DNA from: Roseomonas sp.
Lineage (GTDB): Bacteria > Pseudomonadota > Alphaproteobacteria > Acetobacterales > Acetobacteraceae
Assembly (NCBI GenBank): GCA_020249505.1
Contig: JADCFN010000005.1
Coordinates: 1-64,000, forward strand
Direction: 5' to 3'
Length of the DNA stretch: 64,000 nt
Every line of letters starts with the position of its first letter. Positions within the stretch are counted from its first letter, which is position 1. This document shows, piece after piece, positions 1-64,000 of this stretch. The notes below the pieces were generated by a model. That model was not told the origin of the DNA and made no database searches. It saw nothing but the letters and a program-made list of their open reading frames with translations. The position numbers were made by a program, and so were the translations under genes.

Positions 1-234
1 CGCGTGCTCAAACGAAAGCCCCTGATGCAGGCAATGGCCGACAAGATCAGACGCGCTGGGCGACGTAGCCGATATCGGCTGCGAAAACAGACCGCCGAGC
101 CGGTATTCGGTCAGATCAAGCAGCCCAGAGGCTTCCGGCAATTCCTCCTCCGAGGGCTCAACCAGGTCAAAGGCGAATGGGCCATGATCTGCACCGCCCA
201 CAACATCCTCAAGCTCTACAAGGCAACAGGATAA
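1..234 (+). pseudogene. IS1182-like DDE transposase, C-terminal end (cut by window edge)
   Basis: The reading frame is open at the first base, so the gene begins outside the window. The visible 77 residues are the end of a DDE transposase. The segment AEPVFGQIKQ carries the last catalytic Glu, and it is followed by RGFRQFLLRGL and GEWAMICTAHNILKL, the typical close of IS1182-type (DDE_Tnp_1_6) enzymes. Such proteins cut and join the ends of their own element. No terminal inverted repeat could be recognised in the 84 bases between its stop and the next gene. Whether the element is intact cannot be told from here. It may explain how the neighbouring catabolic cluster was assembled, but that is inference. 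Confidence 0.75.
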
Positions 235-318
235 ACAAAGGGGGACACGCACCAGAAACCTTGCTGGGGTCAACGTGAAAAAAAAGCCGACGGCCATTAT
301 CAGACAGGCTCCTAGGGT

Positions 319-1680
319 TTATTTTGGCTGCATAGCGCGCACGAGGTCTGCCACATCCGGCGCATCATCCAGGCGCCAGATCGCATCCCGTAGCGCCGCC
401 GCGCCCACCTTCCCCAAAAGCGGCTCGGCATTGTCGCGATATTTCGCTTCCAATTCATCATCAGAAAGCGGCGCGCCGGGGTCACCCTTCGGCAGAAACA
501 CGGTTTCCGTCAGCTTCGTGCCATCATCCAAGGTGATGGTGACACGCGCCGGAAATTTCGCCGGATAGAGTTTATTCAACTCCGCATCCGGCACCACTTC
601 CGTCCGCGCCAGCACCTGGCGGATCAGCGCATCATGCACACGCCCAGGCGCGAATTGGCGCTGAGTCAATTCCCCATCCACCGCGGCGGCGGCAATGCAA
701 TAGGGCACGGAAACCCGCGCGCCCATCAGCGTGGTGACATCCTTATTGGAGAAATGTGATTTCACCGTGTCATAGGTTTCATTGGTGATGGAGATGATGC
801 GCTTCGGGTCCGGCTTATGCTTGGCGACGATGGCGAGCGTTGCCTGAATGGGCGAATGGCTGGCCAGGATGGAGGGGAAGTATTTGAAGCCGTTTTGCAG
901 AATTTCCCATTCCGTCCCGAGCCCCGCAGTGAGCACGGCTGCTTTCGGTTCCAGCGAAAACGCCGCCAGATAGCCTTTGGGGTGTTCCAGAATACCGGGC
1001 GGGCTGGTCGCGCCAAGCGCCGCCAATTGCGCCGAGAGAATACCATTCAGCGCGGCCTTGCCCGGATGGATGGATTTGGTCATGTCGCCGGATTCAAAGA
1101 AGGTGTTCAGACCCGCTGCCTGCGTGCCCGCAAGGCCAAGTGCGCGTTGCACACCATCTGCATCCAGTCCCATGGCATGCGCCGCACCGGCTGCGGCACC
1201 GAAGGTTCCATTGGTCGCAGTGGAATGCCAGAAACGATAATGCGTTGGCATCACCGCCATGCCGACACGCACCGCCACTTCATAACCCGCCACCAGCGCC
1301 GCCAGCATGGCGCGGCCGGAAAGCCCACGCGCTTCGGCCAGGGCAAGCGCGGTTGGCACCATCACTGACCCCACATGCAATAAGGCGCGTTTATGCGTGT
1401 CATCATTATCGGCGGCATTGATGAGGATACCATTGGCGAGTGCCGCGAAAGCAGGCTGCACCGCAGCACCCTTGGTCCCCATGACATGCGCGCCGGGCGC
1501 GCCGGGATAAAGCGCCGCAATATCGCGCGCGATGCGGGATTTTTCAGCATCCTCTGTCCAGGCCGCCATGGCGCAACCCAGCGCATCCAGCACCAGCCGC
1601 GCCGCTTGGCGCATGACTTCTGGCGGCAGCGCATCCGGCTCGATACCAGCCGTAAATTCGGCAAGGGCGCGCGTGGTCAT
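319..1680 (-). CDS. MmgE/PrpD family protein (first copy)
   Basis: A 453-residue member of the MmgE/PrpD family, which includes 2-methylcitrate dehydratase and cis-aconitate decarboxylase; length is normal. Recognisable blocks are NAADNDDTHKRALLHVGS (about residues 88-105), the WHSTATNGTFGAAAG block, the MTKSIHPGKAALNG block and KYFPSILASHSPIQA. The reaction is probably dehydration or decarboxylation of a small polycarboxylate, but the exact substrate cannot be read from sequence. Its ATG overlaps the stop of the upstream minus-strand gene (ATGA), so the two are translationally coupled. A second MmgE/PrpD lies at 4966-6330, and the two bracket a catabolic cluster. Confidence 0.85.
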   Translation of the reverse strand: MTTRALAEFTAGIEPDALPPEVMRQAARLVLDALGCAMAAWTEDAEKSRIARDIAALYPGAPGAHVMGTKGAAVQPAFAALANGILINAADNDDTHKRALLHVGSVMVPTALALAEARGLSGRAMLAALVAGYEVAVRVGMAVMPTHYRFWHSTATNGTFGAAAGAAHAMGLDADGVQRALGLAGTQAAGLNTFFESGDMTKSIHPGKAALNGILSAQLAALGATSPPGILEHPKGYLAAFSLEPKAAVLTAGLGTEWEILQNGFKYFPSILASHSPIQATLAIVAKHKPDPKRIISITNETYDTVKSHFSNKDVTTLMGARVSVPYCIAAAAVDGELTQRQFAPGRVHDALIRQVLARTEVVPDAELNKLYPAKFPARVTITLDDGTKLTETVFLPKGDPGAPLSDDELEAKYRDNAEPLLGKVGAAALRDAIWRLDDAPDVADLVRAMQPK

Positions 1681-2327
1681 CGTGTTTCTTCCTTCTGGGG
1701 CGCTGCTGGTGAGGCGTAAATCAGGCTGTAAAAACTGGCGGGGTCCGATACCCCTTGGGCCACAAGCGCTGCATTGATCATCTCAGCATTCGTGCCTTCA
1801 ACCACGATGATCGTGGCGAAGGACCCATCGCCCCCTGGGCGCAGTTTTTCTTCTGGGCTTGGCACGGTGACGGTCGGATCAGCGCGCCATATCCGCACGC
1901 GCGTCACACCCGGCTGTTTAAGCATTGCAGATAACTGCGCTTCCAGCCCCATCGCTGGTGCTTCTTGTTGCGCGATCAGCGCCAGCATGCCGCCGGCTCC
2001 GGCCTGCCCCTCATCCAAGGCCACGCGGCAAATACTACGTGACATGGTGCGGAAATGCGCCATGATGCGCGCGGTCCAATCCGTAGGCTCCGCCAAGCGC
2101 TTGAGATACGGCGCGGAGCACAGCACTTGCGGTGTCGCGGTTTCGTAAAAGGTGAGAAATTCCGCGCGCGGGCCATTCAGGCGGCGATAGCGCCGGGCAG
2201 AGAGAAACCCCGGAATGCCAAGCCGATCCGGCACGTGATCCTGCTGATACCAGGCTTCATAATCACGCCGATCACAAGCAGGCGCGATATCATTCATCAC
2301 GCAAAGCAAACCGCCATCCTTGGCCAT
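1677..2327 (-). CDS. EthD-like dimeric alpha/beta-barrel protein
   Basis: About 216 residues. The N-terminal half reads like the EthD/DUF4286-type ferredoxin-fold family: DRRDYEAWYQQDHVPDRLG then IPGFLSARRYR, with the conserved His in QDHVPDRL. The second half (about residues 110-215) looks like a repeat of the same fold, with VTRVRIWRAD and FATIIVVEG. The ATG at 2327 was chosen because the conserved region starts just after it, although the frame is open for another 36 codons. It is coupled to the MmgE/PrpD gene by an ATGA overlap. Relatives are small accessory proteins in degradation operons with no fixed activity. It could help handle the intermediate used by its neighbours, but this is not shown. 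Confidence 0.6.
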   Translation of the reverse strand: MAKDGGLLCVMNDIAPACDRRDYEAWYQQDHVPDRLGIPGFLSARRYRRLNGPRAEFLTFYETATPQVLCSAPYLKRLAEPTDWTARIMAHFRTMSRSICRVALDEGQAGAGGMLALIAQQEAPAMGLEAQLSAMLKQPGVTRVRIWRADPTVTVPSPEEKLRPGGDGSFATIIVVEGTNAEMINAALVAQGVSDPASFYSLIYASPAAPQKEETR

Positions 2328-2456
2328 ACTGTTCCATCCCTTACTTTCCGGCGCCGAGTATTGCCCCTGTTGCGCGCCAGGGAAAGCGGCGCCCGTACTG
2401 GACAGATAGGGTGCGCCCGTCCACGATAAGCGCAAGAAGAGGGGAGGAACGCCACC

Positions 2457-3422
2457 ATGAAAAGACGTTCATTTATCGCTGTCGGCGGCGCGCTACTTGC
2501 CGCACCGAGTATTGTGAGCGCGCAAGGCACCTGGGTGGCGACACGCCCCATCCGCTTCATCGTGCCCTGGCCGCCCGCCGGCACCACGGATATTGTCGCG
2601 CGGATGATTGCGCCGGCCTTGCAGGAAGCGCTTGGCCAAAACGTGATCATCGAAAACCGCGCCGGTGCGGCCGGCCTGATCGGTACGGAAGCCATTGTGC
2701 GCGCCGATCCTGATGGCCATGCCTTCGGCTTCATCATCAGCACCCATGCCGCCAATGCGCATCTGGTGAAGAACCACCCCTTCGATGCGGTGCGCGACAT
2801 CACGCCAATAATTCATGTGGCGAATGTCCATAACATCCTCTGCATCAACAACAACCTGCCACCGCGCACCGTGCCGGAGCTGATAACTTGGGGCCGGACC
2901 AATCCACTCGCCTTCGCATCATCTGGCACCGGGACTTCGACGCATATTAGTGGAGAGATGTTCCGCCTTGCCACGGGGCTCACCATGACCCATGTGCCAT
3001 ATCGCGGCGGCGCGCCGGCCTTGACGGACCTCATGGCCGGCAATGTGCCGATCATGTTCGCCAATGCCACATCCGCGCTGCCGCATGTGCGGGGTGGACG
3101 GATACGCGCGCTGGGTGTGACGGCGGCGCAGCGCCTACCTTTCCTGCCGGAAGCGCCCACCATCGCCGAAGCTGCCATCCCCGGTTACCAGATTGCCGAA
3201 TGGTACGGCATTGTGGGGCCGCGCGGCATGCCCCACGCTGCGGCGCAACGCCTCAATAGCTTGATTGGTGGCATCATCACCGCGCCAGAGATGCGCCAAA
3301 AGCTGCTCGATTCCGGCGCGGAAGTTGTGGGCGGCACGGCGGATGCTTTTGGTACGCTCATCACCAATGATGTCGCGCGCTATGGGCAGGTCATCCGCGA
3401 AGCTGGGATCACCGCGGAATGA
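2457..3422 (+). CDS. Tripartite tricarboxylate transporter receptor (Bug/TctC family)
   Basis: A 321-residue periplasmic solute-binding protein. It has an N-terminal signal (KRRSFIAVGGALLAAPSIVSA) with a twin-arginine flavour. The family start RPIRFIVPWPPAGTTDIVAR follows, then NVIIENRAGAAG, GTGTSTHISGEMF and HVPYRGGAPALTDLMAGNV. Bug proteins bind organic acids and either feed TctAB permeases or act as sensors. No TctA or TctB is encoded nearby, which is common for these 'orphan' receptors in proteobacteria. A strong ribosome-binding site (GGGAGGA) precedes the ATG by 9 bases. Its stop overlaps the start of the SDR gene (ATGA), so it heads a plus-strand operon running to 6330. Confidence 0.9.
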   Translation: MKRRSFIAVGGALLAAPSIVSAQGTWVATRPIRFIVPWPPAGTTDIVARMIAPALQEALGQNVIIENRAGAAGLIGTEAIVRADPDGHAFGFIISTHAANAHLVKNHPFDAVRDITPIIHVANVHNILCINNNLPPRTVPELITWGRTNPLAFASSGTGTSTHISGEMFRLATGLTMTHVPYRGGAPALTDLMAGNVPIMFANATSALPHVRGGRIRALGVTAAQRLPFLPEAPTIAEAAIPGYQIAEWYGIVGPRGMPHAAAQRLNSLIGGIITAPEMRQKLLDSGAEVVGGTADAFGTLITNDVARYGQVIREAGITAE

Positions 3423-4192
3423 CCGCGCCGCTTTCTGGTAAGATTGCGCTTGTCAGCGGCGCAAGCCGCGGGATAGGCGCTGCCATCGCCCGCACCCTGG
3501 CGCGTGATGGCGCCAAGTTAGTGCTGCTGGCGCGCAGTGAGGCCGATATGCAGAAGGTTGCCGCCGATTGCGGCGCGGATTGCGTGGTGGTGCCCGGTGA
3601 TTTGCGCGAAGATGCCGCCGCCAAAGCAGCGGTGGAAGCCGCCACCCAGCGCTTCGGCGCCTTGGATATTCTTGTCCATAGCGCAGGTGCGACAAAGCGC
3701 GGCGATTTCCTCACGCTTTCCGATGATGATTGGGCGGATGGCTATGCGCTAAAATTGTTTGGCGCTGTGCGGCTTGCACGCGCTGCCTGGCCACATTTGT
3801 GCAAGGCGAAGGGCGCCGTTGTGAACATAGGTGGCGTTGGCGGGCGTTTGGCGAGTGCGGATTTCACCATTGGCGGTTCGGTCAATGCGGCGCTCATGAA
3901 TTTCACCAAGGCGCTTGCGGATCGCGGCGTGGCGGATGGTGTGCGCGTCAACCTCATCAATCCCGGCAATATTCATACGGATCGGCTGACGCATCGCATC
4001 CGAACCCGCGCCAAGGAATTGGGCGCGGATGATGCTGCGGCAGCGGCTGATCTGGCACGCGAAGCCGGCATCAAACGCTTCGCCACGCCTGAGGAAATTG
4101 CCGAGGTCGTCAGCTTCCTGGTCAGCGACCGCGCGAGCTATGTGCAAGGCACGCTGATGGATGTGGATGGCGGTTGGCTGCGGGCGGTTTAA
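3419..4192 (+). CDS. SDR-fold protein lacking the catalytic tetrad
   Basis: A 257-residue short-chain dehydrogenase/reductase fold. The cofactor motif is intact (SGASRGIG, residues 13-20) and the C-terminal signature is present (VSFLVSDRASYVQGT then DVDGG). The catalytic tetrad is not. The expected Ser region reads NIGGVGG (136-142), and where Tyr-x-x-x-Lys should be there is G152-S-V-N156 preceded by TIG. The Asn position reads YALKLFG. The surrounding pattern GGSVNAALMNFTKALA is well ordered, so this looks like a conserved subfamily rather than decay. It may bind NAD(P) and act on an unusual substrate or serve a non-redox role. It sits between the TctC-type receptor and a cyclase in one operon. 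Confidence 0.85.
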   Translation: MTAPLSGKIALVSGASRGIGAAIARTLARDGAKLVLLARSEADMQKVAADCGADCVVVPGDLREDAAAKAAVEAATQRFGALDILVHSAGATKRGDFLTLSDDDWADGYALKLFGAVRLARAAWPHLCKAKGAVVNIGGVGGRLASADFTIGGSVNAALMNFTKALADRGVADGVRVNLINPGNIHTDRLTHRIRTRAKELGADDAAAAADLAREAGIKRFATPEEIAEVVSFLVSDRASYVQGTLMDVDGGWLRAV

Positions 4193-4207
4193 GGAAAGGA
4201 AAGCGAC

Positions 4208-4948
4208 ATGTGCGACAAGGCAAAAGAACGCGGGCTTGGCTGGCGCGGCTGGATGCCCTTGCCTCCCCGGACGGAAACCACAGCGCTCGGCCCCTGGTTG
4301 GACCTGACGCACCCGATAGATGAGGCGATGCCGCGTGTGCCAACCTTCGGCCCGCCCAAGGTGAAGAAGCTGTTCTGCCTGCCCGCCGATCCGTTGACGA
4401 TGACGAGCTTTGAGATGGTGGTGCATACCGGCACGCATGTTGATGCGCCCTGCCATTTCTACAGCGATGGGCCAAGCATGGAACAAGTGCCGTTGGAACG
4501 CTGGAATGGCCCGGGCGTTGTTTGGCGCTTTGATCTGCCGCCCAATAGCCTAATTGAACCGGAACATCTGGAAGCCGCGCGCCCCTTGCTGCGCCCCGGC
4601 GATATCCTGGCGCTGGACACGGGTTCTTCGCCGCACATCAATACGCCCGCCTATGATGCGCATCCGTGCCTTAGTTTGGCAGCGGCGGATTGGATTGTGG
4701 CGAAGCAGGTAAAGCTGCTCGCCTGTGATTTCCCAACCCCTGATCTGCCCGTGCATCGTCGCCCACCCGAGGGCTTTACCTGGCCCGTGCATCAGCGCCT
4801 ATTGCGTGACGGTGTGCTGATTTGTGAGCATTTGCGCGGGCCGCGCCCGCTTGCCGGCAAGCGCGTGGAATTCATCTTTGGCGCGCTTTCCATCACCGGA
4901 TCGGATGGCGCGCCGGCACGCGTCATGGCGCGTGAAATCGCTGACTAA
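4208..4948 (+). CDS. Cyclase family protein (kynurenine formamidase-like metal hydrolase)
   Basis: A 246-residue member of the cyclase family (PF04199). The metal-binding signature is HTGTHVDAPCHF (about residues 78-89), followed by GPSMEQVPLERW. The family hydrolyses amides or lactones using Zn or Mn; kynurenine formamidase is the best known. Here the context (MmgE/PrpD, SDR-like, TctC receptor) points to an organic acid or lactone rather than tryptophan breakdown. The ATG has an AAGGAAA-type ribosome-binding site. It lies 15 bases after the SDR stop and 17 bases before the second MmgE/PrpD start, so the genes are co-transcribed. The N-terminal 25 residues are poorly conserved. Confidence 0.85.
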   Translation: MCDKAKERGLGWRGWMPLPPRTETTALGPWLDLTHPIDEAMPRVPTFGPPKVKKLFCLPADPLTMTSFEMVVHTGTHVDAPCHFYSDGPSMEQVPLERWNGPGVVWRFDLPPNSLIEPEHLEAARPLLRPGDILALDTGSSPHINTPAYDAHPCLSLAAADWIVAKQVKLLACDFPTPDLPVHRRPPEGFTWPVHQRLLRDGVLICEHLRGPRPLAGKRVEFIFGALSITGSDGAPARVMAREIAD

Positions 4949-4965
4949 ACCGAAGGAAATGTCCC

Positions 4966-6330
4966 ATGGGTGAAGCTGTTTCTGCCACGCAAATCCTGGG
5001 ACGTTTCATCGCTGAATCGCGCTTTGATTCTCTGCCCGAGGCGCTGCGGCATGAAGGGCGGCGTTCCATCCTCAATCACGTGGGCTGCGCCTTGGGTGTT
5101 GCGCGTGATCCTGCGGTAATTACAGCGCTTGAGATCATGCGCGAAGCTTCAGGCAAGCCACGCGCCACCGTACTGGGCCAGTGCGATCGGCTTGGTGTGA
5201 TGGAAGCGGCTTTCGTCAATGCCATCGCTTCGAACTTGCTCGATTATGATGACACGCATCTGAATACCGTGATCCACCCAAGCGCGCCGGTTGCCCCGGT
5301 GGCCTTTGCACTTGGTGAGGAAGCTGGCGCCAGTGGCGCTGAGGTTTTGCACGCCTTCCTGCTGGGCGGGGAAATCGCCTGCCGCATCGGCAATGCAGTC
5401 TCTCCTGGGCATTACGCGCGGGGCTGGCACATTACCGCAAGTTGCGGGGTGTTTGGCGCGGCGGCGGCGGCGGCGCGGCTGATGCGGTTATCAGTGGAAG
5501 AAACCACGCATGCGCTGGGCATTGCCGCCAGCCAATCCGGCAGCATCGTCGAAAACCTGGCGACGGCGGCGAAGAATATCGGCGTGGGCAATGCGGCGCG
5601 GAATGGCATTCTGGCTGCGCGCTTTGCCGCCCGTGGCTATCGCGCCGCGCCGCTTGCCATTGAAGGGCCTCTGGGCTGGGCGCGTGCCATGGGAGATGAA
5701 CCCGTGCTGGCTGAGATCACCGAAGGGCTTGGCCAGCGCTGGGAAATCGCGCGCAATACCTACAAGCCCTATGCGGCGGGGATTGTCTTTCACGCAGTGA
5801 TTGATGCCTGCCTGGCGCTGTGCGAACAGCTTGGCGAAGCGGTCACGCAAATCAAAAGCGTGACAGTTGCCGGCGATGCACTTTTGCTGGCGCGCGGGGA
5901 TCGCGTAGTGCGCAATGAACGCGACACGCGCGTCAGCATTCATCACTGCGCCGCGATTGCCCTGCTGCTGGGTCGCGCCGATGTCGCGGATTTTGAAATG
6001 CCTGCGGTGCGGAACCCTGCCCTTGCGGCGCTGCGCGCCAAAGTGGTGGCGGAATGCGATGCCAGCCTGCCGCGTGGGGCTGCGCGTGTGACCATCATGC
6101 TGATTGATGGCAGTACGCATCAGTCCTATGTCGAACACCCGCGCGGCAGTGCTGAACGCCCGCTGAGTGACACGGAACTTGCCGCGAAATACCGCGCCAA
6201 TGCGGCGCTTGGCGGCACTACTGCGGATGTAGAAGGACAGATCACAGCACTTTGGGCGTTGGACCAGGCGGCGTCCATCGCGCCGCTGATGACGCTGCTC
6301 AGTAGCCCGGCGCGCAATGCAGCAGGGTAA
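4966..6330 (+). CDS. MmgE/PrpD family protein (second copy)
   Basis: A 454-residue paralogue of the protein at 319-1680. Family blocks are NLLDYDDTHLNTVIHPSAPV (about residues 88-107), GWHITASCGVFGAAAAAARL, the KNIGVGNAARNGILAARFAA region and NTYKPYAAGIVFHAVID. The aspartates of the YDDTH block correspond to the conserved acid cluster of the family. Function is probably a lyase on a carboxylated substrate. The two copies differ across most of their length, so this is an old divergence and not a recent tandem duplication. It is the last gene of the plus-strand operon and overlaps the 3' end of the convergent gene by 32 bases. Confidence 0.85.
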   Translation: MGEAVSATQILGRFIAESRFDSLPEALRHEGRRSILNHVGCALGVARDPAVITALEIMREASGKPRATVLGQCDRLGVMEAAFVNAIASNLLDYDDTHLNTVIHPSAPVAPVAFALGEEAGASGAEVLHAFLLGGEIACRIGNAVSPGHYARGWHITASCGVFGAAAAAARLMRLSVEETTHALGIAASQSGSIVENLATAAKNIGVGNAARNGILAARFAARGYRAAPLAIEGPLGWARAMGDEPVLAEITEGLGQRWEIARNTYKPYAAGIVFHAVIDACLALCEQLGEAVTQIKSVTVAGDALLLARGDRVVRNERDTRVSIHHCAAIALLLGRADVADFEMPAVRNPALAALRAKVVAECDASLPRGAARVTIMLIDGSTHQSYVEHPRGSAERPLSDTELAAKYRANAALGGTTADVEGQITALWALDQAASIAPLMTLLSSPARNAAG

Positions 6331-6760
6331 AGCCGGCCGAGGTGATCACCAGATCAATCTTATCCGGTGTGGTCCAGCCGATATCCTGCTCCTTACTGCG
6401 CGGATCCTGATCATCAAACTCTGGCGGCCCGAAGCGTGTGATCAATCTTTGGCGCAGAAGATCGCCCTGCGCTGCAGCGCCACGGCCTGAAACGCACGCC
6501 AAGCCACCGGTTTTTATGTCGAAGCCGAAGGCGATATTCATACGCAGCCCCTCCACATTGAAGGTGCCGCGCGCGCGATATTCCACCCGCGTATCCATCA
6601 TCCGCCGCTCGGCGGCCGGCAGGCTGCGTACCGCGCGGCGCGATGCAGTTACCGCTTGCGCTTCCGTCATGCCCCAGCGCGTATATTCCCAGGCAGCATC
6701 AGCTGGCGGCGCGAACGCCAGCAGCATCACTACGATCAGGCCATGGCGGGCCAATTTCAT
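6299..6760 (-). CDS. Secreted hypothetical protein
   Basis: A 153-residue protein not recognised from family knowledge. It has a clear Sec signal peptide: positively charged start, LIVVMLLAFAPPADA, with likely cleavage after ADA. Visible features of the mature part are WGMTEAQAVTASRRAVR, a pattern seen in several uncharacterised secreted proteins, and two cysteines near positions 92 and 150 that could form a disulphide. It is probably periplasmic. It is monocistronic, converges on the MmgE/PrpD operon and overlaps it tail to tail by 32 bases. It has no apparent link to the neighbouring arginine genes. Confidence 0.7.
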   Translation of the reverse strand: MKLARHGLIVVMLLAFAPPADAAWEYTRWGMTEAQAVTASRRAVRSLPAAERRMMDTRVEYRARGTFNVEGLRMNIAFGFDIKTGGLACVSGRGAAAQGDLLRQRLITRFGPPEFDDQDPRSKEQDIGWTTPDKIDLVITSAGFTLLHCAPGY

Positions 6761-6872
6761 GCGGCATTTCCGGGCGGCGCCCGACCTCTGACTTTCCTTG
6801 CTTGCCTATAGCGCGAAATGCGTAGCCTTGCGCGGGGCGAGCCGGGCGTTTGGAGAATGCGCTTGGCGTATC

Positions 6873-7850
6873 TCATGGCCAAACAGGCACGCCATCCAGC
6901 CCCGCAGTTTCTGGCAGACCGCAAATCAGATTCGCATTCTGCACCGCTTGGCCGGCCGCCCCCTTACCGAGGTTATCAACCACGCCCATTGCGATCACCA
7001 AGTTGCGCTCTGGGTCCGCCGCGTAGCTGATGAACGCAAGGTTCGAACCGGTAGCCCATTTGGTCTGCGGTGGCTTGTCGGTCACGCGAACAAAGGCCCG
7101 CCCAGCATAGAAGCGCCGCGCCGCGTCCAAGCACTGGTCCGTGGTAGCGCGGCCTCGGCAGTAAATGGTCGCGAGTATGCCACGGGTCATCGGCACCAGG
7201 TGCGGCGTAAACACCAGCCCGGCCGCGCTGCTGCCACTCAGCCGCTCAATCGTCCTAGCCATCTCGGGCATGTGGGTGTGCTTCAGCAGACCATAGGGCA
7301 CCAGGTTCTCATTGCTCTCGGCATAGCCGAATCTGCTGTCGCCGCCGCCCCGACCAGCGCCGGAAATACCGGTCTTGGCGTCAATCACGATGTTGCCGGG
7401 TTCGATCAACTTATTGGCCAGCAATGGCGCGAGTGCTGTCAGCGCCGCCGCTGGAAAACACCCGGGATTGGCAATGCGAGTCTGACCCGCGATCTGCGCT
7501 GGCCAGATGTCGGCCAAACCATAGACCCAATCTTCAATATAGCGGTGGTCGCCGCCGATATCGACGATCTTCACGCCCTTGGGGACACGCGCCAGCGCCT
7601 CGGCCGAACTGCCCGTAGGCAGTGAGGCAAACAGCACATCGAGCTTCGGGAGCATCGCCGGGTCCCATTTCTCGATCATCATTTCGGCCAGCTTTGCTGG
7701 CGCACCGGGGAAGCGGTCCCCCAAGCGGCTGCCGGCGCTGCCTTCGCCTGCAGCGTAGACCAGTTCGAAAGCCGGGTGGTTTGCGACCAGGCGCATCGCT
7801 TCGCCCCCGCCAAAGCCGCTGATGCCGACAATACCAATGCGAATGCTCAT
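6873..7850 (-). CDS. argC: N-acetyl-gamma-glutamyl-phosphate reductase
   Basis: A 325-residue ArgC. The N-terminal NADP fold starts IRIGIVGISGFGGGEAMRL. The catalytic Cys lies in IANPGCFPAA (about residues 145-154). The domain after it shows AKTGISGAGRGGG, FTPHLVPMTRGILATIYC and the C-terminal GVVDNLGKGAAGQAVQN. It reduces N-acetylglutamyl phosphate to the semialdehyde in arginine synthesis. Its start overlaps the stop of the upstream GNAT gene (ATGA). Both lie downstream of a leader ORF with four consecutive Arg codons and an intrinsic terminator (8421-8601), so expression is very likely controlled by arginyl-tRNA supply. argJ is encoded separately at 13440. Confidence 0.95.
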   Translation of the reverse strand: MSIRIGIVGISGFGGGEAMRLVANHPAFELVYAAGEGSAGSRLGDRFPGAPAKLAEMMIEKWDPAMLPKLDVLFASLPTGSSAEALARVPKGVKIVDIGGDHRYIEDWVYGLADIWPAQIAGQTRIANPGCFPAAALTALAPLLANKLIEPGNIVIDAKTGISGAGRGGGDSRFGYAESNENLVPYGLLKHTHMPEMARTIERLSGSSAAGLVFTPHLVPMTRGILATIYCRGRATTDQCLDAARRFYAGRAFVRVTDKPPQTKWATGSNLAFISYAADPERNLVIAMGVVDNLGKGAAGQAVQNANLICGLPETAGLDGVPVWP

Positions 7851-8395
7851 GATGGTTTCCTATTGCTGGAGTGCTCGTTGCCTGCGGCGTCGAGGCGCTT
7901 GCTCATGTATACGGTCGCACCGAACTGCGGGTGCTCTTCCTCGCGATCAACCCGATAGCCGAGCCTGCCGTAGAGTCGGAGATTCTCGGCAAACCGCGCG
8001 TTGGTGTAGAGCCGCATCTCGCTCAGGTTGAGAGAGCGGGCGACTTCCTCCGCATGCGCCATCAGCGCGCTGCCATGGCCACAGCTCTGATGGGTGGGTA
8101 ACACCGCGACATTGACGATCAGCAGGTGATCAGCCTTAGGCGCCATTTCGATCAGCGCCACGGCTTCGCCATCCACGCGCAGCAGATCTACGAGGTGTTC
8201 ACGCAGTGCCGCATCATAATCGGCGGTCATCGGTCGCGGCTCACGCCCAAGGATGGGCACCCACTTCGCGTAAGCCGCGCGGGTCAATTCGCGGACGGTC
8301 GCTGCATCAGCGGTGATGGCGCGCCGCACTGTTTTGTGCCCGCCATCTTTAGATGCTTGTGAAGGATCGGAGTGGGCGGAGTTGCTGTTTCGCAC
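7847..8395 (-). CDS. GNAT-family N-acetyltransferase in the argC operon
   Basis: About 182 residues. The GTG at 8395 is preferred because AGGAGA sits 6 bases upstream; the frame runs on to a TTG at 8419 without a better site. The GNAT core is seen as VNVAVLPTHQSCGHGSALM (acetyl-CoA loop, with QSCGHGSA in place of the usual Q/RxxGxG/A) and LYTNARFAENLRLYGRLGY. It is the first structural gene behind the arginine attenuator and overlaps argC. That makes a role in arginine or acetyl-glutamate metabolism attractive, but bifunctional ArgJ already supplies N-acetylglutamate. The substrate is unknown. The N-terminal 25 residues are Ser-rich and probably disordered. Confidence 0.8.
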   Translation of the reverse strand: MRNSNSAHSDPSQASKDGGHKTVRRAITADAATVRELTRAAYAKWVPILGREPRPMTADYDAALREHLVDLLRVDGEAVALIEMAPKADHLLIVNVAVLPTHQSCGHGSALMAHAEEVARSLNLSEMRLYTNARFAENLRLYGRLGYRVDREEEHPQFGATVYMSKRLDAAGNEHSSNRKPS

Positions 8396-8420
8396 GGTGT
8401 TCTCCTGTGATCTGGGCAAA

Positions 8421-8453
8421 GAAAAACCCCCGAGGCCAGGGGCTGCGGGGGTT
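8421..8453 (-). terminator. Intrinsic terminator of the arg leader (attenuator)
   Basis: On the minus strand the transcript contains AACCCCCG, a 13-base loop region, then CGGGGGTT running into further Us. This is an 8-bp GC-rich stem with a U tract. It lies 37 bases past the leader stop codon and 25 bases before the GTG of the GNAT gene, exactly where an attenuator terminator belongs. Its 5' arm overlaps bases 8441-8447, which can instead pair with 8530-8536 (7 bp), giving a mutually exclusive antiterminator. Confidence 0.85.
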
Positions 8454-8490
8454 CAAAGATGCGGGCTGATGCCGCCTCGGCGGTGGACCG

Positions 8491-8601
8491 CTACGGGGCG
8501 GACCTCACCAGGGGAGGGGCTTGTCTACACGCAGCCACAGAAGCCGCCGCTGAGAAGCAGCGACGGCGTCGGTTAGCGTTGCGGTGGCGGAGCCCGTTCA
8601 T
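8491..8601 (-). CDS. Arginine-rich leader peptide of the argC attenuator
   Basis: A 36-codon ORF too short for normal gene finding. It begins M-N-G-L and continues RHRNANRRRRCF: six Arg in residues 5-14, including four in a row written with four different synonymous codon choices (CGA CGC CGT CGC). A hairpin with a 10-bp stem (8543-8567; GCCGTCGCTG pairs with CAGCGGCGGC, one G-U) overlaps those codons. Ribosome stalling for lack of Arg-tRNA would open this hairpin, free segment 2 to pair with the terminator arm, and let transcription enter GNAT-argC. No ribosome-binding site is present; the predicted transcription start coincides with the ATG, so the ORF appears leaderless. Confidence 0.8.
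   Translation of the reverse strand: MNGLRHRNANRRRRCFSAAASVAACRQAPPLVRSAP
8543..8567 (-). promoter_or_regulatory. Leader pause hairpin (1:2) over the Arg codons
   Basis: The minus-strand RNA pairs GCCGTCGCTG with CAGCGGCGGC around a CTTCT loop (ten pairs, one G-U). The 5' arm contains the run of Arg codons of the leader ORF, so a ribosome stalled there would block this stem and release the downstream segment (8530-8536) to form the antiterminator with 8441-8447. The pairing is read directly; the regulatory role is inference from classical attenuators. Confidence 0.65.
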
Positions 8602-8608
8602 GAATCAA

Positions 8609-8638
8609 AGCCTAGTGTTACGGCTGAAGGCCTGTCAA
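8609..8638 (-). promoter_or_regulatory. Sigma70-type promoter of the leader-GNAT-argC operon
   Basis: On the minus strand a perfect TTGACA (-35, bases 8633-8638) is followed after 18 bases by TAGGCT (-10, bases 8609-8614). The predicted start of transcription falls at about 8601-8602, the A of the leader ATG. The -10 box is only a moderate match, so the start position is a prediction. Confidence 0.6.
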
Positions 8639-8670
8639 CGCGGATGTGACGCCACGCGCCCCATGGGCAT

Positions 8671-8700
8671 TCACGCCCGCCCGTGACAAGCCTTGAATTT
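8671..8700 (-). pseudogene. Possible remnant of a secA 3' end
   Basis: Minus-strand codons read KFKACHGRA then stop. The true SecA at 9582 ends KYKACHGRV then stop. Over 27 bases, 22 are identical, with an unbroken 13-base core around CACGGGCGGG. Upstream of this stretch the two sequences differ completely. It lies on the far side of the GST gene from secA. The match is short, so chance cannot be excluded. Confidence 0.35.
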
Positions 8701-8744
8701 CCTAGCCCGTATGACCTTTGCCAGGAGGTCGGGCTTATAGCCGG

Positions 8745-9386
8745 CTAATTCCGCGTCTGGTCTGGCACCGTTTCGTCTGGCGAGGGGCGGGCATTCACGA
8801 ATTCTTCCATGCTCTCACAATGGAGCGCGAGGTGGTGAAGCTTCGGATACTTGTCCGCCGGAAACATATCGGGCACGCGCATCTTCATGTAGCCAACAAG
8901 GCAGCCGGCGGTGATATCGGCCTGCGTCATCTTCCCGTCAAAGAACCAAGGCGCGCCGCAGTCATGCTCCAGTTTGTCGAGCGCGGCCGAAATCTGCTGC
9001 ATCAGCCGCTTTTCGAAGTCACGGTTGATGTGCTTGTCGCTGTGGAACAGCCGCTCAAAGGACAGCGCAACGCACTTGTCCATCAATCCATGCGCCAGCA
9101 CCACCGCCTGCAGCACCCTGCGCCGCTCCGGCCCATGCGGCGGCGTCAGCGCGCGGGCTGGTCCCGCCAACTCGTCCAAGTGGTCGATAATGGCGGAGGA
9201 GTCGATCAGCACCTCGCCCGATTCCAGAATCAGCGAAGGTACACGCACCAGCGGATTGATCTTTCGCATCTCCTCCATGTCGCGGAACACCGAGATCGGA
9301 TTGCGCGTGTAAGGCATGCGGTAGTGATTGAGTGTCACCGCCACACGCCGCGCAAAGGGAGAGTCGAACTGGCCAACGAGGATCAT
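8745..9386 (-). CDS. Glutathione S-transferase family protein
   Basis: A 213-residue two-domain GST. The N-terminal thioredoxin-like domain starts MILVGQFDSPFARRVAVTL; the residue pair S9-P10 is where the catalytic Ser or Cys of bacterial classes lies. VRVPSLILESGEVLIDSSAI holds the cis-Pro and the glutathione-binding DS(S). The helical C-domain has KMTQADITAGCLVGY, a normal N-capping box. It would conjugate glutathione to an electrophile or act as a reductase; the substrate is unknown. It stands alone between the arg leader promoter and secA. Short sequences like the end of secA are present on both sides, so it may be inserted cargo. Confidence 0.85.
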   Translation of the reverse strand: MILVGQFDSPFARRVAVTLNHYRMPYTRNPISVFRDMEEMRKINPLVRVPSLILESGEVLIDSSAIIDHLDELAGPARALTPPHGPERRRVLQAVVLAHGLMDKCVALSFERLFHSDKHINRDFEKRLMQQISAALDKLEHDCGAPWFFDGKMTQADITAGCLVGYMKMRVPDMFPADKYPKLHHLALHCESMEEFVNARPSPDETVPDQTRN

Positions 9387-9410
9387 GCGCAGTTCGTAGC
9401 GCGATCATGA

Positions 9411-9539
9411 AAGCCGCTCAAGCGCCTTCTCAAGGCCGATGCACGGCAGGCACTGGGCCGGTTCCAGGCCGTGGTCGAGGCCAGTGAGGGCGCGGCAGAG
9501 CGGCATGAGGAGGTCCTTGCCAAGGAAGCGTTGGCCTAA
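9411..9539 (+). pseudogene. Unidentified gene remnant (3' end)
   Basis: A plus-strand open frame without a start codon, directly after a stop. It encodes 42 residues beginning KPLKRLLKADARQALGRF and ending HEEVLAKEALA. Its composition (Ala, Glu, Lys, Arg rich, helical) looks like a genuine protein end and not random GC-rich translation. I do not recognise a family. It lies in the 195-base gap between GST and secA, a gap that also borders the secA-tail duplication. Confidence 0.25.
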
Positions 9540-9581
9540 AGCCTTTGCGAGCCAGATGGAATTACTGGACCAGCAAATGCC

Positions 9582-12311
<2,730 letters not shown>

Positions 12312-12488
12312 CTGGCGCGTCAATCTCCGGCGGGCTCACGCCCGTTCGTGGCGCCGGGGCGCCTAAAGCATGTTTCGGATTGGCCGCAGAGATAGGCTCC
12401 CCCGGGGGGCGGGTCAACGCTTGCGCCTTGTGGGGAAGGGGCGCTTCGGCCATGTTCCGGGCCGATCACCGATTTGGGACCAGCCCCT

Positions 12489-13424
12489 ATGCGCCATTCG
12501 CGCGGCCCTGCCGCCTCTGCCCCCCTTCGCGCCACCCTGGCGCTATTGCTGGGGGTGGCCTTTGCCCAGCCCGGCCTGGCCCAGCCCGCCCCAGCGGCCC
12601 CGCCGGCTGACCCCATTGTGGCCAAGGTGGATGGGGAGGAGATTCGCTTCTCAGACCTCGCCAATGCCGCCCAGGAATTGCCTGAAGAATTGCGCGGCGC
12701 GCCGCCGCAAATGCTCTATCCCCTGCTGCTCGATCAAATGATCGCCGGGCGCGCTGTGGCGGCTGCCGCCCGTCGCGCGGGGTTGGACAAGGATGAGGCG
12801 GTGCGCGCGCGCATCCGCCGCGCCGAAGAACAGGAATTGCAGCAGGCCTACCTATCCCGCGCTTTGGCTGGGCTCGTGACGGAAGAACGCATCCGCGCGG
12901 CTTATGATGCCGAAATCCGCGCCCGCCCGGCGGAAGAAGAAGTCCGCGCCCGCCACATTCTGGTGCCGACAGAAACCGAGGCTCGGGAAGCCTTGGCCGA
13001 AATCCGCGCCGGGGCTGATTTCAACGCCGTGGCGCAGCGCCGTTCTGCCGGGCCGGGCGCCCGTGAAGGCGGTGATCTTGGTTTCTTCAAGCGTGGCGAT
13101 ATGGTGCCGGAATTCGCCGAAGCGGCCTTCGCAATACCGGCGGGGCAAATGAGTGCGGCGCCCGTGCGCAGCCCCTTTGGTTGGCACATTATTCGCGTAG
13201 ATGAACGCCGCGCATCGGCGCCGCCAAGCTTTGAAGAGGCGCGCGAAGCGCTCCGCCAACGCCTGTTCGAAGGTGAAATCAACGCTGTGGTGCAGCAGGC
13301 CCGCAACACGGCAAAGATCGAACGCTTTAATATGGATGGCTCCACACCGCGCGCGATTGATGCGGCGGAACCCCCAACCCCAACCGCCCCGGCGGGCCGC
13401 CCCGCGGCCCCTACCCGTCGTTGA
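12489..13424 (+). CDS. Periplasmic PpiC-type (parvulin) peptidyl-prolyl isomerase
   Basis: About 311 residues from the ATG at 12489 (a TTG at 12474 is also in frame). The signal peptide ends LGVAFAQPGLAQ. A SurA-like chaperone N-domain (PIVAKVDGEEIRFSDL) precedes one rotamase domain, seen as VRARHILVPTETEAREAL, GDLGFFKRGDMVPEF and SPFGWHIIRVDERR. The C-terminal 35 residues are Pro/Ala-rich and disordered. It should assist folding of secreted or outer-membrane proteins. It is divergent from secA and 15 bases upstream of argJ, an order seen in related alphaproteobacteria. Confidence 0.9.
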   Translation: MRHSRGPAASAPLRATLALLLGVAFAQPGLAQPAPAAPPADPIVAKVDGEEIRFSDLANAAQELPEELRGAPPQMLYPLLLDQMIAGRAVAAAARRAGLDKDEAVRARIRRAEEQELQQAYLSRALAGLVTEERIRAAYDAEIRARPAEEEVRARHILVPTETEAREALAEIRAGADFNAVAQRRSAGPGAREGGDLGFFKRGDMVPEFAEAAFAIPAGQMSAAPVRSPFGWHIIRVDERRASAPPSFEEAREALRQRLFEGEINAVVQQARNTAKIERFNMDGSTPRAIDAAEPPTPTAPAGRPAAPTRR

Positions 13425-13439
13425 AGTGAGAGAAGCCCC

Positions 13440-14678
13440 ATGGCCGGACATGATATCCCCACCTCACCACTCGCCCTCCCGCTGCCGGAAATGCCGGCGG
13501 TGCCGGGGGTGCGCGTTGCCTCAGGCCGCGCCGCGATTCGCTACAAGGATCGCGATGATGTGACCGTGATGGCCTTCCCTGCCGGCACCTCGGTGGCCGG
13601 CGTCTTCACCCGCAATCGCTGCCCTGGCGCGCCGGTGGATTGGTGCCGCGCCGCGCTGCCCGGCGGTAAGGCGCGTGGCCTGGTGGTGACAGCCGGTAAT
13701 TCCAACGTCTTCACTGGCCGTGCCGGTCGCCAAACCTGTGAGGAAACCGCCAAGGCCGCCGCCGCTATCCTCGGCTGCAAGCCCAAGGAAGTGTTTCTGG
13801 CTTCCACCGGCGTAATTGGCGAAAAGCTGCCGACCGAAAAACTGATCGCCGCCCTGCCACGTATTTTTGATGCGGCGGCGGAACGCGATTGGCAGGGTGC
13901 CGCCAAGGCCATCATGACGACGGACACTTTCCCGAAGGGCGCCATCCGCAAGGCGCGTATCGGAGATACTGAGGTCACCATCGCCGGCATCGCCAAGGGC
14001 AGCGGCATGATCGCGCCTGATATGGCGACCATGCTGTCCTTCCTGGCGACGGACGCGAAAATTCCTGCCGCCGCCTTGCAGGCGCTGCTGAAGAAGGGCG
14101 TTGATCGTTCCTTCAATTGCGTGACGGTGGATTCTGATACCTCCACTTCCGACACGGTGATGGTGTTTGCGACCGGCACCGCCAAGCATCCCCGCGTGCC
14201 GGCGGAAGGCGGCGCGGTACTGAAGGATTTCGCCCGCGCGCTCAATGAAGTGTTGATGGAATTGGCGCTGATGGTGGCGCGCGATGGTGAAGGCGCGCAG
14301 AAGCTGATCCAGATCAATGTGACCGGCGCCACCACGGCGCGTTCCGCGCATCGCATTGCCATGTCCATCGCCAATTCGCCTTTGGTGAAGACCGCGATTG
14401 CCGGGGAAGACGCGAATTGGGGCCGCATTGTCATGGCTGTCGGCAAGGCAGGTGAGCCCGCGGATCGCGACAAGCTTTCAGTCAATGTCGGTGGTGTCTG
14501 GATGGCGCGCAATGGCGGCGTGGTGGATGGCTACGATGAAGCGCCCGTCGTTAAGCACATGAAGGGGCGCGAAGTGGAAATCACCGTGGATATCGGCCTT
14601 GGCAAAGGCAAATCCACGGTTTGGACCTGCGATCTGACGCATGGCTATATTGACATCAATGGCAGTTACCGGAGCTGA
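13440..14678 (+). CDS. argJ: Bifunctional glutamate N-acetyltransferase / amino-acid acetyltransferase
   Basis: A 412-residue ArgJ. It transfers acetyl from N-acetylornithine to glutamate and, in the bifunctional form, also uses acetyl-CoA. The self-cleavage site is plain: KGSGMIAPDMATMLSF, with the new N-terminal nucleophile T197. Other blocks are GNSNVFTGRAG, SVDxDTSTSDTV in the form TVDSDTSTSDTVMVFATG, and GEDANWGRIVMAVGKAGEP. It is probably heteromeric (alpha 1-196, beta 197-412). It follows the PPIase gene by 15 bases and precedes the GNAT-Nudix gene by 17. It has no visible arginine attenuator of its own, unlike argC. Confidence 0.95.
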   Translation: MAGHDIPTSPLALPLPEMPAVPGVRVASGRAAIRYKDRDDVTVMAFPAGTSVAGVFTRNRCPGAPVDWCRAALPGGKARGLVVTAGNSNVFTGRAGRQTCEETAKAAAAILGCKPKEVFLASTGVIGEKLPTEKLIAALPRIFDAAAERDWQGAAKAIMTTDTFPKGAIRKARIGDTEVTIAGIAKGSGMIAPDMATMLSFLATDAKIPAAALQALLKKGVDRSFNCVTVDSDTSTSDTVMVFATGTAKHPRVPAEGGAVLKDFARALNEVLMELALMVARDGEGAQKLIQINVTGATTARSAHRIAMSIANSPLVKTAIAGEDANWGRIVMAVGKAGEPADRDKLSVNVGGVWMARNGGVVDGYDEAPVVKHMKGREVEITVDIGLGKGKSTVWTCDLTHGYIDINGSYRS

Positions 14679-14695
14679 CGCGCCGCAGCGCTGCC

Positions 14696-15688
14696 ATGGA
14701 AAATGATTTTGTACCGCTGGTAACGGAGCGCCTCACGCTCCGCCCCTTGCGCGCCGATGATGCCGCTGCCTTGCATCGGCTGGTGAATGATTGGGAAGTG
14801 GCGAAAACCCTAGCCCGCGTGCCCTTCCCCTATCCGCGCGATCTGGCGGATGAATGGATCGCTTCCACCCGCGCGCAAATCTCTGCCGGCACCGCCTGGC
14901 ATTTGGCGGTGACGCGCGATGAGGATGGCGTGGAAGCGCTGCTTGGCTGTGTTGGCCTGACGCTTGATCCCAAAAACCCGCGAGAGGCTGAGCTTGGCTA
15001 TTGGATTGGCCGGCGCCATTGGGGCCAGGGCTTAGGGCCGGAAGCGGCGGGGCGGCTCGCCCATTGGGCGCTGGCCAATCTGGAGATTGATCGGCTGGTG
15101 GCATCCGCGCTTGTGGATAATGAACGCTCGGCGGCTGTGCTGCGGCGGATCGGCTTCAAGGAAAGTGGCGCGGGCAGTCAGGAGTTTATCTCGCGCGGTG
15201 GGGCCATGCCGGTGCGGCTATTCAGCGCCACGCGGATGGATATAGCCGTCGAAGCGCCAACCCCGGTGGAAGCTGCGCCTGCCTCTGGCAAGCCGACGCT
15301 ATTGGTGGCGGCGGTAGCGCTGATCGATTCGGAAAACCGCGTGCTGCTGGCGCGCCGACCGGAAGGCAAACCCCTCGCTGGCTTATGGGAATTCCCAGGT
15401 GGCAAGGTGGCGCCCGGCGAAACGCCGGAAGAAGCGCTGATCCGCGAATTGCGCGAGGAATTGGGCATTGATGTCAGCGCCGCCTGCCTTGGCGCCTTCA
15501 CCTTTGCGTCCCACACCTATGAGAAATTCCATCTGCTGATGCCGCTTTATCTGTGCCGGCGCTGGCAGGGCCAGGTGACGGCGATGGAAGGCCAGGCGCT
15601 CGCCTGGGTGCGCCCGGCACGGCTTGGCGATTACGCCATGCCGCCCGCCGATATCCCCCTGGTTGCCATGTTGCGCGATTTCCTTTGA
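14696..15688 (+). CDS. GNAT acetyltransferase fused to a Nudix (MutT-like) hydrolase
   Basis: A 330-residue two-domain protein. Residues 1 to about 170 are a RimJ/RimL-type GNAT (TERLTLRPLRADDAAALHR; ELGYWIGRRHWGQGLGPEAA). Residues about 195-330 are a MutT-type Nudix domain (RVLLARRPEGKPLAGLWEFP), with a complete Nudix box GKVAPGETPEEALIREL then REELGI. The linker is Pro/Ala-rich. The Nudix half resembles enzymes that remove oxidised dGTP (8-oxo-dGTP diphosphatase). The acetyl target is unknown. It follows argJ, as mutT genes commonly do in alphaproteobacteria, so the Nudix half is probably this organism's MutT. Confidence 0.9.
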   Translation: MENDFVPLVTERLTLRPLRADDAAALHRLVNDWEVAKTLARVPFPYPRDLADEWIASTRAQISAGTAWHLAVTRDEDGVEALLGCVGLTLDPKNPREAELGYWIGRRHWGQGLGPEAAGRLAHWALANLEIDRLVASALVDNERSAAVLRRIGFKESGAGSQEFISRGGAMPVRLFSATRMDIAVEAPTPVEAAPASGKPTLLVAAVALIDSENRVLLARRPEGKPLAGLWEFPGGKVAPGETPEEALIRELREELGIDVSAACLGAFTFASHTYEKFHLLMPLYLCRRWQGQVTAMEGQALAWVRPARLGDYAMPPADIPLVAMLRDFL

Positions 15689-15715
15689 GCTTTTGCCGAA
15701 CGACAGGAGAAACCC

Positions 15716-16483
15716 ATGCCGAACCCGACCGCCTGCCTGCTGATCATCGGCAATGAGGTGCTTTCCGGCCGTACGCGCGATGCCAATCTGCAATTCCTGG
15801 CGACACGCCTTGGTGAGATCGGCATTCCCATGAAGGAAGTGCGCGTGATCCCCGATGTGCCGGAAGTGATCATCAATACGGTCAATGAAGTACGCGCGAA
15901 ATTCGATCACGTCTTCACCACCGGCGGCATTGGCCCGACCCATGATGACATCACCAGCGAATGCATCGCGCGCGCCTTTGGCGTGCCGTGGGAACCGCAG
16001 CCGGAAGCCTGGCATGCGCTTGAATCCTATTACGCGCGGCAGAATCCCCCCGGTGATTTCAACGCCGCGCGGCAACGCATGGCGACCATGCCGCGTGGCG
16101 CGATCCTGATCGAAAATTCGGTTTCCATCGCGCCGGGTTACACCATCGGCAATGTGCATGTGATGGCGGGTGTGCCGCGCATCATGCAATCCATGTTCGA
16201 AGCGCTTGCGCCGCGCCTGCAAGGTGGCCCACCCATTCTCTCGCGTAGTGTGCATGCGCATGGCGTGGTGGAAGGCGCGATTGCCGAGGGGCTTTCCGCC
16301 ATTCAGCAGCGCTATGCTGATTTGGACCTTGGTTCCTACCCCTATTACCGCCAAGGCGGCGGGGGCGGTGTGGCCGTGGTGGCGAAGGGCACCGATCTGG
16401 CGGCGATTGAAGCCGCCGTGCAGGAAGTGTTCGCGCTGATGCAAAAATGCGGCGGCACGCCGGCGATGGGGGAGCCGGGGTAA
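15716..16483 (+). CDS. CinA-type molybdopterin-binding domain protein (COG1058)
   Basis: A 255-residue protein with the MoaB/MogA-like N-domain of CinA: CLLIIGNEVLSGRTRDANL and FTTGGIGPTHDDITSECIA. The C-terminal nicotinamide-nucleotide amidase domain is absent, as is usual for the short alphaproteobacterial form. Family members bind pterin-like or nucleotide ligands; the short form has been linked to NAD-related pyrophosphatase activity, so the function here is uncertain. AGGAGA lies 6 bases before the ATG. Its stop directly abuts the duplicated gluQ end on the opposite strand. Confidence 0.85.
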   Translation: MPNPTACLLIIGNEVLSGRTRDANLQFLATRLGEIGIPMKEVRVIPDVPEVIINTVNEVRAKFDHVFTTGGIGPTHDDITSECIARAFGVPWEPQPEAWHALESYYARQNPPGDFNAARQRMATMPRGAILIENSVSIAPGYTIGNVHVMAGVPRIMQSMFEALAPRLQGGPPILSRSVHAHGVVEGAIAEGLSAIQQRYADLDLGSYPYYRQGGGGGVAVVAKGTDLAAIEAAVQEVFALMQKCGGTPAMGEPG

Positions 16484-16804
16484 TCAATTCGCCTCCGCCA
16501 TCGCCCACACCTCAGCGGCGCTGATGCCCCTCTCCCGCAACGCCCGCAGGCTTTCCGCGCCATCGCGTTTGGCTAACCTTCGCCCGGTCCCGTCACGCAT
16601 CAGCGGATGATGCGCATAGCGCGGCGCGGGCCAGCCCATCAGCGCCTGGATCAGCCGATGCAGATCAGTCGCTGGCTTCAGATCATCACCGCGTGTCACC
16701 AGCGTGACACCTTGCAGCGCATCATCATGCGTGACGCAGAGATGATAGGATGCCGGCACATCCTTTCGCCCCAGTACCACATCGCCGAAAACTTCCGGGC
16801 GGCA
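16484..16804 (-). pseudogene. Duplicated 3' end of gluQ (glutamyl-Q tRNA(Asp) synthetase)
   Basis: About 320 bases roughly 92% identical to the 3' third of the full gluQ at 18071. The encoded part runs from CRPEVFGDVVLGRKDVPASY through LAKRDGAESLRALRE to its own stop. Homology ends abruptly at about 16804, just past the sequence for CRPEVFG. The catalytic N-domain is missing, so the fragment cannot be functional. Both copies point the same way, and 1.3 kb of unrelated DNA lies between them. The nearest explanation is duplication of the gene end on insertion or recombination, followed by divergence. Confidence 0.9.
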
Positions 16805-16852
16805 TCGATGACCCATCCGCCCTTGGTAAGCCCAATTCTTTTCAGCGGCGTC

Positions 16853-17425
16853 TTAAGAGGCTGATTGCAGGGCACGGATCAGGTCAGAGGTCGTGACCAC
16901 TTCAGCAAATTCGGCGCGCAGGGTAGCAATATGGGCCCTGTGACAGTCATAGGCGTCAATCGTGCCGCCTTGACCATCAGGCAGGGCAAAACAGTCGCAG
17001 GCATCCTCGACCACAATCATATGATAGCCAAGATTGGCCCCGACCCGAACCGTTGTTGAGACACACATATCCGTCGAAATGCCAAAGGCAACAATGTCCC
17101 TTGCACCCAGACGCCGGAGCCTCAGATCAAGATCAGTGCCGATAAAGGCTGAATTGACCGTCTTGGCCACCAGGGCCTCACCAGCCTGGGGTTCAAATCC
17201 CGGACGAAACGCATTGCCGGGCCGGTCGGGCCGAAGGCTTGATCCTGGCTCGACACTATCGTGGCGGATATGCAGGATTGTTCGATCCGCGCCGCGCCAA
17301 GCGGCCAAGAGGGCCAAGCCATTAGCATCACATTGGGTGTTCCAACGCGGCGGCCAGCGCGGCTCCTCAAACCCTTGCTGCATATCAATGGCCAAAAGGA
17401 CGGCGCTGTGGGGAATCCGGATCAT
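16853..17425 (-). CDS. Isochorismatase-family cysteine hydrolase
   Basis: A 190-residue member of the isochorismatase-like hydrolases. The catalytic triad is visible: Asp in LLAIDMQQGF (residue 14), Lys in LVAKTVNSAF, and Cys in GISTDMCVSTTVR. The GIST-DMCVSTT strand-loop is characteristic. Members hydrolyse amide or vinyl-ether bonds (nicotinamide, ureido compounds, isochorismate); the substrate cannot be assigned. It lies inside DNA bracketed by the two gluQ copies and is therefore probably acquired. No partner gene survives next to it, only a receptor remnant. Confidence 0.88.
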   Translation of the reverse strand: MIRIPHSAVLLAIDMQQGFEEPRWPPRWNTQCDANGLALLAAWRGADRTILHIRHDSVEPGSSLRPDRPGNAFRPGFEPQAGEALVAKTVNSAFIGTDLDLRLRRLGARDIVAFGISTDMCVSTTVRVGANLGYHMIVVEDACDCFALPDGQGGTIDAYDCHRAHIATLRAEFAEVVTTSDLIRALQSAS

Positions 17426-18070
17426 GATGGGGCTCCAGGCTGGGGGTCAGGACCTTGGAAGGGTAACTTCATAAAGAGCGATGGGCTCGATAGAAAAAAC
17501 AAACGCCATCCAGTTTCGCTTGGCAAGCGCCAGGGCCTCTCGACGTTCCCCCTTCGCGGGGACAGTTTCCGGGTCCGCAGTCGGATCCGCAGTCATCTTG
17601 GGGGCCGCCGAAAGCGTCTGCGCGCGGGTCGCGCTGCTCAGGGGCGGGGTTTGGGCTCGCTACGGGCAACAGATATCCACCGCCTGTCGCGTGAGCGGCA
17701 GACGGGCATTGAGAGTTCAGACGATTCCTGAAGGGGGCGGGCGATTGTTTCCGGGAACTTGACGAGCCCGACAGTGCGGCACATGTCGGGGATGATCGAC
17801 AGGGTGCTGAGCGGACAATGTCCGGGCATGGTACCGATCGTGCGCGTCTTTCAGCCAGAGCTGGTCGTGAACCTTGCAGTCGCGCGCGACATCGGGATCA
17901 GGATTCCGCCCGAGTTTGCGGAGCGTGCCGACCAACTCATTCAATAAGGTGAATCGGACAAGATACTCCCGTAGCCAGCCCATCACTTGGTCACGCATCA
18001 CTAAGAAGCCGCTGGAAAAAATGGTCGGTGAAGCATGATCCCGCTGCATAAGCGTTTCTCGTCGCTGGCG
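17426..18070. other. Degraded non-coding stretch inside the gluQ-flanked insert
   Basis: 645 bases without an intact gene. The open frames here have unlikely composition and overlap each other antisense. The only recognisable content is the 3' remnant of an ABC-transporter binding protein (17792-17947). No tRNA, integrase or inverted repeat was recognised. It looks like eroding acquired DNA. Confidence 0.5.
17792..17947 (+). pseudogene. Remnant of an ABC transporter substrate-binding protein (ABC_sub_bind, PF04392 type)
   Basis: About 51 codons matching the conserved end of the TrpX-like/ABC_sub_bind family: MIDRVLSGQCPGMVP, then FQPELVVNLAVARDIG, then IRIPPEFAERADQLIQ and stop. Intact relatives end with the same order (VDRIL.G, FELVINLKTAKALG, IPPSLLARADEVI). 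The remaining ~270 residues of such a protein are missing upstream, where no frame continues the homology. It lies inside the insert between the gluQ copies. Confidence 0.7.
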
Positions 18071-18922
18071 TCATGGCGCCCCAGCCATCGCCCGCACCTC
18101 AGCGGCGCTAAGCCCCTTCTCCCTGAGCGTCCGCAGGCTTTCCGCACCATCGCGTTTGGCTAACCTTCGCCCGGTCCCGTCACGCATCAGCGGATGATGC
18201 GCATAGCGCGGCGCGGGCCAGCCCATCAGCGCCTGGATCAGCCGATGCAAATCGGTCGCCGGCTTCAGATCATCCCCGCGCGTCACCAGCGTGATACCTT
18301 GCAGCGCATCATCATGCGTGACGCAGAGATGATAGGATGCCGGCACATCCTTTCGCCCCAGCACGACATCACCGAAAACTTCCGGCCGGCATGTGTGCCA
18401 GCCCGCATTTTCCTCATGCGCCTGCAAGGGTCCAGCCACGGCATCACAAGCGCGCGCCATGTTGAGCCGCAACGCATAAGGCTGCCCGGCGGCGATGCGG
18501 CGCGCGGCCTCCGCTTCCGGCAAAGCGCGGCAAATGCCCGGATAAAGCGGCCCATCCGGGCCTTGCGGCGCAGCCCCCGCCGCGGCCACTTCGCGCGCAA
18601 TATCGGCGCGGGTGCAAAAACAGGGATAGGTCAGCCCGCGCGCTGCCAGCGCATCCAAAACCTTGCGATATTCGGCGAAATGCGCGGATTGCCGGCGCGG
18701 CGCCCCCTCCCAATCAAGGCCGAGCCAGCGCAAATCCTCCAAAAGTGCTGCTTCATATTCCGGGTGGCAGCGCGTGGTATCTATATCCTCGATCCGCAGC
18801 AAAAAGCGCCCACCGGTTGCGCGTGCGCGGCGCCAGGCGAAAAGCGCGGCGCGCGCATGGCCCAGATGCAAATACCCGGTCGGGCTTGGCGCGAAGCGTG
18901 TGGTTTCAGGCGTTGCATCCAT
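18071..18922 (-). CDS. gluQ: Glutamyl-Q tRNA(Asp) synthetase
   Basis: A 283-residue truncated GluRS paralogue that attaches glutamate to queuosine in tRNA(Asp). The start is the ATG at 18922, giving TRFAPSPTGYLHLGHARAAL with the HIGH-type motif HLGH. The zinc cluster is CFCTRADI and YPGIC. RIEDIDTTRC and PEVFGDVVLGRKDVPASYHL are family blocks. The KMSKS-like site is LAKRDGAES. No anticodon-binding domain is present, as expected. It is divergent from the carboxylesterase gene with a 53-base gap. A truncated copy of its 3' end lies 1.3 kb downstream. Confidence 0.95.
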   Translation of the reverse strand: MDATPETTRFAPSPTGYLHLGHARAALFAWRRARATGGRFLLRIEDIDTTRCHPEYEAALLEDLRWLGLDWEGAPRRQSAHFAEYRKVLDALAARGLTYPCFCTRADIAREVAAAGAAPQGPDGPLYPGICRALPEAEAARRIAAGQPYALRLNMARACDAVAGPLQAHEENAGWHTCRPEVFGDVVLGRKDVPASYHLCVTHDDALQGITLVTRGDDLKPATDLHRLIQALMGWPAPRYAHHPLMRDGTGRRLAKRDGAESLRTLREKGLSAAEVRAMAGAP

Positions 18923-18975
18923 GGCTTTCGCCGGGTAGCGGGCAGTACATGCGCGAGGCAAGTGGAGAATCCCAG

Positions 18976-19648
18976 ATGGCAGCTTTGGAAGGCCCGCAAT
19001 ACGGCCCCGCTTCGGGCGGCAAGCCCGATTCGCTGGTGCTGCTGCTGCATGGCGTGGGCGCGGATGGCTTTGACCTGATTGATCTGGCCCCAGTCTGGGC
19101 GGAGGCCCTGCCAAACACGCTGTTCATCGCCCCCCATGCGCCCTTCCCTTTCCAGGGTGCCCCCTTCGGCCGGCAATGGTTCGACATTGCGGACCGCACC
19201 CCGGCACGGCTTGAAACGGGGCTGCGCCATGCCGCCGGCATCCTTGGTGACTTCACCCACGCGAAACTGGCAGAACTCGGCCTTAGCGGAGATCGCTTGG
19301 CACTAATGGGCTTCAGCCAGGGGGCCATGGTGGCGCTTTTCGCGGGTCTGCGCGGCGCGGTGCCGGCCCCCGCCTGCATCCTGGCCTATTCCGGTGCGCT
19401 TTTGGCGCCGGAAAGCTTCGCCGCCGAACGCACCGCCCGCCCGCCCGCCCGTGCTGCTGGTGCATGGCGAAGCGGATGAGGTGGTGCCCTCCATGGCCAG
19501 CCGACAGGCCGCGCGGGCTTTGCAGGCCGAAGCGATGCCGCATGAATTGCTGCTCCGCCCCGATCTCGGCCATGGGCTGGATGATGCCGGGTTGGCCGCC
19601 GGCACGGCGCTTCTGGCGCTTAGCCTTCCGCGTGTTTCAGGCGGATGA
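18976..19648 (+). pseudogene. Carboxylesterase/phospholipase (alpha/beta hydrolase) split by a frameshift
   Basis: An alpha/beta hydrolase of the carboxylesterase 2 family in two frames. Frame 1 (from the ATG at 18976, with GGAGA 7 bases before it) gives LLLHGVGADGFDLIDLAPVW and the nucleophile GFSQGAMVAL. The other frame gives the acid in LLVHGEADEVVPSMAS and the His in LRPDLGHGLDD. The switch lies at four tandem CCCG units (about 19436-19451). Removing one unit restores a 222-residue protein with a complete Ser-Asp-His triad. It may be a real slippage mutation, a phase-variable tract or a sequencing error. Confidence 0.85.
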
Positions 19649-19784
19649 AACCTACCTGGCATGGCTTGCAGCCCGGCGCGCCGCATGTCATGAATTCACC
19701 AGTCGCGGCGGCACCACTACATCTGGGGGTTCCCGCCGACTAGAACCCCCGCATGCTGTGGCGCCACGCTGGAAGGAGCGAGGC

Positions 19785-20360
19785 TTGCCAGATGGCGGTA
19801 CCTTCGCGGGGGCGCATGCCTATCCCGCGCTTGTTCTGAATGCGGATTTCCGCCCGCTTTCCTATTTTCCGCTGTCCATCTGGTCCTGGCAGGACGCCAT
19901 CAAGGCTGTCTTTCTGGACCGCGTTTCCGTGTTGAATGAATATGATGTGGAAGTGCATTCGCCATCACTGGCGCTCCGCCTGCCCAGCGTGATCGCGCTG
20001 AAGGAATTCATCCCCGCCGCGCGGCGCCCAGCCTTCACCCGCTTCAATGTTTTTCTGCGTGATCACTTTGAATGCCAATATTGTGGCGGGTCCCATCCCA
20101 CGCCGGATTTGACCTTTGACCATGTGATCCCACGTTCACGCGGTGGGCGGACTTCCTGGGATAATGTGGTCACCGCCTGCGGCCCGTGCAATTTGCGCAA
20201 AGGCAATCGCCTGCCGCGTGAATGCCAGATGATCCCGCGCCAGGCGCCGCGCCAGCCGACAAGCTGGGAATTGCAGGAAAATGGCCGATCCTTCCCGCCC
20301 AATTACTTGCATGAAAGCTGGCGGGATTACCTTTATTGGGACAGTGAATTGGAAAATTGA
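19785..20360 (+). CDS. HNH endonuclease family protein
   Basis: About 191 residues. The TTG at 19785 was chosen because AAGGAG lies 8 bases upstream and the conserved region (YPALVLNADFRPLSYFPLS) starts right after; the frame extends upstream over the esterase gene without homology. The HNH nuclease core is CQYCGG, TFDHVIPRSRGG, WDNVVTACGPCNLRKGNR, with two CxxC zinc pairs. This protein is widespread and conserved in alphaproteobacteria as a stand-alone gene. Nuclease activity is expected from the fold; the biological role is not established. It is not part of a visible restriction or toxin system. Confidence 0.88.
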   Translation: MPDGGTFAGAHAYPALVLNADFRPLSYFPLSIWSWQDAIKAVFLDRVSVLNEYDVEVHSPSLALRLPSVIALKEFIPAARRPAFTRFNVFLRDHFECQYCGGSHPTPDLTFDHVIPRSRGGRTSWDNVVTACGPCNLRKGNRLPRECQMIPRQAPRQPTSWELQENGRSFPPNYLHESWRDYLYWDSELEN

Positions 20361-20388
20361 GGCTCGCACACCGCCCAAACCGCCTAAA

Positions 20389-21180
20389 CTATCCCGGCTG
20401 CCGCAAGGGCTGAGTGAGCAAGCGATCAAGCCGCTGTTCCTGATCCGCGCGAAACTCGACAACGCCAATCACCATGCCAAGCTGCCCGGCGGCTGGCTCC
20501 GCGCGATAGGTGCCGAACACCCTGTCCCAGCAGGAAAGACAAAAACCGAAATCGCTATCGGTTTCCTCACGCACTTCCGAATGATGCACGCGATGCATAT
20601 CGGGCGTCACCAGCACCAGGCGCAGCGCGCCATCCAGCCGGGCGGGCAGCGCCAGATTGGCGTGGTTGAACAGGCTTGTCGCATTCAGCAGCACTTCAAA
20701 CACCAAAACTGCCTCGGCTGGTGCACCAAGCGCTACCACCGCCGCCATCTTGATCGCCATGGAAAGTAGGATTTCCAGCGGATGAAAGCGCAGCCCGGAA
20801 GAAGCATCCAATTCCGGGTCAGCGTGATGGACGCGATGCAAGCGCCACAGCACCGGCACAGCGTGAAAGACGCGATGCTGGAAATAGATCAGCAGATCCA
20901 GCAGCAGCACCGCCAAAAAGCCTGCGACAAATCCATTGAGCCCCAGCCAACGCAGCAGCCCAAGCCCCTGGCTTTCCGCATAAAGCGCCGCACCAATCGC
21001 TGCGGCGGGTGCCAGCAGCCGCACCAGCAGGGACGAAATCACCACCAGCCCAAAATTCGCCGGCCAGCGCCGCCAGGAAAGCCGCTGTGCCCGGCGCGGA
21101 AAGGCACGCTCCAGCACCAGCATGGCGCAGAGCACCCCCAGAAAGGCCGCGAGCCTGATCAGCGGTTCATGGGCCAGCAT
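20389..21180 (-). CDS. Sterol desaturase / fatty acid hydroxylase family protein
   Basis: About 263 residues from the ATG at 21180 (AAGGAGA 9 bases upstream). It is an integral membrane di-iron enzyme. The histidine clusters are HRVFHAVPVLWRLHRVHHAD and HRVHHSE, with LRFHPLEILL between. Four to five hydrophobic segments (for example LIRLAAFLGVLCAMLVLE and GFVAGFLAVLLLDLLIYF) hold it in the membrane. The family hydroxylates or desaturates sterols, carotenoids or lipids. In this group a lipid or hopanoid target is possible but unproven. It is convergent with the HNH gene and divergent from the BASS-type permease. Confidence 0.88.
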   Translation of the reverse strand: MLAHEPLIRLAAFLGVLCAMLVLERAFPRRAQRLSWRRWPANFGLVVISSLLVRLLAPAAAIGAALYAESQGLGLLRWLGLNGFVAGFLAVLLLDLLIYFQHRVFHAVPVLWRLHRVHHADPELDASSGLRFHPLEILLSMAIKMAAVVALGAPAEAVLVFEVLLNATSLFNHANLALPARLDGALRLVLVTPDMHRVHHSEVREETDSDFGFCLSCWDRVFGTYRAEPAAGQLGMVIGVVEFRADQEQRLDRLLTQPLRQPG

Positions 21181-21275
21181 GGCCAGATTTCTCCTTCGCA
21201 AATTCCGACTTAGCTTGTGTCGCGCGCCCTGAATTGGAATGCTGCGACTATGATAGCACGCAAACGCCCAAGCTG

Positions 21276-22205
21276 ATGGCCCTGGGCTTTCTGGAATGGT
21301 CCGCCCGGCGCGGCGGGCTGCTATTGGCGCTTGGCATCTTCGCGGGGCTGTTCATCCCGCCCTTGGCCGCGCTGTTTCGTGATGTGGTCACCTTTTCAGT
21401 CGCCACCCTGATGACGCTTGTGCTGCTGCGCGTGGATTTGGCGCAGGTGGTGGCATATTTGCGCCGACCCGTGCTGGTGGCGCTGCTGGTGGGCTGGATG
21501 ATGCTGGTCTGCCCCATCCTGCTTTTCCTCGTGCTGCGCGGCTTTGGCTTTGATGGGCCCTTGGTGGCGGGGTTGGTGATCAGCGCCATGGGCTGTGCGG
21601 CCACATCCTCCCCCGCCTTCGCGCGCATGGTGGGGCTGGATGGTGAAATCTCGCTCGTGGTGGCGATCATCACCACGCTGATCGTACCCTTCACTGCGCC
21701 ACCGCTGGCGCTTGGGTTGATGGGCATTGATTTGGCGATTTCACTTTCGGCACTGATGGGCCGGCTGATGCTGGTGGTCGGGCTGCCCTTGTTGATTGCG
21801 GTCGCGCTGCGCCGGATTTTGGGGCCTGTTCGCCTGCAACGCTATGCCGGCGCCCTGGATGGGTCCGTGGTGTGGCTTGTCGTGATCTTTGGCTTCGGCG
21901 TGATGGATGGGATGCTGGCCAAAATCACCTCAGACCCTGGCTGGGTGATGGGTGGATTGGCCTTGGCCTTCGCGGCGAATTTTGGCCTGAATGCCACAAC
22001 GGCCTTGGTTTTTGCACCCACCGGCAAGAAGCTGGCACTGACGGCAGGCTTGCTGGGCGGCAATCGAAACATGGCGCTGTTTCTGGCGGTGCTACCGGCG
22101 GCAACCGATGAGCGTATTTTGCTGTTCTTCGCGCTTGGGCAATTTCCGCTTTTCCTGACGCCCTTTCTGCTGCGGCCGATTTATGCGCGCTTCAGGCCAG
22201 GATAA
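21276..22205 (+). CDS. Bile acid:sodium symporter-like (BASS/SBF) membrane transporter
   Basis: About 309 residues with nine to ten hydrophobic segments and no signal peptide. The pattern GLVISAMGCAATSSPAFARM and the late block FGLNATTALVF, then GLLGGNRNMALFLAVLP, match the two discontinuous helices of SBF-fold carriers. These import or export organic anions with Na+ or H+. The substrate cannot be inferred. The ATG at 21276 lacks a clear ribosome-binding site, and an in-frame TTG at 21234 is a possible alternative. It is monocistronic and tail-to-tail with the chemoreceptor gene. Confidence 0.75.
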   Translation: MALGFLEWSARRGGLLLALGIFAGLFIPPLAALFRDVVTFSVATLMTLVLLRVDLAQVVAYLRRPVLVALLVGWMMLVCPILLFLVLRGFGFDGPLVAGLVISAMGCAATSSPAFARMVGLDGEISLVVAIITTLIVPFTAPPLALGLMGIDLAISLSALMGRLMLVVGLPLLIAVALRRILGPVRLQRYAGALDGSVVWLVVIFGFGVMDGMLAKITSDPGWVMGGLALAFAANFGLNATTALVFAPTGKKLALTAGLLGGNRNMALFLAVLPAATDERILLFFALGQFPLFLTPFLLRPIYARFRPG

Positions 22206-22250
22206 TTGCGTGCCGTGCTGATGGCACAGGCCACCAGCACGGATCACATT

Positions 22251-24398
22251 TCAGGCGGCGCGCAGCTTGTCGAGGAAATTGCCAAGCTCGGTCTTGAGGC
22301 CTTCGCCTTTCTCGCCAAGCCCATCGGCCATGCGGCGCAGCTCTGTCAGGGCGTCATCGGCAGCGCCAATACCATCCCTGACCTTTTGAATGCGCGCCGT
22401 CACCTGGCTTGCATCCTCAGCCGCCACCGCAACGCCTTCGGCAATCTGCTGCGTGGCGAGGCCCTGCTGTTCGACGGCGGATGAAACCTGCGCTGCGATG
22501 CTGTCTATTTCATGGACAACCTTCGCAATGCTTTGAATCGCCCTTACCGCACCTTCGGAAGCGGCGCGCATTTCCTGGATTTGGCGGGAAACCGTCTCGG
22601 TCGCTTGCGCGGTCTGGGTCGCGAGCGTCTTAACCTCACTCGCCACCACGGCGAAGCCGCGCCCCGCATCACCCGCGCGTGCCGCTTCGATCGTGGCATT
22701 GAGTGCGAGAAGATTGGTCTGCTCAGCGATGGAGGAGATCATCCGCACCACATCGCCAACCTTTTCCGCCCCCTTGTCGAGCCCCTGGACAATGGCATCC
22801 GTCCGCTCAGCCTCGGCTACGGCGCGGCGGGCGATGGCGGCGGATTCCTGAACCTGGCGTGAAACTTCTGCAACCGTGACAGAAAGTTCTTCCGCTGCGG
22901 CGGCGACCTTGCCCGTTTCCTCACTGGTGCGTTCCGCCGCTGCGGTAATGGCACGCGCTTCATCATTGGTGGTGCGGGTGACAGTGCCAAGTTCGGCCAC
23001 CGAAGCCTTGGTGGCGTCTGAGGATTGCAAGATTTCGTTTGAAATCACGCCAACGCCGCGTTCAAAACTATCGGCCAGGACGCGCTGGGTTTCTTCCTTC
23101 TTGGCGCGTGCCGCTTCGCGTTCAGTGGTTTGTGCGGCAGCGGCTTCTTCGGCAGCGCGCAACTTGACCCGCAGGTCATTCAGCGCCCGGCCCATTTCGG
23201 AAAGCTCATCATGGCCCTGAATGTCAACTTCACCGGCGAGCTTGCCTTCGGCGGTTTCGCGCATGGAAGAACGCAAAACCGCGAGCCGGCCAACCACACC
23301 CTTGCGGATCAGCAGTAGGGCCACACCGGCGCTGATGACAATGGCGGCGGCGGAAATCAGCAGCATCAGCACAGTCACGCGCCGGACTGCGGCGCGCGCC
23401 TCATCGCCTGCCTGCCCCGCGGCAATTTCGGCATCAGCAACAGCCTTGGAAACCGCGGCGTCCAATTGCGTGGCCTGACGGCGCGTGATGCCAAGCGCGC
23501 CTTCTGCCTGGTTGATCGCGGTCAATTGCCGCCCACGCATTTCAAACAAGCCATCCTGCCCTTGGCCAAAAGCCGTGAGTACAGCCATCGCGCGTCGCAA
23601 GGCCTGCGCCTGATCGCCCGTGCCGAAATCCGCCAAGGCCTTATCGAGCTGTTGGCTTGCCGCAAGCATTCTGTCGCGCAGCGGGATCAGTGCATGTGCA
23701 TCAGGCGCCTGCGCCGCTTCGGCCAGGAGGCCCGCGATCAGGTTCACATCCGCTCGGCTTTGCATAAAGGCGGCAAGCCGCACCAATTCCTGATCGGTCA
23801 GTTTATTGATGCTTTCTTCCATCGCCTTGGCATCGGGCGCATCCGAAACGCCACGCAGCCCCAAGGTCAGGTCAAAAAACGCCTCATCCGCCTGGGGCGC
23901 GATGAGTTCAAGCACCTGACGATGCGCGGCACGCATCTGCCCTACGCGTTCGGCGATGGCAGCAGTCAAGGCAAGGCGAGTCTCCGTGCCTTGCACAAGG
24001 CTCGCCAAGGCGGATTTCATCGCCTCCGCACCCTGCTTCAGTTCATTGGCACGATCTCCGCCAAGCGTTGCGGCGACTTCAGCAACAAGCCCTGCCAGGC
24101 GCTGCGCTTCGGTGTCCAGCGTGGCGCGGCTGCGGCGTGCTTCTTCGGCGTTATGGCTGGCGGCGAGATCTGGCGCGGTTGCGGCGATACCCGTGCTGGC
24201 GCCGGAAAGCAGCAAGGCGCGGCGGGTTGCCGGCAATTGCTCCTCAGTCACCTGCTTAACCGTTGCGGCGATTTGTGTGTTTCCAACAAGCGCAATGCCG
24301 GCCGCCGCAATCGTCAGGCCGGCAACCACCCCGAAGGATAGGTAGAGCCTTTTGGCTATACCTATCTGCATGCCCGATTTGGCAAGATCACGAACCAC
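22251..24398 (-). CDS. Methyl-accepting chemotaxis protein
   Basis: A 715-residue receptor. TM1 lies at about residues 17-38 ([20 protein letters not shown]), a long helical periplasmic domain at about 38-335, and TM2 ([20 protein letters not shown]) before a HAMP domain. The signalling domain carries the invariant hairpin [20 protein letters not shown] then [15 protein letters not shown]. It should control the CheA kinase. It starts 6 bases after the stop of a LivJ-type periplasmic binding protein, so the two are almost certainly one transcript. This suggests that the receptor senses a ligand through that binding protein. No che genes are in the window. Confidence 0.93.
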
Positions 24399-24404
24399 GA
24401 TGGC

Positions 24405-25568
24405 TTACCCCTGCGTGCCGGAAAAACGCTCCACCGCGCGGAAGCTGCCATCCGCCTGGATGACGGTCAGCCAAACCTTGTCCGAGCCCTGGTTCTTCTC
24501 AGCCGAGAAGGACAGCGGCATGCCATCAATATCGAAACTATTGGTGCGAATGGTATTCAGCAACGAATCGCGCGTTGGCGGGTTGGCTGCCTTGGCGAGT
24601 GCAGCGATTGCAAGGCGCCCAACCGCATAACCTTCGAGCGATACAAAGCCAGGGGTTGAATTGGGAATCGCGGCAGCCAGCGCGGCCCGATAACGCTTGA
24701 CCATGGCCAGGCTTTCATCGCCGGGGAAGGGCACCACCTGGGTTACCACAACGCCGACCCCTGCTGCGCCAAGTTCCTGTGCCAGCGCATCGCTGCCAAC
24801 AAAGGAAATATTGACGAAGGTCGCATTGAGCCGAAGCTGACGCGCGGTCTTGATGAACTCGGCGCAGGGCTTATAGGCGCCAACCATGATCACGGCGTCC
24901 GGCCGGCCACGCTGAATGGCAAGGGCAGCGCCACGCACTGCAACTGTATTGCGTTCATAAGTGCCCTCAGCAACCAGCGCCATGTTACGCTTGGTGAGCG
25001 CGCGCTGAACGCCGGCAAGACCGGCGCGGCCAAAGGCGTCATCCTGGAAAAGAATTGCGATGCGCGAAGCGCCCAGATCGCGCGTCAGGCGTTCCACCAT
25101 TTCCTCGGTTTCCTGGAAATAGGAAGCGCGGAGGTTGATGACATTGGCAAGCTTTGCATCACGCAGGAATTCGGCACCGGTGAAGGGGCCGATGAAGGGC
25201 ACGCCGGCTTCTGCGGCAATCGGCTGCGCCGCCTGGCTGGTCGGCGTACCGACAGGGCCGATCAAGGCGAAGACATTATCTTCAGAGATCAATTGCCTGG
25301 TGACATTGGCTGAGCGTGTCGGTTCATAACCATCATCGCGGGCGATCAATTCCAATTTGCGTCCGTGGACGCCGCCGGCCTTATTCGCCTCAGCGAAGGC
25401 GGCCAGGATGCCATCGCGCATGCCTGTGCCAAGGGCGGCGGCTGGGCCATCCAAGGGCGCGGCCTGCCCGAATACGATGCGATCATTAAAAATGCCTGAT
25501 TGAGCCATGACTCGCGAAGCAAGAAGCAGTGCCGGGGTAGCCAGAAGGGCTGAACGTCTTGAAAGCAT
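24405..25568 (-). CDS. LivJ-type ABC substrate-binding protein paired with a chemoreceptor
   Basis: A 387-residue periplasmic binding protein of the branched-chain amino acid/amide type (Peripla_BP_6). The signal is SRRSALLATPALLLASRVMA. Family blocks are IVFGQAAPLDGPAAALGTGM, GRKLELIARDDGYEPTRSA and VFALIGPVGTPTSQAAQP. AAGGAA lies 6 bases before the ATG. No permease or ATPase genes follow; instead a chemoreceptor starts 6 bases downstream. It may work as a soluble sensor module and not in transport. The ligand is unknown; xanthine dehydrogenase genes upstream allow a guess at a purine or its breakdown product, but this is weak. Confidence 0.88.
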   Translation of the reverse strand: MLSRRSALLATPALLLASRVMAQSGIFNDRIVFGQAAPLDGPAAALGTGMRDGILAAFAEANKAGGVHGRKLELIARDDGYEPTRSANVTRQLISEDNVFALIGPVGTPTSQAAQPIAAEAGVPFIGPFTGAEFLRDAKLANVINLRASYFQETEEMVERLTRDLGASRIAILFQDDAFGRAGLAGVQRALTKRNMALVAEGTYERNTVAVRGAALAIQRGRPDAVIMVGAYKPCAEFIKTARQLRLNATFVNISFVGSDALAQELGAAGVGVVVTQVVPFPGDESLAMVKRYRAALAAAIPNSTPGFVSLEGYAVGRLAIAALAKAANPPTRDSLLNTIRTNSFDIDGMPLSFSAEKNQGSDKVWLTVIQADGSFRAVERFSGTQG

Positions 25569-25728
25569 AGGTTATTCCTTTTCTAACAAGGAAAACCAAG
25601 TTAGCGCCGAAAGATAAAAAAAAAGTCAAAAGGCGGCGCTTTTCTGCTGGAATGCCCGCAATATGATCAAAATGTAATGGTTTCTAATTTTGTATGAAGG
25701 AGCGCGCAGGCAAGACCAGCAAATACCT

Positions 25729-28020
25729 TTATCTGGCGCGGCAACGCTCCAGCGCCAGCAAGACCCGCTCCGGCGTCGCCGGCAAATCAAGCGCCGTCAG
25801 GCCGGTTGCGTCACACAGCGCGTTCCACACCGCGGTCGCCAACATCAACGGTGGTTCGCCAACGCCCTTTGATCGAAAAATCGTCTCCGCCCGCGCTGGC
25901 GCATTGGCGAGCAAACGCAGCCGGAAATCCGGCGGCGCGTCGCGGCTGCCTGGGATTTTGTAGGTGGAAGGGCCGAGCGTGCGTTGCCGCCCTTCCTTGT
26001 CCCAATAAAGGCTTTCCGTGGTGAGCCAGCCAAGCCCCTGCACAAAGCCGCCTTCAATCTGCCCGCGATCAATCGCGGGATTAAGCGAACGCCCGCAATC
26101 CTGCACCAGATCAGCGCGCAGCACGCGATGTTCGCCGGTGAGCCTATCCACCACCACTTCCACCACCGCCGCGCCGTAGGAGAAATAGAAGAACGGCTCA
26201 CCCCGCATGGTTTTTGCATCCCAATGAATGTCAGGCGTGCGATAAAACCCTGTGGCAGAAAGCGAAATGCGCTGCACCCAGCAGCGATGCGCCAGATCGC
26301 CGAAATCCATGGCGCGATTGTCACCAGGCTTCGCCACAAAAACACGGCCTTCACCAAAGCCAATCACCTCTACCGGCACTTCCCAAAGCCGCGCCGCTTC
26401 GGCGGCCATGCGGTCACGGATGGCGCTTGCGGCAAGATGCGCCGCCCAACCGTTCAAATCGGAACCCGTGGAAGCCGCAGTCGGCGCGGTATTGGGTACC
26501 TCTGCCGTGCTGGTGGGTGTGATACGAATGCGGCCAACCGGCACGCCAAAGGCATCCGCCACCACCTGCGCGATTTTGATATTGAGCCCCTGGCCCATTT
26601 CCGTCCCGCCGTGATTGAGCCGGATGGACCCATCCGCATAAACATGCACCAGCGCGCCGGCCTGGTTCAGATGCATCAGGCCAAAGGAAATGCCGAAGGC
26701 CAGCACAAAACTGCCAAGCCCACGCCGCAAGAAAGGATGGCGCGTATTGAAGGCGGCGATTTCCGCGCGCCGCGCCGCCCAGCCGGCATCTTCCATGGCT
26801 TCGGCATAAACGCGGCGGATCAAATCCCCTTCCATGGCCTGGCCATAAGGCGCCTTGCTGCCGTTATCGCCGCCCGCGAAATTGCGCGCGCGCACCGCTT
26901 CCATATCCTGCCCGGTTGCGGCTGCGACATGGCGCAGCACATCTTCCATCAGCACCACGCCTTGCGGGCCACCAAAACCGCGAAACGCCGTATGGCTTAC
27001 CATATTGGTGCGCAGCGACAATGCGCGCAGCTTTATCGCCGGCACATCATAGCAATTCAGCGCATGCGTCAGCGCGCGAAACACCACGCCGCCGGTCAAA
27101 TCAAGACTATGCCCACCATCGGCGGCGAGCATCGCCTCCAGCCCCGTGATGCGCCCTGTCGCGTCAAAGCCCGCGCGCCAGCGATACAGAAAAGGATGGC
27201 GCTTGCCGGTGGCGGCCATATCCGCCTTGCGCGAAAGGCGCAGCTTTACCGGCCGCCCGGTGATGCGCGCGGCGAGTGCCGCCGCCGCCGCCACCCAAGA
27301 CGCATTGCTTTCCTTGCCACCAAAACCGCCACCCATGCGCCGGCAGCGCACGGTGATGCGATTAAAATCGCAGCCCAGTACACGCGCTGTGATATGCTGC
27401 ACCTCGGTCGGGTGCTGGGTGGAGGAGGTGATGGCGATATCGCCATCCTCACCTGGCAGGGCGATGGCGATTTGGCCTTCCAGATAGAAATGCTCCTGCC
27501 CGCCAGCGCGAAATTCGCCCGATGCCTGCATGGGCGCGGCGGTAATCGCGCCTGCGGCATCGCCCACGGTGATTTCCTGCGGCGGTAATAGATAGGCTTC
27601 CGCCGCCAGCGCATCCTCAATGGAAAGAATGGCGGGCAGCGCTCCGATTTGTGGCTTCAGCGCAGCAAGGGCCGCCAGCGCCGCATCACGTGTTGCGCCG
27701 ACCACCATGGCAATGGGCTGGCCGTGATGGCGCAACACACCATTGGCAAAAAGTGGTTCCACTTCCCGGCCTGAGGGCGAGATATCATTCGCCCCCGGCA
27801 CATCCTGCGCCGTCAGCACCGCAACAACACCCGGCATGGCGCGCGCCGCCGCGACGTCCAAAGCCCCAAGCCGCCCATGCGCGACGGGCGAGAGCAGCAG
27901 CGCGCCATGCAACATGCCTGGCGCTTCCGGCACATCATCCGCGAAGGGTGCGCGGCCCGTAACATGACCAAGCGCCGAATCATGCGCGAGTGCAGCCCCT
28001 TGGACGAGTGGCGCATTCAT
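25729..28020 (-). CDS. xdhB: Xanthine dehydrogenase, molybdopterin-binding subunit
   Basis: About 763 residues from the ATG at 28020, which overlaps the xdhA stop (ATGA). It belongs to the xanthine oxidase large-subunit family. Visible are GHVTGRAPFADDVPEAPGML, CRRMGGGFGGKESNAS (Mo cofactor loop), TAFRGFGGPQGV with the Arg of the purine site, NHGGTEMGQGLNIKIAQV, and the catalytic Glu in SKGVGEPPLMLATAV near the end. It oxidises hypoxanthine or xanthine to urate in the cytoplasm with XdhA. The maturation chaperone XdhC is not adjacent, so it must be elsewhere or not required. Confidence 0.95.
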   Translation of the reverse strand: MNAPLVQGAALAHDSALGHVTGRAPFADDVPEAPGMLHGALLLSPVAHGRLGALDVAAARAMPGVVAVLTAQDVPGANDISPSGREVEPLFANGVLRHHGQPIAMVVGATRDAALAALAALKPQIGALPAILSIEDALAAEAYLLPPQEITVGDAAGAITAAPMQASGEFRAGGQEHFYLEGQIAIALPGEDGDIAITSSTQHPTEVQHITARVLGCDFNRITVRCRRMGGGFGGKESNASWVAAAAALAARITGRPVKLRLSRKADMAATGKRHPFLYRWRAGFDATGRITGLEAMLAADGGHSLDLTGGVVFRALTHALNCYDVPAIKLRALSLRTNMVSHTAFRGFGGPQGVVLMEDVLRHVAAATGQDMEAVRARNFAGGDNGSKAPYGQAMEGDLIRRVYAEAMEDAGWAARRAEIAAFNTRHPFLRRGLGSFVLAFGISFGLMHLNQAGALVHVYADGSIRLNHGGTEMGQGLNIKIAQVVADAFGVPVGRIRITPTSTAEVPNTAPTAASTGSDLNGWAAHLAASAIRDRMAAEAARLWEVPVEVIGFGEGRVFVAKPGDNRAMDFGDLAHRCWVQRISLSATGFYRTPDIHWDAKTMRGEPFFYFSYGAAVVEVVVDRLTGEHRVLRADLVQDCGRSLNPAIDRGQIEGGFVQGLGWLTTESLYWDKEGRQRTLGPSTYKIPGSRDAPPDFRLRLLANAPARAETIFRSKGVGEPPLMLATAVWNALCDATGLTALDLPATPERVLLALERCRAR

Positions 28021-29435
28021 GGCGCGATGAACCGCGGCGCGTGTGGCGTTGGCAGCGCCATGATTTCCGCCGCCGCATCCGGCCTTGCTGCGCGCCAAAA
28101 AAGCCGGAGCAACAAATTGCGCGCCGCGACACGGCGATAATCGGCAGTGCCGCGCAAATCATCCATGGGTGTGATCGCGCGCGCCAAAGCATCCCCCGCT
28201 GTGCGCGCTTGCGCTTCGGTGAAGGCCGCGCCTTCCAGCACCGCTTCGGCTTCCGGCGCGCGCGCTGCCATGGGCCCGCAGCCGCCATGGGCGATGCGCG
28301 CGCGGGTAATCACCTCACCATCACGTTCCAGCAGCACGGAAAGGCCAATGGCGCTGATATCCTGATCATGCCGGCGAGAGAGTTTCTCGGCAGCGAAAAT
28401 CGCACCCGGTTTTGGTCTTGGCATGAAAACCCGCGCGATGATTTCCCCCGCCGCCAGCGCATTGCGCCGATAGCCGAGCAGGAAATCCTCAACAGCCACA
28501 TCGCGCGTCCCATTCGGCCCGGCGAGTGTCACCCGCGCCCCAAGCGCCAGCAACGGGGGCAGTCCATCGCCAATCGGGCTTGCAGTACCAAGGTTCCCGC
28601 CAAGGGTGCCAAGCGCGCGGATTTGCCGTGACCCCAAGCGACGCAGCAGCCCGGCAAAACCCGCGAAATCCGCATCATCCGCGATTTGATCAAGCAGCGC
28701 CGCATAAGGTTCAGCCGCGCCCACAGAAAGCCACGTCGGCCCCGCGCTGATCCCGCGCAATTCCGCAACATCGCGCAGGCAAATAATGGCAGCGGGGTTG
28801 TCGCGATGTTCCGAAAACCTTAGGCCAAGATCAGTGCCACCGGCCAATAACCACGCCTCAGGGTGTTGGCGCCTGAGCGCAAGCGCATCATTCAGATTGC
28901 GCGGCAGGAAGAAGCGATGTTCTGGCGGGCCAAGGGCGGTGACATCAGTCGTGGGTGATGACGGCGTGGCGTCCTCCGTCACCGGTAAGGCCGCCACCGC
29001 ATCCAAAATCGGCCGATAGCCGGTGCAGCGGCAGAGATTCCCCGCCAATGCCTCATGCGCATCACCGCCCATGCGGGCATGGGCATAAAGCGACATGACA
29101 ATGCCCGGCGTGCAAAAACCGCATTGCGTCGCTTCCGCGGCCAGCATCGCGGCCTGGACGGGATGCGGCGCGCCATCGGGGGCGGCAAGCCCCTCCACAC
29201 TCCTCAGCGCCAGGCCATGCGCCTGGCCAAGCGCCATCAGGCAGGCATTGACCGGGGCGCGGGCGCCATCCGGTGCTTCAATCACCACCGTACAGGCGCC
29301 GCAATCCCCCTCCGCACAGCCTTCCTTGGTGCCGGTCAGCCCCGCCGCGCGCAGCCAATCCAGCAAAGTCATGGCGGGGGGCGTTTCGGCGGGAAGCTTC
29401 CGCACGGCGCCATTCAGGGTGAAGGTGATGGACAT
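28017..29435 (-). CDS. xdhA: Xanthine dehydrogenase, FeS/FAD subunit
   Basis: A 472-residue small subunit that passes electrons from the Mo site to NAD+. The first [2Fe-2S] cluster ligands are in KEGCAEGDCGACTVVI, with the fourth Cys in NACL. The second cluster uses CGFCTPG and CRCTGY. The FAD domain begins near residue 180, with WLLAGGTDLGLRFSE and TLGGNLGTASPIGD. Length and order are as in bacterial XdhA. It is coupled to xdhB by a 4-base overlap. The short gap to the upstream metallopeptidase gene (63 bases) contains a rather AT-rich stretch (ATTTTTATTTAGG) but no clear promoter on inspection. Confidence 0.95.
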   Translation of the reverse strand: MSITFTLNGAVRKLPAETPPAMTLLDWLRAAGLTGTKEGCAEGDCGACTVVIEAPDGARAPVNACLMALGQAHGLALRSVEGLAAPDGAPHPVQAAMLAAEATQCGFCTPGIVMSLYAHARMGGDAHEALAGNLCRCTGYRPILDAVAALPVTEDATPSSPTTDVTALGPPEHRFFLPRNLNDALALRRQHPEAWLLAGGTDLGLRFSEHRDNPAAIICLRDVAELRGISAGPTWLSVGAAEPYAALLDQIADDADFAGFAGLLRRLGSRQIRALGTLGGNLGTASPIGDGLPPLLALGARVTLAGPNGTRDVAVEDFLLGYRRNALAAGEIIARVFMPRPKPGAIFAAEKLSRRHDQDISAIGLSVLLERDGEVITRARIAHGGCGPMAARAPEAEAVLEGAAFTEAQARTAGDALARAITPMDDLRGTADYRRVAARNLLLRLFWRAARPDAAAEIMALPTPHAPRFIAP

Positions 29436-29498
29436 GAATTTTTATTTAGGATGGCTGAGGCCAAGTTGAAACCGGGGCGCTGCCTCTTTTCGTTCCGG

Positions 29499-29891
29499 CT
29501 ACTCCCCGCCTTCCAGCCTTTCGATATCCTCATCCGAAAAGCCGAAATGGTGGCCGATTTCGTGGATCAGCACGTTCCGCACAAGGCGGAACAGATCCTC
29601 CCCGGATTCGATCCATTCCAGCAGGATGGGTTCCCTGAATAGCAGGATGCGGTCCGGTTCTGCCGGCACTGCGGCGCTGGTTTTTTCGGTCAGCGGCACG
29701 CCCAGATAAAGCCCCGTCAGCTCATAGGGGATTTCGATGCCGAGTTCGCGGAGCATCTCCTCCTCCGCGATGTCATCCACCAGGATGGCGACGCCCCGCA
29801 AAAGATCGCGCAGCGGCTTCGGGATGGCGGCAAGCGCATCCTCGGCCAATTCGATCAGGTCTTCGGGGCTGGGAGGGGTGGTGAAGCGCAT
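29499..29891 (-). CDS. Zinicin-like metallopeptidase family protein (PF06262)
   Basis: A 130-residue protein of the DUF1025/zinicin-like family. The zinc motif is HEIGHHFGFSDEDIERLE near the C-terminus (HExxH with a downstream Asp or Glu). The N-terminus FTTPPSPEDLIELAEDAL and LLRGVAILVDDIAEEEMLRE are typical. Length matches the family exactly. It is probably a small cytoplasmic peptidase or a non-proteolytic metalloprotein; the role is unproven. It stands between xdhA and folE on the same strand, with a large stem-loop (29966-30009) upstream, so it is likely a separate transcription unit. Confidence 0.88.
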   Translation of the reverse strand: MRFTTPPSPEDLIELAEDALAAIPKPLRDLLRGVAILVDDIAEEEMLRELGIEIPYELTGLYLGVPLTEKTSAAVPAEPDRILLFREPILLEWIESGEDLFRLVRNVLIHEIGHHFGFSDEDIERLEGGE

Positions 29892-29965
29892 GGAGGCTCA
29901 TGCGCGCCGAAGCGCCCCTTGGTCAAGCGACGCTTCGGAGGGGAAGACTTAGATTTTTTATGATC

Positions 29966-30009
29966 GCATTTTCCGAGCCGCCAAGTGAAGTCGCTTGGCT
30001 TGAAAATGC
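29966..30009. repeat. Perfect two-tier stem-loop after folE
   Basis: Outer arms GCATTTTC (29966-29973) and GAAAATGC (30002-30009) are perfectly complementary (8 bp). An inner stem GCCAAG/CTTGGC lies within, with an 8-base loop. It begins right after the folE stop on the minus strand. No U tract follows on that strand, so it is either a Rho-dependent 3' stabiliser or a REP-like element, not a plain intrinsic terminator. Confidence 0.55.
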
Positions 30010-30011
30010 TC

Positions 30012-30656
30012 CTAGCCCTCAATCACGCTGGCGCGCTGGCCGCCAATAATGGCCAGGAATTCGCGCCGCGTGCTGGCATCATCACGGAAGGCGCCGAGCA
30101 TGCGGCTGGTCACCATGGTGACACCCGGCTTGTGAATGCCGCGCGTGGTCATGCATTGATGCGCCGCTTCAATCACCACCGCGACACCTTTCGGCTTCAG
30201 CACCTGTTCGATGGTATTCGCGACCTGCGCCGTCAGCTTTTCCTGGATTTGCAGGCGCTTGGCATAAACTTCCAAAACGCGCGCCAGCTTGCTGATGCCA
30301 ACCACGCGGCCCTGCGGCAGATAGGCGATATGCGCGCGCCCAATGATCGGCACCATGTGATGTTCGCAATGGCTTTCCATGCGGATGTCGCGCAGGATTA
30401 CCATTTCATCATAGCCATCGGTTTCTTCGAAGGACCGCGCGAGCAAATCCACCGGGTCCGTTTCATAGCCGGCGAAGAATTCCTCATAAGCGCGGGCGAC
30501 GCGCGCGGGGGTATCCGCCAGGCCTTCGCGGTCCGGATCATCGCCGGCCCAGCGCAGCAGCGTGCGCACTGCGGCTTCGGCTTCCGCGCGGGAGGGGCGC
30601 GGCTCCAGAGAGGCATTGGCCGTAGAGAGGCCAGAGGCAGGAGTTTGAATATTCAC
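30012..30656 (-). CDS. folE: GTP cyclohydrolase I
   Basis: About 214 residues from the GTG at 30656, which matches the family length; the frame is open further upstream but without homology. It converts GTP to dihydroneopterin triphosphate for folate synthesis. Zinc ligands are in [20 protein letters not shown] (Cys and His) and [11 protein letters not shown] (Cys). [20 protein letters not shown] and [20 protein letters not shown] are conserved. It forms homodecamers. It is transcribed divergently from the flavin monooxygenase gene (173 bases between starts). A stem-loop follows the stop. Confidence 0.96.
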
Positions 30657-30829
30657 GGTATTGGTCTTTCCCAAGGTCGAAACGGCGCCAGAAGGCAGGG
30701 GGCTTTGCGGAGCCGACAGGACCCCATGTGGGCTGCCCCGCCGAAATGGCAAGGATTTGCCCCCGCTTGGCGCCGGGGGTCGGGGTGGGGTAGCCTTGCC
30801 AAGCCCATGAACAACCAGAAGAACCCAAC

Positions 30830-32470
30830 ATGCTTGATGCCGTAGCCCCGCTTGCCGCCACCTCAACCGACGCCAAGCTTTATGACGCGCTGATCATCGG
30901 CGCCGGTTTCGCCGGCATGTATCAGCTCCATTCCCTGCGGGACCGCCAGGGGCTTTCCGCCCATGTGCTGGAAGCGGGTGATGGCGTGGGCGGTACCTGG
31001 TACTGGAACCGCTACCCGGGCGCGCGGTGTGATTCCGAAAGCCATAGCTATTGCTATCATTTCTCGGATGAGTTGGTGCAGGGCTGGGAATGGTCCGAAC
31101 GCTACCCGAGCCAGCCGGAGATTTTGCGCTATCTGAATTATGCTGCGGATAAGCTTGACCTGAAGCGTGACATTACCTTCGGCGCGCGCGTGGTGGCGGC
31201 GCAGTATGATGAGGCCGCCAATCTGTGGCGCGTGCGCACGGAACAAGGCGCGGAATATGCGGCGCGCTATTTGATCACGGCGGTGGGCTGCCTTTCTTCC
31301 GCCAATCTGCCGAAGATTGAAGGCATCCCTGATTTTCAGGGCAAGTGGTACCATACCGGCGAATGGCCGCATGAGGGTGTGGATTTCTCGGGCAAGCGGG
31401 TCGGCGTGATTGGCACGGGGTCCACCGGGATTCAGGCCATTCCGGTGATTGCCGCCACCGCCAAGCATCTGACCGTGTTTCAGCGCACCGCGAATTATTC
31501 GATCCCCGCGCGCAATGCGCCGCTGACCGATGATTTCAAGAAATATGTTCGGGAGAATTTCGCCGAAATTCGCGACGTGATGCGCTCCACCGTCAATGGC
31601 CACCCCTGGCGCATTGCGGATCGCTCCGTTTTGGATGTGTCCGATGAAGAACGGAATGAGATTTTTGAGAAAGCCTGGGAGAGGGGTGGCCTCAGGCTTC
31701 GCGCTGAATTCCGCGATGTGCTGACGAATGAGGAAGCGAATAGGATAGTCTCGGACTTCCTCAAGAAAAAGATCGGGCAGATCGTGAAGGATCCTGCCAA
31801 GGCCGCGATCCTTGCGGATATTGATCATGGCTTCGCCACCAAGCGCCCGCCGATTGATACCGGCTATTTCGAAACCTATAACCGCGACAATGTTGATGTG
31901 GTGAATTTGCGGGCTGAGCCGATTGAACGCATCACCGCGAATGGCGTGAAGACCAGCAAGGGCGAATATCCGCTGGATATCATTGTCTTCGCGACGGGCT
32001 TTGATGCCATGACCGGGCCGCTCTTCAACCTGAATATCGCCGGGCGCGATGGTTTGGCTTTGCGCGATGTCTGGCGCGAAGGCCCGCGCAGCTATTTGGG
32101 ACTGCAAGTGGTGGGCTTCCCCAATTTGTTCACCATCACCGGGCCTGCCAGCCCTTCCGTGCTGACCAATATGCCTGTTGCCATCGAACAGCATGTGGAT
32201 TGGATCACGCGCTGCATTGCGGATATGCGCAAGGCCGGCCAGACGCGCATCGAAGCCAAGCCCGATGCGGTGGATGATTGGATGGTGCAGGTGCAGGAAG
32301 TGGCCAACCGCACGCTTTTCACGAAAACGCTGCATTCCTGGTATCTGGGCGCCAATGTGCCCGGCAAGCCGCGTGTCTTCATGCCCTATATCGGCGGCAT
32401 GGCGCGGTATCGGCGGATTTGTGATGAGGTGGCGGATAAGGGGTATGAGGGGTTTGCGCTTACCCGCTAA
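30830..32470 (+). CDS. Baeyer-Villiger-type flavin monooxygenase
   Basis: A 546-residue FAD/NADPH monooxygenase. The two Rossmann motifs are [10 protein letters not shown] (about residue 22) and [10 protein letters not shown] (about 188). Between them is the Baeyer-Villiger fingerprint FxGxxxHxxxW, seen here as [34 protein letters not shown] is typical of cyclohexanone-type enzymes. It would insert oxygen next to a ketone to give an ester or lactone. No lactonase or alcohol dehydrogenase adjoins it in an operon. Its stop overlaps the stop of the convergent binding-protein gene by 4 bases. Confidence 0.93.
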
Positions 32471-33153
32471 ACCGGCTCCAACCCCTTGGCGCGGAGCAGC
32501 TTCGCATCCGCGCCTCGCACCAAAAACTCCATAAAGGCGCGCGCGGCTTCCGGCTGCGGCGCTTCGGCGAAGATCGCGGCAGAAAAGGTCATTACCTCGC
32601 CAATTTCAGCGGGCAGGGTGCCGATAATGTCTATCCCCGGCACGGTCATCAATTCGCTGACTTGTTGAATGGCCAAAGCCACTTCGCCGCGCTTCAGCAA
32701 TTCACCGGTAAAACCCTGCGGGATGACGGTGGCTTTCGCATTCACCTCCGCCGCGATGCCAAGCCTTTCGATCAGCCCCGCAAAGAACAACCCGCTGGCG
32801 CCTGCGCGGGAATAGGCGAGGGATGGTGTCGCCAGCAGCGTCGCGCGAAACGCCTCCGGCGTGCTGATATCCGGCCGCTTTGCGCCGGCGGCGACCGCGA
32901 CACCAATGTAGGACAAGGCCAAATCACGTCGGCTGCCTTGCGCAAAAACCCCCTTGGCGATGAAATCATCCACGGCCGCAGCAGTCAGGATCGCGATATC
33001 GCCGCGCGCACCATCGGTGATGCGCTGCGAAATGCTCTTGGTCGGGTCGAACACCATGGCCGGCGCCGGGTTGGTCTTGGCCCAAAGCGGCGCCAGCACG
33101 TCAAGCACGCCCTGAAGCGCCAGGGTGGACATGATGGAAAGCGGCTGAGCCAT
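32467..33153 (-). CDS. ModA-like substrate-binding protein without a signal peptide
   Basis: About 228 residues of the SBP_bac_11/ModA-like fold: LSIMSTLALQGVLDVLAPLW, PTKSISQRITDGARGDIAIL and AGASGLFFAGLIERLGIAAE. C-terminal [17 protein letters not shown] is also typical. The ATG at 33153 places the fold at residue 4, leaving no room for a signal peptide. An upstream extension of the frame is rich in Arg and does not look like one either. The protein is therefore probably cytoplasmic. Family members bind oxyanions or small organics. No permease or ATPase is adjacent. Confidence 0.7.
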   Translation of the reverse strand: MAQPLSIMSTLALQGVLDVLAPLWAKTNPAPAMVFDPTKSISQRITDGARGDIAILTAAAVDDFIAKGVFAQGSRRDLALSYIGVAVAAGAKRPDISTPEAFRATLLATPSLAYSRAGASGLFFAGLIERLGIAAEVNAKATVIPQGFTGELLKRGEVALAIQQVSELMTVPGIDIIGTLPAEIGEVMTFSAAIFAEAPQPEAARAFMEFLVRGADAKLLRAKGLEPV

Positions 33154-33295
33154 GAGCGGGTTCCTTGTGCATTGATCCCGGCCAGAATGGCGCCTGCGGG
33201 GCCGCGCGGCAATCTGGCGTGCGGCGCCGCAAATTCGCCATGGCATTAAGTTCACATAATTGCGCTGCTAAAGGCAGCCTTGGAAGGAATGGCTT

Positions 33296-33595
33296 ATGAA
33301 TTGGAAACTGCGGTTGCTCGCCTTGACTATCGGCGTTCTCACCATGGCCTGCGCTGAAGTTGCGCCGGCGCAAAGCCAGGCACAGGCGCCCGAAGGCTGC
33401 GCGCGGCATGAGGCGCGCTTCCCTGCCTTGCTCGGCAAGGCGCCGGAGGAAGTGCGCGTTGCCCTGCAAGCCATGCCGGGCATCAGCACCGTGCGCATGG
33501 GTGGGCCGACCACGCCAATGACCAAGGATTACCGGATAGATCGCGCAACCGGGCTGATCGAAAACGGCGTGGTGACGCGGATCACTTGCGGCTGA
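33296..33595 (+). CDS. Secreted I78-family peptidase inhibitor-like protein
   Basis: A 99-residue exported protein. The signal peptide is KLRLLALTIGVLTMACAEVA with likely cleavage near APAQS. The mature part fits the I78 inhibitor family (PF11720): a first Cys (EGCARHEARFPALLGK), then STVRMGGPTTPMTKDYRIDR and the terminal VTRITCG with the second Cys. The two cysteines probably form a disulphide. I78 members can inhibit serine peptidases, but many are untested. It converges on the MFS gene and overlaps it by 14 bases. Confidence 0.7.
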   Translation: MNWKLRLLALTIGVLTMACAEVAPAQSQAQAPEGCARHEARFPALLGKAPEEVRVALQAMPGISTVRMGGPTTPMTKDYRIDRATGLIENGVVTRITCG

Positions 33596-34712
33596 GGCTC
33601 CCCACCGCCACCAATACCGCCACCAACCCGCAAAGCCCCGCCATGGCCCAGAAAATCCCCGCCCCCAGCGCAGCATAGCCAGGGCCAGAGGCCAGCGTCA
33701 GCAGCGTTGTCATGGCCCCAACGGCGGCCCCCAGCAGCGTCTGCGCCGTGCCGCCCAGGCTGGCCGGCACGCGTTCCTGCAATAGCCGGATCGCCGCCAG
33801 ATGCATGGCGCCAAAGGTCAGCGCATGCAGCGCCTGCGCGAAAATCAGTGGCGGCAGGCTTTCACTGACCGCCATGATCGGCCAGCGGATTAAGCCCGCC
33901 CCGGCTGCCAGCAATATCAGCCCGCGCACGCCAAGCCGTTCCACCAAGCTGCGCCCCCACAGAAACAGCGCTACCTCCGCCACCACACCCCAGCCCCAAA
34001 GCAGGCCAATCACCCCGGCGCTGAAACCCAAAGCCTGCCAATGGATGGACCCGAAGGCGTAATAAGCTGCGTGGCTGCCCTGCATCAGCGCGGCAATCAG
34101 CATCAGGCGCCTGAGCCAGGGCAGCGCGAGTGCGGCGCGAAACCCGCTTGCGCCGCCGCGCCCGAAACCTTCCACGCGCGGCAGCAGCAAGGCCGCCGCC
34201 GCGCCAAGGCCAAGCATGGCAGCAATCAGCCAGGCAGCACTGCTCGCGCCCAAAACGCCCACCAGCGCGCCGGCAGCGACTGCGGCCAGGATATAGCTGG
34301 CGGAACCAGCGGCACGGACGCGGCCATAATCAAAGCCTGGGGGCTCTCGGGCGGCGCGCAGAGCCATGGCATCGGCCAGCGCCGTAGTGGGGGCAAGCGC
34401 CGCCGCCAGCGCCAAATTAACCAGCAGCAGCGCCCAAAACCCAGAAGCAAGCCCAAAGCCCGCCGCGAAAACCGCCGCTACGCCGGTGCAGCAGATCAGC
34501 AACAGTCGCGGATCGCCAAGCCAATCCGCAACCCGCCCTAAAAGTGGCCCCGCCAGCAATTTCAGCGCGCTACCAGCCGCCAAAACCGTGCCCAGATCAG
34601 CCGGCGTCAACCCACGCGCCAGCAAAAGCGGCGGCAGAAAGGGCATCATCACGCCAAAGGCCGCGAATTGCGCGGCATAGATCAGGGCGAAGCGGGTGGC
34701 GGGGTTCATCAC
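33582..34712 (-). CDS. MFS transporter (HcaT/MFS_1_like type)
   Basis: A 376-residue membrane protein with about twelve hydrophobic segments. The N-terminus FALIYAAQFAAFGVMMPFLP and the loop GRVADWLGDPRLLLI (MFS motif A) are typical of the MFS_1_like group that includes the phenylpropionate permease HcaT. The C-half contains RSLVERLGVRGLILL. The substrate is not predictable. It is divergent from the SUV3-like helicase gene, with 96 bases between the chosen starts. The start codon could be either of two adjacent ATGs. Confidence 0.82.
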   Translation of the reverse strand: MMNPATRFALIYAAQFAAFGVMMPFLPPLLLARGLTPADLGTVLAAGSALKLLAGPLLGRVADWLGDPRLLLICCTGVAAVFAAGFGLASGFWALLLVNLALAAALAPTTALADAMALRAAREPPGFDYGRVRAAGSASYILAAVAAGALVGVLGASSAAWLIAAMLGLGAAAALLLPRVEGFGRGGASGFRAALALPWLRRLMLIAALMQGSHAAYYAFGSIHWQALGFSAGVIGLLWGWGVVAEVALFLWGRSLVERLGVRGLILLAAGAGLIRWPIMAVSESLPPLIFAQALHALTFGAMHLAAIRLLQERVPASLGGTAQTLLGAAVGAMTTLLTLASGPGYAALGAGIFWAMAGLCGLVAVLVAVGSLSRK

Positions 34713-34808
34713 AGGCCCACCACCCTGCCCGTAGCCGCCACCATGGACAAGCGCGACGCATCATGCCACGGAGCATCGCGTTTTTCTTTCTTGGACATTG
34801 ACCCCCGC

Positions 34809-37622
34809 ATGTTCGAACCCAGGGTTCGCGCCATCCTCGGCCCGACCAATACCGGCAAGACCCACCTCGCGATTGAGCGGATGCTCGCCCATGCCTCGGG
34901 CAGTATCGGCTTTCCGCTCAGGCTGCTGGCGCGTGAAAATTATGATCGCATGGTGGCGATGAAGGGTGAACGCTTCGTCGCGCTCATCACCGGTGAGGAA
35001 AAAATTGTCCCGCCCGAGGCGAAGTATTTCGCCTGCACGGTGGAAGCCATGCCGCTGGATCGGCCGGTGGAATTCCTCGCCGTGGATGAAATCCAGCTTT
35101 GTGCGGACCCTGATCGCGGGCATGTGTTTACGGATCGGCTGCTCAATGCGCGCGGCATGGTGGAAACCATGTTCCTGGGGGCCGAGACCATCGCGCCCTT
35201 GCTCCGCCGGCTGATTCCGCGCGCCGAAATCGAAACCCGCGCGCGGCTTTCGCAACTGACTTACGCCGGCCCCGCCAAACTATCGCGCCTGCCAGCACGT
35301 TCCGCGATTGTCGCCTTCAGCGCGCAGGAGGTTTACGCCATTGCCGAAGCCGTGCGTCGTCGGCGTGGCGGTTGCGCCGTGGTGATGGGTAGGCTTTCGC
35401 CGCGCACCCGCAATGCGCAGGTCGCCCTTTATCAAAACCGGGAAGTGGATTTCCTGGTCGCGACAGATGCGATTGGCATGGGCCTCAATATGGATGTGGA
35501 CCATGTGGCGCTCGCCGCGCTGAACAAGTTTGACGGCCATCAGCCGCGTGCGCTCACCGCACAGGAAATCGCCCAAATCGCCGGCCGCGCCGGGCGCGGC
35601 ATGCGCGATGGCACCTTTGGCACCACGGCGGAAGCGCCGACACTGGATGATGAGATCATCACCCAGATCGAAACCCATGCCTTTGAACCGCTGAAGACGC
35701 TCGCCTGGCGCAATGCCGATCTGGATTTTTCCTCGGTTGAGACCCTGCTTGATAGCCTTGGCGCACCGGCACCGCAGCCGGGCCTTGCCAAGGGCCATGA
35801 TGCGGTGGACCACATCACGCTTTCCATGCTGGTGCGGGAAGAAGAAATTCGCGGCCTGGCGGATACCGCATCGCGCGTGCGATTGCTGTGGGAAGCCTGC
35901 CAGGTGCCGGATTTCCGCAAGCTTGCGGATGATAGCCACACGCGGCTTTGCGCGCGCATTTTCACGCATTTGGCGCGCGAAGGCCGCCTGCCGCGCGATT
36001 GGGTGGCGTCATCGCTCGCGCAGCTTGGCATGGCGGAAGGCGATCTTGATACGCTGATGGCGCGGCTTTCGGCGATTCGCGTCTGGTCCTATGTCGCCGC
36101 GCGCGCTGATTGGCTGGATGATGCCGCTGGTTTGCAGGCTGATGCACGGCGCGTTGAAGACATGGTCTCAGACGCTTTGCATGAAAGCCTGACCGCGCGC
36201 TTTGTGGACCGCCGCGCGGCGCATCTGATTCGCGCGCTGGATGAAAGCGATGAGGAATTGCTCTCCGCCGTCACGCGCCGTGGCGAAGTGGTGGTGGAAG
36301 GCCATCCGGTCGGCCATGTGAAGGGCTTCCTGTTTGAACCCGATGGCGCGGCGGTAAAGGAAGAAGAACGCCGCGTGGTGCTGCGCGCCGCGCGCCGCGC
36401 GCTTGGGGCGGAAATCCCGCGCCGTGTCACCATGCTGGAAACCGCGAAGGATGAGGCGTTTGCGCTCACGCCCCAGCATGCCGTGACCTGGGCCTATTCC
36501 CACGCACCCAATATGCCCGCGGGGCTTGGCGATATCGCGGAAGTGGCGAAGCTGAAGACTGGTTCCGAACCCGGCAAGCCGTTGATTGAAGTACTGCCCT
36601 CAGAATTTTTGGATGGCGCGCAGCGTGAGCGTATTCGCGCAAGGCTCGCCACCTGGATCGAGGCTTTGGTGAAGCGCGATCTGGGCGCGATTTTCACCGC
36701 CGAGGAAAAGGCCGCCGAGGATAATACGCTCCGCGGTCCGGCCTTTCGCCTGCGCGAAGAATTGGGCCTGGCCATGGGTGCCACGGATGGTGAAATCCGC
36801 CCTGATCTCCGCCAGAAACTGAAGGGCATTGGCATTCGTGCCGGGCGCTATGCGCTTTACGTGCCGGAGGCCTTGAAGCCGCGCGCCATGGCTTTGCGTG
36901 CGCAGCTTTGGTCGCTGCTCAGGGGCATTGAAACGCCGAAGCTGCCCTCCGGCGGTTTGATTGCCGTGGCACCGCCCGCCGATTGGCCACGCGGCTTTGC
37001 CGAAACCATGGGCTGGCTACCCGCCGGTCCCGTTTTGCTGCGCCTGGATGTGGCGGAACGCATTGCCGGCGAATTGGGCCATCTGACGCGCAAATCCCCG
37101 GCACTGCTGCCGGGCGATCTGGCCAGCCGCTTGGGGATCAAGGGCGAAAATCTTGGCCCGGTGCTGGATGCCATGGGCTTCCGGCTGATCCCGGCCGAAA
37201 CGCTCGATGAGAAGAACTTCGGCCCACCCGCCCCGGCACGGATCGGCCAGCAGCGCACGCCGCGCTTCGAACCGCGCCAGCAGCAGGGCCCCCGCCGCGA
37301 TGACCGGCGCCCTGATCGACGCGGCCCTCGCCCGGATCAGCGGCGGCAGGAAGCCGCGCCAGGCGAAGGTGCCGCGCCCGATCAGGCTCCGCCCGAACAG
37401 CAGCGCCCGGAACGCCGGCCAGATCAACGCCCGGATCGTCGCCCGAAGCCCGAAGGCGGCCAGCAGCAACAGCAGCAGCGCCAGCATTATGGCAATAAGG
37501 GCGGCAATGACCGCCCGCGTGGTCCGCGCCCGCCGCGTGAGGATCGTGTGGCCCTGCCCCCCATGCCGCGCCCCGATAGCCCCTTTGCGGTACTCGCCGC
37601 GCTGAAGCTCAAGAAGGATTGA
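34809..37622 (+). CDS. SUV3-like RNA helicase with a basic disordered tail
   Basis: About 937 residues from the ATG at 34809, giving the family start MFEPRVRAILGPTNTGKTHL (Walker A GPTNTGKT, residues 11-18). Upstream in-frame ATGs are possible. Walker B-type box is AVDEIQLCADPDRGHVFTDR. Helicase C-motifs are FLVATDAIGMGLNMDVDHV and QIAGRAGRGMRDGTFG. It resembles mitochondrial SUV3, which unwinds RNA for the degradosome. Residues about 810-937 are an Arg/Gln/Pro-rich tail with RRPDRRGPRPDQRR and a Q run, probably RNA-binding. It is followed after 10 bases by an S4 RNA-binding protein, fitting an RNA-processing unit. Confidence 0.9.
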   Translation: MFEPRVRAILGPTNTGKTHLAIERMLAHASGSIGFPLRLLARENYDRMVAMKGERFVALITGEEKIVPPEAKYFACTVEAMPLDRPVEFLAVDEIQLCADPDRGHVFTDRLLNARGMVETMFLGAETIAPLLRRLIPRAEIETRARLSQLTYAGPAKLSRLPARSAIVAFSAQEVYAIAEAVRRRRGGCAVVMGRLSPRTRNAQVALYQNREVDFLVATDAIGMGLNMDVDHVALAALNKFDGHQPRALTAQEIAQIAGRAGRGMRDGTFGTTAEAPTLDDEIITQIETHAFEPLKTLAWRNADLDFSSVETLLDSLGAPAPQPGLAKGHDAVDHITLSMLVREEEIRGLADTASRVRLLWEACQVPDFRKLADDSHTRLCARIFTHLAREGRLPRDWVASSLAQLGMAEGDLDTLMARLSAIRVWSYVAARADWLDDAAGLQADARRVEDMVSDALHESLTARFVDRRAAHLIRALDESDEELLSAVTRRGEVVVEGHPVGHVKGFLFEPDGAAVKEEERRVVLRAARRALGAEIPRRVTMLETAKDEAFALTPQHAVTWAYSHAPNMPAGLGDIAEVAKLKTGSEPGKPLIEVLPSEFLDGAQRERIRARLATWIEALVKRDLGAIFTAEEKAAEDNTLRGPAFRLREELGLAMGATDGEIRPDLRQKLKGIGIRAGRYALYVPEALKPRAMALRAQLWSLLRGIETPKLPSGGLIAVAPPADWPRGFAETMGWLPAGPVLLRLDVAERIAGELGHLTRKSPALLPGDLASRLGIKGENLGPVLDAMGFRLIPAETLDEKNFGPPAPARIGQQRTPRFEPRQQQGPRRDDRRPDRRGPRPDQRRQEAAPGEGAAPDQAPPEQQRPERRPDQRPDRRPKPEGGQQQQQQRQHYGNKGGNDRPRGPRPPREDRVALPPMPRPDSPFAVLAALKLKKD

Positions 37623-37632
37623 ACAGCGCGCC

Positions 37633-37923
37633 GTGGCGGCTGAGGCGGAAGGGCGGGATTATCAGCGGCTGGATGCCTGGCTTTGGTGCGCGCGTTTTCG
37701 CAAGACCCGGGCGGAATGCGCGCGTCAGGTGGAAAAGGGCGTGGTGCGCATCAACCGCCTGCCGACCGACAAGCCCCATGCCAAGCTTCGTCCGGGGGAT
37801 GTTCTGACTTTGGCGATGGGACAAGGGGCTTCGGGGCAGATCATCCTTTGGCGCGTGCTGGCGCTCGCCGAACGGCGCGGCCCGGCTAGCGAAGCGCAAT
37901 CGCTTTATGAGGTTCTCACATAA
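37633..37923 (+). CDS. S4-domain RNA-binding protein (Hsp15-like)
   Basis: A 96-residue protein starting at GTG 37633, 10 bases after the helicase stop. The S4 fold starts RLDAWLWCARFRKTRAEC, then VEKGVVRINRLPTDKPHAKL and RPGDVLTLAM. Relatives such as HslR bind rRNA on free 50S subunits with a nascent chain. The conserved pairing of S4 protein with the SUV3-like helicase is common in alphaproteobacteria and suggests a joint RNA or ribosome role. The C-terminal 25 residues are variable. Confidence 0.9.
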   Translation: MAAEAEGRDYQRLDAWLWCARFRKTRAECARQVEKGVVRINRLPTDKPHAKLRPGDVLTLAMGQGASGQIILWRVLALAERRGPASEAQSLYEVLT

Positions 37924-38021
37924 GACGAATCAGTTGTGCGTCAGCCCACCTTGTCTAATTTCCAGTCTGCGGCCATTTTGGGCGCGGTTTTGGACAGGCT
38001 CAGCACCAAGGAATCGCGCCA

Positions 38022-38354
38022 GTGACCTATGTCGTCACCGAAAATTGCATCAACTGCAAATACATGGATTGCGTGGAGGTCTGTCCGGTGGACTGCTTCT
38101 ATGTCGGTGAAAACATGCTGGTGATCCACCCGGACGAATGCATTGATTGCGGCGTCTGCGAACCGGAATGCCCGGCCGAGGCCATCCTGCCCGATAGCGA
38201 TGACAAGGCGACCCCCTGGGTGGAATTGAACCGGGATTACGCCCAGCAATGGCCCAATATCACCCGCAAGGGCGAAGCGCCCGCTGATGCGGATGATTGG
38301 AAGGACAAGCCGGACAAGAAGGCCTTGCTCAGCCCCAATCCCGGCAAGCCCTGA
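38022..38354 (+). CDS. fdxA: 7Fe ferredoxin FdxA
   Basis: A 110-residue ferredoxin from a GTG start. The cluster ligands are [18 protein letters not shown] and [12 protein letters not shown]. The spacing gives one [3Fe-4S] and one [4Fe-4S] cluster, as in Azotobacter FdI-type proteins. The acidic C-terminal tail ([16 protein letters not shown]) is typical of the alphaproteobacterial form. It is a low-potential electron carrier in the cytoplasm. It is followed by a stem-loop (38406-38429) and then CarD, a gene order widely conserved in alphaproteobacteria. Confidence 0.95.
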
Positions 38355-38405
38355 GCCCAATTCACCGGCGAAGGCACGAATATCTGACCGGAATGGTCAT
38401 GAATT

Positions 38406-38429
38406 CCGCCCGAATGGCGCCTCGGGCGG
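38406..38429 (+). terminator. Stem-loop after fdxA
   Basis: CCGCCCGA pairs perfectly with TCGGGCGG (8 bp) around an 8-base loop, 52 bases after the fdxA stop. A run of six T follows only 13 bases later (in GCGTTTTTTG), so termination at this site is possible but not textbook. Confidence 0.45.
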
Positions 38430-38571
38430 GTGACCCCAAGCGTTTTTTGTGTTAACAAGACACTTCTCCATCCGTTCGTCTGGTCTGACCCAGGTGTCTG
38501 CCGGGGGGTGATGGTTTGCATTCTCAACCGGATCGCGATGGTCCGGGTTCTGCGTTGGGAGTCCTGTTTTC

Positions 38572-40107
38572 ATGACACGAAAGCCAGTGTCCAAGGCGCC
38601 TGCCAAAGGTCGCGCCAAGCCAGCGGCCCGCCCGGCGGCGAAGAAGCCCGCAAGCAAGGCAAAATCGGCCGCAAAGCCGGCTGCGAAGAAATCCTCCGCC
38701 AAGGCAAAGGCGACCACGAAGCCCAACAAGAAGGTGGCGCCGAAACCTGTGAAGAAGCCCGTGACCAAAGCGGCAGCCAAGCCAGCAACAAAGCCAAGTG
38801 CGAAACCGGCGGCCAAGCCAGTCAGCAAGCCCGCGGCGAAGCCGGCCGGCAAGCCTGCGGCTAAGCCGGCCCCGAAGCCCGCGCCCAAGGCTGCTGCGCC
38901 TGTCAAGGCGAAGCCTGCCAGCAAGCCGACAGCGCGGGCCGCGTCCAAACCAATGGCCAAACCCGCAGCGTCTGCCGCACCAAAGGTGGCCAGCGCCAAG
39001 CCCGCCACGCCCCCCAAGGTCGAAAAGCCCGCTGCGAAGCCCCTGCCCCAGGTCGCCGAGGCACCGGCAAAGCCGGCCGCACCGCCGAAGCCCGCGAAAC
39101 CCGCTCCGAAGCCTTCTGCCCAGGCGGCTGAAGCGCCCGCCCAGGAAATTGTGACCTCGGCCGAGCCAGCCAAGCCTGCGCCCAAGCCCAAGGCAAAGGC
39201 CGCACCCGCTACCAAGTCAGAAGCATCAGCGCCAGCGGCTGAAGCGAAGCCAGAGCCCGCGCCTGCCAAAGCCGGGCTTGAGGAAGCGCCGAGCCCAGCA
39301 CCGGTAGCACCAGCAGCAGCGGAAACCTTGCCCCGGCCCGCGCTGGTGCAAGCGCCTGCCGTTGCCATGGTAACCCCCCCTGCCCCGGCGCCCGCGCCAC
39401 GCCCGGCGCCACCGCCCAGTATTTCGCCGCTTTCTCCGCCTCCGCCCACCATGCGCCCGAATGTCCAGATGGGCATGCGCCCGCCTGGCGGAGGCCCGCC
39501 TCGTCCTGGAATGCCAATGTCATCTTCTTCGCCCAAACCGCCCCCTGCCCCAAAACAGGAGTTCAAGACGGGCGATTACGTCGTCTACCCGACGCATGGC
39601 GTCGGCACGGTGCAGGGCATCCGCACGGTGGAGGCCGCCGGCTATTCCTTGCAGGTCATTGAAGTGACCTTTGAGGAAAACCGCATGAAGCTGAGCGTGC
39701 CGGTGAACAAGGCGTCATCTTCGGGCTTGCGCAAGCTTTGCACCACGGAAAGCTTCCAGCCTGCCCTGGATACGCTCAAGGGCCGCGCGCGCATCAAGCG
39801 CACCATGTGGTCCCGCCGCGCCCAGGAATATGAGGCGAAGATCAATTCTGGTGATCCGGTGCAGATTGCTGAAGTGGTGCGCGACCTGTTCCGCAACGCG
39901 GGCCAGCCCGACCAATCCTTCAGCGAACGCCAGATTTATGAATTGGCGCTTGACCGGCTGGCCGCCGAAGCTGCGGCGATTGACCGCTGCGACAAGGCAA
40001 CCGCGATTGAAAAGCTGATGGTGGTGCTACGTTCCGGCGCGGCCGGGTCTCGCGAAGCTGCGCCGAAAGAAACCAGCGCACCAGCCGCTGCCGCTGAGGC
40101 GCAATAA
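38572..40107 (+). CDS. carD: CarD-family transcription regulator with a histone-H1-like N-terminus
   Basis: A 511-residue protein. Only residues about 331-490 are the CarD domain: FKTGDYVVYPTHGVGTVQGI, LQVIEVTFEENRMKLSVPVN and the helical part SRRAQEYEAKINSGDPVQIA. Typical alphaproteobacterial CarD is about 170 residues. The first 330 residues are a low-complexity Lys/Ala/Pro tract (KPAAKPAAKK-type repeats), turning Pro-rich near 270-325, like the C-tail of histone H1. CarD binds the RNA polymerase beta subunit and stabilises open promoter complexes. The basic extension would add non-specific DNA binding. A GGGAG lies 9 bases before the ATG. Confidence 0.93.
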   Translation: MTRKPVSKAPAKGRAKPAARPAAKKPASKAKSAAKPAAKKSSAKAKATTKPNKKVAPKPVKKPVTKAAAKPATKPSAKPAAKPVSKPAAKPAGKPAAKPAPKPAPKAAAPVKAKPASKPTARAASKPMAKPAASAAPKVASAKPATPPKVEKPAAKPLPQVAEAPAKPAAPPKPAKPAPKPSAQAAEAPAQEIVTSAEPAKPAPKPKAKAAPATKSEASAPAAEAKPEPAPAKAGLEEAPSPAPVAPAAAETLPRPALVQAPAVAMVTPPAPAPAPRPAPPPSISPLSPPPPTMRPNVQMGMRPPGGGPPRPGMPMSSSSPKPPPAPKQEFKTGDYVVYPTHGVGTVQGIRTVEAAGYSLQVIEVTFEENRMKLSVPVNKASSSGLRKLCTTESFQPALDTLKGRARIKRTMWSRRAQEYEAKINSGDPVQIAEVVRDLFRNAGQPDQSFSERQIYELALDRLAAEAAAIDRCDKATAIEKLMVVLRSGAAGSREAAPKETSAPAAAAEAQ

Positions 40108-40113
40108 CGTGAT

Positions 40114-40141
40114 GGCGTCGCCAGAATCTTCTGGTGGCGCC
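40114..40141. terminator. Hairpin between convergent carD and glycosyltransferase genes
   Basis: GGCGTC-G-CCAGAA, a two-base turn, then TTCTGG-T-GGCGCC: two 6-bp helices with one internal G/T pair. It fills the gap between the carD stop (40107) and the stop of the convergent gene. No U tract follows on either strand, so a bidirectional or Rho-assisted role is likely. Confidence 0.5.
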
Positions 40142-41664
40142 TATCTCAAGCGCCAGATTTCAACGGGGCCACGTTCTTCCGGAACTGTTGCAACCAATTC
40201 ATATTGCTCATCCAAAGCCGCTTCAATCAATATCGCGGCGCGGCGGCGCACGCTAGGCCACCAGCCGCGATCAATCACCAAAACGCGCGGATGGCTTTCC
40301 AGAATGCGCGTGATTTCCGCGTAGGAATCGATCCCCGTGACGCGATAAAACGGCCCGGCCAGATGCGCCGGGAAGGCGTAGCGCGTGGACACAGCGGCTT
40401 CAGCCAGCACATAGATCACGGGGTGGTAATTCACGACCCAAATCGGGTCACCCGGGTCTATTTCCGCACGCACGGCCGCGGCGGTGCGCCGCACGGGATC
40501 AGGCGCGCCAAGGCCAATGCCGCGATCAAGCCGGGGCAGGGCAGCAACGCGCCAGGCATCCAGCACCACCGCACCGATCAGCAATTGAAAACCGATCACC
40601 ACCATCCCCGGGCGCAAATACCGCGCCAATTGCCGCGCGCCGAGTGCCGCCAGCAGTGACAGCGGCAAAAGCCAGATCAGGAAATAATGCTGGTAGAATT
40701 GCCCGGGCAGCACCACAGCGAAAGTTGCGGCCAAAAACCAGAGCATGCCGAATTGCCGAAGCCGCGCAAGCGGCCCCTGGCGATTGCGCGGACGGATCAA
40801 GGCGGGCAGCGTCAGCAGAAACGCCCAAAGCAACAGCAAGACGGCCACAAGCGCAAAGCGGAAGGAATCCGCAGAGCTCAGCCGCGATCCCGCATAGCGA
40901 AGCGGCGCCAGAAACGCGCCTTCCAGGAACAAACCAAACTCCCCGCGCAGCGCATAAGCCAGCGCCCAGAGCAATGTGGGGGCTGCGCATAACAAAGCAT
41001 AGGCACCGGCCATGGCGGCAAGGCGACCCAGGCTCATCAACCCAAGCCGAAAGGCAGGCAGCACCAAAATCACCCAGGCGAGCGCGCCTTCAAAGACGGT
41101 GACCGGCTTGAGTGTGAGGGCCGCGCCAATCAGCACGCCCATCACCACCATATCGCGCCAGCGCGGGGCTTTGCTGCGTTCCAGCGCATCCACCGCACCA
41201 CGCAAGCCCAGCGCCATGGCCCAGCCGACCATTGGCGCAAAGAGAATTTCCGTATTGGTGGCAAGCCCACCCAATAAGCCGCTATGGGCGATGTAGAGCA
41301 CGCCCGCAGCCAGCCCTAACGCCGGTGGACCGCCGGCATAGCGCACTGCGCTGAATAGTGCGGAGGCCGTTGCCGCCACACAAGCCGCCCCAAGCGCGCG
41401 CAGCACCCAGATATCGTCGCCGAAGATCGCCATGAACACAGCGAAAATCGCCGGTGCGCCAACCGGATGCATGTCCCAGACCGCGACAATGGGCCAGTTC
41501 CCATCCAGCCATTCCCGCGCCTGGAGCATGTAAAGCCCCTCATCCGTATCAATCACGGCGGCGACGAAGGAAAAGCTCCGCAACAAAAGCGCAAGCGCCA
41601 AAAAGAATAGCGGCACCAGCGCGGGGTGGCGCCAGCGCCGATCAAGAAGGTTGGTGAGGAACAT
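40141..41664 (-). CDS. GT-C fold (ArnT/PMT-like) membrane glycosyltransferase
   Basis: A 507-residue polytopic membrane protein with about ten hydrophobic segments. The first periplasmic loop has AVIDTDEGLYMLQAREWLDG, the acidic motif of GT39/GT83-type enzymes that use lipid-linked sugars. Another conserved loop is NTEILFAPMVGW. The C-terminal 130 residues are soluble, with DRGIGLGAPDPVRRTAAAV and SHPRVLVIDRGWW. It probably transfers a sugar from a polyprenyl carrier to a lipid or protein in the periplasm. Acceptor unknown. It converges on carD and follows the amidase gene by 8 bases, so read-through is possible. Confidence 0.85.
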   Translation of the reverse strand: MFLTNLLDRRWRHPALVPLFFLALALLLRSFSFVAAVIDTDEGLYMLQAREWLDGNWPIVAVWDMHPVGAPAIFAVFMAIFGDDIWVLRALGAACVAATASALFSAVRYAGGPPALGLAAGVLYIAHSGLLGGLATNTEILFAPMVGWAMALGLRGAVDALERSKAPRWRDMVVMGVLIGAALTLKPVTVFEGALAWVILVLPAFRLGLMSLGRLAAMAGAYALLCAAPTLLWALAYALRGEFGLFLEGAFLAPLRYAGSRLSSADSFRFALVAVLLLLWAFLLTLPALIRPRNRQGPLARLRQFGMLWFLAATFAVVLPGQFYQHYFLIWLLPLSLLAALGARQLARYLRPGMVVIGFQLLIGAVVLDAWRVAALPRLDRGIGLGAPDPVRRTAAAVRAEIDPGDPIWVVNYHPVIYVLAEAAVSTRYAFPAHLAGPFYRVTGIDSYAEITRILESHPRVLVIDRGWWPSVRRRAAILIEAALDEQYELVATVPEERGPVEIWRLR

Positions 41665-41672
41665 GCGCGAAA

Positions 41673-43067
41673 TTACAGCGCCGGGTGCAGATCCTTCCAG
41701 GGTGCGGCGCGTTCATAACCGGCAGCGGCGCGATAGATTGCCGCCTCCCCAAAGCTTGGGCCGACCAATTGCAGCGACAATGGCAAGCCTTCCGCTTTGG
41801 AAATGCCGCACATCATGGTCATGGCCGGATGGCCGGTGACATTGAAGGGCGTGCGCGCCTGCCGCGGATAGGTAAGTTCCACCGCTTCCGGATCATCAAT
41901 CTTGCACGCAGCATCCATGGATGATGCTGTCAGCAACAAATCAACTTCCCCAAAGGCGGCTTCAACCGCAGCCACCAATTCACGCCGGCGGCGCTGCGCC
42001 TGCACGTAATCCTCGGCGCGCATGAAAAGCCCCGGCAGCAGGCGGCGCAGCGTGAGGTTGGCGTAATCACCCGGCCTTTCGCGCAGCCATTTGCCATGAA
42101 TGGCAGCCGCTTCCGCCATGAGGATGGCGCGATTGACGCCGGCGAATTCATTGAGTGAGGGCAGCGTGATGGTCTTGATCTTCGCCCCTTCCTTAGCGAG
42201 CAGCTTCGCGGCGGTTTCAAGCGCCGCAGCCATTTCGGCAGAAGCCGGCTGATCCGCCTCGTGGAAATGCCGCACATAGCCGATAGTGAGGCCGCGCAGC
42301 CCCTTCTTCATCTGCCGCGCATAGTTTTCGGGCTTATGCGCCGCACTACCGGGGTCAAGCGCGTCATGCCCGGCCATCATGCCAAGCAGCAGCGCGTTAT
42401 CGGCCACCGTGCGCGTCATTGGCCCGACATGATCCAGCGTGAAGGCGAGCGGGAAGACGCCCCGGCGTGAGACCAGCCCATAAGTCGCCTTCATGCCGAC
42501 AATGCCGCAATGGCTTGCGGGGTGGCGGACCGAACCGCCGGTATCGGTGCCAAGGGCTGCCGGCAGAATATTCGCCCCAACGGCAGCGCCGGAACCGGAA
42601 GATGACCCGCCCGGGTGATGCGCCGGATTCCAAGGGTTGCGTGCCGGCGGGAAGGGCAGGTCAAAGGCCGGGCCGCCAATGGCGAATTCATGCGTGGCGA
42701 GCTTGGCCGGGAAAATAGCCCCCGCCGCGCGCAGCTTGGCGACCACCGCCGCATCGGCGCTTTTCTGATTATCGAGTAGAATGCGCGAGTGGCAGGTGGT
42801 GGGATGCCCTGCGATGTCGATGATGTCCTTGAGCCCCACCGGCAGGCCATCCAGCGCAGAACGCGGCCCGCTGCGGGCGATGCGCCGCCCTGCCTTCACC
42901 GCTTGCTCACGTGCCTCCTCCCACAATGGGCGCACAATGGCATTGACTTTGCCGCCAACATCCTCGGCCCGTGCGTGCAGGGCATCGAGATATTCCACGG
43001 GGGAAAAGCGCCGCCGCGCGATGCCGGCGGAAGCTTCGGTCAGCGAAAGCTCATGCAAGGCCTTCAT
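41673..43067 (-). CDS. Amidase (amidase-signature family, AtzE-like)
   Basis: A 464-residue amidase-signature hydrolase. The Ser-cisSer-Lys triad is visible: Lys in DGLPVGLKDIIDIAG, cis-Ser in HHPGGSSSGSGAAVGANIL, and the nucleophile Ser in GTDTGGSVRHPASHCG. It cleaves a small amide. Its ATG overlaps the stop of a short AtzG-like gene (ATGA). In the atrazine/biuret and oxalurate pathways a similar small protein is the partner subunit of the amidase, so a heteromeric enzyme is likely. The substrate is unknown. The operon may be controlled by the hairpin chain at 43331-43411. Confidence 0.92.
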   Translation of the reverse strand: MKALHELSLTEASAGIARRRFSPVEYLDALHARAEDVGGKVNAIVRPLWEEAREQAVKAGRRIARSGPRSALDGLPVGLKDIIDIAGHPTTCHSRILLDNQKSADAAVVAKLRAAGAIFPAKLATHEFAIGGPAFDLPFPPARNPWNPAHHPGGSSSGSGAAVGANILPAALGTDTGGSVRHPASHCGIVGMKATYGLVSRRGVFPLAFTLDHVGPMTRTVADNALLLGMMAGHDALDPGSAAHKPENYARQMKKGLRGLTIGYVRHFHEADQPASAEMAAALETAAKLLAKEGAKIKTITLPSLNEFAGVNRAILMAEAAAIHGKWLRERPGDYANLTLRRLLPGLFMRAEDYVQAQRRRRELVAAVEAAFGEVDLLLTASSMDAACKIDDPEAVELTYPRQARTPFNVTGHPAMTMMCGISKAEGLPLSLQLVGPSFGEAAIYRAAAGYERAAPWKDLHPAL

Positions 43068-43255
43068 GCGCGTGACCCCTTGGCAGAGGTTGGCGCGGCA
43101 TAGGCCGGCATGGGTTCAGCGGTTTCATCGGCAGGCCGTGTGAAGGCGCCGGCCATGCGGCGGGCCGAGGCGACGGCATCCGCCACTTCCTTGGGATGGG
43201 CCTTGAGGCCCGCGGTAAAGCCCGCTGCGCGGGCCAGGATTTCTTCTTCGGTCAT
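43064..43255 (-). CDS. AtzG-like small subunit of an amidase (DUF4089 type)
   Basis: About 63 residues from the ATG at 43255 (an ATG at 43273 is also possible). TEEEILARAAGFTAGLKAHP, then SARRMAGAFTRPADETAEP resemble AtzG/HpxX proteins, which wrap around and complete the AtzE/HpxW-type amidase like GatC does for GatA. The similarity is modest because the protein is small. Coupling to the amidase by a 4-base overlap supports the call. The C-terminal 15 residues are low complexity. Confidence 0.6.
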   Translation of the reverse strand: MTEEEILARAAGFTAGLKAHPKEVADAVASARRMAGAFTRPADETAEPMPAYAAPTSAKGSRA

Positions 43256-43330
43256 TGAAATGGTCGCCCCCATGCTGCGGCGCCTAGCCTGCCGCAAAAG
43301 CCGGGTTTCTGGAACCCTCGCTGGGGCGCG

Positions 43331-43361
43331 AAAAAGGGGTGAAGTCCGAAGACCTCACCCC
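43331..43361 (-). terminator. Intrinsic terminator upstream of the amidase operon (possible attenuator)
   Basis: On the minus strand, GGGGTGA-G-GTC pairs with GAC-T-TCACCCC around a TTCG tetraloop, followed by five U. It lies 76 bases before the start of the AtzG-like gene and reads toward it. No minus-strand gene ends here, so it either terminates a small RNA or works as an attenuator in the amidase leader. Confidence 0.7.
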
Positions 43362-43368
43362 AGGGGGG

Positions 43369-43411
43369 CATCCATAGTGCAGGATGTTGCGCCGCTTGAG
43401 AGTGACGGCGC
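43369..43411 (-). ncRNA. Candidate structured leader RNA: two hairpins before the terminator
   Basis: Just upstream (minus strand) of the terminator at 43331-43361 are two more hairpins: CATCC/GGATG with an 8-base loop (43369-43386) and GCGCCG/CGGCGC with an 11-base loop (43389-43411). Together the three helices occupy about 80 bases with almost no linker. A tiny ORF (ATG GAT GCC CCC CTG GGG TGA) runs into the terminator arm. It does not match any riboswitch class I can recognise by eye. The promoter was not identified. Confidence 0.4.
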
Positions 43412-43535
43412 CAGATGGGAGAGACTAAATCGCTTAGAAAACTGGCAACAGAAATGAGTGTAGCGGCGAAAGATTGCTGTTCGGTTTCGATGGTGGCGAT
43501 TTCCCGCGCGCCCATTCTCCGCTAACAAACGCCCC

Positions 43536-44735
43536 ATGCCCAGCGCCGCCCCCAACCTGCCCCTTGCCGGCCTCAAGCTCGTGGAGCTTGGCCATTACAT
43601 CGCTGCCCCTTTCGCGACCCGCCTGCTGGCTGATCTGGGCGCCGAGGTGATCAAGGTCGAACCCCCAGGCGGGGACCCGGTGCGGGGCTGGGGCAGCAAT
43701 ATCAGTGGCAATGCCGTGTGGTTCAGCGTCCATGGGCGGAACAAGCTCAGCGTCACGCTTGACCTGAAAAAGGCGGATGATCGCGCGAAGCTGATGGCCC
43801 TGCTCCGCCGCGCCGATGGGCTGATCGAGAATTTCCGCGCGGGCTATCTGGAACGCGTGGGGCTTGGGCCAGATGTTTTGCATCGGGAAAATCCGCGCCT
43901 CGTGATCGGGCGGATTTCTGGCTATGGCCAGGATGGCCCCTATAAGGACAAGCCCGCCTTTGGCGCGATTGGCGAAGCCATGGGGGGCCTCAGGCACCTC
44001 ACGGGCCATCCCGGCGAACAGGGGCTGCCGCCGCCGCGCTGCGGGGTTTCCATCAGCGATGATCTGGCCGGGATTTACTGCGCGCTTGCCGTGGTTTCCG
44101 CCTGTTGGGCGGTGAAGGGCGACCCCAATGCCAAGGGCCGCGTGGTAGATGTGGATCTGGTGAGTAGCGTTTTTTCGCTCATGGAAGGCATGCTGCCGGA
44201 ATATGGGCTGTTCGGCTGGGTGAGACAGCCGCAGGGCGCGGCGATCAAGACCGCCGCCCCCACCAATACCTACCCCTGTGCCGATGGCAAATGGCTTTGC
44301 GTTGCCGGCAATTCCGATTTGATCTTCCGGCGCCTGATGGCCGCGATTGGCCGGCCCGAATTGGCGGAGGCCCCGCGCTTCGCCACCAATGGGCTGCGCT
44401 GCGACAATGTCGCCGAGCTCGACGCCGCCATCGCCGCCTGGACCCGCACCAAACCGGCTGCGGAGGCTGAGGCCATTCTGGAAGCGGCCGAAGTGCCTTG
44501 TTCCCGCCTATATGACATGGCCGATTGCGCCAATGACCCGCATTTCCGTGAACGCGGATGGGTGATGGAAGTGGCGGACCCTCTGCTGGGCCAGGTGCTG
44601 CACCCGGCGGCACCCTTCCGCTTTGATGGCGTGGCGCCGCAGGATGTGGTGCGCTGGCCTGGCCCCGCGGCGGGGGCGCATAATGATCATGTATTCGGCG
44701 AATTACTGGGTGAAGCGAAGGAGAAGCAGGCATGA
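43536..44735 (+). CDS. CaiB/BaiF (family III) CoA-transferase
   Basis: A 399-residue family III CoA-transferase. The start GLKLVELGHYIAAPFATRLL and LGAEVIKVEPPGGDPVRGWG are typical. The catalytic Asp corresponds to D175 in GVSISDDLAGIYCAL. It moves CoA between carboxylates. Its stop overlaps the start of an HMG-CoA-lyase-like gene (ATGA). The pair probably activates a branched hydroxy-acid as its CoA ester and then cleaves it. Known examples of this pairing include itaconate/citramalate and related pathways, but the substrate here is not assigned. Confidence 0.92.
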   Translation: MPSAAPNLPLAGLKLVELGHYIAAPFATRLLADLGAEVIKVEPPGGDPVRGWGSNISGNAVWFSVHGRNKLSVTLDLKKADDRAKLMALLRRADGLIENFRAGYLERVGLGPDVLHRENPRLVIGRISGYGQDGPYKDKPAFGAIGEAMGGLRHLTGHPGEQGLPPPRCGVSISDDLAGIYCALAVVSACWAVKGDPNAKGRVVDVDLVSSVFSLMEGMLPEYGLFGWVRQPQGAAIKTAAPTNTYPCADGKWLCVAGNSDLIFRRLMAAIGRPELAEAPRFATNGLRCDNVAELDAAIAAWTRTKPAAEAEAILEAAEVPCSRLYDMADCANDPHFRERGWVMEVADPLLGQVLHPAAPFRFDGVAPQDVVRWPGPAAGAHNDHVFGELLGEAKEKQA

Positions 44736-45634
44736 CCGGCAAGGTGACCATTAGCGAAGTCGCCCCGCGTGACGGGATTCAATCCATCACCGGCGATTTC
44801 GTGCCGACCGAGGTGAAAACCGCCCTCATCCAGGCGCTGTATGATGCGGGCCTCAGGCGGATGGAAATCGGGTCCTTTGTCTCCCCCAAGGCGATTCCGC
44901 AAATGGCGGATACGGCGGCGGTGCTGGCCTTCGCCAAGACACTGCCGGGTCTGGAAAGCACGGTACTGGTCCCCAATCGGCGCGGCTTTGATGCGGCGCT
45001 TGCCGGGGGCGCGGAACGGCTTGGCTTTTTCATGTCGGCGACGGCGGGGCACAACAAGGCCAATCTGAACCGCACACGGGAAGAAAGCTTTGCCGAATTG
45101 GCATCGCTCGTGCGCGATACGCCCAATGGCACACTGATCCGCTTCAACCTGTCTTGCGTGTTCCATTGCCCCTTTGATGGCGTGGTGGAAGATGCGGAAG
45201 CGCTGGATTGGGTGGAACGCATCGTGGCGCTGAACCCGGAGATGGAAATCGCGCTGGCGGATACCACCGGCAACGCCAGCCCCGATCAGGTGCGGCGCGT
45301 TTTTGAAAAGGCGCAGGGCGCCTGGGGACATCGCTTTGCCTTTCATGGCCACGACACTTACGGCATGGGCGTGGCCAATGTGGCGGCGGCCTATGCCGCT
45401 GGCTGCCGCGTGATTGACAGTGCCGCGGGCGGTATTGGCGGCTGCCCCTTCGCGCCTGGCGCCACCGGTAATGTCGCGACCGAAGATGTGGTCTGGATGT
45501 TCCGCCGCATGGGGGTTGAAACCGGCGTCACCTGGAACAGCCTTTTGGCGGCGGCTGATATGGCGGCGGCGATCAAGGGCGCCATTCCCGGCGGGCGGAT
45601 GCGCGGCGTGCGCGCGGCGCGCCTCGCGGCCTGA
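44732..45634 (+). CDS. Hydroxymethylglutaryl-CoA lyase-like (HMGL) enzyme
   Basis: A 300-residue HMGL-type TIM barrel. The metal/catalytic features are EVAPRDGIQSI, FHGHDTYGMGVANVAAAYAA (two metal His) and the signature loop GGIGGCPFAPGATGNVATED with the catalytic Cys. It should cleave a 3-hydroxy-3-methyl-acyl-CoA to acetyl-CoA (or similar) plus a keto acid. It is coupled to the CaiB-type transferase. Annotation as leucine-pathway HMG-CoA lyase is possible, but the CoA-transferase partner argues for another hydroxyacyl-CoA. Confidence 0.92.
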   Translation: MTGKVTISEVAPRDGIQSITGDFVPTEVKTALIQALYDAGLRRMEIGSFVSPKAIPQMADTAAVLAFAKTLPGLESTVLVPNRRGFDAALAGGAERLGFFMSATAGHNKANLNRTREESFAELASLVRDTPNGTLIRFNLSCVFHCPFDGVVEDAEALDWVERIVALNPEMEIALADTTGNASPDQVRRVFEKAQGAWGHRFAFHGHDTYGMGVANVAAAYAAGCRVIDSAAGGIGGCPFAPGATGNVATEDVVWMFRRMGVETGVTWNSLLAAADMAAAIKGAIPGGRMRGVRAARLAA

Positions 45635-45754
45635 AGCAGGCTCGCCGGCTGCGTCACATCACGGCGCGGCCGGAATTTCTCCATTTTTCGGACGTTTTTG
45701 CGGGCCATAAGGATCTTGCCTGATGCGTTTGCTCGGGCGTGGTGGAGTTGTCGC

Positions 45755-45901
45755 ATGTCCGATAGCGAAATGGCCCGCAAATTGGCCGAGCTTGACCGGC
45801 TTTTGAATGACCCGGAAACCCGCATGGATGCCGGGCGGGTTTGGGCATTGGCGCAGGAACTGAAGGTGCCTGCCGCGCCGGCTCAGCGCCGCGCCGCCTG
45901 A
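45755..45901 (+). CDS. Small conserved-looking protein, 48 residues
   Basis: Not a recognised family. It reads MSDSEMARKLAELDRLLNDP, then RMDAGRVWALAQELK, with a short basic tail. Predicted to be helical, without a signal or membrane segment. A good ribosome-binding site (GGTGGAG 7 bases before the ATG) and a normal codon pattern support it as a gene. The segment LDRLLNDPETRMD is faintly like the helical N-terminus of release factors, but this is not strong enough to assign. It stands alone between the HMGL gene and the convergent hydratase-like gene. Confidence 0.5.
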   Translation: MSDSEMARKLAELDRLLNDPETRMDAGRVWALAQELKVPAAPAQRRAA

Positions 45902-45938
45902 ACGACGCGCCGGTTATTGATTAACATAATCGCAGTAT

Positions 45939-46649
45939 TCAACCGACGCTGGCGCTTACCTTGCCAAGGCCGGTGAAGCGGGCCGTTACGCTTGCGCCGG
46001 ACTTCAACCCCAGCACGGGCGCGCCGAGCCCGGCCACCACCAGCACAGCCCCTGCCGGCAAGCCGCCAAGCCGGCGTGCTTCTGCTGCCGCCGCCTCAAA
46101 AGCCGCGCGCAGGTCGCATAGGATTCCCTTGGGCTTGGCATCCCCTTCGATAAGCGCCACGCGTATCGGTGCTTCAGGCATGGGCCGGCGCTTGCCAAGC
46201 ACCAGCAACCCAAGCCCGGCGAGATCGGCGATTTCGGCAAAGCGGTCCGCCGGCCCTTGGGTATAGCGGCTGGCGCTCACATCCAGTGCTGGATGGATTG
46301 CAATGATCTCAGGCGGCGTTGTCGCCTCAGGGTCCAGCGCGGCGCCCAGCACGCCAAGCAGGGCCGCCGAGGCACGGCCATGTCGCATGATTTCCAGCGA
46401 CAGCCCCGCGCCATCATCCAGAAACCGTGCTTCCAGCATGGGCCCAGCGATCAGGCTGCCATCCGCCGCCGGGACCAGTCGCACACCACAAGGAGCAAAG
46501 CCCAACCGCGCAAGCACACCACCGGCCACTTCCTCGGCATCATCCTGGGTGGTGATGGCGATTTCTGGGGGTAGCGGCGCCAGCGGATTGCCGGTCTCGA
46601 AAGCCTCAGACAAATAGCCAATGGCGCGGGTGATGGGGTCCTGGTCCAT
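45939..46649 (-). CDS. 2-keto-4-pentenoate hydratase-like protein (FAH/MhpD fold)
   Basis: About 236 residues from the ATG at 46649, 4 bases after the TRAP large-subunit stop. The fold resembles MhpD-type hydratases: N-terminal helix with PLAPLPPEIAITTQDDAEEV, the central VRLVPAADGSLIAGPMLEAR, and the end GGLPAGAVLVVAGLGAP plus KSGASVTARFTGLGKV. The canonical metal-binding Glu residues are hard to place, so activity is uncertain. Being the last gene of the TRAP transporter operon, it may act on the imported compound. Confidence 0.6.
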   Translation of the reverse strand: MDQDPITRAIGYLSEAFETGNPLAPLPPEIAITTQDDAEEVAGGVLARLGFAPCGVRLVPAADGSLIAGPMLEARFLDDGAGLSLEIMRHGRASAALLGVLGAALDPEATTPPEIIAIHPALDVSASRYTQGPADRFAEIADLAGLGLLVLGKRRPMPEAPIRVALIEGDAKPKGILCDLRAAFEAAAAEARRLGGLPAGAVLVVAGLGAPVLGLKSGASVTARFTGLGKVSASVG

Positions 46650-46653
46650 GGCG

Positions 46654-48060
46654 TTAATCAGCGATCCGCGGCACTTCATCCTCCTGGAAGCCGCCCTCCG
46701 GCGGGACATCCAATTGGATCGGCGTGCCGCTTGTCGGCGTGAAGCCATAAAGCTGTTCAGGCAGCCAGGTCACCAGGCCGGGGAAGGCATAGATCATCAG
46801 CATGCACATGATCACGATGTAGATGAACGGCATGCAGCCCTTGAAGATATCCTCCAGCCGGACATGCTTCGGCGCCACGCCCTTCAGGTAGAAGGCCGCC
46901 ATGGCAACCGGCGGCGACAGGAAGGAGGTTTGCAGGTTCAGCGCCACCATCACGCCGAAGAACAGCGGATCAACGCCAAAATCATCCAAAAGCGGCAGGA
47001 AGATCGGCACGAAAATCACGATGATTTCCGTCCATTCCAAGGGCCAGCCCAGGATGAAGATCAGCAACTGCGCCAAGATCATGAAGGTGAAGGTATTGAG
47101 CGGCAGGGATTTGAAGAACTGCTCCACCAGATCCTGCCCGCCGAGATAGCCAAAGACCGAGGAGAAAATCGCACTGCCCACGAACAACCAGCACACCATG
47201 GCAGAGGTACGCGCGGTCAGGAACACGCTTTCCTTGAGCTTGGCGAAGGAAAAGGATCGATAGACGATGGCAAGGATAATGGACCCAAGGCTGCCCATGG
47301 CGGCCGCTTCGGAAGGTGTCGCGAGCCCCATCAGAATGGCGCCCAGCACCATGGCAATCAGCGCCGCGAGCGGGATGAAGGAGGTCAGCAGTGAAATCGC
47401 GATTTGGCTGAAGGGGATATTCACTTCCTCGGGCGGCAGGCGGGGCGCCATTTGCGGCTTCACAAGGGCGATGCCCATGGCATAGAGAATGTATAAGCCC
47501 GCCAACATAACACCGGGGATAAAGGCCGCAGCATAAAGCTGCACCACCGAAACGCCGGCGGTGGCGCCAAACAGGATCAGCATGATGGAGGGCGGAATGA
47601 GGATACCAAGGCAGCCACCCGCGCAAATGACCCCCGATGCCAGCCTGACATCATAACCCGCGCGGAGCATGGCCGGAAAAGCGAGCAGGCCCATCAGCGT
47701 GACCACTGCACCCACAATCCCGGTTGCGGTCGCGAACAGCGCGCAGGTCGCGAGTGTGGCGACAGCCAATGAGCCTGGAATATTCCCACTCGCCATCTGC
47801 AAGGATCGGAATAGCCGGTCCAGGATATTCGCGCGTTCGATGATATAACCCATCAGCACGAAAAGCGGCACGCTGATCAACACATCATTCGACATGACCG
47901 CATAGGTGCGCTGCACAAGCAAATCGAAAATGCGTTCCTGCATGCCAAGATAACCGAAGAACAACCCCATCGCCATCAGCGTGAAGGCAATCGGGAAGCC
48001 CAGCATGATGAAGAACAGGAACAGAAAGAGCTGCGTGAGCCCGAGCATACCGTCAGACAT
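46654..48060 (-). CDS. TRAP transporter large permease (DctM type)
   Basis: A 468-residue membrane protein with about 12-13 segments. Landmarks are FIMLGFPIAFTLMAMGLFFG, SVPLFVLMGYIIERANILDR, GGCLGILIPPSIMLILFGAT and FILGWPLEWTEIIVIFVPIF. It catalyses Na+-driven uptake of a carboxylate delivered by the DctP subunit. It starts 6 bases after the DctQ stop. The long form with an extra C-terminal stretch (FTPTSGTPIQLDVPPEGGF) is like TRAP systems for 2-oxo acids. It is followed by the hydratase-like gene. Confidence 0.95.
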   Translation of the reverse strand: MSDGMLGLTQLFLFLFFIMLGFPIAFTLMAMGLFFGYLGMQERIFDLLVQRTYAVMSNDVLISVPLFVLMGYIIERANILDRLFRSLQMASGNIPGSLAVATLATCALFATATGIVGAVVTLMGLLAFPAMLRAGYDVRLASGVICAGGCLGILIPPSIMLILFGATAGVSVVQLYAAAFIPGVMLAGLYILYAMGIALVKPQMAPRLPPEEVNIPFSQIAISLLTSFIPLAALIAMVLGAILMGLATPSEAAAMGSLGSIILAIVYRSFSFAKLKESVFLTARTSAMVCWLFVGSAIFSSVFGYLGGQDLVEQFFKSLPLNTFTFMILAQLLIFILGWPLEWTEIIVIFVPIFLPLLDDFGVDPLFFGVMVALNLQTSFLSPPVAMAAFYLKGVAPKHVRLEDIFKGCMPFIYIVIMCMLMIYAFPGLVTWLPEQLYGFTPTSGTPIQLDVPPEGGFQEDEVPRIAD

Positions 48061-48066
48061 GGCGCG

Positions 48067-48702
48067 TCAGCCCTTCTTTGACGTGTCTAAGGGGATCTGG
48101 CCGGATGTGGCCATGCGGCGGGCCAATTCCTCGGGGTCCTGTTCGGCGGCGGCGGCAAGGATTTGCTGGTCCAATTCTTCCACATCCGAAAGCCGCTTTG
48201 GCCAGGCGCCGGTGCGGATGCATTGGATGCAGCGCACAACTTCCACAATGCCTTGCAGCAGCAACAGCACGCCCACCACCGGTATCAGGAACTTGAAGGG
48301 CCAAATCACCGGGCCGGTTGGGCTGAACATGGATCTTTCATTCTGCGCATAGGATTGCGTGAAGAAGGACCAGCCAGAGATCATGAAGGCAAAAATCGCC
48401 GGAAAGAAGAACAGGATATAAAGGACAAGATCGAGCTTCGCCTGATTTTCAGGCTTGAAATTCCGATAAAGAAAATCGCCGCGCACATGCCCATTGCGTG
48501 ACAGCGCATAGGCGCCAGCCATCATGAACAGCGTGCCATAAAGCATATAGGAAGTATCATAGGCCCAGGTGGTCGGTGCGCGGAAAGCGTAGCGCATCAC
48601 CACTTCATAAGTCACGACAAAGGTCAGTACCAGGATGCTCCAGGCGAAGGTCTGGCCAACCAGGGTGCTGAAGCGATCAATGCCAAGAAGCAGTCGCTGC
48701 AT
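48067..48702 (-). CDS. TRAP transporter small permease (DctQ type)
   Basis: A 211-residue protein with four hydrophobic segments (for example FAWSILVLTFVVTYEVVMRY and YILFFFPAIFAFMISGWSFF). Motifs VVMRYAFRAPTTWAYDTSYM and GAYALSRNGHVRGDFLYRNF are characteristic of DctQ. The C-terminal 40 residues are cytoplasmic and acidic. It pairs with DctM. It is separated from dctP by 81 bases containing an intrinsic terminator, so permease levels are probably kept below receptor levels. Confidence 0.93.
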   Translation of the reverse strand: MQRLLLGIDRFSTLVGQTFAWSILVLTFVVTYEVVMRYAFRAPTTWAYDTSYMLYGTLFMMAGAYALSRNGHVRGDFLYRNFKPENQAKLDLVLYILFFFPAIFAFMISGWSFFTQSYAQNERSMFSPTGPVIWPFKFLIPVVGVLLLLQGIVEVVRCIQCIRTGAWPKRLSDVEELDQQILAAAAEQDPEELARRMATSGQIPLDTSKKG

Positions 48703-48741
48703 GATAAGGGCTTTCGATCATGGCCCCGGGGATTGGGGCAT

Positions 48742-48770
48742 CAAAAAGGGTGCGGGCCGAAACCCGCACC
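48742..48770 (-). terminator. Intrinsic terminator between TRAP receptor and permease genes
   Basis: GGTGCGGG and CCCGCACC form a perfect 8-bp stem with a 6-base loop, followed on the minus strand by CTTTTT. It lies 14 bases after the dctP stop and 40 bases before the dctQ start. Partial read-through would give much more receptor than permease, a known expression pattern for binding-protein systems. Confidence 0.75.
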
Positions 48771-48783
48771 CCGTTACTGCAAA

Positions 48784-49926
48784 TCAGCGCGCGCCGAAGA
48801 AGTGATTATAGGAAATCACCGGGCTTGCTTCATAGCGCAAGAAGAAGCTGCCAACACGGCGGCACCAGTCACGCTGGCTGTCGCAGACCTTCTTGAAGAA
48901 GGGGCCCGCAGCCGGGGAGGAAGCATCGCCCTCATACTTCTGAACCACGCGGTTCCAGGCAGCGAGCTGCGCGTCAAGCACCGGGCGCGGCGTCTGGCGT
49001 ACCTGCACGCCCTGCTGCTGCGCCATGGCAATCAGATCGCGCGAATAGCGATCCTGCAGCTTCCAGGACATATCGGCAGAGGCGCTTTCGGAAGCGAATT
49101 TGATGATCGCCTGATGCTCGGCCGGAAGTGCCGCGAACTTCGCCTTGTTGAACAGCACTTCGAAGCTTTCCGTGCGCTGATGGAAGGACTGAATCATATA
49201 GTTCTTCGCCACATCCGGGAAACCGAGCACGCGGTCAGAGGATGGGTTGTTGAATTCCGCCCCGTCAATCACGCCGCGTTCCAAGGCCGGCACGATTTCC
49301 CCGCCGGGCAGTGAGACCACCGCCGCGCCAAGTTCCGCAAAAAGGTCAGCCGCGAGGCCCACGGTGCGGTACTTCAGGCCACGGATCTGTTCCGGGCGTT
49401 CGATCGCATTCTTGAACCAACCAAGCGGCTGGGTCGGCATCGGGCCGGTCATGAAGGACACGACATTGACCTTAACAAGGTCATTCAGCAGCTCATTATA
49501 GAGCGCTTCGCCGCCGCCATAATGATACCAGCCGAGCAGCTGATTGGCATCGCCGAACCAGGGGGGCGAGGTGCCGAACAGCGAAAACGCCTTGTTCTTG
49601 CCGAACCAATAGGCCGGCACACCATGGCCGCCATCAAGCGTGCCCGCGCTGACCGCATCCAAAAGCTGGAAGGCGCCAACCACGGCGCCGGCGGCAAGCA
49701 ATTCAAGGCGAAGACGCCCGCCCGCCATATCATTCACGCGACGCACGAAATCGCCCGCAAATTCGTGGAAGATGTCGCGCTGCGGCCAGGTGGACTGGAA
49801 GCGCAGCGTCGTGGTCTGCGCCCGGCTGACATTGGGGGTGGCGAGCACGGCAAGGCCCGCGCCCGTGGCGGCAGCCGCCTTCAAAAACCCGCGCCGAGCT
49901 GGCGCTTCGGTGGTGGAACCGGTCAT
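48784..49926 (-). CDS. TRAP transporter substrate-binding protein (DctP, TakP-like)
   Basis: A 380-residue periplasmic receptor. The signal has a twin-arginine motif (RRGFLKAAAATGAGLAVLA), so export may be via Tat. FQSTWPQRDIFHEFAGDFVR, GTLDGGHGVPAYWFGKNKAF, GLKYRTVGLAADLFAELGAA and LPGGEIVPALERGVIDGAEF closely follow the pattern of TakP, the 2-oxoacid receptor of Rhodobacter. The Arg in KYRT is the expected carboxylate anchor. A 2-oxo acid or hydroxy acid is the likely ligand by family analogy. It is first in the TRAP operon. Confidence 0.93.
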   Translation of the reverse strand: MTGSTTEAPARRGFLKAAAATGAGLAVLATPNVSRAQTTTLRFQSTWPQRDIFHEFAGDFVRRVNDMAGGRLRLELLAAGAVVGAFQLLDAVSAGTLDGGHGVPAYWFGKNKAFSLFGTSPPWFGDANQLLGWYHYGGGEALYNELLNDLVKVNVVSFMTGPMPTQPLGWFKNAIERPEQIRGLKYRTVGLAADLFAELGAAVVSLPGGEIVPALERGVIDGAEFNNPSSDRVLGFPDVAKNYMIQSFHQRTESFEVLFNKAKFAALPAEHQAIIKFASESASADMSWKLQDRYSRDLIAMAQQQGVQVRQTPRPVLDAQLAAWNRVVQKYEGDASSPAAGPFFKKVCDSQRDWCRRVGSFFLRYEASPVISYNHFFGAR

Positions 49927-50044
49927 TTGCTTCTCCCTTTGAGGTGCCCCCCGGCTAGGCTGGGGCGGGTCTTAACACGGGCGTGACATATGGATGACGG
50001 GCAAATGACGCAATGTTTTTTTGCAGCGCCAAGGGCCTGCCGAG

Positions 50045-50851
50045 CTATTTCGTCACAAAAGCCTTTTCCACCACATAGCTGCCGGGGGCGTTATTGGACC
50101 CCTCCACAAAGCCGCGGGCTTCCAGCATGGCCTTGCAATCGCGGTTCATCGCCTCAGACCCGCAAAGCATCACGCGGTCATGGGCGGGGTCCAGCGGCGG
50201 CAGGGCCAGATCAGCGAAAATCCGCCCCGATTCGATCAGATCGGTGATGCGCCCCTGGGTCGGGAAAGGCTCCCGCGTTACGGAGGGGTAGTAGCGGAGC
50301 TTGCCGGCGATGATCTCGCCCAGGAATTCATGCTGCGCCAGACCGTGTTCAAACATCTCCCGATAGGCCAATTCCGCCACCTGGCGGACGGTATGGGCCA
50401 CCACCACCGTGCCATAGCGTTCATAGACATCGGGCTCGCGCGTCAGGCTTAGGAAGGGGGCGAGGCCGGTGCCGGTCGCCAGCATCCAAAGGCTGCGGCC
50501 TGGGAGCAGATTATCCGTGACCAGCGTGCCGGTCGGCTTGCGGCCTATCAGCACCGTGTCGCCGGGCTTGATGTGCTGCAGGCGCGATGTGAGCGGCCCG
50601 TTCTGCACCTTGATGGAGAGAAACTCCAATTCCTCATCCCAGGTCGGGCTTGCCATGGAATAGGCGCGCACCAGCGGCTTGCCTTCCACCATCAGGCCAA
50701 TCATGGCGAATTCCCCGGCACGGAAGCGAAGCGCCGTGTCGCGCGTGCAGCGGAAGGAAAACAGCCGATCCGTCCAATGATGCACATGCGTCACACGCTC
50801 CCCGAAATAGGCGGAGGGGATGGCGGGGGCGGGGGAGGAGGCCGTGTTCAT
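50045..50851 (-). CDS. fpr: Ferredoxin--NADP+ reductase
   Basis: About 268 residues from the ATG at 50851; the frame upstream lacks homology. FAD-binding motif is RAYSMASPTWDEELEFLSIK, the NADP site includes LWMLATGTGLAPFLSLTREP and VMLCGSEAMNRDCKAMLEAR. The C-terminal YVVEKAFVTK is typical of the short bacterial type. It passes electrons between NADPH and ferredoxin or flavodoxin, for oxidative-stress defence or biosynthesis. FdxA (38022) is a possible partner. Its start region faces a GNAT gene on the opposite strand. Confidence 0.94.
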   Translation of the reverse strand: MNTASSPAPAIPSAYFGERVTHVHHWTDRLFSFRCTRDTALRFRAGEFAMIGLMVEGKPLVRAYSMASPTWDEELEFLSIKVQNGPLTSRLQHIKPGDTVLIGRKPTGTLVTDNLLPGRSLWMLATGTGLAPFLSLTREPDVYERYGTVVVAHTVRQVAELAYREMFEHGLAQHEFLGEIIAGKLRYYPSVTREPFPTQGRITDLIESGRIFADLALPPLDPAHDRVMLCGSEAMNRDCKAMLEARGFVEGSNNAPGSYVVEKAFVTK

Positions 50852-50936
50852 GGATGCTGTTTTGCGGCGGCGCGGCGCGGCGCGCAACCGGCAATCATGG
50901 CTTGCATCCCGCGCGGCGGGCGTTTCTTCTGGCGCG

Positions 50937-51665
50937 ATGGAAAACCTGCCCGAAGGCGTCCCCTGGGACCCCGCCACCAATCCCCCACTTGGCCCGCTGG
51001 TGGATGCCACGCCACGCCCCTTGCCGGCGCGCATTGCCCATAAGGGGCAATCGGTTGATCTGGAGCCACTCCATATCCGTCATGCCGAGGATTTGTGGCG
51101 CGCGGCAGAACGCGACACGGGCGGCGAGGGCTGGGCCTATATGGGCTATGGGCCATTTCGCGATGCGGCGGCCATGCGCGCCCATGTCGCGGCCTTTGCC
51201 GCCACGCATGACCCGATTGCCTGGGCCATCCGCCCGCATCGCACCGGCACAGCGGATGGCTGGCTGACGCTGATGCAAATCGCCCCCGCCCATGCGGATA
51301 TCGAGATCGGCAATATCTGGTTTTCACCCCGCATGCAGCGCACGCGCGCCGCCACCGAAGCGATGTTTCTGCTGATGCGCCATGCCATGGATGATCTGGG
51401 CTATCGGCGGCTTGTTTGGAAATGCAATGCGCTGAATATGCCATCACGCCGGGCGGCGGCGCGGCTTGGCTTTGTTTATGAAGGCACGCATCGCGCGCAT
51501 TTGGTGGTGAAGGGCAGGCGGCGGGATACGGCGTGGTTTTCCATTATCGCTGAGGAATGGCCCAGCCGGCGTGATGCTATCGCCGCCTGGCTGGATGGCG
51601 CGAATTTCGGCCCGGATGGCCGCCCGCGCCGGTCGCTCGCCAGTTTTCGCGATGATCGCGCGTAA
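50937..51665 (+). CDS. RimJ/RimL-type GNAT acetyltransferase
   Basis: About 242 residues from the ATG at 50937. DLEPLHIRHAEDLWRAAER starts the fold. IEIGNIWFSPRMQRTRAATE is the acetyl-CoA region, and KCNALNMPSRRAAARLGFVY with EGTHRAHLVVKGRRRDTAWF is the C-terminal part. The pattern matches the YdeN/'GNAT acetyltransferase-3' group, which often modifies proteins or small molecules. Substrate unknown. It is divergent from fpr with 85 bases between the starts. Confidence 0.87.
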   Translation: MENLPEGVPWDPATNPPLGPLVDATPRPLPARIAHKGQSVDLEPLHIRHAEDLWRAAERDTGGEGWAYMGYGPFRDAAAMRAHVAAFAATHDPIAWAIRPHRTGTADGWLTLMQIAPAHADIEIGNIWFSPRMQRTRAATEAMFLLMRHAMDDLGYRRLVWKCNALNMPSRRAAARLGFVYEGTHRAHLVVKGRRRDTAWFSIIAEEWPSRRDAIAAWLDGANFGPDGRPRRSLASFRDDRA

Positions 51666-51739
51666 TGGACTGGCCGAAATATGACTGGACTTTCATGACC
51701 TAGGTGTTAGTCTTCCTCCAGTTTGTCGGAGGGCTGATC

Positions 51740-51898
51740 ATGAACATCTCCCCAAGCCTTGGTGAGATTGGCTGCTGGGCACTGATTTTTGCTGGCATGG
51801 CCTATTTCTTGGCCAAGCGCTTCGGCGAGCCTGCGGCCTTTGTCGCCGCCGGGATTGCGGCGCTGACCGTGAAGGCGGCTTTGCTGGACCTCACCTGA
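51740..51898 (+). CDS. Small membrane protein, 52 residues
   Basis: A short ORF starting at ATG 51740 with GGAGG 7 bases upstream. It begins NISPSLGEIGCWALIFAG and has two hydrophobic stretches (IGCWALIFAGMAYFLA and AFVAAGIAALTVKAALL) joined by a short KRFGEP loop. It is probably an inner-membrane hairpin. No family recognised. It lies between a GNAT gene and an amidase gene without clear operon links. Confidence 0.45.
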   Translation: MNISPSLGEIGCWALIFAGMAYFLAKRFGEPAAFVAAGIAALTVKAALLDLT

Positions 51899-52008
51899 TC
51901 AATAAGGCGCCGGACTTCCTTCCAGGAAGCCAGGTAGCCAGTTCTCAAGCCTGATGTGTCGGGACCGGCCTGCCCCCGTGTCCCGATTTTTTTGCTCTTG
52001 CCTCTGCC

Positions 52009-53244
52009 ATGCCCCCGTCGCAGTTTGCGGTGAATGTATCGCGGTGGGAGCTTGGCATGACCGAAGACAGCGTTGGCGCCTTCATTCCGGGTGAGCGTAC
52101 CAAGCGCACAGGTGCCGCTTCCGGCCCGCTCGCGGGGCTCTCCTTCGCCGCCAAGGATTTGTTTGATGTGGCCGGCACCGTCACCGGCTATGGCAATCCT
52201 GATTGGGCAGCGACGCATGCGCCGGCCATCCGCGATGCGGTGGTGATTACGCAGCTTTTGCAGGCGGGTGCCTCGCTGACTGGTAAGACCAAGACGGTTG
52301 AACTGGCCTATGGCCTGACCGGCGAGAATGTCTGGCAGGGTACGCCGAAAAACCCTGCCGCGCCTGATCGCTTCCCGGGCGGGTCTTCTTGCGGTTCGGC
52401 GGCTGCCGCGGCTGCGGGATTGGTTGATTTTGCCATGGGGTCGGATACCGGCGGTTCCGTGCGCATTCCCGCTTCCTATTGCGGCGTTTTCGGCATTCGG
52501 CCGAGCTGGGGCGCGATCAGCCTGACCGGCGCCTGCCCCCTCGGCCCGGATTACGATACGCCGGGCTGGTTTGCCCAAAGTGCCACCATGCTGCGCCGCG
52601 TTGGGGATGTGCTGTTGCCGCCGGGCGATTCGGGGGCGCTTGGCCCGCTGATTTCCGTTGCCGAAGCCTGGGCCAATGCGGAACCTGCAACCGTGGCCGC
52701 TCTGACGCCAGCGTTGAAGGCAGCCGAAGCGCTGTTCGGCCCGGCTTTGGTCACGCATGTGGCGCCCGAGGGGCTTGATGCTTTCTATGAGCATTTCCGT
52801 TGCGCCCAGGCCGAACAGGCCTGGACTGCGCTTGGCCCCTGGATTGCCGCGACCAATCCGAAATTCGGCCCCGGCGTGAAGGAACGCTTTGACGCGGCCG
52901 CCGCCATCGACCCGGTGAAATCCGCCGCCGGCCGCGCCTTCCGCCGCGTGGCGCAGGCGCGCTTTCATGCGCTGCTGCGTGGCGGGGCGGTGATGATCTA
53001 CCCGACTTCCCCCGCGCCGGCGCCGCTTTTGGCTTCATCCCTCGCTGACCAAAACAAGGTGCGCGAACGGACCATGGGCGTGACGGCCATTGCCGGGTTC
53101 TGCGGCCTGCCGGAAGTGAGCATCCCCGCCGGCAAGGTGGATGGTGCGCCGGTTGGGCTTTCGCTGGTGGGCGCGCCGGGGCGTGACCGCGCCGTGCTGG
53201 CAGCGGCCGAAGCGCTGGCGGCGTCCTTGGGGATTGGGGGCTGA
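52009..53244 (+). CDS. Amidase (short amidase-signature form)
   Basis: About 411 residues from the ATG at 52009; the ATG at 52057 (TEDSVGAFIPGERTKRTG) may be the true start. Triad: Lys in GLSFAAKDLFDVAGT, cis-Ser in PGGSSCGSAAAAAAGLVDFA, Ser nucleophile in GSDTGGSVRIPASYCG. It is shorter than the amidase at 41673, resembling plant AMI1-like and bacterial short forms. The substrate is unknown. A GNAT gene follows after only 3 bases, so they are co-transcribed. Confidence 0.9.
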   Translation: MPPSQFAVNVSRWELGMTEDSVGAFIPGERTKRTGAASGPLAGLSFAAKDLFDVAGTVTGYGNPDWAATHAPAIRDAVVITQLLQAGASLTGKTKTVELAYGLTGENVWQGTPKNPAAPDRFPGGSSCGSAAAAAAGLVDFAMGSDTGGSVRIPASYCGVFGIRPSWGAISLTGACPLGPDYDTPGWFAQSATMLRRVGDVLLPPGDSGALGPLISVAEAWANAEPATVAALTPALKAAEALFGPALVTHVAPEGLDAFYEHFRCAQAEQAWTALGPWIAATNPKFGPGVKERFDAAAAIDPVKSAAGRAFRRVAQARFHALLRGGAVMIYPTSPAPAPLLASSLADQNKVRERTMGVTAIAGFCGLPEVSIPAGKVDGAPVGLSLVGAPGRDRAVLAAAEALAASLGIGG

Positions 53245-53247
53245 GCC

Positions 53248-53775
53248 ATGCTGATCCGCGACGCCACCGCTGCTGATCTGCCCGCCATCACTGCGATCTA
53301 TGCGCATCACGTGCTGCATGGCGCCGGCACTTTTGAGGAAGTGCCCCCTGATCAGGCCGATATGGCGGGGCGCATGAAGAAGGTGCTAGCCGGGCCAGGC
53401 GATGCCTGGCTGGTGGCCGAGGATGAGGCCGGGCAGGTCAGCGCCTATGCCTATTACGGCGCCTTCCGGGAGCGTTCAGCCTATCGATTCACGGTCGAGA
53501 ATTCGATCTATGTGCGTGATGATGTGCGCGGCCAAGGGGTGGGTAAGGCGCTAGTTGGGGAATTGATCGCGCGTGCGGAAGCGGCTGGTTTTCGGCAAAT
53601 GCTGGCGGTGATTGGCGATTCGGAAAATGTGGGTTCGATTGGGCTGCATGCTTCGCTGGGCTTCAGGCAGATCGGCACCATGCGCGCCGTTGGCATGAAA
53701 TTCGGCCGCTGGGTAGATGTGGTGACGATGCAGCGCAGTCTGGGCGAGGGTGAGAAGACGCTGCCGGGGGATTGA
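53248..53775 (+). CDS. GNAT acetyltransferase (phosphinothricin/methionine-sulfone type)
   Basis: A 175-residue protein. IRDATAADLPAITAIYAHHV, then GAGTFEEVPPDQADM and SAYRFTVENSIYVRDDVRGQ with GVGKALVGELIARAEAAG give a clear match to the Pat/MnaT (YncA) group that acetylates methionine sulfoximine, phosphinothricin and related amino-acid analogues. The fit is high for the family; the native substrate is not shown. It follows the amidase stop by 3 bases. Amide hydrolysis followed by N-acetylation is one possible pairing. Confidence 0.9.
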   Translation: MLIRDATAADLPAITAIYAHHVLHGAGTFEEVPPDQADMAGRMKKVLAGPGDAWLVAEDEAGQVSAYAYYGAFRERSAYRFTVENSIYVRDDVRGQGVGKALVGELIARAEAAGFRQMLAVIGDSENVGSIGLHASLGFRQIGTMRAVGMKFGRWVDVVTMQRSLGEGEKTLPGD

Positions 53776-54086
53776 GGGCGAGGTTCACGCTTCGGTGCCA
53801 ATCTGACCGGCACAGAAAGGCGTATCGGTTCCTATCGCGACTGATCGCATGAAGGTTGAGCCTGCTAGTTTCGCCACGCCCTCTCGCTAATTAGCCAAGC
53901 GGAAGCGCGCGCTACTGGCTGCATCATCGCGGAGCGTCTGGCGGATCGCCTCGGCCGCCACAGCGCTTTGCGGCAGGGCGGCGATGGCGGTGAACCAAGG
54001 CAGCGTGCCGCGCACCCGGCCAAACGTGCTCCGGGGCGGTAGCCAGACGCCGGCGGCTTCGCGTTCCGATGGGTTGGCGTGGGTAA
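53776..54086. other. Gap with a gene remnant at the edge of the acquired cassette
   Basis: 311 bases between the GNAT and EamA genes. The first 110 bases carry nothing I can recognise. The rest (53887-54029) is the duplicated 3' end of the small gene found complete at 57577. Beyond 54030 the frame continues as an unrelated sequence (for example REAAGVWLPPRST) into the EamA stop region. Confidence 0.5.
53887..54029 (-). pseudogene. Duplicated 3' end of the small gene at 57577
   Basis: Reading the minus strand gives FGRVRGTLPWFTAIAALPQS, then AEAIRQTLRDDAASSARFRL and stop. The complete gene at 57577 has LGRVRGEFPWFTAIAALPRS and AEAIRRSLREDQASSARFRL. DNA identity is roughly three quarters by eye. 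Homology starts abruptly at the GRVRG position; upstream the sequences are unrelated. Both copies are in the same orientation and 3.5 kb apart, with three unrelated genes between. Confidence 0.75.
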
Positions 54087-54971
54087 TCAGGTCTTGGTCG
54101 TGACGGCGGGGACGGCATTAGCCTTGCGCCGCAGCGCTTGCAGCCGCAACGCCACGGCCAAACCGATCAGGCCAAAGGCCACCATGCGTACTTCAGTGAT
54201 CTTTTCGCCAAAGTACAGCAGCGCCAAAGCAAGGCTTAGGAAGGGCGAAATGTATTGCAGGTAGCCGACTTCGATCATTCGGGTTAATTTGACACCAACG
54301 CCAAAGAGGTAAAGCGGCACGAAGCTGACCGGTCCGATAAGAAGGAGAAGCACCAAAGTGCGCAGATCGAAACCCGCAATTTCTCCCCGGTGGAGGTACA
54401 GCACCACGAGGGCAACCGGCAACAAGGTGAGCGTTTCTACAAGCAAGACCGTTGAAGCCGGCCCGCTGATCACCTTCTTCAGGGCAAAGTAAACTGATGT
54501 CGTCAGCATCACCAGAATGCCGAGGATAGGCAGATCAGACATGGATAACGCATAGACCGCAATGCCGAGCAGGACGAAGGCAAAGGATAGGAAATCCAAT
54601 TTCGACGCTTTTTCTGAGAAGGACCAATAGCCCAGCATCATGGATAATGCGGGGGCTGAGAAGGTGCCCAAACTGAATTCTGTTACTTTGCCCAGGGTCA
54701 CCGCATAGACAAAACAGAGCCAGTTCAGGCCGATCACGGCGCCCGCCAGACCGGCAAGCGCGTAATCCTTGCGGGCGAGACGCAGGCTGCCTTGGCCGTT
54801 GAGTGCCACGACGGCATAGACAAAGAGCGTGGTGACAATACGAAATGCCACGACAGTGATTTCGGCCACGCCGGGCAGCAGGCTCCAATAAAGAGACATG
54901 GAACCCCAGATCGCAAAGGCACAGGCAACGTAGTATTTCTGCAAGGTCATCGGTCTTGCCCTGTTTGTCAT
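54087..54971 (-). CDS. EamA/RarD family permease
   Basis: A 294-residue drug/metabolite transporter with ten TM segments in two EamA repeats. Features are YYVACAFAIWGSMSLYWSLL, GAVIGLNWLCFVYAVTLGKV and GYLQYISPFLSLALALLYFG, which match the RarD branch. RarD-type carriers probably export amino acids or derivatives. It is part of an apparent cassette with a LysE exporter and a MocR regulator. Its codons are less GC-biased than the flanking genes. The start may alternatively be the ATG at 54950. Confidence 0.85.
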   Translation of the reverse strand: MTNRARPMTLQKYYVACAFAIWGSMSLYWSLLPGVAEITVVAFRIVTTLFVYAVVALNGQGSLRLARKDYALAGLAGAVIGLNWLCFVYAVTLGKVTEFSLGTFSAPALSMMLGYWSFSEKASKLDFLSFAFVLLGIAVYALSMSDLPILGILVMLTTSVYFALKKVISGPASTVLLVETLTLLPVALVVLYLHRGEIAGFDLRTLVLLLLIGPVSFVPLYLFGVGVKLTRMIEVGYLQYISPFLSLALALLYFGEKITEVRMVAFGLIGLAVALRLQALRRKANAVPAVTTKT

Positions 54972-55207
54972 ACGTTATGCTATCGGTTGCGCAGCCGATG
55001 CCAAGGCCAGACTGCTGGCAATAATCTTTTTCAAAAAGCCAAAGCATGGCCCGGCGTGAAACAGACGCCGCGGCGCGGTACCGAGGGCCTGCGTTATGGG
55101 TGGGGCGGGTTAGGTCGCATCCTTTTTGAAATGGGCAAACCGCAATGCGGGCCTCTGCCATGGGGCAAGGTGGCACGGGCGCAGTACAGTTCCGTGCATA
55201 ATACTGC

Positions 55208-55840
55208 CTACAGCCCAAGGATGAGGGCCATTCCGGCTGATGCGAAAAAAATTGCCATGCCGCCATTCACCCACCGATGAATACGCCCATACACCTCAAC
55301 CACGCGCGTGCTCGAAAACACCAACGCATAGGTGGAAAAGACCAGCAACCCAATAATCAGGCAACCCGCAACGACAGCAAAGCCGGCCCAGGGCGCATCT
55401 CGGCCAGGCAAACCCAAAGTGATTGTTGTCATCCAAACAAGGATCGCTTTGGGATTGCTGATCTGGATACCGAAACCTCGGAGATAATGTGGCCAAAGCG
55501 ACGTGCTGCGCAGGCGATTGCCAGAGGCCGGGAGCCGTGTGGCAATTCCCGCCACGGCCTGCCGCGCCGCACGCAATCCCAGCCACAGCAGATAGACGCC
55601 ACCGAAGATACGAAGGATGACAAATGTCGCAGGAAACATAAGCATCATCGCCCCAAGCCCGATGGCGGCGCTGATACCCCAACATTGAGACCCGGTCATA
55701 ATGCCGAACACCATGGCCATTCCTGCCGAACGCCCCTGGTCCAGCGATGTCGCCATGATCGAAAGATTGCCCGGACCAGGCGTGGCGGTGCCAATGAAGT
55801 AGGCAAGATAGGCTATCAGCAGGTGGTCAAGGCTCGGCAT
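55208..55840 (-). CDS. LysE/RhtB-family amino acid exporter
   Basis: About 210 residues from the ATG at 55840 (AGGA 9 bases upstream). Five to six TM segments. The family start is YLAYFIGTATPGPGNLSIMA; GFGIQISNPKAILVWMTTIT is the second LysE signature. These proteins export lysine, homoserine, threonine or other amino acids. It is divergent from a MocR-type regulator, which often controls exactly such exporters. The 226-base intergenic region contains two similar short inverted repeats. Confidence 0.9.
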   Translation of the reverse strand: MPSLDHLLIAYLAYFIGTATPGPGNLSIMATSLDQGRSAGMAMVFGIMTGSQCWGISAAIGLGAMMLMFPATFVILRIFGGVYLLWLGLRAARQAVAGIATRLPASGNRLRSTSLWPHYLRGFGIQISNPKAILVWMTTITLGLPGRDAPWAGFAVVAGCLIIGLLVFSTYALVFSSTRVVEVYGRIHRWVNGGMAIFFASAGMALILGL

Positions 55841-56000
55841 CGGGTGTTCCTGACAAGGCACACCCCGTTCTCCAACGAGGGCGGCCTCAATAGGCGGGGT
55901 AGAAGCTCGGCGCAGGCATCGAAGATCGTGTGCGTCAACCAACGCCGGCCATGAGAAGCTCAGTTTAGCGAAGTGCTATGCTTTCCATCCAATAGAAAAA

Positions 56001-56058
56001 TGTCTCATGACACTTTTTTGAATTTGTTGAGCACGCTACAGAGAATATGTCTTCGACA
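56001..56058. promoter_or_regulatory. Paired inverted repeats in the lysE/mocR intergenic region
   Basis: TGTC-TCAT-GACA (56001-56012) and TGTC-TTC-GACA (56048-56058) share their arms and lie about 47 bases apart between divergent promoters. The region is notably AT-rich against the rest of the window. They are candidate binding sites for the MocR protein; spacing, with one close to the regulator start, would suit autoregulation. Confidence 0.4.
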
Positions 56059-56078
56059 GTTTTTAGGTGCCACCCCTC

Positions 56079-57431
56079 ATGCGTATTGTCTCGCCCTGGA
56101 AGCCGCGTCTTGAGGATATGGATGGGCCTGCCTCGGAGCGCTTGATTGAGGCGCTAGCTGCCGACATCCTGAGCGACCAACTTGAAGATGGCGCCAGGCT
56201 TCCCGCCCATCGTGACGTGGCATGGAAGTTAAAAATCAGTGTTGGCTCGGTGACAAAAGCCTATCGCGCGCTGCAACGCCGCGGACTGATCGCAAGCAGT
56301 AAGGGCAGCGGCACTTTCGTTATTGGGCGCAGGCGACCGCGAGGGCCCGTGATTGATCTGTCAGTCAACGCGCCTCCGGCCATGCTGAATGAGCGCGTGC
56401 TTTCATCCACACTTGCAATGGCGGCGCGCAAGGTGGATTCGTTTTATTTTCTGAATTACCCGCCGCCTGCCGGGCATGAGAGGCATCGTACGCTGATGGC
56501 TGGTTGGCTCGGCGGTACTGGTATTGATGCAGACCCCGAGCGGCTTCTGCTTACCAGCGGTGCGCAACAGGCTTTGGCGGTTGCCTTCGCAACATCAAGT
56601 CGCCCAGGCGGTGTCATCCTCGCCGAGCGGTTGACCTATCCCGGCGCATTAACGCTTGCGCAGGTTGGCAACTATCGTCTCATGGGTGTGGCTACCGACA
56701 ATGAAGGCATGATGCCGGCTGCATTGGATAACATTCTTGCCAAAACCAAAGAAAAGCCATCCGTCCTTTATCTGACACCGACTCTGCATAACCCGACCGG
56801 TGCGACCATGGGACGGATGCGGCGACAAGAGATCGTCAAGATTTGCGAAAAATACGATGTTATCATCATTGAGGATGATGTTTATGGATTACTGAGAAAT
56901 GAGGATTTGCCTTCTTTGGTGAACCTGGCGCCAGAACGGACAGTGTACGTAACGTCACTTTCAAAATGTCTCTGCCCCGGTTTGCGGATTGGGATGCTGC
57001 TGGTTCCGCCGCAGCTTGTCCAAAAAGCCCTACTTACACTGCATGCAACAGGACTTTCCGTATCCGCTCTTTCCTGTGCCGTTGTTGAACAATGGCTTTA
57101 CGACGGCACGGCTGAGAACATGCTGTCTTCCATCGGCGCAGAGGCCCAGCGGCGCTTGGCCATTGCGCGGGGTTATCTGTCCAGGTGGATGACGGAACCT
57201 TCCGGCAAGAGTTTTCATGTCTGGTCGCCAATGCCACGCTCTGAGGCGGAGCGCCTCGTTGAGGACATGGCACAAGAAGGCGTTCTGTTGACCCCGCCCG
57301 CGTCGGTTCTCGTTGATGGAACCGACTCAGAGTCAGGCATTCGCTTGTGTCTGGGTGTCCCAGCTTTGGAGGAGCTGCATCACGCTCTTGCCATCATGAA
57401 ACAAAAACTCGAGCGTTCCGGCGACCTATAA
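56079..57431 (+). CDS. MocR-type regulator (GntR HTH fused to aminotransferase)
   Basis: About 450 residues (ATG at 56079; a GTG at 56067 is also in frame). The GntR winged helix is ILSDQLEDGARLPAHRDVAW then KLKISVGSVTKAYRAL and GLIASSKGSGTFV. The aminotransferase-like domain has PTLHNPTGATMGRMRRQEIV, EDDVYGLL and the PLP lysine in VTSLSKCLCPGLRIGMLLVP. MocR proteins sense an amino compound through PLP. Given the divergent lysE and the nearby rarD, it probably activates amino acid export. The codon use is less GC-rich than the surroundings, suggesting acquisition. Confidence 0.93.
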   Translation: MRIVSPWKPRLEDMDGPASERLIEALAADILSDQLEDGARLPAHRDVAWKLKISVGSVTKAYRALQRRGLIASSKGSGTFVIGRRRPRGPVIDLSVNAPPAMLNERVLSSTLAMAARKVDSFYFLNYPPPAGHERHRTLMAGWLGGTGIDADPERLLLTSGAQQALAVAFATSSRPGGVILAERLTYPGALTLAQVGNYRLMGVATDNEGMMPAALDNILAKTKEKPSVLYLTPTLHNPTGATMGRMRRQEIVKICEKYDVIIIEDDVYGLLRNEDLPSLVNLAPERTVYVTSLSKCLCPGLRIGMLLVPPQLVQKALLTLHATGLSVSALSCAVVEQWLYDGTAENMLSSIGAEAQRRLAIARGYLSRWMTEPSGKSFHVWSPMPRSEAERLVEDMAQEGVLLTPPASVLVDGTDSESGIRLCLGVPALEELHHALAIMKQKLERSGDL

Positions 57432-57576
57432 AAATCCCTGCCAACACCCAGGCTTAGCCGGCATACTCAGCTTCGATTTACCTGCCCGGCAGGCTTGGGC
57501 AGATGGTGAATTGATCCCGGGCCATGGCGCTCATGCCTCTCGCGTGTTGTTGCGGGAGAGCCGTGCCCAATGGGCT

Positions 57577-57921
57577 TTATGGCGCCAACCGAAACCGCGC
57601 GCTGCTGGCTTGGTCTTCGCGCAGCGAGCGCCTGATCGCCTCCGCACCATCAGCGCTGCGGGGCAGGGCAGCGATGGCGGTGAACCATGGAAATTCTCCC
57701 CGCACCCGACCAAGAAATAGCCGGTCCAGCGCTTCCGCCACCGGCCCACGCGCGCCGCAGCAGGCGCAGGCTGGCGCATGGGCGCCTTCAAGGGTGAAGA
57801 CCACCATGGTGTGTGCTGAAACCTCAGCCGGCGCTTCGGCAAGTAAAGCCATCCCCGGCGCTGGGGTTTCACCCGGCGTTAGCAGGTGGACAGGTATGCG
57901 GGCATCGAGCGACCAAGCCAT
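57577..57921 (-). CDS. Small Cys-rich protein of unknown function
   Basis: A 114-residue protein. It opens SLDARIPVHLLTPGETPAPG, has a cysteine cluster HAPACACCGARGPVAEALDR that may bind zinc, and closes GRVRGEFPWFTAIAALPRS and a helical end. I do not recognise a named family with confidence; similar short proteins are found next to CobW-type metal chaperones in related bacteria, so a metal-linked role is a guess. A diverged copy of its last third lies at 53887. It sits between the MocR gene and the ArsR-methyltransferase gene. Confidence 0.6.
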   Translation of the reverse strand: MAWSLDARIPVHLLTPGETPAPGMALLAEAPAEVSAHTMVVFTLEGAHAPACACCGARGPVAEALDRLFLGRVRGEFPWFTAIAALPRSADGAEAIRRSLREDQASSARFRLAP

Positions 57922-57987
57922 GATGGCAGCCTATATCAGTGGCCGATTCAGCGCTTCGGTGATTCCACCTTCGCGCATCGGACACTA

Positions 57988-58009
57988 GACATAAGAATAT
58001 GTTTATGTC
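57988..58009. promoter_or_regulatory. Palindromic operator upstream of the ArsR-methyltransferase gene
   Basis: GACATAA (57988-57994), 8 bases, then TTATGTC (58003-58009): a perfect 7-bp inverted repeat in an AT-rich island 12 bases before the ATG. It has the size and symmetry of an ArsR-family site and overlaps where RNA polymerase or the ribosome would bind. It is probably the autoregulatory operator for the metH operon. Confidence 0.65.
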
Positions 58010-58021
58010 TATGTAAATCCC

Positions 58022-58963
58022 ATGCAGGATGTTTTGTCCCAATTGCGCGGCGCGGCTGAGCCGACACGCCTCAGGCTGCTGGCGCTTTGCGCCCGTGGCG
58101 CCTGGTGCGTCACGGAATTGGTGGCGATTCTCGGCCAATCCCAGCCTCGGCTGTCGCGCCATTTGAAGCTTCTGGTCGAAGCCGGCCTGCTGACCCGCAC
58201 CCCCGAAGGCGCCAATGCCTGGTTCCAGATGGCGCCAGAGGCTGATCTGGCCCGCCATATCCTGGCCCGCCTGCCGGAATCGGACCCCTTGCTGGCGGCT
58301 GATCGGCGCGCCGCCGCGCGGCTGGCAGCGGAACGGGCGCGCATTGCCTCCGATAGTTTTCGTCGCCACGGCGCCGATTGGGATGAAACCCGCGCCCTTG
58401 GCCTGCCAACCGAGGCGATTGAAACCGCCCTGCTGCAAGCCCTGCCGACGGGCCGTGTGGGCCGGGTGCTTGATATCGGCTGCGGCACGGGCGGGGTTTT
58501 GGAACGCTTGGCGCCGCGCATTGATGAAGGGCTTGGCATTGATGCCTCCCGCGAAATGCTGGCGCTGGCGCGCAGCCGCCTGACGGAACGTGGCCTGACC
58601 CATATCGCTGTGCGTCAGGCGGATATGTATCGGCTGCCTTTACCCGATGCGGGTTTTGATGCGGTAACCTTGCATATGGTGCTGCATTACGCGGAAGACC
58701 CCGCCGCGGCACTCGCGGAAGCCGCGCGCGTTTTGCGCCCCGGTGGGCGCCTGCTGATCCTTGATTTGGCGTCGCATGACCGCGCTGATTTGCTGACCCG
58801 CTACGCGCATCGCTGGCCTGGTTTTGATGATGCTGCCATGGCCGGTTGGCTTGGTGGCGCGGGCTGCACCGCGCCGCGTGTCGGCGCCATCCCCGCTGGC
58901 CTTTCGCTTAAGCTTTGGTCGGCCGAACGCTTGCCGCTTTCTGTTTCCACCCCCGTTTCCTGA
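58022..58963 (+). CDS. ArsR-family regulator fused to a SAM-dependent methyltransferase
   Basis: A 313-residue fusion. Residues 1 to about 100 are an ArsR winged helix (RLLALCARGAWCVTELVAIL, QSQPRLSRHLKLLVEAGLLT) without the metal-binding Cys pair of metal sensors. Residues about 140-290 are a class I methyltransferase (VGRVLDIGCGTGGVLERLAP; VLRPGGRLLILDLASHD). This architecture is widespread in alphaproteobacteria next to metF/metH and is thought to sense SAM or SAH. It is 10 bases upstream of metH and preceded by a perfect palindrome. metF is not between them here. Confidence 0.93.
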   Translation: MQDVLSQLRGAAEPTRLRLLALCARGAWCVTELVAILGQSQPRLSRHLKLLVEAGLLTRTPEGANAWFQMAPEADLARHILARLPESDPLLAADRRAAARLAAERARIASDSFRRHGADWDETRALGLPTEAIETALLQALPTGRVGRVLDIGCGTGGVLERLAPRIDEGLGIDASREMLALARSRLTERGLTHIAVRQADMYRLPLPDAGFDAVTLHMVLHYAEDPAAALAEAARVLRPGGRLLILDLASHDRADLLTRYAHRWPGFDDAAMAGWLGGAGCTAPRVGAIPAGLSLKLWSAERLPLSVSTPVS

Positions 58964-58973
58964 AGGTTTCCCC

Positions 58974-61900
58974 ATGGCGCGCCCGCATCTTCTCGACGCC
59001 CTTCGTGACCGCGTTTTGCTCTGTGATGGCGGCATGGGTAGCCGCGTTCAGGCCATGGCCCTGGAAGTGGATCGTGATTACTGGGGCAAGGAAAACTGCA
59101 CCGAGGTGCTGAATCTGTCGCGCCCCGATATCGTGCGCGATATCCATCGCGGTTATTACGAAGCGGGTGCCGATATGGTGCTGACCAATAGCTTTGGCGG
59201 TTCGCCGGTGACGCTGGCGGAATTTGAACTGGAAGACCGCGCCTTCGAGATCAACAAGCTTTCCGTTGAATTGGCGCGCGAAGCGGCTGAGGGCTTCGGC
59301 GATGGCCGGCACCGTTGGGTAGTGGGTGATATCGGACCGGGCACCAAGCTGCCAAGCCTTGGCAATATCACCTATGACGCGCTGGAAGCCGCTTTGGTCG
59401 AACAATGCCGCGGCCTGATTGCGGGTGGCGCGGATGCGCTGCTGACGGAAACCAATCAGGACACGCTGTTCATCAAGGCGGCAGTCAATGCCGCGAAAAT
59501 CGCGCGCAAGGCAGCGGGTTCCACAATTCCGATTTTCGTGCAGGTGACGGTCGAAACCACCGGCACACTGCTGGTCGGCCCCGATATCGCTGCCGCCACC
59601 ACCGTTGTGCATGCGCTGGATGTGCCGTTGATGGGGTTGAATTGCGCGACCGGCCCGCAGGAAATGGCGGAACATGTGCGCTGGCTGTCGCAAAACTGGC
59701 CGGGTCTGATTTCCTGCCAGCCCAATGCCGGCCTGCCGGAATTGGTGGATGGCAAAACCCATTACCCGCTGGGCGCGGAAGAACTCGCGGCCTGGATGGA
59801 ACGCTTTGTTGTTGAAGATGGCTTGAACCTAATCGGCGGCTGCTGCGGTACCTCGACGCCGCATATCGCCGCACTTGATGCCATGCTGCGTAAGCTCGGC
59901 GGTGCCGCGCATCGCCCGGCGCCGATCAAGCGCAAATTCCATTGGGTGCCATCAGTTGCCTCGCTCTACACTGCAACGGCGCTCCGTCAGGAGAATTCCT
60001 ATTTCTCCATTGGTGAACGCTGCAATGCCAATGGATCGAAGGCCTGGCGTGAGCGTCAGGCGGCAGGCGATTGGGATGGCTGCGTTGCCATGGGCCGTGA
60101 GCAAATGGCCGAGGGTTCAAACAGCCTTGATATCTGCACCGCCTTTGTCGGGCGCGACGAAATGGCGGAAATGAGCGAGGTGATCCGCCGCTTCACCAGC
60201 AGCGTGAATGGCCCGCTGGTGATCGATTCCACCGAAACGCCGGTGATTGAAGCCGCGCTCAAGCTGCATGGCGGCAAGCCCATCATCAATTCGATCAATT
60301 TCGAAGAAGGTGAAAAGGCCGCCGAAGACCGCATGTTGCTCGCGCGCAAATTCGGTGCCGCCGTAATTGCGCTGACCATTGACGAAGTGGGCATGGCGAA
60401 GACCGCCGAAGATAAGCTGCGCATCGCGCGCCGCCTGGTGGAATTTGCCTGCGACAAGCACGGGCTGCCGCAATCAGACCTGATGATTGACCCGCTGACC
60501 TTTACGGTCGCGACCGGCAATGAGGATGACCGCAAGCTTGGTCTTTGGACGCTTGAGGGCATTCGCATGATCCGGGATGCATTTCCCGATATTCAGATCA
60601 TTCTTGGGCTTTCCAATATCTCCTTCGGGCTCAATCCTGCCGCGCGGCATGTACTGAACAGTGTGTTCCTGGACCATGCCGTCAAGGCGGGCATGACGGG
60701 GGCGATTGTGCATGTTTCCAAGATCAAGCCGCTGCATCAGATCCCGCCCGAGGAAGTGAAGGTTGCGGAAGATTTGATCTATGATCGCCGCACGGAAAAT
60801 TATGATCCACTGCAAAAGATGCTGGAACTTTTCAGCGGCCGCAAAGCCGCCGATACCACCGCGAAGAAGCGCGCGGAGACGGTAGAAGGTCGCTTGAAAG
60901 ACCGTATTATTGATGGCGACCGCAAGGGGCTGGATGATGAATTGGCTGATGCTTTGGCCAAGGGCATCGCGCCGCTTTCCATCATCAATGATGTTTTGCT
61001 GGATGGCATGAAGGTGGTGGGGGAGCTTTTCGGCGCCGGCAAGATGCAGCTTCCCTTCGTGCTGCAATCAGCAGAGACGATGAAGACCGCCGTTGCTTAT
61101 CTGGAACCCTATATGGAAAGGGTCGCAGGCCAAGAAAAAGGCACCATCGTACTCGGCACCGTGAAGGGTGATGTGCATGATATCGGCAAGAATTTGGTTG
61201 ATATCATCCTGACCAATAATGGCTATCGTGTTGTCAATCTCGGCATCAAGGTGCCGCTGACCGAAATTGTCGCGGCAGCGCGTGAGCATAAGGCGCATGC
61301 CATTGGCATGTCCGGTTTGCTGGTGAAATCTACCGTGGTGATGCGCGAGAATTTGGAAGAAATGTCGCGCCAGGGTGTGGATATTCCCGTGTTGCTGGGT
61401 GGCGCGGCGCTCACCCGCAATTACGTGGAAGATGATTGCGTGCGTGCCTATGCCTCGGGCCGCGTGGCCTATGCGCGGGATGCCTTTGATGGCCTGCATT
61501 TGATGGACAAGGTCATGGGTAATGGCTTTGATGATTACCTGGCGGCGCTGCAAACCAAGCGTTCCGGCAAGGCGCGCAATGAAAAGCGCACCCTTGGTAC
61601 GGCGGACCCGCGCGGGTTTGCACCCGTTGATGTGAAATACGCACAAACCCGCCGCCGCCGTGTCGCCGCGCAAAGCGCGGTACCAAACCCGCCCTTCTGG
61701 GGTGCGCGCGTGCTGGAAGCCGCCCCCAAGGCGCTGGTGCCCTTCATCAATGAACGCAGCCTCTATCAATTCCAATGGGGTTTCCGGAAGGCAGGGCGAT
61801 CACTTGAAGATTTCCTCGGCTGGGCCAAGCAGGAATTGCGCCCGGTGCTGAAGCGCATGCTCGCCTTGGCGGAAGACCAAAACATCCTGAAACCGCAAGC

Positions 61901-62474
61901 GATCTATGGCTATTGGAAATGCGCTGGCCAGGGCAATGATCTGATCCTGTTTGCCGAAGACGGCGTTACGGAAGTCTGCCGCTTCAATATGCCGCGCCAA
62001 CCCAAGGAAGATGGCGATTGCATCGCCGATTTCGTGCGCGATGTGGATGATGGCCCCGATGCGCGCGATGTGATCGGCCTGCAAGTAGTCACTGTCGGCC
62101 AGAAGGCGTCGGATATTGCGCGCGTTTGGTTTGAGGAAAACCGCTATCAGGATTACCTTTATCTGCATGGGCTTTCGGTGGAAATGGCCGAAGCGCTGGC
62201 GGAATATGTCCATAAACGCATCCGCGCCGAATTGGGTTTTGCGGCCGAGGATGATCGCGATATCGAAAAAATGCTGCAGCAGGGCTATCGCGGCGGGCGT
62301 TATTCCTTCGGCTACCCGGCCTGCCCGAAGCTGGAAGATCAGGAAGGCCTGCTAAAGCTTTTGGACGCCGAGCGGATTGGGGTGTCGCTGAGCGATGAAT
62401 GGCAGCTCCATCCCGAACAATCCACCAGCGCCATTGTGCTGCATCACCCACGGGCCAAGTACTTCTCGGTCTAG
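58974..62474 (+). CDS. metH: Cobalamin-dependent methionine synthase
   Basis: 1166 residues from the ATG at 58974 (GAAGG upstream), slightly shorter than E. coli MetH. Domains: homocysteine S-methyltransferase about 1-330 (VLLCDGGMGSRVQAM; zinc Cys in LNCATGP and GGCCGTSTPH); pterin-binding about 355-620 (FSIGERCNANGSKAWRE); cobalamin cap and B12 domain about 650-870 with the base-off motif DVHDIGKN (lower-ligand His near 735); SAM-dependent reactivation domain to the C-terminus (GYPACPKLEDQEG). It makes methionine from homocysteine. It is in an operon with its probable regulator. Confidence 0.97.
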   Translation: MARPHLLDALRDRVLLCDGGMGSRVQAMALEVDRDYWGKENCTEVLNLSRPDIVRDIHRGYYEAGADMVLTNSFGGSPVTLAEFELEDRAFEINKLSVELAREAAEGFGDGRHRWVVGDIGPGTKLPSLGNITYDALEAALVEQCRGLIAGGADALLTETNQDTLFIKAAVNAAKIARKAAGSTIPIFVQVTVETTGTLLVGPDIAAATTVVHALDVPLMGLNCATGPQEMAEHVRWLSQNWPGLISCQPNAGLPELVDGKTHYPLGAEELAAWMERFVVEDGLNLIGGCCGTSTPHIAALDAMLRKLGGAAHRPAPIKRKFHWVPSVASLYTATALRQENSYFSIGERCNANGSKAWRERQAAGDWDGCVAMGREQMAEGSNSLDICTAFVGRDEMAEMSEVIRRFTSSVNGPLVIDSTETPVIEAALKLHGGKPIINSINFEEGEKAAEDRMLLARKFGAAVIALTIDEVGMAKTAEDKLRIARRLVEFACDKHGLPQSDLMIDPLTFTVATGNEDDRKLGLWTLEGIRMIRDAFPDIQIILGLSNISFGLNPAARHVLNSVFLDHAVKAGMTGAIVHVSKIKPLHQIPPEEVKVAEDLIYDRRTENYDPLQKMLELFSGRKAADTTAKKRAETVEGRLKDRIIDGDRKGLDDELADALAKGIAPLSIINDVLLDGMKVVGELFGAGKMQLPFVLQSAETMKTAVAYLEPYMERVAGQEKGTIVLGTVKGDVHDIGKNLVDIILTNNGYRVVNLGIKVPLTEIVAAAREHKAHAIGMSGLLVKSTVVMRENLEEMSRQGVDIPVLLGGAALTRNYVEDDCVRAYASGRVAYARDAFDGLHLMDKVMGNGFDDYLAALQTKRSGKARNEKRTLGTADPRGFAPVDVKYAQTRRRRVAAQSAVPNPPFWGARVLEAAPKALVPFINERSLYQFQWGFRKAGRSLEDFLGWAKQELRPVLKRMLALAEDQNILKPQAIYGYWKCAGQGNDLILFAEDGVTEVCRFNMPRQPKEDGDCIADFVRDVDDGPDARDVIGLQVVTVGQKASDIARVWFEENRYQDYLYLHGLSVEMAEALAEYVHKRIRAELGFAAEDDRDIEKMLQQGYRGGRYSFGYPACPKLEDQEGLLKLLDAERIGVSLSDEWQLHPEQSTSAIVLHHPRAKYFSV

Positions 62475-62497
62475 CCCTGACGGGCTAAACCCCCGCC

Positions 62498-63400
62498 ATG
62501 GTTGAAACCCGGCATTCCAACGCCGCGCAATTGGCTGCCTTCAGTGTGGCTATTGCGGTGGCGGTATTGGCGCTCAAGGCGATTGCCTGGTGGGTCACGG
62601 GGTCTGTTGCGCTTTACGCCGATGCTTTGGAAAGCATTGTCAATGTCGCGGCGGCCTGCGCGGCGCTGCTGGCGGTGCGGCTTTCCGCCCTGCCAGCGGA
62701 TGCCAACCATCCTTATGGGCATTCCAAGGTTGAGTATTTCTCGGCCGTTCTGGAAGGCGCGCTGATCATTGTGGCGGCGCTGCTGATTTTGCATGAAGCC
62801 TGGGGGGCCTTCCTGGCACCGCGCGCGCCGGAACAGGTGGGGATTGGTCTTGCGGTTTCCGCAGTGGCGAGTGGGGTGAATGCTGCCTGGGCGCTTTATC
62901 TCGGGCGGCGCGGCAAGGCGCTTCGATCCCCAGCGTTGATGGCTGATGCGCGGCATTTATGGGCGGATGTGGTGACATCGGTTGGGGTGCTGGTGGGCGT
63001 TGGGCTGGTCGCACTCACTGGGATTTTGTGGCTCGATCCGCTGCTGGCGGCGCTCACGGCGGTGAATATTCTGATCTCGGGCGGGCGCTTGCTGCGCGAA
63101 AGTGTCGGCGGGCTTATGGATGAAGCCGTGCCGCCCGCCACGATGGAGCGCATCCGGCGCATTGTGGCGGAACAGGCATCCGGCGCGATTGAGGCGCATG
63201 ATTTGCGGTCACGCCATGCCGGGCGGCATACTTTTCTGGAATTTCATCTGGTGGTGCCGGGCGATATGCGCGTCAGTGAAAGCCATGAGATTTGCGACCG
63301 GATTGAGGCTGCGCTGAAGGCGGAGCTTGAAGGGGCCATCATCACCATTCATGTCGAACCCGAAGGCAAGGCGAAGCAGCAAGGGGTGCCGGTATTGTGA
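62498..63400 (+). CDS. Cation diffusion facilitator (CDF) metal exporter
   Basis: A 300-residue CDF transporter with six TM segments and a C-terminal cytoplasmic domain. Metal-site residues are in LYADALESIVNVAAA (TM2) and ADARHLWADVVTSVGVL (TM5), giving a D/E plus H/D site. YGHSKVEYFSAVLEGALIIV is a family block. The Asp-Glu-His-Asp ligand set differs from the Zn-type HxxxD/HxxxD and may indicate Fe, Mn or Co. The C-terminal AHDLRSRHAGRHTFLEFHLV binds metal for regulation. Its stop overlaps a GTG start of tonB. Confidence 0.92.
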   Translation: MVETRHSNAAQLAAFSVAIAVAVLALKAIAWWVTGSVALYADALESIVNVAAACAALLAVRLSALPADANHPYGHSKVEYFSAVLEGALIIVAALLILHEAWGAFLAPRAPEQVGIGLAVSAVASGVNAAWALYLGRRGKALRSPALMADARHLWADVVTSVGVLVGVGLVALTGILWLDPLLAALTAVNILISGGRLLRESVGGLMDEAVPPATMERIRRIVAEQASGAIEAHDLRSRHAGRHTFLEFHLVVPGDMRVSESHEICDRIEAALKAELEGAIITIHVEPEGKAKQQGVPVL

Positions 63401-64000
63401 AGGCAGCGCCGCGCGGCTTCGGGCTTGGCGCGTCACTCACGCTGCATGGGCTGGTCGCAGCGCTATTGATCCTTTGGCCAGTGATTGAGGAATTTTCGGC
63501 GGACCAGGCCGAAGCCCAAGGCATTGCGGTGATTTATGAGCGCGCGCCGGAGATTGGCATGCCGGAACCCCCCGCTGCCCCGCCCGAGGTTGCGGCCGTA
63601 CCACCGGCGCCTGAAGTGCCGCCACCACCGCCGCCGATGCCTCCACCCCCCGCTGTTGTTGAGGCGCCGCCCCCACCGCCGCCGCCTGTGGACTTGGCTG
63701 AGGTGCCGCTGCCGCCGCCCCCGCCCCCGGCGCCGGTGGCGGAACCGCTGCCCGAATTGGCCGAGAAGCCGCCTGAGCCGCCGCGCGAGGTAGCCGAGGC
63801 GCCGCCGGAACGCCGCCCGCCGCCACGGCAAAGCGCGCCGCAGACGGCGGCACCTCAGCCGGTACGGCTGAATGCGGCGTTGCGAGGGATGGAAAGCTTC
63901 ACGCTGGAAGGTCGCACCACGCCGCCGGAAGCTGCGGATGCCGCGCGCAACCGTCGGCCCAATTATCCCGAAGCCAGCCGCCGCCGAGGTGAACAAGGCG
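63397..64000 (+). CDS. tonB: Energy transducer TonB (3' end beyond the window)
   Basis: Starts at GTG 63397 inside the CDF stop (GTGA) and is open to the last base. An N-terminal TM anchor (GLGASLTLHGLVAALLILW) is followed by about 75 residues of Pro-rich, acidic spacer (long PPPPP runs) that spans the periplasm. Then RNRRPNYPEASRRRGEQG marks the start of the TonB C-terminal domain. TonB with ExbBD delivers proton-motive energy to outer-membrane receptors. Coupling to a cation exporter suggests metal homeostasis. The domain end is not visible. Confidence 0.88.
   Translation, partial: MKAAPRGFGLGASLTLHGLVAALLILWPVIEEFSADQAEAQGIAVIYERAPEIGMPEPPAAPPEVAAVPPAPEVPPPPPPMPPPPAVVEAPPPPPPPVDLAEVPLPPPPPPAPVAEPLPELAEKPPEPPREVAEAPPERRPPPRQSAPQTAAPQPVRLNAALRGMESFTLEGRTTPPEAADAARNRRPNYPEASRRRGEQG

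Follow-up and report, generated by a model that had tools for sequence, protein, structure and literature searches.

The accessory argC gene of the window (the whole 64-kb stretch of DNA analysed) and the GNAT-family gene in front of it are very probably controlled by ribosome-mediated arginine attenuation, in which a leaderless or near-leaderless mRNA senses charged tRNA-Arg. This kind of control is known; its specificity for arginine and its targets are new. The elements of the leader are listed in Table 1, and from their conserved anatomy we infer the transcript start, ribosome stalling, antitermination and the response to arginine.

Under the proposed mechanism, RNA polymerase would start at or a few bases from the leader AUG and a ribosome would translate the leader ORF. 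When arginine is plentiful, the ribosome would pass the Arg run, the run hairpin would re-form with sequestration of the GGCUGCG arm, and the terminator would form, leaving GNAT-argC untranscribed. When arginine is short, the ribosome would stall on the CGA/CGC/CGU codons and block the run hairpin. GGCUGCG or the neighbouring GCGGC could then pair with the terminator 5′ arm before the 3′ arm is made, and with the terminator pre-empted GNAT and argC would be transcribed.

Table 1. Features of the GNAT-argC leader and its target genes, in window positions.
Feature	Position	Strand	Basis
-35 element TTGACA	8633..8638	(-)	sequence; TTGAC kept in relatives
Candidate -10 element TAGGCT, weak match	8609..8614	(-)	sequence; missed by strict scan
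Leader ORF, 36 codons, MNGLRHRNANRRRRCFSAAASVAACRQAPPLVRSAP	8491..8601	(-)	ATG 8601-8599, TAG 8493-8491; relatives share the ORF
Four Arg codons CGA CGC CGT CGC	8560..8571	(-)	sequence; codon conservation
Hairpin 1:2 over the Arg run, 10 bp with one G-U	8543..8567 (arms 8567-8558, 8552-8543)	(-)	fold
Antiterminator 5′ arm GGCTGCG	8530..8536	(-)	pairs kept across 61 leaders
Antiterminator 3′ arm CGCAGCC, overlapping the terminator 5′ arm	8441..8447	(-)	exact complement of GGCTGCG
Intrinsic terminator with T tract	8422..8453	(-)	terminator prediction and fold; pairing in relatives
GNAT-family acetyltransferase	7847..8395	(-)	Pfam PF00583, E 5.1e-12; GTG start, AGGAGA upstream
Accessory argC, N-acetyl-gamma-glutamyl-phosphate reductase, TIGR01850 type	6873..7850	(-)	289 bits against a cut-off of 233.6; solved ArgC relatives

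The TTGACA/TAGGCT promoter proposed in a preliminary description of this DNA was upheld in its first element, of which TTGAC is kept near -37 in relatives; its second, TAGGCT, is a candidate with a weak match, and a strict sigma-70 scan of positions 7800-9300 returned no promoter. Because the -10 element is poor, the promoter claim is based on the fixed distance of TTGAC in relatives and not on a consensus match. Among 62 leaders (L047 counted), the distance from TTGAC to the start codon was 37 nt in 49 and 35-38 nt in 59; it was 45 nt in one, and two leaders lacked TTGAC. In the window an 18-nt spacer separates the two elements and 7 nt lie between TAGGCT and the leader ATG (8601-8599, minus strand); the transcript is predicted from the sequence to begin, probably, at or adjoining the first codon of the leader ORF. 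A detector requiring TTGA[CT], an ATG or GTG, a short ORF with RRRR and a terminator gave a single match in the 64-kb window, the GNAT-argC leader, and none in order-1 Markov sequence generated from 110 loci, which amounted to 3.73 Mb over both strands.

The conservation of the leader was assessed at 80 argC loci, the best among 215 confirmed relatives, at 86-97% identity. By record title these belong to Acetobacteraceae/Roseomonadaceae, Reyranella, Bosea and Methylobacterium, with a few from Bradyrhizobium, Kiloniellaceae, Cupriavidus, Ramlibacter and others. By blastn, the same leader was present at 56 of these 80 closest argC loci, which argues that it is not a product of chance; no such leader was detected at 23, and one further contig begins at argC. 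Since the leaders are related by descent, such counts are not independent. The GNAT gene lies between leader and argC at only 6 of the 56 leader loci (L032, L033, L034, L036, L063 and L073). Of the GNAT-argC target originally named, argC was upheld, as an accessory copy of the TIGR01850 type, and GNAT applies to that minority.

Alignment A1 contained 61 leaders, namely that of the window, 55 of the 56 blastn loci and five Acetobacteraceae loci; the duplicate loci L001, L002, L003 and L007 were omitted, as was L047, which has lost its ATG. Other exceptions are L090, which lost TTGAC, and L036, which has a Cys inside the run. The 36-codon ORF with its Arg run was present as first described, and the Arg codons were kept across the alignment (59 of 59 ungapped rows at column 31, 60 of 61 at column 34 and 61 of 61 at column 37), with synonymous exchange among CGA, CGC and CGT. 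The longest run contained five Arg codons in 30 leaders, four in 27, three in 3 and two in 1, and in 59 of the 61 rows the run began at codon 10 or 11. Up to and within the run the alignment has four gaps, of 9, 6, 6 and 3 nt, each of which keeps the frame; further downstream the gaps comprise 19 of a single base, three of 3 nt and one of 6.

This loss of frame only after the Arg run bears on a rival reading, in which the conserved stretch would act in trans as a small RNA ending at the terminator and cis control of GNAT-argC would be incidental. The terminated transcript would be discrete, at about 180 nt, and rnTrpL of Sinorhizobium meliloti works both ways according to the available portion of PMC7298713. 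A small RNA of this kind is nevertheless very improbable in our estimation, given the reading frame, the tie of the leader to argC or GNAT, and a mid-RNA that varies more freely (mean pairwise identity 0.64-0.69). Small-RNA action and cis attenuation are not mutually exclusive.

Mean pairwise identity in A1 was 0.49 for codons 2-8 against 0.96-0.97 for region 2, the antiterminator arm and the terminator arms, and reached 0.97 in the T tract. That contrast between functional blocks and codons 2-8 and spacer, both at about 0.5, would not be expected if the similarity merely reflected recent horizontal transfer of leader and argC, without selection on the leader. Transfer would account for argC genes that are 86-97% identical across orders, for gene neighbourhoods that vary among relatives, and for an argC tree that mixes families, many of its forks being poorly supported; as a full explanation of the leader it is scarcely credible. 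Two further cases were recorded separately. In Rhizobiales bacterium 2SD the leader-argC unit occurs twice, on two contigs (L065 and L074). In genome G652, where a full-length leader stands before argC (L117), a decayed one (L122, G652:C1:2590582-2590684) is joined to the 3′ end of an argC, a remnant of a leader-argC cassette.

Of the 269 codons in the longest runs, 137 were CGC, 102 CGA and 30 CGT, and none was CGG, AGA or AGG; all are of the kind that we take to be read by one tRNA-Arg(ICG). In argC itself, across the 80 loci, CGG made up 25% of Arg codons. CGA accounted for 38% of run codons versus 1.6% of argC Arg codons, a bias that would suit a leader sensing slow translation generally (antibiotic stress, slow CGA decoding), with argC and GNAT induced by translation stress. 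Many GNATs detoxify, and one of the only two solved-structure matches of this GNAT, both weak, is a puromycin N-acetyltransferase. The target argC, however, encodes an arginine-synthesis enzyme, and Arg runs recur in differing leader sequences before argC and GNAT. Moreover, a second reading of 30 GNAT loci under a relaxed filter turned up no leader of different composition that had a promoter element as well as a terminator. A general sensor of translation stress is therefore considered unlikely, and the Arg run is read here as a sensor of arginine.

Folding of the leader RNA from 8601 to 8421 beat 200 of 200 dinucleotide shuffles (z -3.65). The 10-bp hairpin over the Arg run, the 7-bp alternative pairing of 8530-8536 with 8441-8447 and the U-tailed terminator before GNAT, all noted in the preliminary description, were each confirmed and recur in relatives. 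The run hairpin had 86.3% of its cells paired over 61 leaders and the terminator 98.5%, and of the seven antiterminator pairs six showed no change in any of the 61 leaders, the other one occurring in 55. The terminator arms are AACCCCCG (8453-8446) and CGGGGGTT (8432-8425), followed by five T's (8426-8422, minus strand), and the terminator ends about 26 nt upstream of the GNAT GTG at 8395. When the upstream regions of relatives were compared, as had been suggested, the Arg codons, terminator, alternative pairing and TTGAC were retained and not lost.

The covariation of helices looked for in the same comparison could not be established. The antiterminator gives none because its pairs are invariant. 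Doubly changed paired cells numbered 12 against 6.2 shuffled in one count and 10 against 5.1 in another, but were mostly at loop-closing pairs and no better than some slid controls, which were equal or higher; the covariation claim was dropped. RNAalifold chose the antiterminator and a different register for the run hairpin, and pairing was tallied on explicit structures rather than on its output. Rows L004, L054, L084 and L094, in which an extra base shifts the terminator 3′ arm by one column, were scored as broken pairs.

In 40 sequences GA(T/C)CGACGC pairs with GCGTCGATC, sequestering the antiterminator arm. In the other 21 this arm can itself pair with CGCA..GC further upstream, with 17-21 of 21 paired at six of seven positions and 8 of 21 at the seventh. 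Judged from these predicted pairings, two clades can sequester the same antiterminator arm by different helices, which would be more telling than the invariant pairs. Rfam gave no gathering-level match in the 64-kb window, T-boxes and known riboswitches included; the four matches at 8380-8760 were to unrelated families and far under gathering scores.

The switch was modelled by folding the transcript at the stage at which the terminator 3′ arm has yet to be made. The first fold test considered the exact helix only, placed the mask at column 54 and gave no sign of a switch (0.19 free and 0.15 masked). After this negative result a measure of the whole terminator 5′ arm was adopted and the ribosome edge was varied by mask column. 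Without a ribosome, the 5′ arm was paired upstream with a probability of 0.35. This rose to 0.64-0.87 with the edge at columns 42-54, exceeding the free value in 50-61 of 61, and was 0.54-0.61 at columns 56-66 and 0.36-0.39 at columns 72-80. Within the fold model, the dependence of 5′-arm occlusion on the ribosome edge is in the direction that attenuation needs. The exact GGCUGCG:CGCAGCC helix was favoured only with the edge at columns 56-66 (0.63-0.87); at columns 42-54 the 5′ arm was occluded mainly by other pairings. The full-length terminator had a probability of 0.76-1.0 under every mask run. As it always wins at equilibrium in the model, any switch must be kinetic. In the trp attenuator the terminating ribosome masks region 2, whereas 37 nt separate the end of region 2 from the stop codon of the GNAT-argC leader, too far downstream for a terminating ribosome to mask it.

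The genes behind the leader were then considered. The GNAT start (GTG 8395) was chosen from the sequence, and the GNAT stop codon overlaps the argC ATG (ATGA). Since argC passes the TIGR01850 equivalog cut-off, the Arg codons of the leader correspond, for argC, to the amino acid that its pathway makes. The same genome has a second argC (L113), of the TIGR01851 type, directly behind rplM and rpsI, which were named by reading their translations. GNAT was also considered as a short N-acetylglutamate synthase; it had no such match in NCBIfam, and this identity therefore remains a guess.

Elsewhere in the window, argJ (13515-14675, plus strand) and the accessory argC are some 5.7 kb apart; upstream of argJ, where the sequence was also read, the detector flagged no Arg leader. 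Beyond the leader promoter on its upstream side, a 26-nt stretch at 8676-8701 is similar to the secA 3′ end at 9587-9612 (88%, blastn), and a glutathione S-transferase-like gene (8745-9386) sits between these stretches; by this similarity, it looks as if the secA end had been duplicated upstream of the leader promoter.

Arg-run leaders were also found before other GNAT genes. Among 49 of the best-scoring GNAT-family loci, two of which have less than 420 nt upstream, 20 had TTGA[CT] 29-41 nt before the start codon of a short ORF with at least three consecutive Arg, against 0.20 predicted from the background rate. Eight of the 20 were of the window's own leader type. The run started at codon 9-11, and a terminator was present in 17 of the 20, the exceptions being L014, L204 and L205. 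The remaining 29 of the 49 loci had no such leader, though L202 among them has NTF2 and a terminator, and the leader of L016, though rich in Arg, never has three of them consecutively. A second leader type, M(C/R)....(A/T)DRRRRR..(R/C)GG(F/L/I), was reached via weak matches of model R1. It precedes an NTF2-GNAT fusion in L013, L021, L144, L210 and L218, with a partial NTF2 in L142, and the fused GNAT belongs to the same family as that of the window. Other leaders, before GNATs without NTF2, namely PARLLRRRR (L031, L206), MSAR..RRRR (L216, L217) and those of L014, L025, L204 and L205, share no obvious sequence. One different GNAT, at L195 (G253:C268 near 2817), has a MVRSARIAERRRRR leader with TTGACG and a terminator, and gave no tblastn match to the window's GNAT.

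In the argC tandems of Reyranella (L041, L053, L086) and of a Rhodospirillales genome (L066), a leader MK(T/P)F(I/A)LLRSRRRRF precedes the upstream argC, which is of the TIGR01851 type where tested (L086), and sits behind TTGACA..AAATAT. No T-tailed terminator was visible after the leader in these four tandems, so the output step may differ.

With model R1, full-length leaders were found in 3 of the 385 class genomes, among them the source genome, and strong ones (E <= 2.4e-21) in 19 of 200 genomes of the family. The weak class matches L118-L121 (E 2e-4 to 7e-4) were judged to be chance after the sequences were read. A pattern of the Arg hairpin occurred in 20 of the 385 class genomes, of which the source genome, G575 and G652 were also found by R1; none of its other class sites was flagged by the detector, the only screen applied. 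In the family the pattern occurred in 47 of 299 genomes, where fetched matches were screened by the detector only.

ArgR (PF01316) was over the cut-off in none of 100 Acetobacteraceae genomes, the source genome included, with one sub-threshold match (E 5.5e-4, G031); of 14 control genomes, 8 passed the cut-off. A regulon survey reports ArgR in gammaproteobacteria and, in its available portion, its absence from the other classes studied (PMC5343134). A broader and rather doubtful proposal is that ArgR-less alphaproteobacteria built leaderless Arg-codon attenuators several times in place of the arginine repressor. Under this proposal the GNAT family, some members of which are NTF2-fused, might be an unrecognised arginine-supply enzyme, for example an N-acetylglutamate synthase of a new kind, and the leader with type-1 argC might move between orders as a self-regulated cassette. 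If attenuation operates as proposed here, it would suggest how ArgR-less alphaproteobacteria sense arginine, would offer a simple searchable architecture (TTGAC about 37 nt upstream of a start codon, with an Arg run near codon 10), and would point to a GNAT family with a testable arginine link.

For Trp, His, Leu and Ilv, ribosome-mediated attenuation is textbook knowledge. By its title, the original paper on Pseudomonas aeruginosa carAB reports the absence of an untranslated region. In the accessible part of PMC4997734, carAB resembles the present system in having a leader peptide before an arginine/pyrimidine gene, with attenuation suggested; it differs in that attenuation is attributed to pyrimidines and arginine control to the transcriptional level. 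Searches of an open-licence library showed no arginine attenuator at argC. A survey of Actinobacteria saw no arginine element in that group and, for arginine genes elsewhere, names T-boxes as the control acting at the RNA level (PMC1262725), and arginine and argC are absent from the main text of a terminator survey (PMC2965389).

Closer parallels are found among leader ORFs. Excerpts on Salmonella speF describe consecutive Arg codons 12-13 of the 34-aa leader ORF34 as an arginine sensor, as proposed here, but speF governs putrescine synthesis via Rho, RNase G and RBS folding rather than an intrinsic terminator before argC (PMC6386406). Like the GNAT-argC leader, uORFC-8-2 of Rhodobacterales is an alphaproteobacterial leader ORF, for which transcriptional read-through on stalling is proposed in the accessible text (PMC8632094); it differs in its cysteine codons and its target, the tRNA synthetase gene cysS. 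The trpL attenuator of S. meliloti (rnTrpL/peTrpL) differs in its Trp codons, 14-aa peptide and trpE(G) target, the sequences having been compared via Rfam only. As an alphaproteobacterial ribosome-dependent attenuator whose RNA, in the portions available of both reports, starts at the leader-ORF ATG (PMC7298713; PMC10117765), it provides a precedent for the leaderless design.
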